From NCBI GenBank assembly GCA_030765065.1, contig CM060979.1, positions 13,917,001 to 13,981,000 of the forward strand: 64,000 nucleotides of DNA, given 5' to 3'. The DNA is from Deroplatys truncata. Lineage: Eukaryota > Arthropoda > Insecta > Mantodea > Mantidae. Under the pieces are notes generated by a model that worked only from the letters and a program-made list of their open reading frames with translations, searched no databases and had not been told where the DNA came from. Made by a program: the position numbers and the translations under genes. Of the stretch, positions 1-64,000 are shown piece after piece; within the stretch, counting starts at the first letter, position 1, and each line of letters begins with the position of its first letter.

Positions 1-465
1 TTTCTGGGAATGTCTCCAAAAGTATTCTTCATTGTGAACGACTTTTGCATAACTGGTAAACCATAAGAGATAGACAAAATTTTACTACACAAAAAATGTA
101 GATCTCGTTAAAATACACAACTTATGTCATATACATTTCTTTTGTTGAGTGAACCGTTTTCGAGATATTGCTTGTTATTCCCTTAAATTTTCCAATACTT
201 ATACTTTTTCTCAAATTTGTTATTCATTTTTTATGTCCTGGACTTGCAAAGAGAATGGAATGCTCCGCATAGCAACCAGCGTTAAAATATTTGACCATCG
301 CTTAAAAGCTACCGTATTCCCCTTGCATCTACAAGAAAATTAGCAATAAGATTGACATCTCGATATCGCGATTAACATAAAGCATATGGAGAATAGGCGT
401 TTGTAAAAATAGATTGTACAAGAGTAGAGAAAGTCATGTGAGTGTAACACATCAGATTTTTTTTT
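1..465 (+). repeat. Repeat R copy 1 (3' part, cut by window start)
   Basis: The window opens inside a copy of the ~1.1-kb repeat here called R. It ends with the family terminus GTAGAGAAAGTCATGTGAGT, then GTAACACATCAGA and a T run. It is very similar to the copies at 22686-23485, 47389-48266 and 54039-54805, so the insertions look fairly young. No coding frame of interest is present. Confidence 0.85.
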
Positions 466-692
466 ATGTCCTGGACATGCAAAGAGAATGGCATGTGCCA
501 CATAGCAACCAGTGCTTAAAATATTTGACTATCGCTTAAAACCTACCATATTCCCCTTGCATCTACAAGAAAATTACCAATAAGATTGACATCTCGATAT
601 CTCGATTAACATGAAGCATATGGAGAATAAGCGTTTGTAAAAATAGTTAGTACAAGAGTAGAGAAAGGCATGTGAGTGTAACACATCAGATA
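466..692 (+). repeat. Tandem duplicate of the last ~230 bp of repeat R
   Basis: Directly after the first R terminus, the final ~230 bp of R (from ATGTCCTGGACATGC to ACACATCAGA) occur again, with a handful of differences. The two terminal units are head-to-tail, separated only by the T run. Positions 693-1337 hold no gene or repeat I recognise. Confidence 0.85.
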
Positions 693-1353
693 TTTTTTAC
701 TACACTTTGTAGTCACGTCAAGAGTATAAGAAGAAAGCCATAAAACTATGTAAATTTGATGTGAAACATTTAAAGTAATTTATAATATATATAAAGAAAA
801 TAAATGTAAAACAAAATTTCAGGAAAAGAATCAAAAGATATTGATAGGAATGATTTAAATGAGTGTATAGATAAAAAATGTTATAAATAATAAACCTAAA
901 TAAGTGAAGGATGCTAGCAATGCAAGTGTACAGCAAAGCAACACTCGTCAAAGATGAAGAAAATCAACAAGGAAAAAGATGCCATTGCAACTTTGAAAGC
1001 ATCAGATGTATAATCACCAAAGAGAAATTTTGCAGAAGGTCTTTGAAGAAGAGAAAAGCAGTGATAGGTATATTGTGAAGTTGAGCGAGTATATACTGTG
1101 AAATCTTAAATAGTTATGTGGGAGTCTCCTGAGGGGTAAATAATAACTCCATGAGAGCGTCTAGAGAAATTATCTTCACGTAGAGAAATACATGAACTAG
1201 ATCTTGTGCGAGGCAGGGTTAGGAATTTATAGCTCCCCATAAACTTTAACAAATACACAGAGTAATTAATAGCAAAGTACATGGCTTGAAAAGCAATTAT
1301 AAAGTAAATAAATTCAGGAACGTAACAAATGGTATCATTCTTGAGATTTTGTT

Positions 1354-1810
1354 GTTGTTTAATCTATTTATTTTATGTTGCTTTAACTACATGGTCATAT
1401 CACGGCGGATCTGTTAGTAGATAACTCATGGATCGATGTGTGGTGGACAGTTAGCCTTCTAGGTCTCATCCCTGTAACCATACCTTGCTTCATCACATGT
1501 CCACAGAGACCTCAGTGCTTAGCAGCCGGATGTTCTGCTTCGTGCCATGCAGATGGCATTAGGGTGCCGTCCAGTCTAACTCCTTTCATTTTCCATGGAT
1601 AGTTGGCACAGTATTTTTCACTATTATTATTGTTTTAGACTTAAGATGGAACTTTGGGTTGTAGTATTAAATATCCAATATGGTATTTACCTTGACGGCT
1701 GAGGGAAATCACATAAAAAACCTCAGTCAGATTGTTTGGCCCATGGGATTCGAACTCGGGACCTCCCAAATGCAGGCCACAGACGCTACGGCCCGAGCCA
1801 TCCTGCTCAG
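1354..1810 (-). mobile_element. tRNA-derived SINE with 16-bp target-site duplication
   Basis: The insertion is flanked by TTCTTGAGATTTTGTT at 1338-1353 and 1811-1826. Its minus-strand 5' end carries a tRNA-like head: an A-box-like GGCTCGGGCCGTAGCG followed by a B-box GAGTTCGAATCCC near 1745-1800. The body has no open frame. The long perfect duplication indicates target-primed retroposition by a LINE. It is a third SINE family, distinct from those near 18.1 kb and 52.8 kb. Confidence 0.75.
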
Positions 1811-1865
1811 TTCTTGAGATTTTGTTACATGGAATAAAAAACAATCTAAATAAATTTTGGAAACT

Positions 1866-2810
1866 GAGACAATATTAATTGTTTTATTATAATTAAAATT
1901 CAATAACAGCCCACCTTAAAAACAATATGTATATAATTATTATTTAAATTGTATGCAAAATCATTGTAAATACTTATTTTTATTGTTAACGCATTTATTA
2001 ATGTTATGTAAATGTTTATAAACTCTAATAGTGCAAAAACTGTGAGAATAATATGTTTTAGGATGTTAATAATGAGGTAATAATGTAATTTTTTTTATGA
2101 AAAGATTGGTAATAACGTAATTTCGCTTACAGTTTGGAATTAGCCAATCAACAATAAAGAAATATTTTTAGTTTGAATACTTAAATTCTATTGGACTAGA
2201 ATTAGCCAATAAGAGACTGGCATTACCGAAGCTATAAGATTTTTACCATTGAATTCATTCAGTCGTGGGCAAGATGCTATAAAGAGCAGACGTAAAAGTC
2301 GCGGGTAAGATGTTGTAGAGTACGGATGGTAAAAATTGTGTTCTCCGCTAAAATGTATAAAGTGCTCACAGTTTTTCTTTTATAAAGTGTTGTGTTTATA
2401 AATGTGCAAGTATAAAGAGAAATAAAAAGAAGTGAAATTAAAAAGTAAATTCTGTGATGTATTTTAATTCTTGTCTTATCACAACCTTAAAGGAACTTGT
2501 GTTTCTATAGTGCGACTGAAAGCAGCCGAGGCAAAATAACTTAATAATATTACGTAAAACAAGCATCATCTTCACTATAAAGTTTGGCGTCCCAAGCATC
2601 AAACAACATCAAAGTGCATCTTCATTACGTAACCTAAATACATTTTTAAAGTGACGCACATATGCGGGGATTTTCACACCTCATTTCCAGCATCCAGCTA
2701 AATAACTTTTTCAAAGTTGGCAACAAACAAATATGAGGTTCAATTCATTCTTCAAATTGGTGTCCCTCAACGTGGAGCTAAATAATTACTTAACAGCACA
2801 CTTTTTCAAA
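1866..2810 (+). mobile_element. LTR-like relic A1 with PBS-like unit array
   Basis: About 0.95 kb, homologous along its length to the inverted copy at 62466-63600. After the LTR-like body come several degenerate units resembling a tRNA-Lys primer-binding site (TTGGCGTCCCAAGC near 2586, GTGACGCACATATGCGG near 2651, TTGGTGTCCCTCAACGTGG near 2758). Only this terminal part is present, without gag or pol. It is an old, broken fossil of an LTR retrotransposon, Gypsy-like by primer site. Positions 2811-3357 hold nothing I recognise. Confidence 0.6.
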
Positions 2811-3357
2811 TATACGTAATAATATTTACGTAAGCCAAAAATCTAAATCGCAAATCTTCATTATGTATTAAATCCGATATAAAGCATTGTAATATTCAAG
2901 GCTTAAAAAAGTATTGTAAAAAGAAAGAGTCTCATCACAACAATAAAAAGAAAATTTGGAACTGTTACTGTTTCAGTGTCATTTTTTAAGTACAGAACCC
3001 TGAGAGAGAATTCCTGAATGCCACAATCATTGTAAAACAGTACCAAACATTGGCAAACAACATTACATGGTAAAAACTGTGAACATAAAAGCAGCGGCTT
3101 GTGTGAAAGAACAATTAATTACCATTGATTGACGTAATACATGAACAATATTTACAAGTGTATCATTAATGAATACGTAAATCAGTTATCATTAACTGAT
3201 TCCTTCTCTGCTGAGTTATTGATTTTATATCTTCTTCTACCTTATTGTTTATTTTCCATAGATACTAATAACAAAAATATCGAAGACAGATTTGATACAT
3301 AAACAAAGAATAACATGTTCCACATACATATCAAATAAAAGGCATAACTAAACTGTA

Positions 3358-4320
3358 TTCACTCTTAGGTTGATCTGGGTCAAAACAAACCCCAGGTGAC
3401 CAGTGCACCGCTATAATGTATCCTTCTGCCATTCGCACTAGAAATACTGTCACACTTTCAGACCATGTGGCAAGTACAAGCAGCACGTAGTGCAAAAAAG
3501 AACAGAGTCCTTATTTTGACAACTGAAGTGGTGACTAGCATATTCTGTTAAGGGTTAAAGGTGATAAGATTGATAGTTGCAACAAAATAAACGTTTGCAC
3601 ATATAATAATAGTTAATTCTAAAATAAATGAACGAAAAATAAAGTAACAGGTATGTGATAACCTAATTTATTCGCTCTCTGGAAGCGGCACTTTATTAAC
3701 TGTTGACAGTTCATTTTAAAAAACAAATTGTTACGTAAAATTGCATTCTTCTTAAAATCACTACATTCTTGCATCGTGTATTTCATATGTTTTCTTCTTT
3801 TTCCGAGTGTAACCACTTTTCTCGTTTCAGATTTTTCTGCACAAGCACTGTTTATACTTGTACTCGAAACACCGGTGAACTCAGAAGTTAATTTCACCAT
3901 TTCTTTCGCGGAAAGTGTTGGATATTTCTCACATAACTTATAATAAAGATTCACCACTAGTCAATGGTTTGCGTGGCTAATGCTTTACGTAATTCGACGA
4001 AAACACAAAAGCAAATTCACCATCCGCCAGATACTAAACACAACTGCTGGTTTCTGGCTGTAAACAATATTCTGCGCCTACCCGGATGTCAGGTGACTCA
4101 TACGAATTGCGTCATGAGACTTGTAGCTCTGTTTTACGGTATAAATCAGCGTTAAATAAAACCTAGGTATTTGTATAGAATATTATACTATTTAAGGATA
4201 AATTCATTCTAAAATTCAGAGATTAGCATGGGACTACTTTCCTGGGTGCATTGCTGCCGTGTTGCACCACGGTGCACTGACCACGTGGGTTGTTTTGCCG
4301 CGGATCAACCTAAGAGTGAA
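3358..4320 (-). mobile_element. TIR DNA transposon relic (Tc1/IS630-like), copy 1
   Basis: Inverted ends begin TTCACTCTTAGGTTGATC and end GATCAACCTAAGAGTGAA, with TA on both sides (3356-3357, 4321-4322). On the minus strand (3957 downwards) a 112-codon frame reads NLYYKLCEKYPTLSAKEMVK, then TGVSSTSINSA and SDFKKNAILRN. This looks like the N-terminal helix-turn-helix of a Tc1/IS630-like transposase. No catalytic region follows. A shorter copy in opposite orientation sits at 25481-26252. Positions 4321-4680 hold nothing recognisable. Confidence 0.75.
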
Positions 4321-4679
4321 TATAGTGTAATATAAACCATTTCATAACATAGCAATAACCTCAGAGGGTAACCTGGTATTTCAAAGTGAAGATACATTTA
4401 GCAAAACCTACTAGGCATTAGTACTTTTATTAGGAATTGTGCTTGTGCTTCCTACTTAGTATCTAAGCCATTGTATTTTTAGTGCCATTTTTATGTTGGA
4501 TTACATTATCCCATGGAGTTTGAAGTTTGGCCCACTGCAATCTTTACTTTACCATGTTTAACTTTCACTGTATACTGAGGAATGGATAAATGAGTGGGAT
4601 GTCATTCTTCAGTAACACCTGCAAAGTTGGTAGTATTTCCTAAGTGCCCTTTATGAGGCAATGAATTATGCGGATACTA

Positions 4680-5120
4680 TAAAGCTAGAAGTACAGCCTT
4701 TGTTTCACACTGCGAGTCTTGCACGTCAGTCGCCACAGCTCAGACTCCTGCCAAAACAGTTATAATATCTCTGCAACAGCCTCATGTTCTCATAGTTACA
4801 ATTACAGTGATAATAAGCAGATACCTTATCATAAGAGATGTTGGAAAGGCTGTCCGTCTCTATCTATATATTTCTGACAACTTCTCAGGAAATTTTCATT
4901 TACAGTCGAGACTTCAATATCTGAAATAAAGTGAATTTCTCGCCTGATGTTTTCTTTTAATTTTTCTAATGCATGTGTTGTTGCATACGTCTAGTTCGCC
5001 ATAGATGCAAATCGCATACAGTTAAAGGACCTTGAGGACCATAATGCTTTACTAATTACCCAATCTTCAAAACTTTTCAGAATAAATTTAATGACTCATA
5101 AATCATCAGATGTATGTCGG
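4680..5120 (+). repeat. Left arm of an inverted repeat around a LINE
   Basis: Several stretches recur in reverse complement at 6800-7130, for example ACAGTTATAATATC near 4759 against GATATTATAACTGT near 7037, and TTTACAGTCGAGA near 4900 against TCTCGACTGTAAA near 6908. The arms are diverged and gapped. The space between them is occupied by the LINE fragment at 5230-6735. Confidence 0.6.
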
Positions 5121-5229
5121 TAGCAGAGTCTTGTTGGAAAAATCCAGACTGACATTTAACGTCTGTCAGGTATACAAAACATGGCAGAAGTCATTCCTGT
5201 ACCTCTCTGCATTTTTTGTTCAGAAAATA

Positions 5230-6735
5230 TGTTGTTGTTCACCAATGGCACTGGGGATTAATTGATCTGCATCATTTTCCCTCTGGCTTCCCAATATAAA
5301 GTCTGTAAGTTATCACTTTTAAGGCTTTTGCATTTGGCGAGATGATGTTTGTTCCAGATGACATCTCCTTTACACAGAGTGCACTTGGGTGTAGGTAAGC
5401 ATCGTATCTTGTAAAGATGTTCTGCAAGGCAATCGTGGCCACTTGCCATCCTAAATAAGGCCACTGCAGTCTTCCTTGGCATTTTTTGTATATCAACTCT
5501 ATCTTTAATAGTCTTATAATCTTTATCCTTTAATTTATCTTCTTCATCAAGTCTCTGCTGTCTTTTGAAATGTTGTTTAATGTTATTTAATTGTTTATTT
5601 ATTTCTATTTGTCCTACGGGTTTTATTTGTTGTATTGCACCTTTCTTTGCTAATTGATCCACATGTTCATTGCCCAAAAATCCAACATGAGCTGGGATCG
5701 ATTGTAGAGTGACATGATTTCTAGTTTCAACTGCTTTAATTAGGCTTCTTATTTCTTTAATATTTCTTGTTGTTTTATTATTGTAGTTTACTATTCCATC
5801 TATGGCTGATTTTGAGTCTGATAAGATGACTATTTTTAGTTTTATGTATGGTCTATATAAAATGTTCTGTAATGCTGCTTTTATAGCTGTTAATTCTCCA
5901 TCATAGTGGTTTGACATTTCATCTAATGTTAGATACTGTGCAAAATGTTTACAGTATGCTCCTGCACTGGCATTTTTTTTATTGATGAGGGATCCATCTG
6001 TATATATTTGGAGCCATTCTTTTTCTGGGTATCTTTCATTTTCCGTAGCTATTGCTATGGCTCTCATTTCATCTGGTATATTGTTTTGTTTGTGTATTGT
6101 GTGTATCAGGTCATTCTGATATTGTATATCAATATATTCTATTGGACTCATTACCTCTGTTGCAATTATATTTGTTGTAATTATATTCTTGTATTTTAAT
6201 TTATTAATATATGTTCTGAAGCTTATTTGAGTTTTTAAATTACTTACAGTATCTGCTGTGTGGTACCACTTGTATCTGTTTCTATTGACTTGCAGTTTTT
6301 GTGCTAGAGTAATTGCTTTCAACTCGTGTTCCAATTCTATAGCCATGTTTTTTGTGAAGCTTTGTAGTACTGTAATTGGTGTTGTTTTTACAGCTCCTGT
6401 TATTATTCTTAGTGAATTATTTTGTGAAATCTCTTGTTTAATGTTGCTAGTAGTTCTCCTCCATACAATAGGTTAGGTTTTATATATGTTTTATATGTAT
6501 TATTAAGGAGGTCCATGTTTCCACCCCATTTTATTCCTGATAAACGTTTTAAAATGTTGTTTTTGTTAATTTTATTTGTTACATTGTTTACATGTTCAGA
6601 AAATATATGTCGTATTATTCTGTATGCATTTACTGCACACCACACACCAATTTTCATGTCACATAAGAGAGTCTGATGTGTAAAATCGTAAAATACGGAA
6701 CGTAACCATGTAAATGGAACCATGTTTTGCCAGAG
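5230..6735 (-). mobile_element. 5'-truncated LINE with RNase H domain
   Basis: The minus strand encodes the 3' half of a non-LTR retrotransposon ORF2. Residues from 6723 down give the end of the reverse transcriptase (KRLSGIKWGGNMDLLNNTYK, then YIKPNLLYGGE). The frame 6346-5258 gives an RNase H domain: IYTDGSLINKKNASAGAY with the first Asp, DGELTAIKAAL with the Glu, ILSDSKSAIDG with the second Asp, and IPAHVGFLGNEHVDQLAK with His and the last Asp. A Cys/His motif near the end (CTLCKGDVIWNKHHLAKC) follows. RNase H after RT points to the I/R1-type group. The two parts are in different frames, so the copy is dead. A diverged relative lies at 20163-22165. Confidence 0.85.
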
Positions 6736-6799
6736 AACGATATTAAGTATGGGTCAGTTACTCTATCATTGATTTTGCAAAATCCAATTACAGAAACTT

Positions 6800-7130
6800 A
6801 CCTGATTCTGATGACCATGTAAAAATAAGGTGTATGCAAGAAATCCTCATACATTCAAAGAACTGAAAGAAAACAAGTGAGAAATGAATTTAATTTTAGA
6901 TATTGAACTCTCGACTGTAAACAAACATTTTCTGAGAAGACGCCAGAAAGACGGAGAACATTCTCAATATCCCATATGATAAGATATATGCTTATTGTCT
7001 TGTGGCTGTAAGTATAAGAATGTGACATAGTTGCTCTGATATTATAACTGTCTTGGCGGGAATCCGAGCTGTAGTGGCATGCACTGGCCACCGTGTGAAA
7101 GAAAAGCACTGTACTTCAGATGTAGACAAA
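6800..7130 (-). repeat. Right arm of the inverted repeat around the LINE
   Basis: Reverse-complement counterpart of 4680-5120. The 84-codon minus frame here is not a recognised protein. The stretch 7131-7351 is intron leading to the USP32 acceptor. Confidence 0.6.
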
Positions 7131-7351
7131 AAATGTTTGAGTAACTAAGGACTTTATAAACGCTTCTGAATTACACAACAATTACTAAACAAAAGTTAGC
7201 AATTAAGTTGATGCTTTAAATGCCTGCATTTGGCATTTAATCAGGCTAGAAGAATAGTGTTCTTATCTACTGGAATGTTTGTATTATTTAATACAATGTG
7301 GCTTCAAAGGTTGAGTTTAGGTTATTATGCAGTTTTGTTTTCTTGTTTCAG

Positions 7352-7553
7352 AATGTTCCTCCTGACGATCAGAAAATAAAAACTTTGGTTAGTAGTTCCT
7401 TATATGCCTATGAATTGCCAGATAACATGTGTTCTGGGTCAGTTTCCGGAGGTGAGGAAGAACGTCTCTCCCTTTGTTCCCTTAAGTCTCAGAGAGAAGC
7501 TCAGACTTTCACTGCGATTCAGCGTTCAGTGCAGCCTAAACATCAGCCTTCTG
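7352..7553 (+). CDS. USP32: USP32 internal exon A (catalytic-domain insert)
   Basis: USP32 is a ubiquitin-specific cysteine protease that removes ubiquitin from substrates; in vertebrates it is membrane-associated (family knowledge). This exon follows a pyrimidine-rich acceptor ending TTTCAG and stops at CTG|GTAAGA. It is 202 bases, starts in phase 0 and leaves one base over. The peptide begins NVPPDDQKIKTLVSSSLYAY and continues ELPDNMCSG, matching the human stretch that I recall as NFPQDNQKVRLSVSGFLCAF followed by EIP. The rest is a Ser/Glu/Gln-rich low-complexity linker with little conservation. The upstream exon carrying the rest of this insert and the catalytic Cys box is not visible in the first 7.3 kb and probably lies before the window. 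The short open frame running upstream of the acceptor is intronic. Confidence 0.85.
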
Positions 7554-7917
7554 GTAAGAGAAGTACTTTTTATTCTGCTTTAGATTTGTTGTTGCTGCCA
7601 TTATCATCTCCTCCTCCTCTTCTTCCTTCCCTTCCCTCTTTACTTTTATATATGTTTTACAAGGGGTGGTCATAAAGTTTAATTATCACCTCGAAAAAAT
7701 CAAGTTGCGACCATGAAACTTGATGATGGTGTTAGCACCCTTCAATGTGAGTATGTCTTGGCCGAGACCTTGATTGTAGAAGTCTGCATTTTGGCTTTTC
7801 AGGAAACGAGAATACAGGGGGGGGAAGCATGTGTGACACTGTCCTGTGCCGAATAAGCTGTAACATTGTCATGGAGGAAAAAGATACCCTTGAACAGCTT
7901 CCTGTGAACTGTGTCAT

Positions 7918-9353
7918 TGACTAATTTTGAAGATTTAAAAGCTAGTAACAGTGATGTGTCATAATTTAAAATAAGGAGTGGTAATAATTCTTCTTTTGGT
8001 ATGGTTGGGAAGAATGTAGTGACATCAAGTCTGTGGGTGATATATTTATATCTGAATGGTGACTGGTTAATTCTAATGAATTTGATAATTTTTGATGTGG
8101 TATGTAGTGGTAATAAAATTTTAGTGATGTAGTGTAACAACCTTCATTCCATCACAAAATCTTTAAACAAACCTCAGGCCTAACTATGGGAAACCCCCTT
8201 TCACCATTTTTAGCAGAACTATATATGAGCCATTTTGAATGCCATATTACTCAATCTTTCCCACATCTATTCAAAACCTGGTATAGGTATGTAGATGATA
8301 TTTTTGCTATTGTTCCAAAAAAACTTTCAGAAGATGCTTTGAAATTATTAAATTTACAAAAAAGGTCTATTAAATTCACAATAGAAAAAGAAGAAAATGG
8401 CCAATTACCTTACCTAGACATCAGGATCATCAGAAATAATGCACACAACAAACTAACGTTCGGCATTTACAGAAAACCAACGCACCAGAAAATTATATTA
8501 AAAACAATAGCTACAATCCTACAAGCCACAAACATGCAATTTTAAATAGTATTACAAACAGGTTAGTACATATACCAATGGAGAAAGTGGAATACCAGAA
8601 AGAATACCAACACATTATCAACATAGCCACTATGAATGGATAGCAGAAAAAAACAATAGATAGAAGATAAAGTTTGAAAGACAGAAATACATCCAACAAA
8701 CGACTACTTTACTCAGACAACAAAAACCACAAGCATATAGGAAATTCACTTACCACCCTTGGACACATCATAAATTTCAAAGGATTTTCAAGAAATACAA
8801 CATCACCCTGTCTCCACAGAATAACCACAATATACAGAAACTACTATGCAACAGAACAAAAGATCCTATCCCCAATGAAAAATTGGCTGGTATATATCAA
8901 ATTGTTTGTAATGACTGTAACCTGGTATACATAGGAAGAACCAAAAGAAATCTTGAAATAAGACTTAAAGAGCATATGAGATGCATTTACCAAAAGCAGC
9001 CAGATAAATCAGCAGTAGCACATCATTTCTGGTCTTCAAACCATGATATCACTCCAAACATAAAACTCTTAAAACCGATCAACAGCAGCAATGAATTGGA
9101 CATCCGGGAAAAAATACATATTGTCAAACACAGGAATCACCTAATGAATTCCGAACTGCCACCACCCAGCAGCCTTTGGAGGTTCATCAACCCGGGACCA
9201 GAGAACACCACTAGCCACACACATTCCCCAGACAATAACCGACAAAATCAGTTGAGGAGATGCTGACGATGGAAGCAAACCGTCTCCTGAAACGTGTTCA
9301 AGTAAGAACATTTTAGTGATGTAGTGTAACAACCTTCAAGTCTCTTTGTTTTA
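7918..9353 (+). mobile_element. Penelope-like element copy 1 (PLE1)
   Basis: Flanked by an 11-bp imperfect duplication (AACTGTGTCAT at 7907-7917, AACTTTGTCAT at 9354-9364). It begins TGACTAATTTTGAAG like the other PLE copies. The reverse-transcriptase part (8186-8508) has GNPLSPFLAELYMSHFE and WYRYVDDIFAI with the YVDD catalytic pair. The C-terminus (8883-9266) is a GIY-YIG endonuclease: GIYQIVCNDCNLVYIGRTKR, then RLKEHMRC and DKSAVAHHF. At 7930-8142 a piece with DVTTFFPTIPKEELLPLL, the first catalytic Asp region, lies inverted. The direct repeat GTGATGTAGTGTAACAACC occurs at both 8124-8142 and 9315-9333. The copy is rearranged and inactive. Confidence 0.85.
9263..9300 (+). other. Hammerhead-like motif at the 3' end of PLE1
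   Basis: CTGACGA, then T, a GGA...TCC stem, GAAA, and a near-palindromic ACGTGT followed by TC. This is the order of a type I hammerhead core (CUGANGA, stem II, GAAA, stem III, UH). This copy is worn; compare 58451-58488. Confidence 0.45.
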
Positions 9354-10364
9354 AACTTTGTCATGTTTAAAATGATGTGCAAGATGTTAAAAACTGATTT
9401 TCACATTTTCCAATCTCCTTGATTGTGATACGCCGGTCTTGGAGCACCATTTCCTCCACTTCTCTTGAGATTCCCAGTTCTTCGCAGAGAGATGGTCAGT
9501 CACTTTGTTCTTCGTCATTCAAAGTTGTTTGACCACACTGAAAGTGTCTGAGCATCTGACTACTGTGTCATATGATGGTGCATTGTTGCCATACACTTCC
9601 ACCAACTCAGCATGGATTGTTGCAGTGTTGTAGAAAATGAATTACTGCACGATAGCTCACTTTATCAATGGGGTGCGCCATTTTGTTTTGACTCCTCTAG
9701 TAGTATGCTGCGCTACTGTGGCGCAGGCATCTAAATTGTACCGGGACTGCATACAGGTACATGCAAACAAAAAAAAAAAAAAAAATATGTGTATATATAT
9801 ATATAACTTTCTTTTTTCGAGGTGATAATTAAAACTTTATGACCACCCCTCGTACTTGTATACTATCACCTTTAACATGGAAGGCTATATTGGGACTTTG
9901 ACCTTAGAAACAATTGCTCAATGCAGTGATGTTCATTTATTTTATATTTGGTTCATACCATTGGGTTTTTACTTCTCCAAGTTTTAAACTTTGAGTTAAC
10001 ATACAATTCAAACATTTCTGTAGGGGAAGGGTTCTAATCCCTTCAAGTGTAGTGGTGTAGGCAGTACCCACTCATGGTACTTCTGATGTCACTAGAAGTG
10101 CATTGCGCCCAACATCTGAGTCCCCTCCCTCCCTCCAGTTGGGGAGTTGTTTGGATTGGGTTGGACTCGGCAGGGAAGTGGTTCCCAACTTCCATTTGAG
10201 ATTGGGTGTGTTTGGGCAGTAATGTTTGCGGGTTGTGAAATGCCTCAACGACCTCTGGTACCAGGCTAGACAGCTACGAGATGGTGAGCTAGAACACTGT
10301 GCCCCCTTGGAGGTTCTCCTTTGGCGTTTATACACCTAAGTGGTGTATCCACTTCTGTCATGAC

Positions 10365-10432
10365 TTTGTGATGTAATGGTTACCATGCTAGCCTCTAGTT
10401 CCCGAGGTTGCGGGTTAAAACTCTTATGGGAT
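10365..10432 (+). repeat. Orphan tRNA-like head of SINE family 1
   Basis: GTAATGGTTACCATGCTAGC and TTCCCGAGGTTGCGGG match the head of the SINE copies at 45824 and 63905, but the SINE body is missing after 10432. Upstream (10010-10360) is an unassigned G/C-richer stretch, and 10433-10924 shows nothing else I recognise. Confidence 0.55.
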
Positions 10433-10924
10433 GTTCTTGACAGAGAGGTCATCTAATGTTAAAGATCTATGAAATAATTTAAGGACATGTTGGGCTGTAA
10501 TCTGTGCAAAAACACCTCAAAATTTTATCTCCAGACTGCCAAGAGTTTGGCAGCTGTACTGATCGCAAAGGGTAGATACTTTGAAGAGGTCAAATCTAAA
10601 CCATATTGTATTGTGCTTAATGATACAGATAGAAAATATTTATTTTGTTGGTCTATTTAGTTTTTAGGATGTGTTTGTACATTGAAATGAAGTATATAGA
10701 TTTTTTCATAGGTGATTGAAAACATTTGACCGGTAGTGTACTTGTAATAAGAATCAGGAAATTTGTGAAGCCTTGTAATTAATTGGAGTCCTTTTAGCCT
10801 AATATGTCAAAATCCTAGTAGTATTATTATCTTTCTGTACAGAATCAAATTTTGCAAAAAAAAAACTATATTTAATATATGGAGTTTGTTAGATAAATGC
10901 CCATGTTATAAATTAAAAAAAACT

Positions 10925-11914
10925 GCAACGGTATTACTTACAATGTTCGTTTACCTCAATGTTGGTGGGAGCCATCTTGTGTGACGTCACTCCTTGTTTG
11001 GTTCGTTTAACTCCATCTGGCGTAGCAATTTGCATCAATTAGGGTTCGAAAGAATTTAAAGTTTTGTATATTGTCCTCCGGCTAGCTATTTAGGTAGACA
11101 TTTAACTCTTGCAGGGTGTGAAGCGGAAAGGAATCTTTTGTCTAGAAATGATATTGACGAAGAAATTGGTTTTATAATCTTTATTGCAGAACACGTTCAC
11201 GAACACTTTCACAGATTTATCTGGATAATCGCCATACTGAAACTGTTTGTAATAACTTCTCACTTTTAATTCACGTACTTCAACTTTATATATTTAACTG
11301 TATAATACTTTATAATAGTTCTTGTAATTCTGTTGCGCGTAACTTGACGAACTGAGAGACCGACGCGTAGTATGGAGAATTCTGTAGAACTGGTGGGCTG
11401 ACGTGTAATGTGTTGAGAATCTTGTTGAACTGGGGACGATGTGTAGTGTGTTGAGAATCTTGTTGCACTGGGGACGATGTGTAATGTGTTGAGAATTCCG
11501 TTGAACTGGGGGAACGCTCCCTTGAACCTACACTATTTATAGGCTTGCCTCAAGATACGCCTAAAGATTATAAATGAACTGCCATTGGCTAATAAAACGC
11601 GCCAACATTAGCGTCTATTTTACTATCCAATGAAAACCACTAATACATATTTCTTTTAGGGAACATTCTAGAAGCTTTTTACCGAAAAGGCGCGAAACAT
11701 TACGTAACTTCCTGGTTCCCGGCAATGACAAACAACTCACCCTCTTGCTGCATTATTGCGTTATTGTTGACAGTTTCAGTAAAGCCGTATATTATTATTT
11801 ACCAATAATAATTACAATTAATAAACCTCTGAAATCAATGTCACATAAAAATACATATTCATATTACAATCATTAATTATATTTAAGTAATTTGTGATAC
11901 AAATTACCGTATCA
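10925..11914 (-). mobile_element. LTR-like relic B1
   Basis: A ~1-kb terminal-repeat-like segment sharing blocks with those at 12690-13395 and 20391-21447, such as TGTCCTCCGGCTAGCTA and GCGCCAACATTAGCGTCTAT. No internal coding region is present. Orientation is inferred from the copy at 20391-21447, whose primer-site-like sequence reads on the minus strand. It is an old, broken fossil. Confidence 0.5.
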
Positions 11915-12091
11915 AAACATAATAGATATTAGGCATTTTGGCTAGTAAACTTGTGTGTTTCTTATTCCATTAATTTCCAGAGAGTAAATATTCTGCTTAG
12001 TGAACAGTTAAGTACATACATTTAGAGCAATTATATAGGTCATGTTTATGTATGCTGTTTTCATCAGTAAGATTTCCTTGTTTGGTTCTAG

Positions 12092-12219
12092 CCAGTGTAA
12101 CAAAGTTTAGCAGCATGGTAAACAGTGCCATTGGGGAGCCTGACGTAACACAGCAGGCAGTTAGCAGTTCTCAGGAATCATCTTCTGGCCCTCCTCCACC
12201 TCCAGCCACCACAGTGGAG
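12092..12219 (+). CDS. USP32: USP32 internal exon B (linker)
   Basis: The exon is 128 bases, with acceptor GGTTCTAG|CC and donor GTGGAG|GTAAGG. The two leading bases complete the Gly/Ala codon opened by the single base left from the exon at 7352-7553, and the exon ends in phase 0. The peptide reads ASVTKFSSMVNSAIGEPD, then a Ser-rich part and PPPPPATTVE. It corresponds in position to the weakly conserved linker just before the GFIIAxHRKM block; human USP32 has NGMVNGHMPSLPDSP there, from memory. A second AG four bases downstream (12094-12095) would break the phase chain, so I chose the first. Support comes from frame, position and splice consensus more than from conservation. Confidence 0.7.
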
Positions 12220-12689
12220 GTAAGGTGGCACCACAGTTTCTGCATGCCTGCTGCGTTCTCATGCTTCAAGGTATGGTTTTCCTTCTCCTCACACTCTCAG
12301 ACCATGATGCCGATAAGCAGGGCTTCCCCACTGCCTCAATTCCTATTCTCTTCTGCATATTGCACTAACGCCTCCAGGTTGCCGAGGGAATGGTATCATA
12401 AATTATGTACATATTTGAAGAATTTGACTCTTGAAAATAATGCTTTTAACATCCTGTAAATAAAGTTTTAGGAGCATATAATAGGTATGAAATCATGTTC
12501 TGTTTTTACATAATGTACTATCATCCTATGCAAAAGAAATGCCAGGTCGAAGTCACTAAGGATTTGAAATATTACGGTGTTACAGGAGCTTCACTCGGGA
12601 AGCCAGTGATATATAATAAACAGTGTCGCAGTTTTCTGGCTCATGTTATCTTATTTGTTGAGCACCTCTTGTTTTATTATTTTAAATGT

Positions 12690-13395
12690 TGGGTTCTTTG
12701 TCCTCCGGCTAGCTATTACAACTCAGTTGAGCAAGTGTCTCTAAGCAGGGCGTGTAAACGGAAAGGAGTTGTTGCTAAAAGATAACACTGATAAAATAAT
12801 TTGTTTCTACACTTTTATTGCTGTCACAATTAATAATTCATATATTTAATCTTTATACATGCCTGATTGAAACTGTGATATTTCCGAATGTAACTACAGT
12901 CGTTTTAGTTGCCGCATTGCGTACTTTACATTTTTGTAACAAACTCTGCGACGTACACCTCATGAGAGATTCTTCAAAATTGCGTGAAACTTGCTTATGA
13001 CTCGAGAATATATACTCCTTCACCTCGAATTGCCTAAACATTATAATAGATCTGCTATTGGTTACTAAATCGCGTCCACTTTAGCGTCTGTTTTATCAGC
13101 CAATCACTATTACTAACATATATACTCTAGGGAAGATATTCCCTCCATTTCTAATAAAAGGCACGCTACCCTGATGTCATTTGTTTGTCTCTTCTTAGTG
13201 ATAAACCACTCACCCTCGGTTTATTGTTACCCACTTCTATTGTCAGTTTCAGTTAGGCCGTGTAAACTTATTTCCTAACAATACCTATGGCAACAAACAT
13301 CTAAAATCCTGTACATACATACAATAATATTAATTTACACTACAATCACTCTGGCATTCACAGTGTTGTGATATAAAATATTGCCTCAACAGAAA
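12690..13395 (-). mobile_element. LTR-like relic B2
   Basis: A shorter, more diverged member of the same family as 10925-11914, with TGTCCTCCGGCTAGCTATTA at its left and CGCGTCCACTTTAGCGTCTG in the middle. Its right end TATTGCCTCAACA resembles the outer end of LTR-like family A. No coding part. It is a fossil. Positions 12220-12689 and 13396-13909 are intron without recognised features apart from a short GT-rich run near 13820-13860. Confidence 0.45.
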
Positions 13396-13909
13396 GCCTT
13401 GCATATAAACCCGATTATAATTCTATTATCATATAATGCAGTTTGTTCATGTATGTCTTTAATAACCTATAAATAAACTATTAACACTTGGACTGTGCTT
13501 CACACATCAGAAGTGACATGTGGAGGCGTTGCTGGAGATTGAGAAGAAGACATTTGTATAAATAATATAACAAATGTCGTCCAGAGAGATGTCATGGTTG
13601 TAAAACATTGGATTAGACATTGATCAAGGAGAAGGAGGTCTTAAAATGTGACTGAAAACAGGACATCTGAAGAAAACCACACCTGTGAAAAAACCGCAAT
13701 CTTAGATTCAAACAGAGCTGATCTTGAATTAATTTTGAAGCAATGCTTACAGTGGAGTAGTATAATAAAATCCACATTTAAACCCATTAAAAACACACAT
13801 TCCATACGTCAAAGATGTAAGTGGTGTGTGTATGTGTGTGAGCATATGTGCATGTGCACGCAAATTTTATAGCTGATTCTTTTAAATAAAATGAAATTGA
13901 TACATTTTT

Positions 13910-14872
13910 GCTTTCTCTACCATGTACCTAGTAGGTAGAGAAGGTATTGCACTCTACCCAAAAATTCAATTTTTGGGAAATTTCATCAGAAGTACATATT
14001 TTGAAGCCCGTTTAAGCCAGAAAAGTGTTTTATAAAAAGTTCCATGTGTGTGTGAACAGCATAACCCAAAAACGAAAAGTCAGATAAATACCAAACTTGG
14101 TATTGGTGCTCAGTATCTCCCAAGGATGCGGCATGAAGGTTTTCAACAAAATTCTCCATCCCAGCTACCCTTTACATGGAACATTTTTTATAAATTTTGA
14201 TTTTCTAAAAAATGGTTGCAATGATTTTGATTTAAATATCATATATTAAAGATATTTACATGAGAAATAAAATGTATGTCTTGGATTTTCTGGGAAAATC
14301 CTGTGAAATCCTCTTCATTTGGAAGAAATTTTGGATTTTCTTGTATAACTGGTAAACATTAAGCAATAGATAAAAACTTACGATTAAAAAAATCAAGATC
14401 TCTTCAAAATACACAATTTACTTAAAATAGGTTTTTCTGTGGCATAGACTGTTTCTGAGATATCGGTTGTTGGAGCTTCGAATTGTTCAGTACTTACAAT
14501 TCTTTTAGTCTAATTGATTTTCAGTTTTTTCTTGCAATGCCATGGAAACAGTATGAAATTTTAAAGCCGGCATATGAACCCGCCGGAAGGCGATGGATTT
14601 TTTCGGGTGTAAAAATCCTTAGCACGGCTTCCTTCGGAAGGGAAATAAAGCCGGTGGTTCCATATTGTAGATTTACGGCACGTAAAAGAACCTCAAGCCT
14701 GATAAATAGGCCTCTGAGCAAAATTACTGGTCTTTCACGTCCAATATAGAATGGGACGCTAAGGACCACAGCAGTTAAAGAGCGTCCATAAATAAATAAA
14801 TAAATAATAATAAAAAAACTAATAAAGATAGAGGGTAGAGAAAGTCATATGAATGTATCACATCAGATTTTT
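13910..14872 (+). repeat. Repeat R copy 2, carrying a SINE fragment
   Basis: It starts CTTTCTCTACCATGTACC after a T run and ends GTAGAGAAAGTCATATGAAT, then CACATCAGA and a T run. The family order is kept: the ACCCAAAAATT block, the AACAGCATAACCC block, a TTTACATGGAACATTTTT block and the AAAATGTATGTCTTGGATTT block. A headless family-1 SINE (14578-14815) lies inside it. This copy is more diverged than those at 22686 and 47389. Confidence 0.8.
14578..14815 (+). mobile_element. SINE family 1 copy lacking its tRNA head
   Basis: The body starts at CCCGCCGGAAGGCGATGG, continues with CTTCCTTCGGAAGGG, TTTACGGCACGTAAAAGAAC and GAGCGTCCATAAATAAATAA, and ends in an (AAAT)n-like tail. Its head and A/B boxes are absent, so it is 5'-truncated. 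Both short frames across it are non-coding. Confidence 0.8.
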
Positions 14873-17672
14873 CATTTAAATTTGCTGTTGAATTTACAGA
14901 CTGATAAATATATATTTGTAAACAAAGAATTTCATAGAAAATATAGACAATATCAACATTGCTGTATAAATCATTTTAATATTGTAAGTTAAATTGTTAA
15001 AGAAGTTAAATATACGTTTGATTTAAACATTTGGGAGAAAATATTTATTAAAGAATAGAGATCATATAATCAGGAAACCATACTTGGCTTATGTTTTAGC
15101 ATATACCGTAGAGAATGACCTTCATTCTTGAGTTGACATAATTGCAGTACAGAGCTTTCATATAAAATCTATCCCGCACACACAGTGTTCTGATTCTTGG
15201 CGGCTGTAAGTAGTGCTCCCCACTCGTTCCCATATAAGTCTCCCCTTCTGTTCTTGAATGTCACTTTGAAACTATATGGTAATTGAGCTTTGTTAAGGTG
15301 TGACAGTTGACTCTACAGTGGACAGTCTGATTCTACTGAATCAGTGTAGTACAAAAACACACACACAGAAACTTAATTTTAACAGAGAATAAACTAGATG
15401 AAATTGGTGCAACCTTGAATGAAATCACTCCTGAAATTTTTTAATAGCTTCTTTTTTTCTCTCTCTAATTTTATATTATACTAACCTTCCACACTAAAAT
15501 ACAGGTATTTATAGCTGTTTTATATTGTAAAAATATTAATTTTTTCAATAGAACTGTGGTGTTTATTTTTATTTTATTTTAAATAATAACAAGCAAAATC
15601 CATGCAACTGCAGTCAAATGTAACCCTGTCGGTATCCAATGTGCTAACACACCATTTATTTTACATGGATCCCCCCATCCTTTATCACAGGCACATTTGA
15701 CTGCAGTTGCTGGGGCTTGAACTTGTGACATTTGGCTTTGAATACATGATCAGTCCATTTCATCTTGCTTAAATGATCACAGCTATTAAAATCGCTTAGG
15801 TGGTGGTGCGGTGAAAGGAATATAAAAGCTAGTTTAGGAGTTAGAGGAAGAGTGGCATATGTAGCAAGATAATTTCAGTAATAGAGGGTTAATGGTAGGA
15901 AAGTTGGAGTTTGGTATGCTGTTAACACAAGGCGTATCATCAGTTGATTTTTTACGAGAAAACAATATATACAAAAAGGTACAGAAGAGACTTTTTACCC
16001 CCAGCAGCTTACAGAAGAAGAGGAATCATATGGGTGGTTTCAACAGGATTTTTCAACTGCTCATTCAGCAGTGTAGTCCATGAATAAAATTAAGGAAGTG
16101 TTTGATTAGTGCATGTGTATGTTCCTCTTGCTCGCCAGATTTAACAATGGTGGGGTTGCCCGAAGGTTGGAGGAAATAAAGGTAAATGTAAATGAAATCA
16201 GAAACAGTACAGTGGCCGAACTTAAACATGTCAATCTGAATGTTTTCTCGATACAGTGCCTGTGGGGAGGGTTTATATGAAAGCTCTGTATATGCATAAA
16301 AGTTGATTAAGTTGGGTTTACCACATAAATGACAATTATAACTCCTTAAAAGAGTTGTCAAATGCTTTTCTAGGTTTTCACTAGCATGCCTAACATAGCT
16401 GCACTTTTCAGCAATCACTGTTCTCCCAGTTCCGTTAGGAATTGTATATTCTTTCCTTTCAGTTTTGTGTTGGTTACATAGCATATTCTGTGCCTTAAGT
16501 CAGAGTAAATGGTCTGAAGTCTGAATGTGTCATAACATCAGCTTGGTAGTGCCTTTTTGAAAGACAAATATCAATAGCTGCATTGCCACTAAATCAGGAA
16601 CTGCATTCAAGAGGATTTCATGAACGAACGTTTAATTCCTATAGCACGAGTGAGATAGAAAGTTGTAGATACAGTTCTCAGAACTTATTTATTGGAATTT
16701 TTTTTTTTTTGTATGTATTTTTTTAAATGAATGTTGGAATTTTAGCTTAAAAACTTGGTGGAGGCTTGTGTTATTGTTTCTGTGTTATACGACACATGAT
16801 TTGGTAATCAAAGACAGTGAAGAGGACATATTTTTGCAACATTTGTACTATTAGTGTGTTGTGACTGTTCAGTTTTCACTGCCACTTCACTTTTCCTATT
16901 GCATAGTGTTGAAATGAATCATGTTTGAAGGAGCCTTTTCTTCCTTCTGCTTTACTTGCTATGGCGTTGAACACAGGACTTTTCTAAATGCTTACAGTAG
17001 CAGCGCTCACTGTATGTAATGACTGTCGTCAGAACCTCACTCGTAGAATGCACTGAGTAATCAGCACTTTGTTGCATCAAGAATAACTCACTACCACACT
17101 AATCTTGAGCATGCTTTCTTATATACAAGTGCAAGAGTTTCTGGAATGTTTGTGGGGGTGAAGAGGAGAAACTTCCAGAAGTATCTGGTTATTTGTCAAT
17201 AGTGCTTCTGGTGTTTACATTGGGTGAGAGTGCTCCTCCATCTACTTCTCTTCTTGTATCTCTCAGCCAGTTGGTCAGCTCGGCACATAAGCATTACAAT
17301 ATATTAGAAATTGCACCAAAGTAAGGCTTTAATGCTTTTTAGTTAGGAGATTTGTTTGACCAAGCTAAAGTAGTGAATGTTATGTGCACTCAATATTAAA
17401 TACAATGTTTATGCATTTACCACAGCTGTTTCTGTGTATGCATTTAAATGTTCAAAATGCAGGTGAAACCTTTAAACAAAATTAATATGATATTCAATGC
17501 TTACCATTAATTTGAAATGAAATAACAGAAATAAAAGAGAGCCCGAAGGGCTGCCGAAGAAGTTCCATGTCATTTATTTAGAGAGTTGAGCAACTAAGTA
17601 ATGACAAGTGATAGCACAATTTCATAAGCCAATTGGGTTTTACCTGTAAGGTTTAATCACTCCTATGTGAAT
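14873..17672. other. Intronic stretch with no recognised gene
   Basis: About 2.8 kb of AT-rich intron. A perfect 18-bp inverted repeat (GCAACTGCAGTCAAATGT at 15604-15621, its complement at 15693-15710) is followed by a weak B-box-like GGGCTTGAACTTG. The 139-codon minus frame at 16065-16484 contains two CxxC/H-like spacings (YNCHLCGKPNL) but matches no family I know and has no splice or promoter context; I do not call it a gene. Confidence 0.5.
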
Positions 17673-17684
17673 TTAAATACCTCT

Positions 17685-17800
17685 TTTTTTTTTTTATATA
17701 TATATATTTATTTTAAAATAAAGAGAGTTGAGGGTTGTTACACTACATCACTAAAATCACATCACTGTTACTAGCTTCTAAATCTTCAAAAAAGTCAATT
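17685..17800 (-). mobile_element. Solo Penelope-end mini-insertion, copy 1
   Basis: On the minus strand it reads TTGACTTTTTTGAAGATTTA, then GAAGCTAGTAACAGTGATGT, a second ...TTTTAGTGATGTAGTGTAAC, CAACCCTCAACTCTC and an A/T-rich tail ending in A's. These are only the 5' end and the 3' end of the local PLE, joined directly. It is flanked by TTAAATACCTCT (17673-17684) and TTAAATGCCTCT (17801-17812), a 12-bp target-site duplication with one mismatch. No coding sequence. Confidence 0.75.
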
Positions 17801-17922
17801 AAATGCCTCTACTACATATGCAGTTGACAGCAATTGGAATGCTGTCAACTATGCATCAAATTTGAATAAAAGTTGCATTACAAATGTAGAATCAGACTGA
17901 AAAATTCAATGCCATAGCTGGG

Positions 17923-17990
17923 ATTTGAACCATAGATCTTCCACTTTTCATGCAGTTGTTCTAACCAGTCATAGCAACATACCGGCACAA
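17923..17990 (-). repeat. tRNA-like SINE head
   Basis: The minus strand gives an A-box-like TGACTGGTTAGAAC and B-box GGTTCAAATCCC. It does not fold into a full tRNA by eye, so it is a SINE fragment rather than a tRNA gene. A small hairpin GTTGACAGCA...TGCTGTCAAC lies just before it, at 17822-17848. Confidence 0.45.
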
Positions 17991-18057
17991 CATTAAATTT
18001 CTCAACTGACTCCCATTTTTCCTGGTAAAGCACAAGGAGATCTCAAATTCATTTTTT

Positions 18058-19171
18058 ACTTTCTCTACTATGTAGAGAAAGTATGGGAAGTATTGTATTT
18101 CACCCAAAAATTTGATACCGAGTTTTCACCAGAGTTGAGTTTTTTTTTTTTTTTTATTTATGAACGCTCTTTAACTACTATGGTTATTAGCGTCCCATTG
18201 TATATTGGGCGTGAAACACCTGTAATTTTGCTCAGAGGCCTCTTTATCAGGCTTGAGGTTCTTTTACGTGCCGTAAATCTACGACACGGGACCACCGGCT
18301 TTACTTCCCTTCCGAAGGAAGCCGTGCTAACGATTTTTACGCCCGAAAAAATCCATCGCCCTCCGCCGGTTTTGAACCGCGACCTTGGGAACTAGAGGCT
18401 AGCACGGTACCACCAGTCCACGGAGGACGACTAATTTTCACCAGAAATGCATCTTTTGAGGCGCCCTGAATCCAAATAAAGCATTTTTGGAAATATGTCC
18501 ATGTGCATGTGTGCGCGTGCGCATAACTTAAAAACAAAAAGCTGGATAAATATGAAACTTAGTACTTGAGTTTATGATCTTCCAAGGATGCGACATGAGG
18601 ATTTTCAAGAAAATCCCTCCTACCCCAGACTACCCTTTACATGGAACATTTTTTGAAAATTTTGAGTTTCTTAAAAATGGCTCGTTACGATTTTGATTAA
18701 AACATTATATATTTAAGATATTTTCATGGCAAATGAAATGTGTATTTTGAATTTTCTAGGAATGTCCCCAAAAGTCCTCTTCATTCTGAATGACTTTTGC
18801 ATAACTGATAAACCATAAGAGGTAGACAAAATTTTACCACACAAAAAATTTAGATCTTTGTTAAAACACCAATTTATTATCATATACTATTTTTTTTTGG
18901 TAGAGTCAATACTTATACTTTTTCTCAAATGGGATTTGTTATTCGTTTTTTGTTATATCCTGGACATACAAAGAGAATGGAATGCGCCACATAGCAACCA
19001 GCTCTTAAAATATTTGACTATCAGTTAAAGCTTACCATATTCCCCTTGCACCTACAAGAAAATTAGCAATAAGATTAACATCTCGATTAACATGAAGCAT
19101 ATGGAGAATAAGCGTTTGTAAAAATAGTTTGTACAAGAGTAGAGAAAGTCATGTGAGTGCAATACATCAGT
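18058..19171 (+). repeat. Repeat R copy 3, carrying a SINE
   Basis: It starts after a T6 run with ACTTTCTCTAC, TAT, GTAGAGAAAGT, a perfect hairpin, and ends AGTAGAGAAAGTCATGTGAG followed by CATCAG. A family-1 SINE (18134-18434) interrupts it. Outside the SINE it is colinear with the other copies. Confidence 0.85.
18134..18434 (-). mobile_element. SINE family 1, full copy with TSD
   Basis: A tRNA-like head (about 18365-18434 on the minus strand), a body with TTTACGGCACGTAAAAGAAC, and an A-rich tail (T17 on the + strand). Flanked by TTTTCACCAGA at 18123-18133 and 18435-18445, an 11-bp duplication. It sits inside repeat R copy 3. Confidence 0.85.
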
Positions 19172-20162
19172 GTTTTTTCATTCATGTTTTTAATCATTGC
19201 ATTCATTAATTGTGTCTTTTTATAAATGAATAAGAGAAGAATTCATTTGTTCCATCTTAATACATGTGTATTTGTCATTTTTAGTCACATAGGTATAAGA
19301 AGACGCCATTGTTATGACAAGGAACATTTATTTTTTCACTTCCAAGGTGGCAGCTGCATTGCAGTTGTCAATCATTTGTTTACATGCAGTGGGTTAATTA
19401 CATTGGATGGAAATAGCAGAGGTCTGCTAGTTTTAGTGACTCACTAGAGTGCAAATGAACAATCCAAACCAGTTTTGGAGCTGGGCTTTACCAATCTCTC
19501 TTCATTCAAGGTTTCTCGCCCTCATATTTTATTTCCATTTATCGTGCATTGTTCAGGAGGATTGTTCCCTGGTCATGCTGAATGTTTGTGTTCTGTTTCA
19601 TCCACAAAAGCAATACAGTGTGATCTATACAGCTTCATGTTTATGGTATAGCTTTGCTTTTGTGGTTTAAGATCTTGAAGATCTTCACAGTTTCGCACAA
19701 GAAGCAGAACAAATTCTATCTATTCTAGAGTATTCTTGTCTTCTGCTTTCACAAATTTAGTCCATGCAGAGTTAATAACAGATTTTCGCTTTTTTTGACA
19801 GCATTGGACTCTCTGGTTTTAATTATATTTTGTACCTATTTTTAACAAGGTATCTTGCAGTTTCTTACCTGCAAATACTTAATCTGAGCTTCTGTTTTTA
19901 AAGTGGACACAATTGAATTTCCGTCAGCGTTCATGTATGTGTAAAGAAACAGTCTCCTCAGGTATACACTGCTTGTGACAGAGCATTCAACCAACATCAG
20001 GCATAGCAATGGCATGCCATTAATTTTAAGTTTATACTCCGTACTTTTATCATAAAAATTTTCGCACTCATTGCTGTCACATCTACATGTAGGTAATGTA
20101 TTGCTTTATACTTCAGTAACAAAGCCCTCTCGCCAAAGACAATGCTTCTCTTAATATTGAGT
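19172..20162. other. Intronic stretch, nothing recognised
   Basis: AT-rich DNA; two frames of 73 codons (19226-19447 and 19449-19670) have no recognisable motif and no splice support. Confidence 0.5.
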
Positions 20163-22165
20163 TATATGCATGTTATTGTTCACCAATGACAATGGACATG
20201 AATTGATCTACATCATTTTCCCTCTGGCTTCCCAATATAAAGTCTGTAAGTTATGACTTTTAAGGTCTTTGCATTTGGCAAGATGCTGTTTGTTCAGGAT
20301 GACATCTTCTTCACAGAGAGTGCACTTGTGTGTAGGTAGGCATCTTATCTTGTAGAGGTGTTCTGCAAGGCAATTGTGGCCAGTTGCATCTGTAGGTGGT
20401 TTAATGTTTGTATTTATTTATTTATTGAGCCCCACGTTTGGAAGCCAATTTGAAGTAACATTATTTGTATATGTTTGTATTTGTGTTTACTTTACGTGGT
20501 GAAGCCATTTTGTGACGTGATTCTTTGTTAGGTTTGTAGCTCCATCTGGTGTTAGCAATTTGCGGTAGTATTCGTGTTTGTTTGAAAGAATGTGACTGTT
20601 ATTTTATTTACTTTTGGTTCACTGTCCTCCGGCTAGCTACGATCTTTTTGGTCAAGCACTTCCCTTTATACAGGTTGTGTAAATGGAAGGGAGTCTCTTA
20701 TCCAAAAATAACACTGATGAAAGAATTTGTTTTACACTTTTATTGTCGAACACATTTACTATCACATTTACACATTGATCTTGACACTCGTCAAACTGAA
20801 ACTGTTATAATAACTTCTTACTGATCACTTTTAATTCACGTACTTCAACCTTTTGTATAATTAACTTTACAACACTTGAGAATTTTCCTAACTCTGCTAC
20901 GCGTAACTTGCGAATCGATAGCCGACGTGTAATATTTCTGCTGGACTGAAGGCGACGTGTATCATACAAATATTTTCGACGAACTGACGGGAATGCGACG
21001 TGTAGTGTACAAAGAATTTTGATGAACTGACGGACTGAAGGACTTTACCTCTAACCTAGCCTCTATTTATACTCCTACACATCGATATGCCTAAAGATTA
21101 TAACTGAGCTGCAATTGGCTAATAAAACGCGCCAACATTAGCGTCTATTTTTATATCCAATGAAAATTATGAATACATATGCTCAAGGGAAATGTTCCAG
21201 CTATTTCTAAAAAAAACAAACGCGCCAATATTACGTAACTTCCTCGTTTCCAATAATGATAAACAGCTCACCCCCTCGCTGCATTATTGCACGCTATTAT
21301 TGTCAGTTTCAGTAAGGCAGTATAAAATTACTTCCCAACAATAATTACAATCAACAAACATTTAAAATCAATGTCACATAATAAAGCATATTCATACTGT
21401 AATCATTCTTTACATTTAAATAATTTGTGATACAAATTACTGCATCACATCCTAAATAAGGCCACTGCAGTTTTCCTTGGCATTTTTTGTATATCAACTC
21501 TATCTTTAATATTCTTATAATCTTTATCCTTTAATTTATCTTCATCAAGTCTCTGCTGTCTTTTAAAATGTTGTTTAATGTTATTTAATTGTTTATTTAT
21601 TTCTATTTGTCCTTCAGGTTTTATTTGTTGTATTGCTAATTGATCCGCATATTCATTGCCCAAAAGTCCAACATGAGCTGGGATCCATTGTAGAGTGACA
21701 TGATTTCTAGTTTCAACTGCTTTAATTAGGCTTCTTATTTCTTTAATATTTCTTGTTGTTTTATTATTGTAATTTACTATTCCATCTATGCCTGATTTTG
21801 AGTCTCATAAGATGACTATTTTTTGTTTTTGTATGGTCGATATAAAATAGCTGTTAATTCTCCATCCTATTGGTTTGATGTTTCATCCAATGTTAGATAC
21901 TGTGCAAAATGTTTACAGTGTACTCCTGCACCGGCATTTTTTTTATTGATGAGGGATCCATCTGTATATATTTGGAGCCATTCTTTTTCTGGGTATTTTT
22001 AATTTTCCGTAGCTATTGCTATGGCTCTCATTTCATCTGGTAAATTGTTTTGTTTGTGTATTGTATATATAAGGGCATTCTGATATTGTAAATCAATGTA
22101 TTGTATTGGACTCGTTACCTCTGTTGCAATGATATTTGTTGTAATTATATTCTTGCATGCATATT
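20163..22165 (-). mobile_element. LINE fragment (RNase H type) split by an LTR-like element
   Basis: A diverged relative of the LINE at 5230-6735: 3' part at 20163-20390 and 5' part at 21448-22165, both minus. The 21663-21445 frame reads NKQLNNIKQHFKRQQRLDED, then IQKMPRKTAVALFRM, as in that copy. The RNase H region is present but broken by frameshifts and by a small deletion relative to 5230-6735. The LTR-like element at 20391-21447 separates the parts. Confidence 0.85.
20391..21447 (-). mobile_element. LTR-like element B3, inserted in the LINE
   Basis: Bounded by the 4-bp duplication CATC (20387-20390, 21448-21451) and by TG at its left and CA at its right edge. Near the left end lies GAGCCCCACGTTTGGAAGCC, the complement of a tRNA-Lys-type primer site. 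It is ~1.06 kb with no coding region: a solo-LTR-like or terminal fragment, old and broken. It is younger than the LINE it interrupts. Confidence 0.7.
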
Positions 22166-22685
22166 CTTGTTATATGCATGTGGAAACATACTAACTGCAG
22201 CTGGAGAGTTTTTGCCATCTCAAAACTTACAGCTCAACATTTCTTCACACCATTTTAATCCACTGTTTGTATCGCAATTGTTCCGTAAGTTTGGTTCTTC
22301 TTACTCCATAGTAATTTGTCCAATTGCCTGCATCCTGTTACATGCTTATGCTACTTCACAATTTCTAGAAGAGTGTGGACTTCTTGAGAAGTAAAGTTCT
22401 GCATTTTGAATCTGACTGTTTGGTCATTTTAACTTTATGTTGCTGGATAACTTACAAAAGCTTATTTTAGGAACAGCATCACCATAAACAAACAATGGAA
22501 ATTCACTTGATGCACATGTGCAAATATTGCCAATTTTACTGTTCTGTATAGTTGTTGAACTCAGTAAAGCCAAACCTGGTTGCCCTACTGTGAAACTTAT
22601 AAAACTTAAACTATGAAAGTGGCACTAACGCCCCAAAATGTCAGGTTTCATGACGTAGTATTTGAAGGCAATCACTAAAATAACA
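22166..22685. other. Intronic stretch, nothing recognised
   Basis: One 97-codon + frame overlaps the LINE edge and reads on without recognisable motifs. No repeat family identified. Confidence 0.4.
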
Positions 22686-23485
22686 AAAAATCTGATGTGT
22701 TACACTCACATGACTTTCTCTACTCTTGTACAATCTTATTGCTAATTTTCTTGTAGATGCAAGGGGAATTGGTAGGCTTTAAGCGATAGTCAAATATTTT
22801 AAGAGCTGGTTGCTATGTGGAGTATTCCATTCTCTTTGCATTACCAGACAAAAAAAAAGAATAACGAATTCCCATTTGAGAAAAAGTATAAATATTGGAA
22901 AATTTAAGGGAATAACAAGCAATATCTTGAAAATGGTCCACTCAACAAAAAAAATGTATATGACATAAATTGTGTATTTTAATGTGATCTACATTTTTTG
23001 TGTAGTAAAATTTTGTCTATCTCTTATGGTTTATTAGTTATGCAAAAGTCGTTCACAATGAAGAATACTTTTGGAGACATTCCCAGAAAATTCAAGATAT
23101 ACATTTAATTTTTCATGAAAGTATCTTAAATATATGATATTTTAATCAAAATCGTTAGAGCCATTTTTGAGGAAATTAAAATTTTCGAAAAATGTTCCAT
23201 GTGAAGGGTAATCTGGGGTGGGGGGATTTTCTTGAAAACCTTCGTGTTGCATCTCTGGAAGATACTGAACCTAAATACCAAGTTTGGTGTTTATCCGACT
23301 GTTCGTTTCTGAGTTATGCTGTTCACAGACACACACACAGACACACACATGGACATGTTTCCAAAAATGTTTTTTTTGGATTCAGGGGGCCTCAAAACAT
23401 ATATTTCCGGTGAAATCTTGGTATCGAATTTTGTGTGGGATACAATATTTCCCCTACTTATTATACGTAGTAGAGAAAGTAAAAA
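22686..23485 (-). repeat. Repeat R copy 4 (inverted)
   Basis: On the + strand it begins with an A run, then TCTGATGTGTTACACTCACA and ACTTTCTCTAC, and ends GTAGTAGAGAAAGTAAAAA. A run of A at each side suggests a short A/T target duplication. Compared with copy 3 it lacks some internal sequence next to the 3' end. It is close to the copy at 47389-48266 and includes a CA-rich stretch. Confidence 0.85.
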
Positions 23486-23892
23486 GGTCTTAGTGTTACT
23501 TAAGCTTTCTTGTGCCTTTATTAACTTTTCTACCTTTTAATAAATTAAATATCAAAGATATACTTAGAACATAACAATCTGTGGCATGACAGCCTTATTG
23601 GGCCTGGATGACTAGCTCATACTGAAGTGTGCATGATAGAGGTCAACATGCATCCAGTATGTGATTAGAAACATCATGTCAACATCTCATGCCAAGTCTA
23701 AAGAAGTCAGACCTTCCTTCAAGCAGAACACCCATCATCATCGTCATTACTGAGTATCAGTGGTGCTTCGTGAATATGCATTTTGGTGTTCACAAAATGT
23801 TAGATTCAGACAGCCCTGAAAATGTGAAATAGCATCTACTGCATAATAGTATCATTATGAACAAATTGATACAACTGCGGCCGCTCTCAATA

Positions 23893-23991
23893 CCACCACC
23901 ACCACCACCACCACCACCACCACCACCACCACCACCACCACCACCACCACCACCACCACCCACCACCACCACCGCCACCGCCACCGCCACC
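23893..23991. repeat. (CCA)n microsatellite
   Basis: About 30 CCA-type units ending in CCG variants. The minus frame through it is a polyglycine artefact. Flanking 23486-24529 holds nothing else recognised. Confidence 0.95.
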
Positions 23992-24529
23992 GATGCCGCC
24001 GCCGCCCCATAATGTATAACTTCTCTAGCAAATGAAAGGTTTATTTTGTGGATTTTTATTTTGTATATAATTCAGTTTAGAGCAACAACGAAGTAATGTG
24101 TAAGTTTTTGCAGTACCGCTGCAGTACTGATTTCATTTTTCTCCATTTGCATTCTTTCTCGGGCAAATATTGATATTACTAATTTTTTAGCATTCACCAA
24201 GTCTAATTTTCTGTAGCAGGAAAATGGTATAATTTCTTCTTATAAAATGTCCTGTCCCTTTGCATTGTCTACACAGAAGTTAATCAATATAAATACACGT
24301 TACTTTGCACTGTAGATAACACGCTAAACATTAAATAGGGAAAATTTGTCTATTTGTCATCATGGAACATTTGTAATTTCGCACCAATGAGTGTTGGAAC
24401 GGTTGGCATTCCTGCACATGCCTGTGTTTAATGTATAACTGCCGGAAGTATCACTATTCTATGTCAGTTAGTTATTGTTCAGTGCCGTATTGAGTAGAAC
24501 GTTGTGTCGCACAGTTTGCGAATTTTGAG

Positions 24530-25240
24530 ATGGCAGAGTTAGAGGAGCAACCTGTCTGCATTAAATTTTACTGAAACTCAAGAAAACCTCTACAGAGACG
24601 CACCAAATAATCCAGAAAACCTACGTTGATGTGTGCTTAAGCCGTACTCTGAGTTACGAATGGTTCACGCAGTTTAAAAATAGCCAGATGGCAGTTAAGG
24701 ATGACCCTCGTTCAGGCTGACCGATGTCTACCGACGATGCTCATGTCAGGAATGTCAACGAAATTGTGTGTGGCAATCGAAAAATTACTATCAGGATGTG
24801 TTGCAATGCCTGCGAGAAAATGTGTGAAGGAAACGGCCTGAAATGTGGCAAGACAATTCATGGCTCTTGCATCACAATAACGCACCCACACATTCATCCC
24901 TGTTGGTGCGTGAATATTGCACAAAAAACAATATCACTGTGCTGCCTCATCCTCCGTACTCTGCAGACCTGGCCCCTGCAGATTTTTGTTTTATTTCCAA
25001 AGTTGAAAATCTTGTTGAAAGGATTTGTAATGATAGATGAGATAAAACAAAATTTGCAGATGGCTCTTCACGCAATCCAGAAAGAGATGTACCAAGATTG
25101 CTTCCGGAAGTGGAAACAGTGTTGGGAGCGGTGTATCAATTGTGGAGGAGAGTATTTCGAAGGAGACCATGCGCAATAAGTAAAAGCTAAGTGTAAAAAA
25201 ATGTTTTAGACAAAGTTTCGGAACTTTTTAACAGACCATA
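24530..25240 (+). mobile_element. Mariner relic, internally deleted
   Basis: It begins with an N-terminal MAELEEQPVCIKFY-like frame, then decays. At 24843-25040 it keeps SWLLHHNNAPTHSSLLVRE and PPYSADLAPADF, where the second catalytic Asp is replaced by Asn (HHNN). 25041-25176 gives QDCFRKWKQCWERCINCGGE and YFEGD, the usual mariner C-terminus. It is much shorter than ~1.3 kb, with stops and frameshifts. I could not pair its terminal repeats. Confidence 0.8.
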
Positions 25241-25480
25241 TATTTATAAAGAAAATATGTGTGTCTGTTTTTCAATCGCGCAAATGTCTTTACCATTCTA
25301 TGAATGAAGTCTATAATATCGTAATATAATATACCATAACTCACCCAGAAATCCGTAATTTATACAGAAAATAAGCTTTTCTATCCTTATAACTATAACA
25401 TATACTCGCATCAGATCTATATTTCGCTGAACAGTGAGTGAATTGGTATAACTGTTCAGTGTGCTACCATCTACACTATA

Positions 25481-26252
25481 TTCACTCTTAGATTGATCCG
25501 CGGCAAAACAAACCCACGTGGTTAGTGCACCGTGGTGCAACATGGTAGCAATGCGCGCAGGAAAGTAGTCCCATGTTAATACTCTGAATTTTAGAATAAA
25601 TTTATCCTTAAATAGTATAATATTCTATACAAATACCTAAGGTTATATTTAACGCTGATTTATACCGTAAAACAGAGCTACAAGTCCCATGATGCAATTC
25701 GTATGAGTCACCTGACATCCGGGTAGGCGCAGAATATTATTTACAGCCAGAAACCAGCAGTTGTGTTTAGTATCATGCAGGACGATGAATTTGCTCTTGC
25801 ATTTTCGTCGAATTACGTAAAGCATTAGCCGCGCAAAACATTGACTAGCAGTGAAAAAACAATACTGTTGAATCTTTATTATAAGTTATGTGAGAAATGT
25901 CCAATACTTTCTGCAAAGGAAATGGTAAAATTAACTCTTGAGTTCACAGGTGTTTAGAGTACAATTATAAACAGTGCTTGTGCAGAAAAATCTGAAACAA
26001 GAAAAGTGGTTACACCCGGAAAAAAACAAAAAACTATCAATCTTATCATCTTTAACCCTTAACAGAATATGCTAGTCACCATTTCAGTTGTCGAAATAAG
26101 GACTCTGTTCTTTTTTGCACTACATGCCGCTTGTACTGGCCACATGGTCTGAAAGTGTGACAGTATTTCTAGTGCAAATGGCGGAAGGATACATTATAGC
26201 GGTGCACTGGTCACCTGGGGTTTGTTTTGATGCGGATCAACCTAAGAGTGAA
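25481..26252 (+). mobile_element. TIR DNA transposon relic (Tc1/IS630-like), copy 2
   Basis: TTCACTCTTAGATTGATC at the left and GATCAACCTAAGAGTGAA at the right, with TA at 25479-25480 and 26253-26254. The same transposase N-terminal fragment as in 3358-4320 is legible on the + strand (LYYKLCEKC, then KEMVKLTLEF) but broken. It is about 190 bp shorter than the first copy. Positions 26253-27312 hold nothing recognised. Confidence 0.8.
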
Positions 26253-27312
26253 TACAGAGTAGCGGGATTTATGCGAAACTGAAAAGCGGGGGATCCCAAC
26301 TTTCCACACTTAAATGAATGAAACTTGTGCAGTAGTGTGCTACCACCTAGTGGCATTGACGTAAACTTGTTGCTGAGAGATGCATGATAAAGGCCAGTGC
26401 ACATCTTCAAGTGTGCACGATATGTATTTCACCCATAGACCATAAGGTAATTATGTCACACCAGTTGCACATGCGCAAAAGCCCCTATAAACATGCACAA
26501 ATCAGGTTGTACTCGTGACTCTGTTGCCATATCTCAACGAGTTTAGAGCAAAAGCGTGGTAATTTAAATGCCTTAGATTTTATATTACCGCATCTATGTT
26601 ACATGTGATAGCATTCAAAGAAATAGCAACCAATAAATCCGCAAGGTGTCAGAAGTTGGGGTTCAAGTGCTCTTGTGCTTTTACCCAGCAGCCGCCACTG
26701 CTGAGTATTCTATTTTTATACAAAAGTGCTTAATATGTACAGAAAAGATCATATACTTTCTTTAAAAGAATGGTTCATACATCAAGAAGGGTTGAGTTGT
26801 TCAGCCTTAGATATAATGAGAGTAATATAAACAAACTCCAGTAAAGCTCATCAAATTATTGGTACATGCACAGAGGGAATTCTCCTTTCATTTGATATAT
26901 CCTAGCAGCCCTGCTTATTGGCTAATTTCAGTACAAGAGCATAACCACCATGCCCAAAGATTATGTAACTTTGCTGTACCTACTTTAGTATTTAGGCAGC
27001 CCTCTCCTCTTCTCCCTCCACCTCTCCAAGAATTTGTCATAACCCCTCTTTATTCTTTGCATGGGTTTAATACTTTGCAAAATTCTGATCTTGGAAAATC
27101 AGCAAGCTTATTATTTTCTGCATCGCAGTGAAAATGCTAAAATGTTTATTGTTTTTCATCCTTGCATTTGTTATTTAAGGCCAAACTCTTCTAGTGCGTC
27201 ATGTCAAATAAATAAAAAAGAACAAGAATTGTCCAAAAATTATCAATAAAATCTCAATGATCAATTATCATTATTATTATAATGCTTTTTTTTTTATTTA
27301 CACCTTGTTTTT

Positions 27313-28411
27313 ACTTTCTCTACCACGTACACATAGGTAGAGAATATATTGCATTCCACCCAAAAATTTTATACCAAAATTTCACTAGAAATACATGTTT
27401 AGAGGCACCCTGAATCAAAAAAGAGCATTTTTAGAAAAAGTTCCATGTATACGTCCGTGAAGAGTAAACCCAAAAACAGAACATTTGATAAATCCCAAAC
27501 TTGGTTTTTAAGTTCAGTATCTTCCACAGATGAGAGATCAATATTTTCAAGAGAATCCCGGCCCCACCTCAAATTATGCTTTACATGGAACATTTTTAGG
27601 GATTTTTTTTTTTTCAAAAATGGCTCTTAAAATTTTGATTAAAATACCATATATTAAAGATATTTATATGACAATTAAATGTATTATCTTCAATTTTCTG
27701 GGAATAGGCTTTGAAGTCCTCTTCATTCGGAAGGAATTTTTTATAATCTTGTATAACTGGTATACATTAAGTAATAGACGAAAACATACTACTCAAAAAA
27801 TGTAGATCTCTTTAAAGCACAATATATCAATTTATTTCAAATAACTTTTTTGTGGTATAAGCCATTTTAAAGATATGCATTATTAATGGTTGAAAAAAAT
27901 TAAATTAAATGGAATTTTATTTTCATTAAATGCAGCATATTCTATAATGCACGCTCTTTAATTATTATGGTCCTTAGCATCCCATTTTATTGAATTGGGC
28001 ATGAAACTGAAAATTTTGCTCACAGGCCTCTTTATCAGGCTTGAGGTTCTTTTACGTGCCGTAAATCTACGACACGGGACCACCGCTTTACTTCCCTTCC
28101 GAAGGAAGCCAAGTTAAGGACTTTTACGCCCCAAAAAATCCACTGCCCTCTGCCGGGTTTGAACCTGTGACTCGGGAACTATATGCTAGCATGGTACCCT
28201 TAGACCATGGAGGACAACTTAATAGTTCAAATTGTTCAATATGATTCCCTTTGTTTCTATAGCAAAATCTGTAATGTAGCTATTTTTATAAAGGTTTATC
28301 TTGATTAAAATGAAATAGATATAAAAATAAACTTTCGTAAAAATATTTGTATACCCACTAATAAATGATAGATGGTAAAGAAAGTCATGTGAATACAACA
28401 CATCAGATTTT
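27313..28411 (+). repeat. Repeat R copy 5, carrying a SINE
   Basis: Starts ACTTTCTCTACCACGTACAC after GTTTTT and ends AAAGAAAGTCATGTGAAT, then CACATCAGA and a T run. The family-1 SINE at 27950-28214 is inserted in it. This is an older, more diverged copy. 28412-29105 has no recognised feature. Confidence 0.8.
27950..28214 (-). mobile_element. SINE family 1 copy
   Basis: GCACGCTCTTTAATTATT at the tail side, TTCTTTTACGTGCCGTAAAT in the body, and GGTTTGAACCTGTGAC (B-box on the minus strand) with CCATGGAGGACA at the head side. Lacks an obvious A-rich tail. Confidence 0.75.
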
Positions 28412-29175
28412 TGTAATGACTATTTTATTCTTACATTTCTTATTTAAGGCCAAACCCTTTTGAGTGTGATATTAAATAAAAAAAAGAATCAAAATTACCC
28501 AAAAATTATCAATAAAATCAGTATGGTCAGTTATAATATTTTTTATTTTACTCGTGCAAAGAAAGCCAAGTATTGTATCTAATGAAAAATGATTTTAATT
28601 CATTCATTTTAACAGAAATTTCATATTTGAGATCTATATAAGAGGGGAATAGCATTTTACATAAAAGGGGGTATGCTTTGCTGATACAGAAATTGCCATT
28701 TTAATTATTGCTATAATTCTCAGTCTTTCTTTTCATCTTTCTTCCGGCAAGTTAAATGTATACTGAAATGGAGAAATTAGAAAACTAAAAGTACAGCAAA
28801 TTATGTTCCATAGTTTGGGAATTGTAAACTATTTTTAAAATATTATTTTATTGTTGTTATAAGTTGAATTTATTTTATCATTTACATCTAGAAAACTTTG
28901 CAGCATCATGGTGGTTTACCTCTTAGCTGAAGTTTGGTTTACTTGAGTTATAAGTGCCAGAAGTCAGGTTTGCATTTGAACATTTTATATTTATAGTATT
29001 TCTTCTGGTACATTTACTTTTTGAATGTATGTTTATCTAGAAAGGTGTAGGCTAGATATGTGATAATAGTATGTTGTAATTTTATCATCATGAAATGAAA
29101 CTGATATGCACTGCAACAGTGTCAGCTTCCCCTCCTTTTCATTGTTATTACATGTTTCAGGCTTCGTCATAGTAT

Positions 29176-29482
29176 TAGCATATTATCTAATATACAGTTT
29201 GACATACCACTTATATAATTACTATTTATTGTTTGACTTGTCACTATATAATACAAATAGTAATTTTCAATCGCATCATATATATTATCGAATATTATTT
29301 ACAATTTTGGCCTATCATTTATACAACGCCACAAAAAACAGATTACAAGATACTATTTACTGTTCAACCTATACTTACACTCTCACAAACATACATTTAT
29401 TATAGAAGGATTAGCATATTATCAATTCACAATTTGGCATATCACTTATACAATTCCTATTTAGAATTTAATTTGTCACTTA
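29176..29482 (+). repeat. ~235-bp tandem repeat, interrupted
   Basis: The segment starting TTAGCATATTATC at about 29176 recurs at about 29411 (TTTGACATACCACTTATA against TTTGGCATATCACTTATA). The second unit is broken after TTTGTCACTTA by the Harbinger element at 29483-30674 and resumes at 30678-30770 (TAGTAATTTTCAGTTGAGTC, then GGCCTATCATTTATACAATA). Confidence 0.75.
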
Positions 29483-30674
29483 GGGCCGGTTTCACCAACA
29501 GATGCTAACTTTTAACACAATGTTAAACTGATTTAACACTGAAGTTAACACACATTCTGTTTCATCAAACAATGTTAACTTTAACAATGTGTTAAAGTCG
29601 GTGTTAAGTTAACCTCCCCTTACCCCTGTGTTAAGGCGTTTAACAAATGCTAGAAATTGGAAAATGGCTGCCGGAAACCAAGCTGTTGATGTGAGTTTGC
29701 TACAGTTTGCATTTTTAATGTCATTCCTAATAGAAGAGTAGTTGTATGTCATTATAAATTTGAAACCATGCAAAAGGAGGAAGTTTTAAAGCAATATAGA
29801 CTGTCCAAGGTGCCACGAGCATGGTTTTATGGGAAATACGAGAGGTTAGAATACTATCAACAGAAGCATACCTCTTTTTCCTAAGTTTTAATTAGGTACT
29901 TAGATTTTATGCTACTAACAGTTTTCATTTACTTGTGATAATGTTGGTATTTCCAAAACTATCGTTTGTGGGTTTATCTGGAAGGTTTTCAAAGCAATTG
30001 CTTCAAGAAGCAAACTATTTCTTTCAGGTCTATTTGATTAATCAGCGATAACACATTTTCGTCCACTTTAGTTTCAGTGCAGTGTCCACCACCAGCTTTA
30101 AACCTTCTTAAACGCTCTTCGCACTTAACATTTCTGGTGCAGCACTTTATGTTAGCATAAAATTGTCGTAGTTGCTTACTGGACTTAAGAGAAACGCGTT
30201 CATTCCAATTAAATTACTCGTGAATTTTGTCCCAAGCTGCAATCTTATCCTTTAATGTAAGACCGTCAGATTTTTTGCACCTGATAATATGTCAATACTT
30301 ATTAACCAGATGTTAATTAACGCGTTTCAAACGGTAAAACATTTATTTCAGTTGACATTGCGATTCTAACCTCAAGCACTCAGGAACATCACATGGCCAT
30401 TGCCACGAATGTAAATAGTTGTCGGCTACTGACACAGCGCGGCAATGCGTAAACAAAAGTGCATCGGAGTACGTTCAGAAGCAGTGTAGTTCTGTCACCA
30501 CCTTCTTGAAAGCTAGCGTTCGCAGTTGTCTTTGACGTTAACAAAACATTAGCTAACAATTTGCTGTAAAAGCTTGATGAAATGCAAAAGTTTTAACCTT
30601 ATGTTAAACTTTGAACGCCCTGTTAACAAACAAGATGTTAGAGTATTTTTAACATTGGTTGGTGAAACCGGCCC
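29483..30674 (-). mobile_element. PIF/Harbinger-like element with a Myb/SANT-like remnant
   Basis: Perfect inverted ends GGGCCGGTTTCACCAAC and GTTGGTGAAACCGGCCC, flanked by TTA and TAA. On the minus strand about 30290-30000 there is CKKSDGLTLKDKIAAWDKIH, then SLKSSKQLRQFYANIKC and RRFKAGGGHCTETKVDENVL, which resembles the Myb/SANT-like (MSANTD/zeste-type) protein carried by Harbinger elements. One in-frame stop is visible between the first two pieces. No DDE transposase is present, so the copy is non-autonomous. Confidence 0.8.
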
Positions 30675-30921
30675 TAATAGTAATTTTCAGTTGAGTCACA
30701 TATATTATCAGATACTATTTACAATTTAGGCCTATCATTTATACAATACAACCAAAAAACAGTTTAGTTCAAGCACAAAATAAGCAAACTGAAAGCTTCA
30801 GTAGGTCTTCAGATTAAACTGCAATAGTAGAATTTGTTTCAGAGGAAGTATTGCATCCCCCCACCAAAAAAATTAATACTGAGATTTCACCACAAGTACA
30901 CGTTTCGAAGTCCCTGAATTA

Positions 30922-31305
30922 TTCATTCATTCATTCATTATCTGTTTACCCTCCTCTTATATAGGACTTACACCCCCAGGACTTACAGGCGGGTGCCTGG
31001 GGTTAGAGGCCCGTCGAGGAGCAGACACTCATGGATCAGACAGAACATCCAGGATGGGTGATCAGCCCGATGCCTGGTATGGGATGAAGGAAGTGGATGA
31101 AGCGAAATGTTCGTGAAATGGATGAAAGGAAAGGTGATGATGGAGCAGTTGGTGGAATGAATGGCGGGGGAAACCGGAGAACCCGGAGAAAACCCGCCCA
31201 GACGCCGCTTCGTCCACCACAAATCCCACATGCAGGTCCCTGGGATTGAACCCGGTCCGCCTCGGTGGGAGGCGAGCGGTCTAACCACTCGGCCACGGCG
31301 CCGCC
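30922..31305 (-). mobile_element. SINE family 2 copy with TSD
   Basis: The minus strand starts with a tRNA-Leu/Ser-like head (GTGGCCGAGTGGTTAGACCG, B-box GGGTTCAATCCC). The body is almost identical to 52844-53221, and the tail is (ATGA)n (ATTCATTCATTCATTCAT on +). Flanked by TCCCTGAATTA at 30911-30921 and 31306-31316. The open frames across both copies are spurious. Confidence 0.9.
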
Positions 31306-31554
31306 TCCCTGAATTAAATAAATAAAAAAAAAAGGATTTTTAGAAAAAGCACCTATGTGTATACGTTAGAGAGAAAGCAGCATAACTCAAAAGCAAAAAG
31401 CTTAAATACTTACTTAGTATTTAAATTGGTATCTTCCAAGGATACGACACAAAGATTTTCAAGAAAATCTCTCATATACCCCAAACTACTGTTTACATGG
31501 AAACATTTTTATTATTTTTTATGTACTAAAAATTGCTAACAATTTTTATTAATA

Positions 31555-32739
31555 TGATGGTCACTCCAAAAGTTTTGAGAATGGATGCAATAAAATATTA
31601 AACATTTCGATCTGATCATTGCATCTTTTCAAAATATTCTCCATTGCATTCTATATATACCGCCTCATCCTTTCAAACCATTTTTCAAATGCTGAACGCC
31701 ACTCTTCTTTAGAGAGAGTTCAAGTGCGTTCTTCGTAGGCAGCTTCAGGTGACTCAAATCATTCACCTGAAATTTTTTTCTTTCATTTTGGGGAATAGAA
31801 AAAAGTAGCATGGGGCCAGATCTGGACTGTAGGAAGGATGGGACAAGTATCTGGATTGTTTCTTGTGCTGTGTGGGCAGAGGCATTGTCAAGGTGCAACA
31901 AAATTCCACAAAGACCAGTCTTAGGACGCTTTTTTCTCAGTTCATTGAACACTTGTAGCAGACATTTTGTGGTGTACCATCTGGCAGTAAGAGTCTTTTG
32001 TCCTTCAAGTGGAATTGTCACAATGTGGCCACTTGCTGAGAAGAAGGAACAGATCTATCTTCTTGTCAACTCTTCTTGTTCGCACTTTTGTTGGGGGATC
32101 CTCTCCTGGGAAGACCCACACCAATGACTGTCGTTTAGTTTCTGCATCATACTGGTAAATGCAGCTTTTGTCACATGTTACAATGTTAAATATGTTTTGG
32201 GATCTTCCTCCAGTAAATTTTTCAATCATTTCCTGGCACCATTGCACACGTGCTTGTTTCTGCTCATTTGTGAGGTGGTGGGGATCCAGCGACTGCAGAA
32301 CTTCCTGACGTCAAGTTTTTCTTTCAGGATTGTTTTCACTGCTGCCGATCCAATATTTAGGGCTTCTTGAATCCAACCATATGTGCAACGATGATCTTCC
32401 TGCTTGGTCTCCATCTTCGATGGAATCCCTTCCTCTTGTAAACTCTGCATACCATCAATAAATCATGGGCAAAGATCCCCAAATGCACAATGCAGTCTTT
32501 CAAAGCATTCTCTCTCTCCTAAACCGACTTTAAAGTCGTAGAAAATTGTAGCTCGGAAATGCTCTCACTTGAGGTCCATCCAAACGTATGGTGTAGCAAC
32601 ATCTGTTATACATACATATGCGCACATTGTTGGAGCACGCCCAGACTTGCTATCTGAACTTCAATCTGAAGTTAGGAAAAGCTGTTTGGCTTACAAGTAC
32701 TCATTGTTGCCCATTCTCAAAACTTTCAGAGTGACACCA
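31555..32739 (-). mobile_element. Mariner with TIRs, decayed
   Basis: Inverted ends include AAAGTTTTGAGAATGG at the left and CCATTCTCAAAACTTT at the right, and TA flanks both sides (31553-31554, 32740-32741). Minus-strand fragments in order: YGWIQEALNIGSAAVKTILK (N-terminal helix-turn-helix), CDKSCIYQYDAETKRQS (first catalytic Asp region, TGDETW degraded), and LHLDNASAHTAQETIQ (second Asp). The third Asp region is frameshifted. At 1185 bp it is close to full size but dead. Confidence 0.85.
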
Positions 32740-32980
32740 TAACGTTTAAGATATTTTGAATTTTTTTGGGAATAGCCTGCAAAGTTCTGTTTATCCTGAA
32801 TGTGGTAAACCTTAAAGGACAAAATCTTATTAAAGTAAATAATTTATGTAAAATAACATTTTTTATGGTGTTAACCATTTGCAAGATATTTATTGTTATT
32901 GGTTTGAATGTTCCAGTACTTATTCTTTTTCAAGTGCTGTTCATTTTTCCTCAGCATGGAGTTTCAAAGTTATCACATAA

Positions 32981-33713
32981 GGCTGGTTCACAACCAACGA
33001 GAACAAGAAAGTTGAGATACGTGTATTCAAATGGTAAGAGTTGCCCAACTTTTAAATTTCTCGTTCTCGTTCTCGTTCCCGGGCACAGCATATTAGATCC
33101 CTATTGTGCATATTAGACTATTCACTCTAGAGGTTATTCTAGCCGGGCCGTGACATGAAACAGCCACTACTGCTCTCTCTAGTCGCAAGTTGGAAACATG
33201 AAACTGGAAGGAATTAGTTGTAAATGTGCTTCCTAACCTCATCCCGACACCCGCAAATCTAATCAGCGTTGGTTCCTCTGGTGAAGGGATCATTTGTATT
33301 TTGTTTATATGCAACTCAAAACTGACTATTACCTAAAAACAATGACAAAAGCTACAAAGAACGGCTAAAACTGGTAGAAATGAAAAAAAGAACAATAAAC
33401 AATTTTAATGTATGACATTAAATAAAGGATAGAAAGCTTGGCTTAAGTAGAGGGATTGGAAATGTAATGGATGTACATTTAGATAATGTTTACTCTATCG
33501 AATTTTGACGTTGGCTTGGCTAAATTGGAAGTAGGTGAAAAAATGTCATTGGTCAGTTAAAAACAAATTAAATCCCAATGCCCAAAATCGACTTTCACTT
33601 TGTGATCGATATGCATTCCCGTTTTTGTTACTGGGCTGTTGTAAACCAATATGCATTGCTTCCCATTCTCGTTTCTGTTCTGGTTACTGTTCTCGGGCGG
33701 TTGTGAACCAGCC
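32981..33713. mobile_element. Non-autonomous TIR element, family T copy 1
   Basis: Perfect 15-bp inverted ends, GGCTGGTTCACAACC and GGTTGTGAACCAGCC. Just inside both ends lie repeated TTCTCGTTCTCG-like hexamers. It is 733 bp with no coding potential and homologous over its length to 50126-50887. The superfamily is unclear from the ends alone. Confidence 0.8.
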
Positions 33714-33890
33714 TATAGTCATCCGTTTTTTTAAAGTTTGACTTTTGCTTCAGCTTACTGTATTCTTCTTACACCTGCAGCAAAATGTATAAATGTGTAA
33801 TGAAAATTTATCTTGATTTTCAAGAAGTGGATAGAAGAATATAAGAATAGTTTATAGAAGACTGGGTAGAGAAAGTCACATGAATGTACT

Positions 33891-34759
33891 TTTTTTTTTT
33901 CAAGGCCGAAATTGTTGCAGTGCATGTTAGTTTACTTTCATTAATTACTAAGGAGGTAATTACTTAATGGGCTTTGAGAAAACCTGAAAGAGAATTTAAG
34001 CCATGAAAACTTTCTAATAAGATCAATAGTATAATTTTGCATGAAATATTGGTTAGCACTTTATAGGAATGAAAACAGCACTGTGTGGTATGGTGTTTTG
34101 TTTGTGTAGCATTGTAGTTAGGTCACAAAATTCTGTAGAAATTGTAGGACATTAATTTGCTTCTTGTTTAATAAAAACAATAAATAAATCACATTTCGTT
34201 GCAGTGAAACTTTGAGCAGCATGATAATCTTGGTGTGTACATGTACGTGGGTATTGTATATATGTACAGTATTTGTATATGTATTGTGTGTGTACATTAT
34301 TTGCACAGTATTGAGTATATTAAGACTTTTAAACAGCCGCATCACATTGGAAGGTAACATAATTTTACAAAGTTAATAATGCACGGTGCTCGTAAATGTG
34401 TATTGAAGGTCATACACAATTTTGTGTTTATAAAATTGTCAATCGTAATGAAAAGAGTATTTTTTTTTTTTTAAAAAAAACAACTGTAGATTCAGTGCTT
34501 GTTCAGTAATAACAGGTTCCCAGTGACCTGGAAAGTCAACACATTAAGGTGAGTCACAATTGTTTGCTGCTTAAAATTCCATCCCAGACATCAAGTGATG
34601 AGTTTCAAATTAAATGCAGAGGAACTGATGTGCATATAAATGCTTTCACAGATGTTATACAGATTAGATTGTTCACCTTTTTGTGACTGCAGTTTTGGAT
34701 TGATTTACACCATTATAAGACTTTGGTATCCCCCCCAAAAAAATTCGTGGATTCATCAC
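33891..34759. other. Intronic stretch, nothing recognised
   Basis: AT-rich, with a GT-rich run near 34230-34310 and a T/A homopolymer pair near 34460. Confidence 0.5.
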
Positions 34760-35142
34760 TTATGGCCGTGTGCACTATTCTCGATAAACAAACAGCGGTG
34801 CACCAATGTTCACCGCAGTTTAGGTGACCATGGTTACCTGGCAGGCGCTCACCTTGGTTGAGCGCACCGTTCATTGCAGGTAAACTCTACTGAACGCACC
34901 GGATGTACATCACGTCATCTGTTTTTCACTTGTTCTACCTCTTTGCTGAAGTGTATGCATGTAGTTCAGTGTGCAATGGCGGAAAGCAAAAGCAGACCAA
35001 AGATTATCTACTGTTTATTGAATTTAACGTGAAATTCTTAAGAAAAGATAGAAAGTATAGAGATAGAAGCAATAACTTTAAGATGGACATGTAAGAAAAG
35101 TTGGCCTTACAACCGATTAGAAAAATATGCTGAACTTTATAG

Positions 35143-35145
<3 letters not shown>

Positions 35146-35189
<44 letters not shown>

Positions 35190-35197
35190 CCCCCCCC
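35146..35197. repeat. (CT)n microsatellite with C run
   Basis: About 21 CT units followed by ~10 C, adjacent to the tRNA-like segment; it may be the former tail of that SINE. Confidence 0.9.
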
Positions 35198-35239
35198 ACA
35201 CTGATTACATTCCAGCTACCTTAGTCGATATTCACTTAC

Positions 35240-35345
35240 TGAAAAAACAACTCCCAAACAAGATTTGAACCCGAAACCTCTTGAATGTGAAGCGCACATG
35301 CTACCCCGACACCACGATGACTACCTCAGATTATAGACTTCGGCA
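35240..35345 (-). repeat. tRNA-like SINE fragment
   Basis: The minus strand gives GTGGTGTCGGGGTAGCATG (A-box-like) and CGGGTTCAAATCTTG (B-box). It is inside the TIR element 34763-35877, so the SINE came after it. Confidence 0.55.
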
Positions 35346-36180
35346 TTGACCTCTTCAGGTTACCGGATTCCTATATCTGTGCAATTAATGTACATAATAT
35401 TCTTGAAAATTGTTAATTGCGCTAAATCCATTCATTACTCCTCTTATATCTGCCTTGTTCTTGGAACTATGCATCAACTGATATAATTATGTTATGTAAC
35501 GCTGTGATTCTGCGGATTTTCATTACATCTTGGGTCAGGATATTTAAAGGCACCTGTCGCAGGAAAAAAAAGTTCTTAAGCATTAAAAATGACAAAGTAC
35601 ATTAAACTAACTTTATCAGGATGTAATTCATTGGTGAAAATGGGATGTATCTATTTGTTGGGAATTCTAACCTATATCGTTCCGCCATTTTAACATTTCA
35701 GCACAAGAGTTGGAAATAATCGGCGAAAACCGGCCATTAATGGCCGGTTAGATTTAACCGCAGTAAAACCCTCGATAAACTTTTACCAGTGTCGATGCAC
35801 CACAAATGACTGTTCACCGCAGTAAAATCCATATTTTACCATGGTAAAATCTTGATCGAGAATGGTGCACACGGCCATTATTCTTGATTTTGTGGAATAG
35901 CTTGATAATGTACTGGGCAATCAATTTGAAGCCTACTCTAAGGTGTACAGGAAGAGCTTCAAACTCGTAACATGGGTTGCCAGGTATTACATAAGGTGTG
36001 GAGGAGGCTGTTAAAAATTGTGCAAATACAAAATTGTGGCCAGGGAAATACAGTATTTTGGTCAGGGAAGCTAGGTTCACTTTGAAGTGTTATTCAGATG
36101 TTAGAGACAGTGAAGCAAAACAATAATTTAATTGAATCTTGAATGAGTGGATACACTAAAAGTTCACTTGAAATTAATCA

Positions 36181-36217
36181 AACATGTTTCGAAAGCACTG
36201 CTTGTTTTCATCTTCAG
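36181..36217 (-). other. Hammerhead-like motif, left end of PLE4
   Basis: Minus strand: CTGAAGA, T, GAAA stem side, ~10-nt loop, TTTC stem side, GAAA, palindromic ACATGT, then TT. All parts of the type I core are present in order; the additional T after CUGAAGA departs from the textbook form. Confidence 0.5.
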
Positions 36218-36744
36218 CTTTTTTTCTGACTGAGCATGATGGGAATTTGGGTCCATAGGTGTAGGTGGTGTCATCTGGGTGTCCATAATGAAGCTGCTTA
36301 GATAAACACACAATTCAAAACCTACTACTAGCTTCCCCTGTCAAAGATAAAATTCCACAAGAACAAACATCTGGCATCTACCTAATAAACTGTGAAAATT
36401 GTGACTCGGTGTATGTTGGTAAAACAAAAAGAAATACTGAAACCAGAAGGAAAGAACACTTCACATGTATATCCAACAAACAGATGGACAAATCTGCCAT
36501 AGCAAACCATTTTTAGACCACAAAACCACGACATCAACCCCAAAGTCAGATTCCTGAAATGCACCACTAGTCCAATAGAACTACAAGTTTGGGAAAACAT
36601 ACACGTAATCAAATGCATGAAAATGAACTTTGAAATCCTGCCACTCAACAATCTAAACAGCTCATCATGGACACACCAGATGACACCACTTCCACACCAT
36701 TTACACCTATGGACCCGAATCCCGTCATGCTCATTGCCAAAAAG

Positions 36745-36783
36745 CTGAAGATGAAAGCAAGCAGTGCTTTTGAAATATGTTTG
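36745..36783 (+). other. Hammerhead-like motif, right end of PLE4
   Basis: CTGAAGA, T, GAAA, loop, TTTT, GAAA, ATATGT. It is the same motif as 36181-36217 in opposite orientation, slightly decayed. Further out, CATGCT (36726-36731) and AGCATG (36794-36799) could close an outer stem I. Confidence 0.45.
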
Positions 36784-36869
36784 GTTAATTTCAAGCATGT
36801 GAAGTTTTAGTATATCTATTGACTCAAGATTCAATTAAATTAGGTTCATATATTTGCTGAGAAATTGAA

Positions 36870-37149
36870 ATTGAGTTTTATTTATGGACGCTCTTTAGCT
36901 GCTTTGGTTCTTAGCGTCCCATTCTACTTTGGGCATGAAAGACTGGTAATTTTGCTCAGAGGCCTCTTTATCAGGCTTGAGGTTCTTTTACGTGCCGTAA
37001 ATCTACGATACGGGATCACCGGCTTCCCTTCCGAAGGAAGCCATGCTAAGAATTTTTACGCTCGAAAAAATCCTTTGCCCTCCGCTGGGTTTGAACCTGT
37101 GACCTCGGGAACTAGAGGCTAGCATGGTAACTACTACACCACAGACAAC
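36870..37149 (-). mobile_element. SINE family 1 copy
   Basis: A full body with TTTACGTGCCGTAAATCTAC and a head ending GGTAACTACTACACCACAGA. Flanked by TTGCTGAGAA (about 36854) and TTGCTGGGAA (about 37153), an imperfect 10-bp duplication. Confidence 0.8.
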
Positions 37150-37989
37150 TTTTTGCTGGGAACCCTGAATAAGTCATAACTACATCATTTTGCTGTCATC
37201 TGTGTCTGCTCTATGCAGTTGTTAAAACACCATAAAATTAAACACATGAAAGTCCTCTCAACTGAAATGAAAGACAGTGGTTGGGGAGTAGTGTAGATAA
37301 ATCTCTCAAAAACCAATGTCATTCTATCAGGAAAGGATTAAGCTTGTATATCGGCTGATTTTTTAGTAGTGGCATCAATGTTATAGTGATGCCATGCAAC
37401 GGAGCCAGGCATTTCTACCACAGATTAGTTAAATGATGACCTTCCCTTGGAGCAAATGGACTTCCCTCCTCAAAGCCTGTGTGCAGTGACAATAGGACAG
37501 AGCAGTTGTGAACGAGTATTCACATAATACAGTCACTATTGTTTAGAAGCAAGAGCACAGGAGATGCACGCATGACTGTGTCAAGGATGAAAAGAGATTT
37601 GCAGTGCATCTCTATTACCATACCAAATTGGTAACAAGGCGGGTAAGGGCCTTCAGAGAAGGATGTGAAAACATCACCCACTGGTAAGTGATGAAGATCG
37701 GAAACTATGTCTACATTAGTGGAGACAGATTGGTCTTCATGTGTTAGCCTAAGTTACAGAACTATATTATTTCTAAAATAAGAATCACACCTGAGGTAAA
37801 CAAAGGTGAGAGGTGAAATAGTAGGTTTGTTACATTGTTTGCACCATGCTTTGGGTGTCAATTTGAGGTAGTTAGTTTTGTTGTATTGAAGGAGTTGTAT
37901 TATATTTCAACTGTTGGGGAACCGAACTTGACGTAGTTGCAACCGCACGTATGGTACCCGGTAGCCTTCACCCTAAGTTTAAAAATATT

Positions 37990-38760
37990 AACTTTGTAAT
38001 TTAAACTGTTTCTTTAAATATTAAATATTTATGTTTGCCTCGTCTGTGTCAGTATTTTTGTTAGATACACATTTCTCTTAGCAGGGTTGTGGTGCAACAA
38101 GAATGTAGGCTTACACAGATTATAGTTTTACTTCACATCTTTTATTAATGCTTGACACGATTTAAATAACACTTCACTGATATAGAGAGCTGTGAGATTC
38201 TTTTTATTAGTTAGTTACACTTTTTAACATGTAAACTTATGTTTCGTCTCGCACAAATACATATTATATTTCTTGAGGACACTTTTTGCGTCTGGTTAGT
38301 AACGCTGTCTGCAGGCAACTGAACTCTAAATTTTAAAAATTTTCTCCTTTTCAGTTTCCGATTGGCTAATCCTACTCCAATAGAATACCTTCATTTAACT
38401 AAAGCTTTTTCTGGTTGTTGATTTGCTATTTTATAAACTGTCACTAAAATTATACTATTGTTGCTCCAATAATGACTAGTAGCATTATTAAACATTCTTA
38501 CTCATTATTGCCTCAAGGTTACCTTATTGTTAGCAACTTTAAACCTATTATTCTCACAGCTCCTACATTATTAAATTAGATAATGCATTCACATAACATT
38601 ATTGAACATGTTTACAATAATATAAGCATATGCAATGACTGTTACATACATTTTACAAATTATTACATACACATATTGCTTCAATGCGGGCTGTTATTGA
38701 ATTTACATATTATATAATTTGACTGAAAGCATTGTGTTAAAAATACTGCCTCAGAGGCAA
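37990..38760 (-). mobile_element. LTR-like relic A3 (diverged)
   Basis: Shares the outer block of family A (GGGCTGTTATTGAATTTACA at 38689, AATACTGCCTCAGAGGC at 38742) and the CCGATTGGCTAATCCTACTC block with 1866-2810 and 62466-63600, but is much more diverged. No coding region is seen. It is an old fossil. 38761-38989 holds nothing else recognised. Confidence 0.5.
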
Positions 38761-38989
38761 CCCCAAGCATGTGGCCACAGTGAATGCTCTCATTGGCCCC
38801 TGGCTGCAACACTCAGCCTAAGAGTACAAAATAGATCCCATCTTTTCTTTGTTATCACTTTTAAAATGTGCTAATGGATAAGTTTAATGGTTTCATTATA
38901 ATATATTACATTTTCACTGTTATTTGGAAATAGAAACAACCAGTTGACTGAAACTGAACAGTTATCATGACTGTGAACGAAAACAAACA

Positions 38990-40330
38990 GGATATCAGTG
39001 AGGTGTATGACAACAACCTAGTTGCTGGTGTGAATGTGGCAGTAGATAAAATGAGGATTCAGGGTGACAATAAGCATCTAAAGGTAATCTACTGAAACAG
39101 GGTGAGAAACAACTTATTTTAAATGTGTTTCATAAGTTAGTGGAGCATAATCCAGGCATTACGTGAACAACTAGTAAAATTAAATGTAGAGTATGCCATT
39201 GTTTCAGAAGCCAGTGCCGTGCATGTGCGAAAACAATTCAAAGATACTGGTGGTGTTATGCAAAAAGCCTAAAACAGAAGGGACGAGAGCAGACACTATA
39301 GAGCTTAATATTTGTAGTGATTAATTAATAATTTTTATCATGAAATTTTAGGAAAGGCATATGGTTTTTTTTTTTCAATTATGTGATTCGCTATAAAGTG
39401 ACAATGAACCACCAACAATAAACAAAGTAATAAGTGCAGTCAATGATGACTCTGATTTACCGGACTTTTAAGTGAACAAATCTCCATTCCTTACCATCAG
39501 AAATGACATTTACTTTTGTGAAAAGAAATAATATCATCATGGATAGGGACGACATTGCACTGTGGAGATGTATCTGACAAACATTTGCGCTACAGGAAGG
39601 AAAACAGATATATTTATATGAGGGCTGTCCAGAAAGTAACCTCCGTTCATGCATAGCACGAGAAGTAGTCGGTGTAGTGCCACAATTTTGACATCAGTGT
39701 GTACAGTGGCTCAGTATGCCTCTAGCTGTGCAAGGTAGAGCATTGTACTTCCACATGTTTGCTAGTTATAACCTAACAACATGAGTGCCAAAATAACAAA
39801 TTCTGCCAAATGTGAAGTGCATGGCGTTTTAAGATTTCTTTGGGTGAAACATCACTCATCAGCCGAAATTTATTGTGAATTGTCTGCTGACGTCTGGTGT
39901 TGTGTTTTTGCATGACAACGCTCACCCCCACAAAGTAAAAAACATAAATGAACTTTTGGCCCCTAGCGACCTCCATCTGTTCCCGTACATGAAAAAGTGG
40001 CTTGCAGTGAAGTGCTTTGGCAATGACGAAGAGCTTCAAAATGCCATGACAGGTTGGCTTTGTTCACAGAATTTTATGCAGAGGGTATTTCAAAGACTGA
40101 AAAGGTATGACAAATGCTTGAATCAGTTTGGAGACTATGTAGTAAAATAGAGAAAAGCTGTAGTTTTCAGATGTATATAATAAAACTTTTGTATGTATAC
40201 CAGTTTCATGTTTATTTCAAAACGGAAGTTACTTTCTGGACAGCCCTTGTATTACCTAGATGAGACATAAGGGCGCCAGTGTACTTCAAAAGTATGGATT
40301 GACAATTCAGGACCATTCTCAAATTCTGAC
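38990..40330 (+). mobile_element. Tc1/IS630-like transposase relic, split by a mariner
   Basis: Readable fragments in order: KQGEKQLILNVFHKLVEHNP (about 39095, helix-turn-helix), then DDSDLPDF and SPFLTIRNDIYFCEKK (about 39445), LTNICATGRKTDIFIY (about 39570) and, after the inserted mariner, YLDET (40252). The last is the first catalytic Asp motif. Several frames are needed and the catalytic second half is missing. It is related in its N-terminus to the fragment at 3358-4320. Confidence 0.6.
39619..40249 (+). mobile_element. Internally deleted mariner inserted in the IS630-like relic
   Basis: Inverted ends TGAGGGCTGTCCAGAAAGTA and TACTTTCTGGACAGCCCTTG, TA at 39617-39618 and 40250-40251. It is 631 bp long. 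From 39893 to 40150 it keeps VVFLHDNAHPHKVKNINELL, APSDLHLFPYMKKWLA and FGDYVVK, that is, the second Asp region and C-terminus of a mariner transposase with a central deletion. Confidence 0.85.
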
Positions 40331-40439
40331 ATGGGAGTTGCTGCATTATTGTAAGTAAGTGCTTTAAATTTGTGTGTTTGTTTGAATGTATATGTATTAG
40401 TGTTCCTTATATACCTTCTTGGTGTTCATTTTAATATAT

Positions 40440-40988
40440 GAACATAGTTTGAGACAGAAACTGAAGCTCTTAATGAATGAAGTTATTCTAACTGATATGG
40501 ACAAAGGCATCATCTCTTGTCGATCGCTAGATCACATATGCCGTCGACATGTTGCATGGAGTAATACAAAAGTGTGTTTCTTAGAGCAGATCCAGTATAG
40601 AACCTTCAACTGTGCTTCACATCCTGAAGGACTGCATGAAAATGTGAAAAATTGTCTCAAGATGGTTCTGCCAACTGTACTTGTGGTGTTTCTCATACCC
40701 ATTTGCAAGGCTATGAGGAGCACGAAGGAGAGCTCTTCAAATGGAGTGCCATTACAGTTGATGAGACTTGGGTCAGGTCTTAAGAACCAAAGCTGAAATC
40801 CAATCAAATGAACTACTGCAAAAAAAAACAGCAGTTCAGCAGGTCTCCACCAATGTGACAGCTATGCTGATTCTTTTCTATGATTGGGATGGTGTCATCT
40901 TGAATCAGAACATTATGCAGAGTACTACTGTTTGTTCTTGCAAGACAATCTGCAAGCAGCTCTGAGAAGAAAACGGAGACACTTTGTA
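40440..40988 (+). mobile_element. Second mariner-like transposase relic
   Basis: Fragments AITVDETWVRS (40738-40770), MLILFYDWDGVI (about 40864) and AEYYCLFLQDNLQAALRRKR (about 40917) resemble the first-Asp region and downstream strand of a mariner-type (possibly DD41D) transposase. It is cut at 40989 by the fragment that follows. The identification is by motif only. Confidence 0.5.
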
Positions 40989-40990
40989 TA

Positions 40991-41330
40991 CGAGGGTGGT
41001 CTGAAAAGTTTCCGACCTAATAAAGATACAAAACATTTTTTCAGAATTTTTTTTTATTTTTCAACATAGTCTCCTTGTAACTCTACACACTTCTCCCAAC
41101 GATGCTCCCATCTCTGTAACCAGTACTCGGCATTTTTCTCTGCAAAATAATTGTTCACGAAGGTCATTGCCTCTTCATTTGACGAAAATCTCTGTCCTCC
41201 GAGCGCAATTTTCAGATGAAGGGGGAACAAAAAAAAGTCGCTTGGGGCTAGATCTGGTGAGTAAGGCGGATGGTCAAGCAGTTCAAACAGTAATTCGTGG
41301 ATTTTCGCCATTGCAACCGCCGTTTACAAC
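40991..41330 (-). mobile_element. Mariner fragment, same family as 60461-61699
   Basis: It begins with the terminal repeat CGAGGGTGGTCTGAAAAGTT after TA, then on the minus strand encodes HPPYSPDLAPSDFFLFP, with the third catalytic Asp, to ELQGDYVEK. The rest of the element is missing. 41331-41786 shows no recognised feature. Confidence 0.85.
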
Positions 41331-41786
41331 AGAAGGAAGAAAACTTCCAGCACATTTATTTGATGAGCATCTTCCCAATTTCAAGTACTTATGGATTTGG
41401 CATATTTAGTGAGGTCTTCCAGGTTTCAAGTACTACTGACTCGGATAGTTTAGGCAGCTTTCTTTGTTCCATATATCACCATTATAAATGTCTCAAAGAA
41501 ACTGTTGTAGTTCTGTGTGTCCCACATAAAACCAGTATGCCTCACTGTGTTCACATTTACAATTTGGCTACACTGCACTCCGTTTTTAAGAGTTCACCAG
41601 TTGAGTTTTAAGAGTAGCTTTCATGAATATCGTGGAAATGTTTAGTTTTAGGTTGAATACCGAATTGATGTTGTAGAATTTTATATAAAGACTCCATAAA
41701 GGAGACTAAAGAAATGTTTCATGCAAAATATCCTGGTATCAAGATCCCCACAAGATCTGTATAAGAAATGGAGCACCAGAGGATAT

Positions 41787-42289
41787 TGACTAATTTTGAA
41801 GATTTAGAAGCTAGTAACAGTCATGTGTCATAATTTAAGATAAAGAGAATTGAGGGTTGTTAAACTACATCAATAAAATATTCTTACTTGAACGCATTTT
41901 GGGAGACGGTTTGTTCCCATCGTCAGCATGTTCTCAACTGATGTTTCCGGTCATCGTCTGGGGGATGTGTGTGGCTAGTGGTGTTCTCTGGTGCTGCGCT
42001 GATGAACCTCCAAAGGCTGCTGGTGGCGGCAGTTCGAGATTCATTAGGTGATTCCTGTGTTTGACAATATGTATTTTTTCCCAGATGTCCAATTCATTGC
42101 TGCTGTTGATCGGTTTTAAGAGTTTTATGTTTGGAGTGATATGGTTTGAAGACCAGAAATGATGTGCTACTGCTGATTTATCTGGCTGCTTTTGGTAAAT
42201 GCATCTCATATGCTCTTTAAGTCTCATTTTAAGATTTCAAATTGATTGTAATGAATGTAACCTGGTATACATAGGAAGAACCAAAAGAG
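41787..42289. mobile_element. Penelope-like element copy 2 (PLE2), rearranged
   Basis: The left part is the PLE 5' unit (TGACTAATTTTGAAGATTTA, + orientation) joined to the inverted 3' end. 41934-42227 on the minus strand encodes RLKEHMRCIYQKQPDKSAVA and the C-terminus of the GIY-YIG protein. At about 42236 orientation flips: 42240-42289 reads NECNLVYIGRTKR on the + strand. An internal inversion like this is common for retroelement 5' ends. Confidence 0.8.
41888..41926 (-). other. Hammerhead-like motif in PLE2
   Basis: Minus strand: CTGACGA, T, GGGA, loop, TCCC, AAAA (GAAA expected), palindromic-type TGCGTT, C. Matches 58451-58488 apart from the G of the GAAA box. Confidence 0.45.
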
Positions 42290-43545
42290 ATTTCTTTCAT
42301 TCTTACCTAGGCTGTACATGCAGTGTTCCTTCCCGATAAAAATGAGAAGTCACGTGACTTCCTGTGACCATGCAGTGATGAGGTAGACGCTCTGAAGTGA
42401 ACATGTGTTTTGCGTGTGTTGCGATTTTTCCGCATAGCAAAAATGTCAGATTACAAAGAACAAAGAACGAACATAAAATTTTGCTTTAAACTCGCTAAAA
42501 CTGCAACAGAAGCCTATGGAATGTTAAGAACAGCTTATGGGGAGGAAGTTATGGGCAAAAGTCAAGCATTTGAGTGGTTTTCGAAATTTAAAAGTGATGT
42601 GACATCAGTACCCTGTTCCAGCAAAACTGATGAAAATATCAATCAGGTGAGGGAAATGGTCTTAAATGATAGGCGCATTACAATAAGAGAACTTTCTGAC
42701 TCATTAGGACTCTCTTTTGGAAGTGTTCAAAGCATTTTGAAAGACAATTTGGACATGAGAAGAATTGCTGCCAAGTTCATGCCCTGCCTGCTTTCAAATA
42801 ACCAAAAGGAAAGCCATGTGATTGCCTGCACAGATCTTAAAGAACAGCTACAAAATGACCCACAGTTTATGGAGAAAATTATTACTGGTGATGAAACATG
42901 GATTTATGGGTACGATCCAGAAACGAAGCAACAATCTTCACAATGGAAGAGTCCTTCTTGTCCATGCCCGAAAAAGGCCAGACAAGTTCGATCCAAAGTG
43001 AAGTCAATGATGATTGTGTTTTTTGACATTAAAGGCATTGTACATAAGGAATTTGTGCCACAGGATCAAACAGTGAATCAAGTGTTCTACAAACAAGTGC
43101 TGCAAAGATTAAGGGAGAATGTGCGACACAAACGGCTGGAGAAATGGAGGAGTGGTGACTGGTTCCTGCATCATGACAATGCGCCTGCGCACAAAGCCCT
43201 TTCTGTTCGCCAATTTTTGTATAAAAATAGGATGAATACTGTTCCCCATCCCGCCTGTTCTCCAGATTTGGCACTAGCGGACTTTTTTCTTTTCCCGCGA
43301 CTTAAAATACGGCTCCGAGGACACCGTTTTGAGGACATTGATGCTATCCATCGCGAATTGCAGAAGGCTCTGAACATATTGAAAGAAGAGGACTTCCAGT
43401 GATGCTTGTAGCAGTGGCAGAAGTGCTGGGACAAGCGTATCAACTCCCAAGGAGACTACTTCGAGGATGACACTGCAGATTAGACAAAACAAACTGTTGT
43501 GTAGTGTTTATGACGTCATTCTGGAAACTTTTTGATTACACCTCA
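42290..43545 (+). mobile_element. Near full-length mariner with long transposase frame
   Basis: The transposase starts at ATG 42443 (MSDYKEQRTNIKFCFKLAKT). A helix-turn-helix region includes ITIRELSDSLGLSFGSVQSI. The D,D34D triad is complete: TGDETWIYGYDPETK, HHDNAPAH, and CSPDLALADFFLFP, with 34 residues between the last two Asp. The frame stops at TGA 43400-43402; a TAG follows at 43409-43411, after which the same frame continues as WQKCWDKRINSQGDYFEDD to a stop at 43481-43483. So two nonsense changes near the C-terminus break it. The right end AACTTTTTGATTACACCTCA is followed by TA; I see no matching left terminal repeat, so the left end is probably truncated. Confidence 0.9.
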
Positions 43546-43748
43546 TAACACCTGTCCTCAAGATTTCAACAGGTTAATCAGAACATTGCCCTATGAGCAT
43601 GGTGATGTCTGATTGTTGAGGCCACTTCCAGCACTTGTTATAAGCCGTAAGTCTGGTAAATATATGTAATATAATAAAGTGACACGTGGTTTTTACATGA
43701 ATGGCACTGTGATAGTAAGGTGTACTGGTTTTATATGATACCAGTGTA

Positions 43749-44660
43749 CTATGTGTGACAATAAAGAAACCGGACTGATGTTCTAACTCTTTATTAAAAA
43801 ACTTACAAAACTGAAATGTAGTCCCCTCCCTGATCCGTGCACCGCTCCATGCAAATTTTCCACCGTTGGTAGCAGTGCTGCAAGTCTTTTTCTGTTATGC
43901 TGTTGAGGAGTCTCATTGCTTTTTCCTTCACTGCATCCACAGACTTGAACCTGGTTCCTTTGAGCGCAGACTTCATTATGGGAAGAGAAAAGTTGCATGC
44001 TGCTAGGTCAGGCAAATGCGGTGGATTTTCCATCACTGAAATGTTGTTTTTTGCCAAAAACCTCTTCACAGACACCGCGTTATGGGCCGGCACGTTATCC
44101 TGATGAAGAATCCAAGAGCGATTCTACCACAGATCTGGTCTCCTTCGTCACACACCTTCACGGAGGGTCTTCAGAACTGTTGTATAATGAACTTGATTGA
44201 CAATCTGACCTTCAGGCGGTCTTCTCAAACAATTCCACCAACCTTCTCCACATTCCCTTCAGTTTTGGAAGTGGAAGGATGGCCCGATTTCGGATCGTCT
44301 TCGACGTCTTCCCTACCGTCCTTGAACCTCTTAACCCACTTGAAAACTTGCGTACGAGATAGACACTGCTCACCATAAACTTGTTTCAACAAATTGTAAG
44401 TTTCTGTGGCATATTTTCCAAGTTATGTGATGAATTTGATGTTAACACGTTCTACTTTAGAGCATAGCATAATTCCAATGGAGCTCAGATACATGGCTCG
44501 TTTCTAAGAAGGCTCACAGCCAAACTGACCACCACAGCGGTGTGAAAAAGTACACATGTCAGGAAGAGTACCAAGGCCAATCCCCCACTCTTTTCTTTGC
44601 CATCGACAAAGCTGGAAACGTGCACAACAATCACTCCGGTTTCTTTATTGCCACACCTTG
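43749..44660 (-). mobile_element. Mariner with TIRs, internally deleted
   Basis: Inverted ends share ACAATAAAGAAACCGG and CCGGTTTCTTTATTG, bounded by TA at 43747-43748 and 44661-44662. It is 912 bp. Minus-strand pieces: LTHLKTCVRDRHCSP-region antisense marks the N-terminal part (44370-44200), then PAHNAVSVKRFLAKNNISVM (after the second Asp) and QHCYQRWKICMERCTDQGGD. The third-Asp motif is altered (HLPDLAACNFSLP). The centre of the transposase is missing. Confidence 0.85.
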
Positions 44661-45823
44661 TATAAAAAACAACCCTGCATGAAAGAAGGGTCCAGAAATA
44701 TATCACTAAAAGAACTGGCATTCTTATAAGATGCATCAAAATTTAAGTGCTCTAACTCTGAAAGACTTGAAAATGTTCTCAAGTGATGGGAAGTATGTGG
44801 TGTTGTGTAGTTAGAAGAAATAGATCCCTTAGCAGAAGCTCAGTTATAAATTATCACCACTCACACATGAAAATTATATTGAAGGATATTGCATTATAAA
44901 TGTATGGAACAGTGAGACAGACAGAAGTTTTCGAGTATGTGCCTTTGTATTGTGTACCACCAATAATGAAGGTGAAATCAAAACATCCTATGCTGACTCA
45001 TGCAATATGTTTAAACATTACTTCCCCTTCTGGCGTGATCCAGATCAAGACAGATTTTGTTCAGCAATAACAGGTGTGCATACTTGCCAACTTTTATGGT
45101 TTGCCCATAAAATGTACAAGAACCAAGGTCTTTTTATGACTTTATGGTAAAGGAGGCATTATTACAGCTTTGTGGGCATATGAAAGTGTTGCAGATTTTC
45201 ACCATGGACATGACAAAACATTAAATTCTATTGCAGTATATTGTAACTTAAGATTACAGGCTGAGTGTACTACACTAATTGGTATACAAAGCTGTGATAG
45301 GCCAGAGCTTATCTCTGTGTCTATCCATCATGATCATGGTTCCCCTTTGCTAGCATACAACAAAATGCATAGTGTGTGGATTTAAAATTTGTTTGCAGCA
45401 CTGATCACCTCTAGTAACCAGAAGTAAATGGGCATGAACATTCAGTAATGGACAACATGAATTGTAAAGTCAACTCCCTTATGTAAACTGTTTGTCTTAT
45501 TCATGTTCTATTGCTATGGGATATAACTTTCTCATCTTTTGTTTATGATTCATGTTACAAAGAGTAAAATATAGACTAGAAATGTATGTATAGCATAGGA
45601 AGTGGTGTTCTTCACTTTAATACATGTTTATTGTGGTACCAGGAAGAATTTCAGCAAGAAGCAGTACTATGAGCTGTTCAAGGATTCTAATAAAAGAATT
45701 CTTCCAATTATTTTATATGTTAATCTTATAATTTACTCCACTAAACGTTTTACACTTTCTAAATTTCATGTCATTGTAAAATTATTACGCTTAGTTAACT
45801 GAGGGAAAGTTTTACTGGTTTCA
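44661..45823. other. Intronic stretch, nothing recognised
   Basis: Short + frames (44950-45150 and 45170-45385) share a reading style (TSYADSCNMFKHYFPFWRD, then ALWAYESVADFHHGHDK) that could be an old coding relic, but I do not recognise a family. Confidence 0.4.
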
Positions 45824-46105
45824 CTGCCCTCCATGGTCTAGGGGTACCATGATAGCTTCTAGTTCTGAGGCCATGGGTTCAAACCTGGCGGAGGGTGATG
45901 GATTTTTTTGGGGGGTAAAGATCCATAGTATGGCTTCCTTTGGAAGGGGAGTAAAGCTGGGATCCTATGTTGTAGGTTTATGGCACGTAAAAGAACCTCA
46001 AGACTGATGGAGAGGCCTCTGAGCAAAAATTTGCAATATATCTCAATATGGGATGCTAAAAACCATAGCAGTTATAGTGTGTCCATAAATAAAACTCAGT
46101 TTAAT
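45824..46105 (+). mobile_element. SINE family 1 copy with 12-bp TSD
   Basis: Head CCCTCCATGGTCTAGGGG with B-box GGGTTCAAACCTGG, body with TTATGGCACGTAAAAGAACC, tail GTCCATAAATAAAA. Flanked by TTACTGGTTTCA at 45812-45823 and 46106-46117. Confidence 0.9.
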
Positions 46106-46289
46106 TTACTGGTTTCAGTTTCAGGAAGTTGGCAAGTATGGGTGTGTGTGAGAGAGAAATTTTCTACAGAATGTGCTCAAATGATTACAGGGGTTTTGAA
46201 CTTAATATGTTTTCTCTGCAGTATACAATATAATTTTGAATCATAACTTAAATTGAACGAAAACTGTGGAAGTTAACACAGTACTTCAA

Positions 46290-48500
46290 TATGGGATCCA
46301 TTTGTGACATGACATACATGTATTTTCTGCACTGTCCCATAATAGCAAATAGAGAGATACCAGGTTTACTATACGCGGATGATCTTATGGTCGGGACTAT
46401 AACGGTAATTGGGCTACAGAAAGCAATCAACAGAATACGTGAATTCTGCAAGGAATGGGGAATCAAAGCAAATATAAATAAATCAAAAGTTATGCTATTT
46501 AAAAGCGGAAATAAACTTAAAAGAGAATAGAAATGGCAGATGGGGGTTTAAAGTTAGAAGTTGTCAAGGAGAAGGATTATTGGGGGGTGAGGATGAGCAG
46601 TACTGGTGAATGGGGGAGGGTACATAGGAAGGTTATGGCTAAAGGAAAGGCAGCAATGGCAGGAGTAAGGATGTGCAAATATAAACTAGAAATGCCAACT
46701 AAATGGATAGAAAGAATGTATGAAGCATTGGTAGAAGCAAGAATGCTATATGCAGTAGAAATTTGGGGAGGGGGATCTGAATTAAGCAGAAAAATAGACC
46801 AGACCTACAGAACGTTCTGCAAAGAGCTATTGGGGTTACCAAGATCAGCATCAGGGGAAGTAGCATTAGTGGAATTAGGAAGAACAAGAAGAAAGGGAGT
46901 GATACTGGAAAGGATATTAAAATTTTGGAAATTTTAAAGATATGCATGGAACAACAAAAGAGTATGAAAAATAAAAATAGCTGGTGTACAGGGGTAGAAA
47001 AAATTATGGAGAGTATAGGAATGGGAGATATTTGGAGAACAGGAGAAAGAAATAGCAATGGCTTCTGGATAATAGTAAGAAACAGAGTGGAGGACATAGA
47101 AAGACAAGAGATTTGGGGAAGCTTAGAGAATAAAAAGTCACAAGGGTTCTATAGATTAGTAAAAAGGAAATGGGGAAGAGAAGGGTATGTGGATTATTGT
47201 AATAGAGCAGAAAAAGAAGCGTTTGCATGGATGAGAACAGGATCAATGTACCTGAGAGGGCTAACAGGCAAAAAAAACGCAATTTGTGAATTATGCGGAG
47301 GCAGTGAAAGCACAGAGCATTATATGACAGAATGCAAAGAATTAGCAGAATGGAGACAAGAAGTATGGGAGGAAAAATGGATAAAAAAATCTGATGTGTT
47401 ACACTCACATGACTTTCTCTACTCTTGTACAATCTATTTTTACAAACGCCTATTCTCCATATGCTTTATGTTAATCGAGATATCGAGATGTCAATCTTAT
47501 TGCTAATTTTCTTGTAGATGCAAGGGGAATATGGTAGCTTTTAAGCGATGGTCAAATATTTTAACGCTGGTTGCTATGTGTCGAATTCCATTCTCTTTGC
47601 AAGTCCAGGACATAAAAAAATGAATAACGAATTTGAGAAAAAGTATAAGTATTGGAAAATTTAAGGGAATAACAAGCAATATCTCGAAAACGGTTCACTC
47701 AACAAAAGAAATGTATATAACATAAGTTGTGTATTTTAACGAGATCAACATTTTTTGTGTAGTAAAATTTTGTCTATCTCTTATGGTTTACCAGTTATGC
47801 AAAAGTCGTTCACAATGAAGAATACTTTTGGAGACATTCCCAGAAAATTCGAGATATACATTTCATTTCTCATGGCATTATCTTAAACATATGATATTTT
47901 AAACAAAATCGTTAGAGCCATTTTTGAGAAAATTAAAATTTTCGAAAAATGTTCCATGTAAAGGGTAGTCTGGGGTGGGGGGATTTTCTTGAAAACCTTC
48001 GTGTCGCATCTCTGGAAGATACTGAACCTAAATACCAAGTTTGGTGTTTATCCGACTGTTCGTTTTTGAGTTATGCTGTTCACACACACACAGACACACA
48101 CACACACAGACACACACACACACAGACACACACACGGACATGTTTCCAAAAATGCTTTTTTTGGATTCAGGAGGTCTCAAAACATGTATTTCCGGTGAAA
48201 TCTCGGTATCGAATTTTTGGGTGGAATGCAATACTTCCCCTACTTACTATACGTAGTAGAGAAAGTAAAAATAGTAGCAATTAAAATGTTAACAAGAAAA
48301 GAAGAAAAGCAAAATAAGAATATGGGGAAGTTCTTAAAGAAAGTAAAAGAGAAATGGATTAGAAAAGTAAGAGAGATAAGAAAGGCAGAAAGGCAAACGA
48401 AGGAAGGAGAAGATTGGGCAATAGAGATTAAGGGTAGCAAGGGATGCTCAGATGAGCCAGAAGGCCAGGGTGCCAGCCAAAAAGAGCAGCATAGCTGGCA
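46290..48500 (+). mobile_element. LINE (second type), interrupted by repeat R
   Basis: 5'-truncated reverse transcriptase: IPGLLYADDLMVG with the YADD catalytic motif, then INRIREFCKEWGIKANINKS, WIERMYEALVEARMLYAVEI and RTFCKELLGLPRSASGEVAL. A CCHC-like motif follows (CELCGGSESTEHYMTEC). The coding region is spread over at least three frames. Repeat R (47389-48266) splits it just after EEKWIKK, and the C-terminus resumes with KFLKKVKEKWIRKVREIRKA at about 48330. It lacks the RNase H seen in the LINE at 5230 and resembles the LINE at 50973. The long minus frames here are antisense shadows. Confidence 0.85.
47389..48266 (-). repeat. Repeat R copy 7 (inverted), inserted in a LINE
   Basis: Left edge GATAAAAAAA|TCTGATGTG, right edge GAGAAAGT|AAAAATAG: the insertion interrupts the LINE frame exactly, which defines both ends of R and shows A/T-run targeting. 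It contains a CA-rich tract (48081-48135). Confidence 0.9.
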
Positions 48501-50125
48501 AGAAATTTGTACAAATAAAGTAAAGTATCTACATCTATTTCTTGTCAGCATCATGTTACAACTCTGGTACAGTAATCTACCATCTCAATTCACGTAGATT
48601 TGCAAGTAATGATGGTACACGTATGCAACCTTTATGTACCACAAAGAAGAGCCAAATCATCTGGACATGATCGATCCCACAATGGAGAAACTTTGTATTC
48701 AACCATTCCCACATGCTGTTTAGGAGGCGAGGGGGGCACTATCTTGTTGCCAAATTATGTTGTTCTATTGATCTTCTAGTTGAGGAAACATAAAATTCCA
48801 AGACACAAAAAGCTTTGCATGCAAGTTGCCATGTTTTGTTTATTTCATTATCATGGCTATAAAACAAAATCTGTGCATGTGGAATTGAAACTTCCACAAT
48901 TACTGTTCAGTTTAAGTTATGATTCAAAATTATATTGTATACCTCAGAGAAAAAATACAAGTTTAAACTCACTATAATTGTGTGCACATCCTGGAAACAC
49001 ATTTGTTTTCTTACAGTAGATAATTATTTGTGTTCAAGCAGGAAAGTGTTAGCTCAGTGTGTGTGAGACATCAGTTGTAAATAACATAAATCTAACCACA
49101 CCAATATTTTATATTTTTGTCTCTGAGGTAAGTATTTGGTTATTTGAGTTTGAAAAGGCAATGTTGAATTGTGTGGTTTAAATTTTTCATATGTTCATTA
49201 AACAAGAGTGGTGTTATGAAACATAATTGCACTATGAATACAGCATGTGGTTTGAATGTGGCCTGGATATAACACAATTTATTCACAAATTGTTGACGTG
49301 TTGTATAAATTACAAGAATTGAAACATGCAGCTTTTTTAAAACCTAAAGGAAATGCATAAACTGTTTAATGATTTGAGCTCAATGCTGGAGCTCATGGAT
49401 AGTGATGTAAAACTGTTAGATAATAAATGAATTAGGAGTTTATTCCATTTTCTTATTTCCAGAAAGCTGCATCTTTAATCAAATCTGATAAGTGTTTTTG
49501 GTAATTTTTAGGTTTATATCTTTGATTTAGATCATAATTATTAACACTACAAAACCTATCTTTAAATCTGATATCACACCTCACTTATATCAAGTAAATT
49601 ACGTATAGTTTTATTTTTATGGCATTTTGGAAAGAGAATGCCTAAACATTATGAACAGATATGCTCCAAAACCAATACTGGAAAGCTAGCACCAAAAGAG
49701 GTGAATAAATTGATCACTGCCATCTAGCAGCAAGAATGTTAAGTTTAAATCAGGAATTTTGTCCTTACATTTCTACTCTCAACATGCATATTCTGACTTT
49801 CTTTGCACATAGCAGTGTAATGAAACTAGTAGGAACCAACTTCTTCATTATACTTCTTCACTCACTGGAGTGTCAAACACAGGACTTCTCTCTAATCACT
49901 TGCAATAACATTCATTGTATGGAACAACTGTTGTCATGACCTCACTCGAACTGAGTAACCAGCACTTTGTCACATTAACAACAAAAACTCAGTGTTGCAA
50001 TCACACTCGCTGATGTATAGTCACAGGAGCTTCGAGAGAGTTCATTGGAGGTGGGGAAAAAATATCCAGAAGTATCTTGTTGCATATGTAATTTACATCA
50101 GAGAGAAGGCTGTCCTCCTCATAGT
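48501..50125. other. Intronic stretch, nothing recognised
   Basis: AT-rich intron. A weak resemblance exists between 49680-50060 and 16960-17240 (both contain ACACAGGACTT, CACTCG...CACTGAGTAA and GAAGTATCT-like blocks in order), suggesting another old repeat. Confidence 0.4.
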
Positions 50126-50887
50126 ATGGTTCACAACAACCGAGAACAGTAACCAGGATGAGAACGAGAAAGTTGAAATACATGTATTCTAATGGGAGCA
50201 TTCACAATCGACGAGAAGCTTTCCTGGGCCCCAGGAGCAGGAAAGAAGACTTGGCCAAGTTTTAACTTTCTCATTCTCAGGCATGGCATATTAGATCATA
50301 TTGTACATATTAGACTCTTCACTGTAGAGGTTATTCTAGGTGGCCGTGACATGAAACACCCACTAATGCTCTATAGTTGCAAGCTGGAAACATGAAACTC
50401 GAAGAAATTAGTAGCATATGTGCTTCCTAACCTCACATCCTGACAACTGCAGATCCATTGAGCATTGGTTCTTCTAGTGAAAGGGTCATCTGTAATTTAA
50501 GTGCAACACAAAACTGGCTATTGCCTCAAATACAATGGTAAAAACTACAAAGAACAGCAAACACTGGTAGCAATTAACAAAGAACAACAAACAAATGTGT
50601 GCCATTCAATGAAAGAAGGAAAGCTTGGTAGGGCTAGACAAATCGGATGGATGTAGATAATGCTTACTCAATCGAATTTTGACATTGGCTAAGCCACGTT
50701 ATTTTGGCTGAATTGCAAGCAGGTGAGAAAATGTCATTGGCCAGTTAAAAACACATGAAATTCCAATGCACAAAATCGACTTACCACTTTGTGATCGATA
50801 TGCATTCCTGTTCTCGTTACCAGATTGTTGTGAACCAAATCTTATATACTGCATTGCTTCCTGTTCTCAAACTGTTGTGAACCAGCC
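50126..50887. mobile_element. Non-autonomous TIR element, family T copy 2
   Basis: Homologous to 32981-33713 from TGGTTCACAAC to GTTGTGAACCAGCC, with shared internal blocks GGCCGTGACATGAAAC and TTTGTGATCGATATGCATTC. The left terminal repeat is shortened. Confidence 0.75.
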
Positions 50888-50972
50888 TTCTGCCTCCAAC
50901 GAATCAGTTGGCCGGCTAACCCGGCCCACAATAACTCTGCTACGATATAATAATTCCACAATCTAGTAGTAA

Positions 50973-52136
50973 GTAAGTAATTTTATTAATCCAATTAATT
51001 GTACAAATTTACAACAAGAAATTTTATAAATTTATTCTTAACCCAGTTACTAAAAATAACAATAAAATAAAAACTAACCTCTTAACTACTGGTATCCAGC
51101 AGTATGGAATACTGGTAGCCAGCATTCCTCCTAATCTAGAAGTACAATTATCTATTTAATCTCCAATACTAACTAACTCTACCTTGAGTTGCTTTACCTT
51201 GAACCACAAGAAACTCAAACCTTGAGGTTGTTGAGTTGTTGGGTCCTGCTTACAACATATCAAATAAACACTAATGTAATTTAATTTAATACTCATTTAT
51301 CTCTTCCTTGCTAATTTTCCTCATCCATTTTGCTCTTACTCTGCCCAAAAAGTTCCCTACTTCTATTATATGTTTCCTAGATTTTACATTTACTAACTTT
51401 TTAGCTTGAATTTCCCTTGGTAAATTTATGCATTCTCTCTTCTCTAACCTCTTTCTAAGTAACTTTGTTTCTTCACACTCTAAAACTATATGCCACTCTT
51501 TAACTTCCCAGTGGCATAGTGGGCATTTCTCCAAATCAATCTCTTTTCTCAAACCTTTCAAATTCACCACCCTTGTCCTAGCCCATGCAAATCCTGCTCT
51601 TGCTGTTTTATCACATATATCCACATACTGTTCCCTACTCCATACTACTTTCATTTCTCTGTATAATCTCAGTGAGCTCTTAAAAGTAAAACTCGCTAAT
51701 AAATCTTGTTTTTTCCATGTCCTCTATTCTTGTCCTAATTTCATTCCAGAAACTTATTTGTAGTAATTCTTTAGCTCTCCAAATCTCCCCAAAACCTATC
51801 TTCATCAAGGTTTTCTTTATCTTACCTAGCCAAGACTCTTTAGGATTAAGCCTTTCCTGCATTATCAAACATTGATATAAAATGTTCTGATCATCAAAAC
51901 TTCTAATTCTATTCCAATATTTTAGTACTCTTTCCACAATTTGTCCTTTAATTCCTATTCTTCCTAATTCGGCTTGTGCCACTCCATTGGGTGATGATCT
52001 TGGTAAGCCCAATATTTGTTTATAAAAGCTCTTATGGATCATGTCTATATTTACTCACCTTTCTTCCAGGCCCCAAATCTCTGCTCCATATAACATTTTT
52101 GCTTCTACTACAGTAGTATAAATTCTCTCTAACCAT
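50973..52136 (-). mobile_element. 5'-truncated LINE (second type) with 13-bp TSD
   Basis: Flanked by AATCTAGTAGTAA at 50960-50972 and 52137-52149. The minus strand encodes KSFYKQILGLPRSSPNGVAQ, then AELGRIGIKGQIVERVLKYW, then (different frame) SREQYVDICDKTARAGFAWA and CPLCHWEVKEWHIVLEC, a CCHC motif. The 3' tail reads (TTAC)n on the minus strand. Same LINE type as 46290-48500. Confidence 0.9.
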
Positions 52137-52412
52137 AATCTAGTAGTAATTAAACCTATTATGAAAATAATGTCCAAATATTTGCATTATTCTTCTGTAT
52201 ATGGTAATTTACATATATTTGTGACAAACAGTGGTATTCTGCTTTTACTTCCATAAGCTAGTCCAAACCATCAACATTCCATGTTGCTAGATGGCAGCAA
52301 TGTTAAATAGACAAGCTTTTCAGTATTGGCTTCAGAACATATTTGTAGTGAATCAAAATAACTTGAGCAGTTTTATTTTGCTTAATGTATTTAAATGATG
52401 GTAAAATTTTAG

Positions 52413-52613
52413 TCATCTAGCGCAAGTGCCTCAGTGCAGATGGCTCCAAGTTCAAGCCTGGTAACTGTTGTTGATGATATTTCTCAACTGCGACAATCCA
52501 GTGGAAACAGCTCTGCCAGTTCAGGTAGTTTGGCTGGACTAAGTGACACAGATACAGCTGCAACTCTTCCTGGTCCATCACAAGGTTTCATCATTGCTCT
52601 CCACCGCAAAATG
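52413..52613 (+). CDS. USP32: USP32 internal exon C (GFIIALHRKM block)
   Basis: The exon is 67 codons, phase 0 at both ends, from acceptor ATTTTAG|TCA to donor AAAATG|GTATGT. The first ~55 residues are a Ser/Thr-rich linker. The last ten, GFIIALHRKM, match the conserved vertebrate GYIIAVHRKM block of USP32, as recalled. It joins the upstream exon (12092-12219) and the downstream one (55038-55228) in frame. A second acceptor AG at 52438-52439, also in phase, would shorten the product by nine residues; neither acceptor has a strong pyrimidine tract. The intron before it is about 40.2 kb and full of transposons. A 13-bp-duplicated SINE lies 230 bp after the donor. Confidence 0.85.
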
Positions 52614-52843
52614 GTATGTTTGTTTTCTTTATTTTTTCGTAATATTTTGTTTTTTTTCTAAAAATGCCTTTACAGCATGAAACTCACAAGTAATCAGAGA
52701 ACAATAGTGAAAATTGGTCTTTCAATTTTTGCATAAAACTAAGAGATGAGTAGATCTAAGTAGCTATATTGATTAAATGGAGGAGATTACTTTTTTATTT
52801 TTATTTAATTTAATACAAAATTTTAGCCTTTAATTTAGCTTTC

Positions 52844-53221
52844 GGGCGGCGCCGTGGCCGAGTGGTTAGACCGCTTGCCTCCCACCGAGGCGGCGCGGGT
52901 TCAATCCCAGGGACCTGCATGTGGGATTTGTGGTGGACGAAGCGGCGTCTGGGCGGGTTTTCTCCGGGTTCTCCGGTTTCCCCCACCATTCATTCCACCA
53001 ACTGCTCCATCATCACCTTTCCTTTCATCCATTTCACCAACATTTCGTTTCATCTACTTCTTTCCTCCCATACCAGGCATCGGGCTGATCACCCATCCTG
53101 GATGTTCTGTCTGATCCATGAGTGTCTGCTCCTCGACGGGCCTCTGACCCCAGGCACCCGCCTGTAAGTCCTGGGGGGTTTAAGTCCTACATAAAAGGAG
53201 GGTAAACAGATAATGAATGAA
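52844..53221 (+). mobile_element. SINE family 2, full copy with 13-bp TSD
   Basis: Head GTGGCCGAGTGGTTAGACCG and B-box GGGTTCAATCCC, a body with CTGGATGTTCTGTCTGATCC, tail (ATGA)n. TAATTTAGCTTTC flanks it at 52831-52843 and 53222-53234. The twin copy at 30922-31305 is about 95% alike by eye, so the family was active recently. It lies in the intron just after the third USP32 exon. Confidence 0.9.
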
Positions 53222-53234
53222 TAATTTAGCTTTC

Positions 53235-54037
53235 AATATATAATTTGAGGCCCCCCTAAACCCCCCCCCCCAAAAGCATTTTTAGAGAAAGGTTCCTGTG
53301 TATGCGTGCGTGTTATGAGAAAAGACAGCATAACTCAAAAATGAGCAGTCGGATACATACAAAACTTCATATTTAGCTTCAGTACCTTCCCAAGAATACA
53401 ACACAAAGATTTTCAAGATAATCCCCCTATTCCAAACTACCCTTTACATGGAACATTTTTGAAATTTTTTATTTGCTAAAAATGGCTCTTAATGATTTTG
53501 ATTAAAATACCATATGTTAAAGATATTTACTTGTTAAATAAAATGTATATCTTGAATTTTCTGGGAATAGCCTGTGAAGTCCTTTTCATTTGGAAGGAAT
53601 TTTGTATAATCTTGTGTAACTGGTAAACGTTGAGTGATAGGCAAAAACATACTACACAATAAATGTGAGATCTCTTTAAGACACACAATTTATTTAAAAT
53701 AACTTTTTTTGTGGCATCAGCCGTTTCCGAGATATCTGTTATTAATGGTTCAAATTTCAATACTTAGCCATTCTTTTCAAGTCCTGTCGATTTTCAGTTT
53801 TTTTTGTGATGTTATGGAAAGAGTTCTAAGGCCAACATGTAGCATACTTCTAAAACATTTTACTGTTGCTGTTCTCTTTGAAACTATAAGTAAAAGTGTA
53901 ATGCAGCTATTTCTGGAAATGTTTATCTGGATTAAAATGAAGTAGATAGGAAGATAAACTTTTGTGAGGATAATTTATATATCCACCAATAAGATAGAGG
54001 GTAGATAAAGTATTGTGAATGTAACACATCAGATTTT
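53235..54037 (+). repeat. Repeat R copy 8 (5'-truncated)
   Basis: It lacks the hairpin start, begins near the GAGGCCCCCC block and runs to GTAACACATCAGATTTTT. It is older than the copy that abuts it. Confidence 0.75.
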
Positions 54038-54038
54038 T

Positions 54039-54805
54039 ACTTTCTCTACTATGTATAGTAAGTAGGGGAAGTATTGTATTCCACCCAAAAATTCGATATC
54101 GAGATTTCACCGGAAATATATGTTTTGAGACCCCTGAATCCAAAAAAAGGATTTTTGGAAACATGTCTGTGTGTGCGAGTCTGTGAACAGCATAACTCAG
54201 AAACGAACAGTCGGATAAACACCAAACTTGGTATTTAGGTTCAATATCTTCCAGAGATGCGACACGAAGGTTTTCAAGAAAATCCCCCCACCCCAGATTA
54301 CCCTTTACGTGGAACATTTTTGGAAAATTTTAATTTTCTCAAAAATGGCTTTAACGATTTTGATTAAAATATCATATGTTTAAGATATTTTTATGACAAA
54401 TAAAATGTATATCTTGAATTTTCTGGGAATGTCTCCAAAAGTATTCTTCATTGTGAACGACTTTTGCATAACTGGTAAACCATAAGAGATAGACAAAATT
54501 TTACTACACAAAAAATGTAGATCACATTAAAAGTACACAATTTATGTCATATACATTTTTTTTGTTGAGTGAACCATTTTCGAGATATTGCTTGTTATTC
54601 CCTTAAATTTTCCAATACTTATAGTATTTTTCAAATTCGTTATTAATTTTTTATGTCCTGGACATACAAAGAGAATGGAATGCGCTGCATAGCAACTAGC
54701 TCTTAAAATATTTGACTATCGCTTAAATAATACCATATTCCCCTTGCATCTATAAGAAAATTAGCAATAAGATTAACATCTCGATTAACATGAAGCATAC
54801 GAAGA
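54039..54805 (+). repeat. Repeat R copy 9, abutting copy 8
   Basis: Starts ACTTTCTCTACTATGTATAG directly at the T5 run that ends copy 8, and matches the start of the window almost base for base. The 3' end is cut near 54805, before the terminal GTAGAGAAAGT. USP32 exon D begins 230 bp later. Confidence 0.85.
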
Positions 54806-55037
54806 AATTAATATTGCTTTGAGCTGGAGGACATAAGTGTTTTCTAGCTCAAAGAAGCCATCACATGCATGCTCTGAATCAAAAGCTGTAGTTAAGAGAA
54901 TGGAGTGTTTCCCTTGCTTTTCTGTGCAAATGTTTGACTAGGAAAATGCGCAGTGTACTTAATTATCTTATCTAAGTCATCACCCATAATACATAATATA
55001 ACAGTATGTTTAGATACAGTACTGGTGTCTGTTCCAG

Positions 55038-55228
55038 ATTCGTCAAGATGTATACTTCATGTCATCACAGAAGACAAAGCCAAGTTTGTTTGGCATACCT
55101 CTTATTGTTCCATGTTGTGAAACCACCACACATCAGGACTTATATCAATCTGTGTGGGTCCAGGTTGCAAGACTTGTGTCACCTTTACCTCCCTCTGAGA
55201 CAGCTGCACCTAATCATGCCCAGGATTG
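55038..55228 (+). CDS. USP32: USP32 internal exon D
   Basis: The exon is 191 bases, with acceptor GTTCCAG|ATT and donor GGATTG|GTAAGT, starting in phase 0 and leaving two bases. The correct frame reads IRQDVYFMSSQKTKPSLFG, then IPLIVPC, a short variable piece, and DLYQSVWVQVARLVSPLPP, ending near NHAQDC. This matches human USP32 RTELYFLSSQKNRPSLFG, MPLIVPC, DLYDAVWIQVSRLASPLPP and NHAQDC (from memory). It is the longest well-conserved block here and fixes the gene identity. Its frame is closed by a stop just outside the exon, so a simple open-frame scan shows only a wrong-frame 108-codon shadow. The terminal Asp-Cys codons are completed by the next exon. Confidence 0.95.
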
Positions 55229-55329
55229 GTAAGTTATTGTCATTTGAGCTTCTCAGGTTATATTTCCATTGGAAAGGTCTGTGGCAACTTTCTTGTTTTG
55301 TTTTTTATGTCTGTTTAACATCCAATGTG

Positions 55330-57940
55330 TAAACCCTGAGGCCACTAACAGGGGGATAGTAGACGCACGGGGTGAGAGGATGCCATAGGGTAAGCTAGGG
55401 GTAGCAAATAATAACTACACCAGGTTCTATAAAAAGCTAACTACTGAGCCATTTTATTAAGCATGCTGGGGCTTGGAGCCCTCTGATGGGCTCCCTGGTG
55501 CAGGAACTTATGTACACATCACATGGACTTACCTGGAGGGAATTCTAGCAGGTCTTGAAGCACTAGATTGAATGAAAACTGTGCGTTGACATCAGGGTTC
55601 ATGATCCAAGTTTAACCTAGATGCATGTCGTCTATGTAGCAGTATGACAATTGAGAGTGAATCCATCATAGAGCAAGCTCACCCACAAACATGGTCAATA
55701 AATACACGTACTAAAGCTAGTTCAGCAAAGCGTTATTCCTTGTTTGGTTATTACACCACTTCATGAAATCTGATACAGCTCCCTGACTATGGGTGGAGTC
55801 CCACAAAGAGTCATTGCAGTATTCTCTTTATATATCAAATGAAATGAAGCTGGCAAGAATGGAAGGGAAATGGGCCGTCATAAAGAATTTATGGTTGTGG
55901 GTCGATGGGCGGATGGTGGCTGGATGCGAAAGAGACACAAGGAGCAGCAGATTGCAGGAGCAGGAAATGATTCAGCTAAATACATCCGAGTCCAGAGAGA
56001 AGGAAGTCCAAAGAGCGATTGGAAATCGGAGAAGGATGGATATATATGGAAGTTACGTCACTGATACGTGGGGCTGGCGGGAAGAAGATGGTTGTGTCAG
56101 ACAGAGGATTGAGAGACAAGGCAGTGACATCAGATCAGAGTGACGTATGGGCAACAACTGGCAAAGTTAGGAATGTAACATCATCCAGGAGGGAGGAAGT
56201 TCAATCGCCACATGATATGGTTGCAGGCAGGGCAGAGGTGTGGTTTCAGAGTGGCGTATTGGTGGAAGAAGAAAGCGTTGTGTTGACACCCAATGGGAGC
56301 TTATGGATTTTGGACAGAAACAAAGCGGAACTGCCAAGGGAGCCAACAGAAATAGATTTATAGAGTAGGAAAGTGTGCCATACGTATAGAAATAAAGCAG
56401 GCTCTGTAAGAAGTATGGGAAAACAGAAGCAGTAATAATGGGGAAGTTAATAGAATAGGGAGGGAGAGTGACTATAGAATGAGTAGAAGGGAACAAATTA
56501 GACAAAGTAAAGACAAGTGTACTGATAAGTAAGTGATAGATTTATATGAAATCGTGAAGTGAATGATTTAGATGTAAAGGACGGTAAACACGGAGAGGGC
56601 TAGGAGGGAGAGTTACATTTCTTTATATGAATGAGCAAGTGTTGTTATGGACAATCAGTACGGGGTACACAATAAGTATTCTCTAAATTGTATCTAATAG
56701 TTCCCATTTCCCAGTGATAGGTGAGTTTCAAAGACGATCAGAGGAAGTAAGGGAAGGAGATGGGAAAGGGAGAAGAACTCTAAGCAGTATAGCGACTTTA
56801 AATGAGAAACGTTAGCGATATGAAGCTGACTCAATACACATGTTTTGTAAATGCAGAAGCATGGGTATGATTGGCAAAAGGAGCCAGGGCTCGACGCTGA
56901 TCATGACCAAATGTAGTGTATTAGCTCAACACTCAATAAAGATATCATATTGTCATGACCTCTATATCATTTTAGCTCTATATCATTTTAGAGCGAATAC
57001 CGAAGGATCTTAAAGTTAATAATTCATATTATACGAGGTCAGATGGGGGACGCAGCTGAGAGAAATTATAAAAATATATCAGAATATACTTATTAATGGT
57101 ATTATTATATGGTGTGGATGAGGGAAGGGACTATCTACTATAGTAATTTAAACCTAATGAACATGGATGGCTAGTAGTTTTATTGATGTAAAGGGATTAC
57201 ATTACCTCCTTGTTTCCTTGCCTGTCGGTGAGGATGCCATACTGCTGGTATGGACAGCATGCACACACAACTTGCCTCTAGCAGTAACTTGCCTCGACTG
57301 ACTAAACCACGCTCACTCGAACGCTATACTAGAACTGGTTTATCTCCTCCACTCTTGCGCAATATCCGATCTGGGCCGCCAGGTCACATACACAATAATG
57401 CTCGTACGTCACATCATCATATATCAAATGCTATTGAAAAGTGAAAACTTTACACTTATTCCTGTACAGTTGAGTCTTAATTCATAGTTTTTAGAGGTGG
57501 AGTTAAGAAAAGCGGTTAAAGCAGGAAAATTATGAATGCAGGATTCATTAACTCCACCCCCATGAAAGAGTATCTTTAAATTTATGTTTGCTGCTTTACT
57601 GCTTTTTATTTCCATTAAAACAACGTACTTGCTGTATTTAAAATGCTCTACTGCTTGTTACTATCGCCATCATGTGTATCGTTCAGTTTTGTAAGTGCAG
57701 TGTTTCAGGAAACATCAGCACCGCTTTAGCTGTGGTATCGTCATCTCCAGTAATTCTGCTTTGTATTTCATCTGTATCATTGTTCATTTTGTAAATGTCA
57801 AAACAAAACTGACAACACTTTCCTCACATGGGTGCTTGTCATTGTCATCTTGACCTAGATCCAGACAGCATAACTAACTTATTGGCTGCTACTGCAGCAT
57901 ATTGCACAACTGACGAATTTCAGTGAACCACAAAAATAAA
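55330..57940. other. Unassigned stretch with a purine-rich + strand core
   Basis: From about 55790 to 56800 the + strand is strongly A/G-rich, unlike its neighbours. Frames 55793-56143 and 56019-56363 overlap in different registers (WGWREEDGCVRQRIERQGSD; RAEVWFQSGVLVEEESVVLT). Neither has motifs I recognise, and splice support is absent. It could be internal sequence of an old retroelement. No terminal repeats were found around it by eye. Confidence 0.35.
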
Positions 57941-58450
57941 ATGACTGCGGCTATAGGAACATGACTATTGCGGGAGGGGGCGATGATTTCAAAGAACAGT
58001 TCATAGCTTTGCAATTAAATAGAACTGGAGGACAGTGGGGTCTAAAGCAAGAAGGCCGAAATAGATTCTGCTGAACCATCTAAAGGAAGTGGTTCTGCAG
58101 GGAGCAAGAAGGCAGTGACGGCAGAGAGATGAACTTGTGTCAGTTGTTGAGAATGAAGATTCACATCGACTGCATGTCCATTTGGAACAAATTCCCAGCG
58201 AATCAAAATTCCACCACAGCATATTATTTTGGGACCGAACTGATTTGTTTAGTAGAAATGTTTGCAGGCTGACGGATATCGAGCCACTGTTTCCAGGTGT
58301 CAGGTTTGTAGTAATACACTTACTTTTCATCACATGTGACAATTCTGCTGATAAATCTATTATCCCAGGGATTATCAATAAGCCGACAATAAATATTCAA
58401 GATAAAGAGAGTTGAGGGTTGTTACACTACATCACTAAAATATTCTTACT

Positions 58451-58488
58451 TGAATGCATTTCGGGAGATGGCTTGTTCCCATCGTCAG
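58451..58488 (-). other. Hammerhead-like motif, 3' end of PLE3
   Basis: Minus strand: CTGACGA, T, GGGA, loop, TCCC, GAAA, palindromic ATGCAT, T, C. All elements of a type I hammerhead core are in order. Stem III is a short palindrome, as described for dimer-acting hammerheads in Penelope-like elements. Confidence 0.5.
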
Positions 58489-59194
58489 CATGTTCTCAAC
58501 TGATGTTTCCGGTCATCGTCTGGGGGATGTGTGTGGCTAGCGGTGTTCTCTGGTGCTGGGCTGATGAACCTCCAAAGGCTGCTGGGTGGCGGCAGTTCGA
58601 AATTTATTAGGTGATTCCTGTGTTTGACAATATGTATTTTTTCCCAGATGTCCAATTCATTGCTGCTGTTGATCGGTTTTAAGAGTTTTATGTTCAGAGT
58701 GATATCATGGTTTGAAGACCAGAAATGATGTGCTACTGCTGATTTATCTGGCTGCTTTTGGTAAATGCATCTCATGTGTTCTTTAAGTCTTATTTCAAGA
58801 TTTGTTTTGGTTCTTCCTATGTATACCAGGTTACAGTTATTACAAACTATTTGATATATACCAGCTGATTTATCGTTGGGGATAGGATCTTTTGTTGTGT
58901 TGCATAGTAGTTTCTGTATATTGTGGTTATTCTGTGGAGACAGGGTGATGTTGTATTTCTTGAAAATCCTTTGAAATTTATGATGTGTCCAAGGGTGATA
59001 AGTGAATTTTCTATATGCTTGTGGTTTTTGTTGTCTGAGTAATGTAGTCATTTGTTGGATGTATTTCTGTCTTTCAAACCTTTTTATCTTCTTATCTATT
59101 GTTTTTTTCTGGTATCCATTCATAGTGGCTATGTTGATAATGTGTTGGTATTCTTTCTGGTATTCCTCTTTTTCCATTGGTATATGTACTAACC

Positions 59195-59268
59195 TTGACT
59201 AATTTTGAAGATTTAGAAGCTAGTAACAGTGATGTAGTGTAACAACCCTCAACTCTCTATTTTAAAAA
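59195..59268 (+). mobile_element. Solo Penelope-end mini-insertion, copy 2 (74 bp)
   Basis: Reads TTGACTAATTTTGAAGATTT, AGAAGCTAGTAACAGTGATG, TAGTGTAACAACCCTCAACT, CTCTATTTTAAAAA. It is flanked by ATGTACTAACC on both sides (59184-59194, 59269-59279), a perfect 11-bp duplication. The uninterrupted sequence is known from PLE1 (8560-8580), so the insertion is certain. It comprises the PLE 5' end fused to its 3' end. Confidence 0.85.
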
Positions 59269-60336
59269 ATGTACTAACCTGTTTGTAATACTATTTAAAA
59301 TTGCATGTTTGTGGCTTGTAGGATTGTAGCTGTTGTTTTTAATAAAATTTTCAGTGTGAGTTGGTTTTCTGTAACTGCCGGACGTTAGTTTGTTGTGTGC
59401 ATTATTTCTGATGATCCTGATGTCTAGGTAAGGTAATTGGCCAGTTTCTTCTTTTTCTATTGTGAATTTAATAGATCTTTTTTGTAAATTTAATAATTTC
59501 AAAGCATCTTCTGAACAACCCTCAACTCTCTTTATCTTAAATTATGACACATCACTGTTACTAGCTTCTAAATCTTCAAAATTAGTCAATAAATATTCAC
59601 TCTACGTTGAGCTTGATCAAGTATCAATTCATGTGGTATACATTTACAGCTCCTGAATGTTTTTTTAAGTGTCTTAATATGAAGATGTATGGTATCTTTT
59701 GAAACACCAAGTTCTTCTAACAACCTCCGAGTGCTTGTCTGTGAATTTTCTTCCAAAAATCTGCATGTGTTCTCAATATTCCATAACTTGGGTCTTCCAG
59801 AACATTGTAAACATTTAATATTTTCGTCTCTGTTATTGAAACGTTGGAGCCATCGTGCTGCTCGCTCATTAATGACATATTCACCTTCGGCTTCATATAT
59901 TCTTCGAGCCAGCAGCAGCTTTATAATCTTGCTTCCAGTAGTGCTTCAGAAGAACTCTAACCTCAAACTTTGTTGCCTCCATTTTAAAATCTTGTATTAC
60001 CAACTGCTGGCTGTCAGTATGTTAACAATACAGGACAATAATCAAATCCCCCTATAAATGGTATTGACAACAATAAAAGCATGTATACACAAGATGTAAA
60101 CCCAATTAAAAAACTGACATTACTTATGAGACAACCTAATAGTAAATTTCTGTTTCAAAAAAGAATACCATTTCATCCAAGGGAAAAAACTTTTTGCACT
60201 TTGGTCTTGTGCCATATACTTGGAATCCTGTTCCTGAGCCATTCTTTGAGCTGTCTTAACTGCATCAAAGTTTTCTCAGGAGTTTCCAGAAACATTATTG
60301 ACTAAATTGTTTGGATTGGAAACACATGAGTTCATT

Positions 60337-60460
60337 AGAAGAATCTGTGAAGCAGTTTTCCTTTTTTTTTTTTTTTTTTTTTTTCATAGGAATTTCAGTG
60401 TCATTCAAATAGTCTGCCATTATATTAATTGATACAAGGACTCCACTCAATATACATATA
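60337..60460 (+). repeat. Direct repeat left of the mariner
   Basis: GAAGAATCTGTGAAGCAGTT through CCACTCAATATAC recurs at 61702-61807 on the other side of the mariner 60461-61699. The T run is ~24 here and ~9 there. Confidence 0.85.
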
Positions 60461-61699
60461 CGAGGGTGGTCTGAAAAGTTTCCAACCTAATAAAGATACA
60501 AGACATTTTTTCAGAAATTGTTTTTATTTTTCAACATAGTCTCCTTGTAACTCTACACGCTTCTCCCAGTGATGCTGCCATATCTGTAACCCGTCCAAAT
60601 AGTACTCGGCGTTTTTCTCTGCAAAATAATTGTTCACGAAGGTGATTGCCTGTTCATTTGACGAAAATCTCTGTCCTCCGAGCGCAATTTTCAGATGAGG
60701 GAACAAAAAGAAGTCGCTTGGGACTAGATCTGGTGAGTAAGGTGGATGGTCAAGCAGTTCAAACCGTAATTCGTGGATTTTCGCCATTGCAACCGCTGAG
60801 GTGTGAGACGATGCGTTGTCTTGGTGAAACAGGATTTTCTTTTTCTGCAAATGTGGCCGTTTTTCTGCAAGTTCTGCCTTCAGCTTGTCAAGTAATGATG
60901 CATAGTATGCTTCTGTAATGGCTTGTCCTTTTTGAAGATAATCGATTAAAATAACTCCATGACTATCCCAAAAAACAGTTGCCATCACTTTCCCAGCCGA
61001 AAAAACAGTTTTTGCTTTTTTTGGAGCCGGTTCCCCCTTTGCAGTCCATTGTTTGGACTGTATTTTTGTTTCGGGCGTATAATGGTGTATCCAAGCTTCA
61101 TCTACAGTAATTAATCGGCGCCAAAACAGAGCGTTGGAAATGTTCATTCGAACAGTTTTTGTCAAACGTGAGCAAACGCGGCACGCAATGTGCGGACAGC
61201 TTTCTCATGTCTAAATGTTGATTTAATATGTGACAAACACATTCTTTTGACATGTTCATAGCCTCTGCTATCTCTCTCACTTTAATTTGGCGGTCGTCTA
61301 GCACCATTTGGTGAACTTTGGCGATGTTTTCGACGGTAGTTGCAATTTTTTGACGTCCCGAACGTTTGTCTCCCAAACTCTTACGGCCACATTTAAACTC
61401 AGCTGCCCAAAATTTCACTGTGATAAATGATGGTGCAGAGTCCCCATACACAGAATCCAACTCATCTTTGATTTGCATAGGCGTATTGCCTTTCAAAAAC
61501 AAATATTTAATGACAGCTCGATACTCGATTTTGTCCATTTTCATAAAAACACTTGCGTCACCTCACTCAAACGACTGTTACATAACAGCTGAAACTTTGG
61601 TGAGTAACTGTCAACAGATGAACAATGAAATTCACGAGCTTTTATTTACGAGTGCTGCCATATTCATGTTGATGTCGGAAACTTTTCAGACCACCCTCG
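60461..61699 (-). mobile_element. Complete-ended mariner, frameshifted transposase
   Basis: CGAGGGTGGTCTGAAAAGTT and AACTTTTCAGACCACCCTCG inverted ends, TA at 60459-60460 and 61700-61701; 1239 bp. The transposase N-terminus (61544 down) starts MKMDKIEYRAVIKYLFLKGN, with helix-turn-helix pieces IKVREIAEAMNMSKECVCHI. The C-terminal part (61165-60524) holds TVDEAWIHHYTPETK, FHQDNASSHTS and YSPDLVPSDFFLFP: all three catalytic Asp are present. The two halves are in different frames, so one frameshift near 61100-61165 is the main lesion. A fragment of the same family lies at 40991-41330. Confidence 0.9.
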
Positions 61700-61701
61700 T
61701 A

Positions 61702-61807
61702 GAAGAATCTGTGAAGCAGTTTTCCTTTTTTTTTCTCAAAGGAATTTCAGTATCATTCAAATAGTCTGCCATTATATTAATCAATACAAGGCCTCCACTC
61801 AATATAC
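61702..61807 (+). repeat. Direct repeat right of the mariner
   Basis: Counterpart of 60337-60460, with a few differences, for example AATCAATACAAGGCC against AATTGATACAAGGAC. 61808-62008 is intron before the last USP32 exon of the window. Confidence 0.85.
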
Positions 61808-62008
61808 GTAAATTTTCATCACAAAAAGCAAGGTAGTAAGAACTGAATGTTATAATCATCAATTTCTAGTGCGAGTGGCTCGTGTTAAAAGCTCTATTTT
61901 TAGTAGCAGCTGTTTAAAAAATTTATTTAGGTATTCTGATGCTGAAGCTACACTGAAAGCTGTTCTCTTATACAAGGAATAAATTAGCATTTCTTGTTTT
62001 CCTTTCAG

Positions 62009-62216
62009 TGATGACAGCCTAGGATACGAATTTCCATTTGTACTGAAGGCTGTACAGAAAGATGGTACCCAGTGTGCATGGTGCCCATGGTACAGGTTTT
62101 GTCGTGGGTGTCGAATACAGTGTTGTGATGCAGAATTTAATTTTGGAAGTAGTTATCTCGCCATTGACTGGGATCCAACAGCTTTACATCTTCGATACCA
62201 GACTTCGCAAGAGAAG
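62009..62216 (+). CDS. USP32: USP32 internal exon E (Cys-rich segment)
   Basis: The exon is 208 bases, with acceptor CCTTTCAG|TGATGAC and donor GAGAAG|GTGAGA. The first base completes the Cys codon begun in the previous exon and the exon ends in phase 0. It reads DDSLGYEFPF, then CAWCPWYRFCRGC and DWDPTALHLRYQTSQEK, nearly identical to human USP32 (recalled DDSMGYQYPF, CAWCPWYRFCRGC, DWDPTALHLRYQTSQER). The two CxxC pairs, CAWC and CRGC, resemble the metal-binding cysteines found in this part of many USP catalytic domains. The catalytic His box lies further on; no following exon is seen before the window ends, where the remaining 1.8 kb is mostly an LTR-like relic. Confidence 0.95.
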
Positions 62217-62465
62217 GTGAGATATAGTACAACATTTATGATGGACTTCAGTGGAATTTGCATAAGTTTTGTTTTCAATAGGAGGTTTGTTTATTACACT
62301 GAAGTTTGGCATTTAAATGTTTAAGCATTTAACAAAGAAAACTTATATAATTCTCATAAAAACTCTGTCTTGTTTTGCCTTTCTCTACTATTCTATTTTG
62401 GTATATATTCTGATGAATTGCAAGTACAACTTTTATTTCATACTAATTATACTTTAAAGATGTTG

Positions 62466-63600
62466 CGATAGTATTTATGAAGCCCCACGTTGGGCGCCGA
62501 TTTGCGATAGTATTTATGATGGCTTCAATTTTGAGGCGTCAGTTTGTGATAGTTTATAGGTTACGTAGTTGTTTGGAGGAGTTTGCCCCACAGCTGTGCG
62601 CCACTTTGAGAAGTATTGAGCCTCGTATTTGTTGCCAACTTTGAAGAAGTTATTTAGCTGGATGCTGGATGTGAGAAACCCCCACGTATGAGCGTCACTT
62701 TAAGAAGTAGCTTTCTTAATCTGAAGTTTGTAACAGTATTTGCCCCACATAATGAAGATACACTTTGAAGTTGGTTGATGCTTGGGACGCCAAACTTTGT
62801 AGTGAAGATGATGCTTGTTTTATGTAATATTATTTAAATCTGCCTCGGCTACTTTAGTCGAACTATAGAATCAAAAGTTCTTGTTCAGGTCGTGATATGA
62901 CAAAAATTAAAGACTTCACAGAATTTACTTTTTAATTTCACTTCTTTTTATTTCTTAATACTTGCACATTTTATAAAACACAACACTTTATAAAAGAAAA
63001 CTGTGAGCACTTTACATATTCTTAATGTATTTACTAGCGGAGAACACAATTTTTGTCATCTACACGCTATCACATCATGTCTGCGACTTTTACATCTGCA
63101 CTCTATAACATCATGCCCGCGACTGACTAATCTTAACGGTAAAAACCTTATAGCTTCGGTAATGCCAGTTTCTTATTAGCTAATTCTAGTCCAATAGAAT
63201 TTAAGTATTCAAACTAAAACTTTTCTTTACTGTTGATTGGCTAATTCCAAACTGTAAGCGAAACTTACGTCACTACCGATCTTTTCATGACCAGTACTTT
63301 TAAAAATTCCATACACATTATTGTCACAAAAATTACATTATTACCTCATTATTAACAATCTAAAACATATTATTCTCACAGTTTTTGCACTATTAGAGTA
63401 TATAAACATTTACATAACATTAATAAATATGTTTACAATAAAAAATAAGTATTTGCAATGACTTACATACAATTTAAATAATAATTATATACATATTGTT
63501 TTCAAGGTGGGCTGTTATTGAATTTAATTATAATAAAATACAATTAATATTATTTAAGCATTAAAAATTAGTTAGGCATTAAAATACTGCCTCAGTGTTT
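62466..63600 (-). mobile_element. LTR-like relic A2 with PBS-like unit array
   Basis: Inverted counterpart of 1866-2810. Its left part contains GCCCCACGTTGGGCGCC (62482), the complement of a tRNA-Lys primer site, and further degenerate units at about 62537-62780. Its outer end reads AATACTGCCTCAGTGT. No gag or pol. It is better preserved than 1866-2810, so probably younger, but only a terminal fragment remains. 62217-62465 is intron without features. Confidence 0.6.
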
Positions 63601-63904
63601 ACAGTCATGTAGGTAACGATTATCAATAAAATAGTGAGTCAGATTAGATGCACAACACCTTTTTAATAGGAAATGTTTTGGAAGTATTTGCTTACATCAT
63701 CAACCAGATGTTGACTGCTGCTGGATGGGAACTGGCTGTTTCCTCAAAAATAAAACAATAGCAAAAGCCAGTAGAAATTAACAAAGAACAAAAAATAAAA
63801 TATAAGCTGAAGCTTTCCTGGCGTTGTGAATACTCTAGATTTTCTCAGGCTTCAAGCCAGATGTAAAGTTGGTTAGAAACCGATGTACATTGTTCCCATC
63901 TTCA

Positions 63905-64000
63905 GGGTGTTGTCCTCCATGGTGTAGTGGTTACCATGCTAGCCTCTAGTTCCCGAGGTCATGGTTTCAAACCTGGTGGAGGGTGATAGATTTTTTCGGT
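63905..64000 (+). mobile_element. SINE family 1 head, cut by window end
   Basis: GTTGTCCTCCATGGTGTAGT, then GGTTACCATGCTAGCCTCTA (A-box side), a B-box TGGTTTCAAACCTGG and the first body bases GGAGGGTGATAGATTTTTTC. It would continue beyond the window. 63601-63904 shows nothing else. Confidence 0.85.

Follow-up and report, generated by a model that had tools for sequence, protein, structure and literature searches.

A 74-bp insert in a Penelope-like element of the mantis Deroplatys truncata, probably a minimal double-primed insertion

The window, the whole stretch of 64,000 nucleotides of Deroplatys truncata DNA analysed here, contains an insert of exactly 74 bp. The insert resides in a copy of a Penelope-like element (PLE), called PLE3, between the RT and the GIY-YIG coding sequences. 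The repeated flanks form a perfect 11-bp duplication, or 12 bp if the next, shared T is counted, and none of 400 random flank pairs taken within the window equalled its score. A retroposed insert of this size, perfectly duplicated at its borders and located within PLE3, had been claimed in an earlier note on this DNA, and is borne out. The features of the locus are the following.

59184..59194, plus strand: left target-site duplication ATGTACTAACC, 11 bp, identical to the right one
59195..59235, plus strand: tail arm, 41 nt antisense to the PLE tail, beginning TTGACT, with matches to three PLE copies
59228..59235, plus strand: joint AGTGATGT, 8-nt microhomology found in both halves
59228..59268, plus strand: sense arm, end of the pLTR/3'UTR, ending TATTTTAAAAA; 100% match over 31 nt, and a profile match
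59269..59279, plus strand: right target-site duplication ATGTACTAACC, identical to the left one
58395..59589, minus strand: PLE3, the host element; antisense tail and pLTR piece, then sense truncated RT, GIY-YIG and pLTR
59587-59599 and 58387-58399: PLE3 duplication TGAATATTTATTG; 1 of 400 random pairs as good

In BLAST searches within the window, bases 1–41 of the 74-mer match the outer ends of PLEs (100% at 59589-59549, 98% at 7917-7957 and at 41786-41826), and bases 34–64 match the end of a PLE 3'UTR (58436-58406, minus strand; 100% over 31 nt, with weaker matches elsewhere). The unit is made by 41 nt antisense to the PLE tail, joined to about 41 nt of the pLTR end, and the 8 nt AGTGATGT, common to both halves, represent the overlap at the joint. 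Some details differ from those initially proposed. The left part, described as the first 38 bp of the PLE, is indeed a PLE end, but measures 41 nt and is antisense to the tail, not a sense 5' end. The joint falls, as stated, at a repeat found in both PLE ends, which is one nucleotide longer than the heptamer AGTGATG originally indicated. The terminal A run is seen as an A-rich end in some copies, but is not common to all solos, as the two-ended units of this kind are called here. Larger PLE copies use the same two ends, the tail and the pLTR 3' end, which supports the view that the unit is built of PLE ends and that the PLE machinery is the likely agent. The 74-mer is very probably the product of a Penelope-like retroelement insertion.

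The family was assigned to PLEs because RT and GIY-YIG endonuclease domains are recognised in relatives within the window (Pfam RVT_1, 1.6e-07, at 8138-8545; GIY-YIG, 4.2e-06 and 6.3e-06, at 8664-9266 and 58485-59198). No relatives were found in phage, viral-contig and prokaryote collections. Other copies in the window are listed below.

7917..9355, plus strand: PLE1; antisense tail, antisense RT piece, pLTR piece, then sense RT, GIY-YIG and pLTR
PLE1 duplication AACTGTGTCAT/AACTTTGTCAT; 6 of 400 random pairs as good
41786..42291, plus strand: copy 3; the tail is followed by pLTR and GIY-YIG in antisense, and these by a short GIY-YIG piece in sense; a duplication was looked for and not found (236 of 400 random pairs scored as well)
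17711..17798, minus strand: second solo, S2; joint GATGTG/ATTTTAG, A/T-rich tail to 17685
17799-17810 and 17673-17684: S2 duplications AGAGGCATTTAA/AGAGGTATTTAA, 11 of 12 positions alike; 1 of 400 random pairs as good

The PLE1 arrangement is read here as a template jump. The solo S2, absent from the earlier note, has a joint which differs from that of the 74-mer, being 14 nt longer. In S2 (17673-17810, minus strand) a long A/T-rich 3' tail, missing from most other solos, separates the pLTR end from the duplication.

The PLE tail measures 48 nt in the D. truncata family. In copy 3, viewed in the sense direction, it comes directly after the pLTR. At two genomic places (L136 and L137) the sequence continues beyond the tail, as judged by eye, for about 70 nt to a frame opening with ATGGAG, which places the tail between the pLTR and the ORF; the ATGGAG frame is probably the start of the PLE ORF. 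PLE sequences continuing past the tail (TAATTTGGACTTACAAGTCTA...AAGAAGC) to the same frame were observed at L035, L067, L086, L097, L136 and L137. The location of the tail inside the RT-coding region, an idea raised by the antisense arm of PLE1, which contains an open frame, found no Pfam or PDB support, and was rejected because the ATGGAG frame following the tail in L136 and L137 fits the published pLTR-ORF position. The TTGACT end may correspond to a distal RT start site, and the TTTTAAA end to a proximal one.

The source genome, of 4.29 Gb, was searched for solos. At least 66 BLAST matches to the 74-mer were obtained, counted from 40 scored of 226 candidates. The joint of the 74-mer was found, with up to 2 mismatches, in 9 places, 7 of which are solos; the other two (L016 and L017) are not tail-pLTR fusions of the solo kind, and were dropped. 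Exact tail-pLTR fusions with 0–30 nt between the two parts number 32, and feature 25 joint strings, including a few that are distinguished by allele alone; a reversed control gave none. The set of 36 solos analyzed is not a random one: 32 derive from the fusion pattern, L015 from the joint search, and L019, L020 and L038, which have no row in the joint table, from the BLAST list; L018, L021, L024, L031 and L035 were excluded. In 31 of the 36 solos the duplication scores higher than 99% of 300 mismatched flank pairs, so that the search for further solo copies with their own duplications, suggested in the earlier note, was successful. Five solos (L012, L038, L060, L067, L074) have no duplication above the threshold; the L038 duplication was truncated by the scoring window, and measures 12 nt by eye. 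The 200-bp flanks of the 36 solos match in a single pair, L067/L074, and the match is probably due to PLE sequence. Given the diversity of the joints, the presence of own duplications, and flanks matching in one pair only, solos are mostly separate insertions, each with its own joint.

The copy number of a joint tracks its microhomology. The joint of the 74-mer, with 8 nt or more, occurs seven times, one 5-nt joint three times, and all the others, with 3 nt or less, only once. In several joints filler sequences are found, or microhomology is missing, and annealing is therefore not always the route. Among 336 joint strings enumerated for one consensus allele pair, that of the 74-mer is the only one with 8-nt microhomology, which reaches 11 nt with some pLTR alleles. 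L061 and L072 look like one joint on two alleles.

A second sample was selected by the tail alone. The tail 32-mer is matched exactly at 4,094 places in the genome; the sample includes the first 60 regions in list order, all from one contig (62 places), 461 bases each, from 100 matches listed, and the choice was independent of structure beyond the presence of a tail. In 58 of the 60 regions the tail reads as an insertion end, as the preceding bases differ between loci. When the 52-base left flanks were compared all against all, L086 and L097 matched well (95% over 41 bases, PLE sequence), L102 and L112 weakly. Within the stretch read, 34 of the 60 regions have a duplication that scores higher than 99% of 200 mismatched pairs; the remaining 26 run beyond the stretch, have changed duplications, or have none. 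Since mismatched pairs scored up to 13 in the solo test, a value equal to many true ones, and up to 12 in the tail sample, a lone duplication may be due to chance. The 34 insertions flanked by duplications enclose 54–332 bp, and six of them no more than 120 bp (54, 56, 63, 89, 102 and 116). A second tail was found in none of these 34 tail-selected insertions. Three opposed tail pairs occur among the 100 listed places (L086 with L137, L097 with L138, and L136). Each has one tail continuing into PLE sequence, so none of the three is shown to be two-tailed; the L097 copy was seen at the near end only. The idea that the second start site halts the tail cDNA, hinted at by the solo joint table, was also considered and rejected, as tail arms in the sample end over a continuum; the apparent halt is, at least in part, an effect of the search pattern.

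In vitro, a PLE of Anolis cuts and extends both target strands, and reverse transcription begins at two adjacent internal RNA sites, the tail being the stretch between them (PMC11167929). The PLE arrangement is pLTR, optional short tail and inverted pLTR, according to the accessible part of PMC3846280. Against this background, the 74-mer is best viewed, with good though not full confidence, as a minimal double-primed PLE insertion. The PLE protein would cut the two target strands at sites some 12 bp from each other. One strand would prime, by its 3' end, at the distal RNA start site, yielding a cDNA beginning TTGACT (the tail), and the other strand would prime at the proximal site, 48 nt upstream in the RNA, yielding an untailed pLTR end. 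The cDNAs would often measure hundreds of bases, and many would extend to the apparent RNA 5' end at AGUUGAG. In the 74-mer both would measure about 41 nt only, and their 3' ends, complementary over AGTGATGT, would anneal and be sealed, leaving a dead stub between duplications. Architecture, duplications, joint recurrence, joint diversity and size range are all seen in the D. truncata sequence, and the 74-mer belongs to a range that goes from 54-bp stubs to inverted pairs larger than 1 kb. The usage of two start sites, one per target strand, in a single event, and the annealing step, are suggested by the sequences and by analogy with the Anolis element. It may also be, although the odds seem slightly against it, that one RNP assigns its two adjacent start sites one to each cut strand, dispenses with the usual second-strand step, and joins two first-strand cDNA ends. 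An obligate complex of this type, one-tailed and one-untailed, would give no two-tailed insertion, as found for the 34 insertions of the tail-selected sample, and stubs like the 74-mer would then be its shortest fossils.

The same structure could originate from a normal PLE insertion whose interior was later removed, through recombination or slippage involving the copies of AGTGATGT near both ends. An 8-nt direct repeat is found near both ends of typical insertions, the joint of the 74-mer is located exactly there, and a deletion at the repeat would leave the same scar as direct joining, and account for the seven copies of the joint. For the 74-mer copy itself a later deletion is possible. Other solo joints, however, feature 5 nt (one string, three copies), 0–3 nt, or filler, and stubs of 54–63 bp lacking the second copy of the repeat carry duplications (14/15 in L116, 12/12 in L092 and L129), hence such stubs arise without the repeat. 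Later deletion is accordingly held to be unlikely, and double priming the preferred explanation.

The earlier note had proposed a minimal mobile RNA, smaller than known SINEs and presumably moved by the PLE machinery; it would be a SINE-like transcript of about 75 nt, acted on in trans by the PLE protein. The core of ID elements measures about 75 nt. Seven places share the same joint, and six of the seven have a duplication above the null. Solos resemble SINEs, being short, retroposed, flanked by duplications, and A-rich at one end in some copies. If one unit had spread, the seven same-joint solos should form a lineage. Outside the joint, their mean distance is 0.155, compared with 0.110 for random sevens among 32 solos, and 98.3% of 5,000 random sets of seven are at or below 0.155 (L074, L019, L020 and L038 were left out, and the alignment holds a few flank bases). 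The closest relative of six of the seven carries another joint, while the seventh (L012) ties between both kinds. The pLTR allele varies among the seven solos (CTCTCTATTTT and CTCTCTTTATTTT), and larger PLE copies have both forms as well. Being no more alike than random sevens, they are not copies of one unit, and the repeated joint is better explained by recurrence through microhomology than by descent. The idea of a mobile RNA is not sustained: joints are too diverse (25 strings in 32 exact fusions), the same-joint solos are ungrouped and set on more than one PLE allele background, and insertions vary from 54 to 332 bp. A small-RNA head derived from tRNA, 7SL or 5S RNA was not found in the window, by Rfam at gathering score (one sub-threshold, unrelated hit falls near the insert) or by ARAGORN, which detects no tRNA; nor was a set of many copies sharing a joint by descent found among solos, or any sign that the unit replicates. 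Joint diversity and the allele test led to setting aside the mobile RNA, or SINE, as highly improbable.

Even less credit can be given to the view that the 74-mer is a retrozyme, one of the small retroelements, akin to PLEs, that carry a hammerhead. In its favour, PLEs are reported to contain hammerheads (PMC11167929), larger copies have a hammerhead-like core (CTGACGATGGGAAC...GAAACGCGTTC) immediately 5' of the pLTR, and animal retrozymes are likewise small, non-autonomous and retroposed. But solos are devoid of the core, Rfam gave no hammerhead match even at relaxed thresholds, and the 74-mer is not tandem and is far shorter than the RNAs of about 170–400 nt described in the accessible part of PMC7229834.

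Double-primed stubs share many traits with known systems. Penelope-type PLEs similarly feature RT and GIY-YIG relatives, a 30–50 bp tail at one end and head-to-head pLTR pieces (PMC11167929; accessible part of PMC3846280). Their published duplications measure 8–10 bp in the same part of PMC3846280, those scored here mostly 10–16 bp, and microhomology is seen at some joints in both. In contrast to Penelope-type insertions, the interior of the stubs is wholly missing, and two cDNAs, putatively from the two start sites, are joined directly. The accessible part of PMC3846280 speaks of solo pLTRs that lack duplications, and of duplication-flanked solo pLTRs that have captured foreign sequences between them, not of two-ended stubs of 54–116 bp. 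In L1 twin or dual priming, as described in the portion of PMC2837659 available, two inverted cDNAs are likewise made from opposite target strands and lie between duplications. Inverted element pieces between duplications, a trait of twin-priming products, are found in larger PLE copies, and the solo keeps the two ends. In contrast to L1, PLE primers appear to use fixed internal RNA start sites, and the double-ended form is common. Moreover, no significant microhomology is reported at internal L1 joints in the same portion of that study, whereas recurrent PLE joints have it. Thus machinery and anatomy are known from PLEs, and the two-primer logic resembles that of L1 twin/dual priming. A description of stubs made by two start-site ends, of their joint statistics, or of the absence of two-tailed forms was not found in the open-licence literature searched, mostly as titles and openings of abstracts. 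According to PMC11167929, experiments have still to validate the later steps of PLE insertion. Stubs may serve as natural records of PLE integration, telling which start sites were paired, how long the cDNAs were, and in what way their ends were sealed; as one genome contains 4,094 exact tail matches, the question may be approached by counting. This reading also corrects the tempting idea of a new, tiny mobile RNA.

The hammerhead-like core (CTGACGATGGGAAC...CCCGAAACGCGTTC) is located at the end of the GIY-YIG frame, just 5' of the pLTR, at 9263-9310 (plus strand) and 58488-58440 (minus strand) in the window, and was also observed in L022, L023, L032, L033, L036 and L037. Among arms of the tail-selected sample which reach the core, AGTTGAG (one mismatch allowed) marks, to within about 7 nt, the end of 11 of the 14 sense arms, the other 3 continuing beyond it, and 13 of 18 antisense arms, in the author's reading, stop at AGTTGAG and 5 continue. 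Arms stopping at AGTTGAG within TCAGTTGAG were seen in L085, L099, L101, L104, L111, L113 and L122. L101 and L111 end at AGTTGAG directly on the duplication. Both are apparently single-armed: the tailed cDNA extends to the putative RNA 5' end and is followed by the right duplication, with no sense arm. On sequence grounds, AGTTGAG in the genomic TCAGTTGAG, presumably similar to an arthropod initiator, may be the usual 5' end of PLE RNA. Some joints (L046, L061, L072, L103) begin at or beside CAAGTAAG, which, speculatively, could be where the hammerhead-like core cuts, although Rfam gives no hammerhead match.

Other features mark the window. An exon-like frame at about 62010-62220 (plus strand) is taken to resemble a ubiquitin protease, which Pfam does not confirm. 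Repeats similar to tRNAs (GGTTTTGAACC...) are found at 18304, 28091 and 37023 (81-nt family D19), and at 63920-63990; ARAGORN finds no tRNA, and the repeats are possibly tRNA-derived SINEs. A 404-aa frame with an RNase H domain (5258-6472, minus strand; Pfam 8.6e-17) is probably the end of a non-LTR element. Mariner-type transposase frames are found at 42401-43402 (plus strand), 60524-61562 (minus strand) and 31665-32054 (minus strand). The assignment is based on Pfam for 42401-43402 and 60524-61204, on resemblance for 31665-32054; the frame at 42401 is open, and measures 333 aa.
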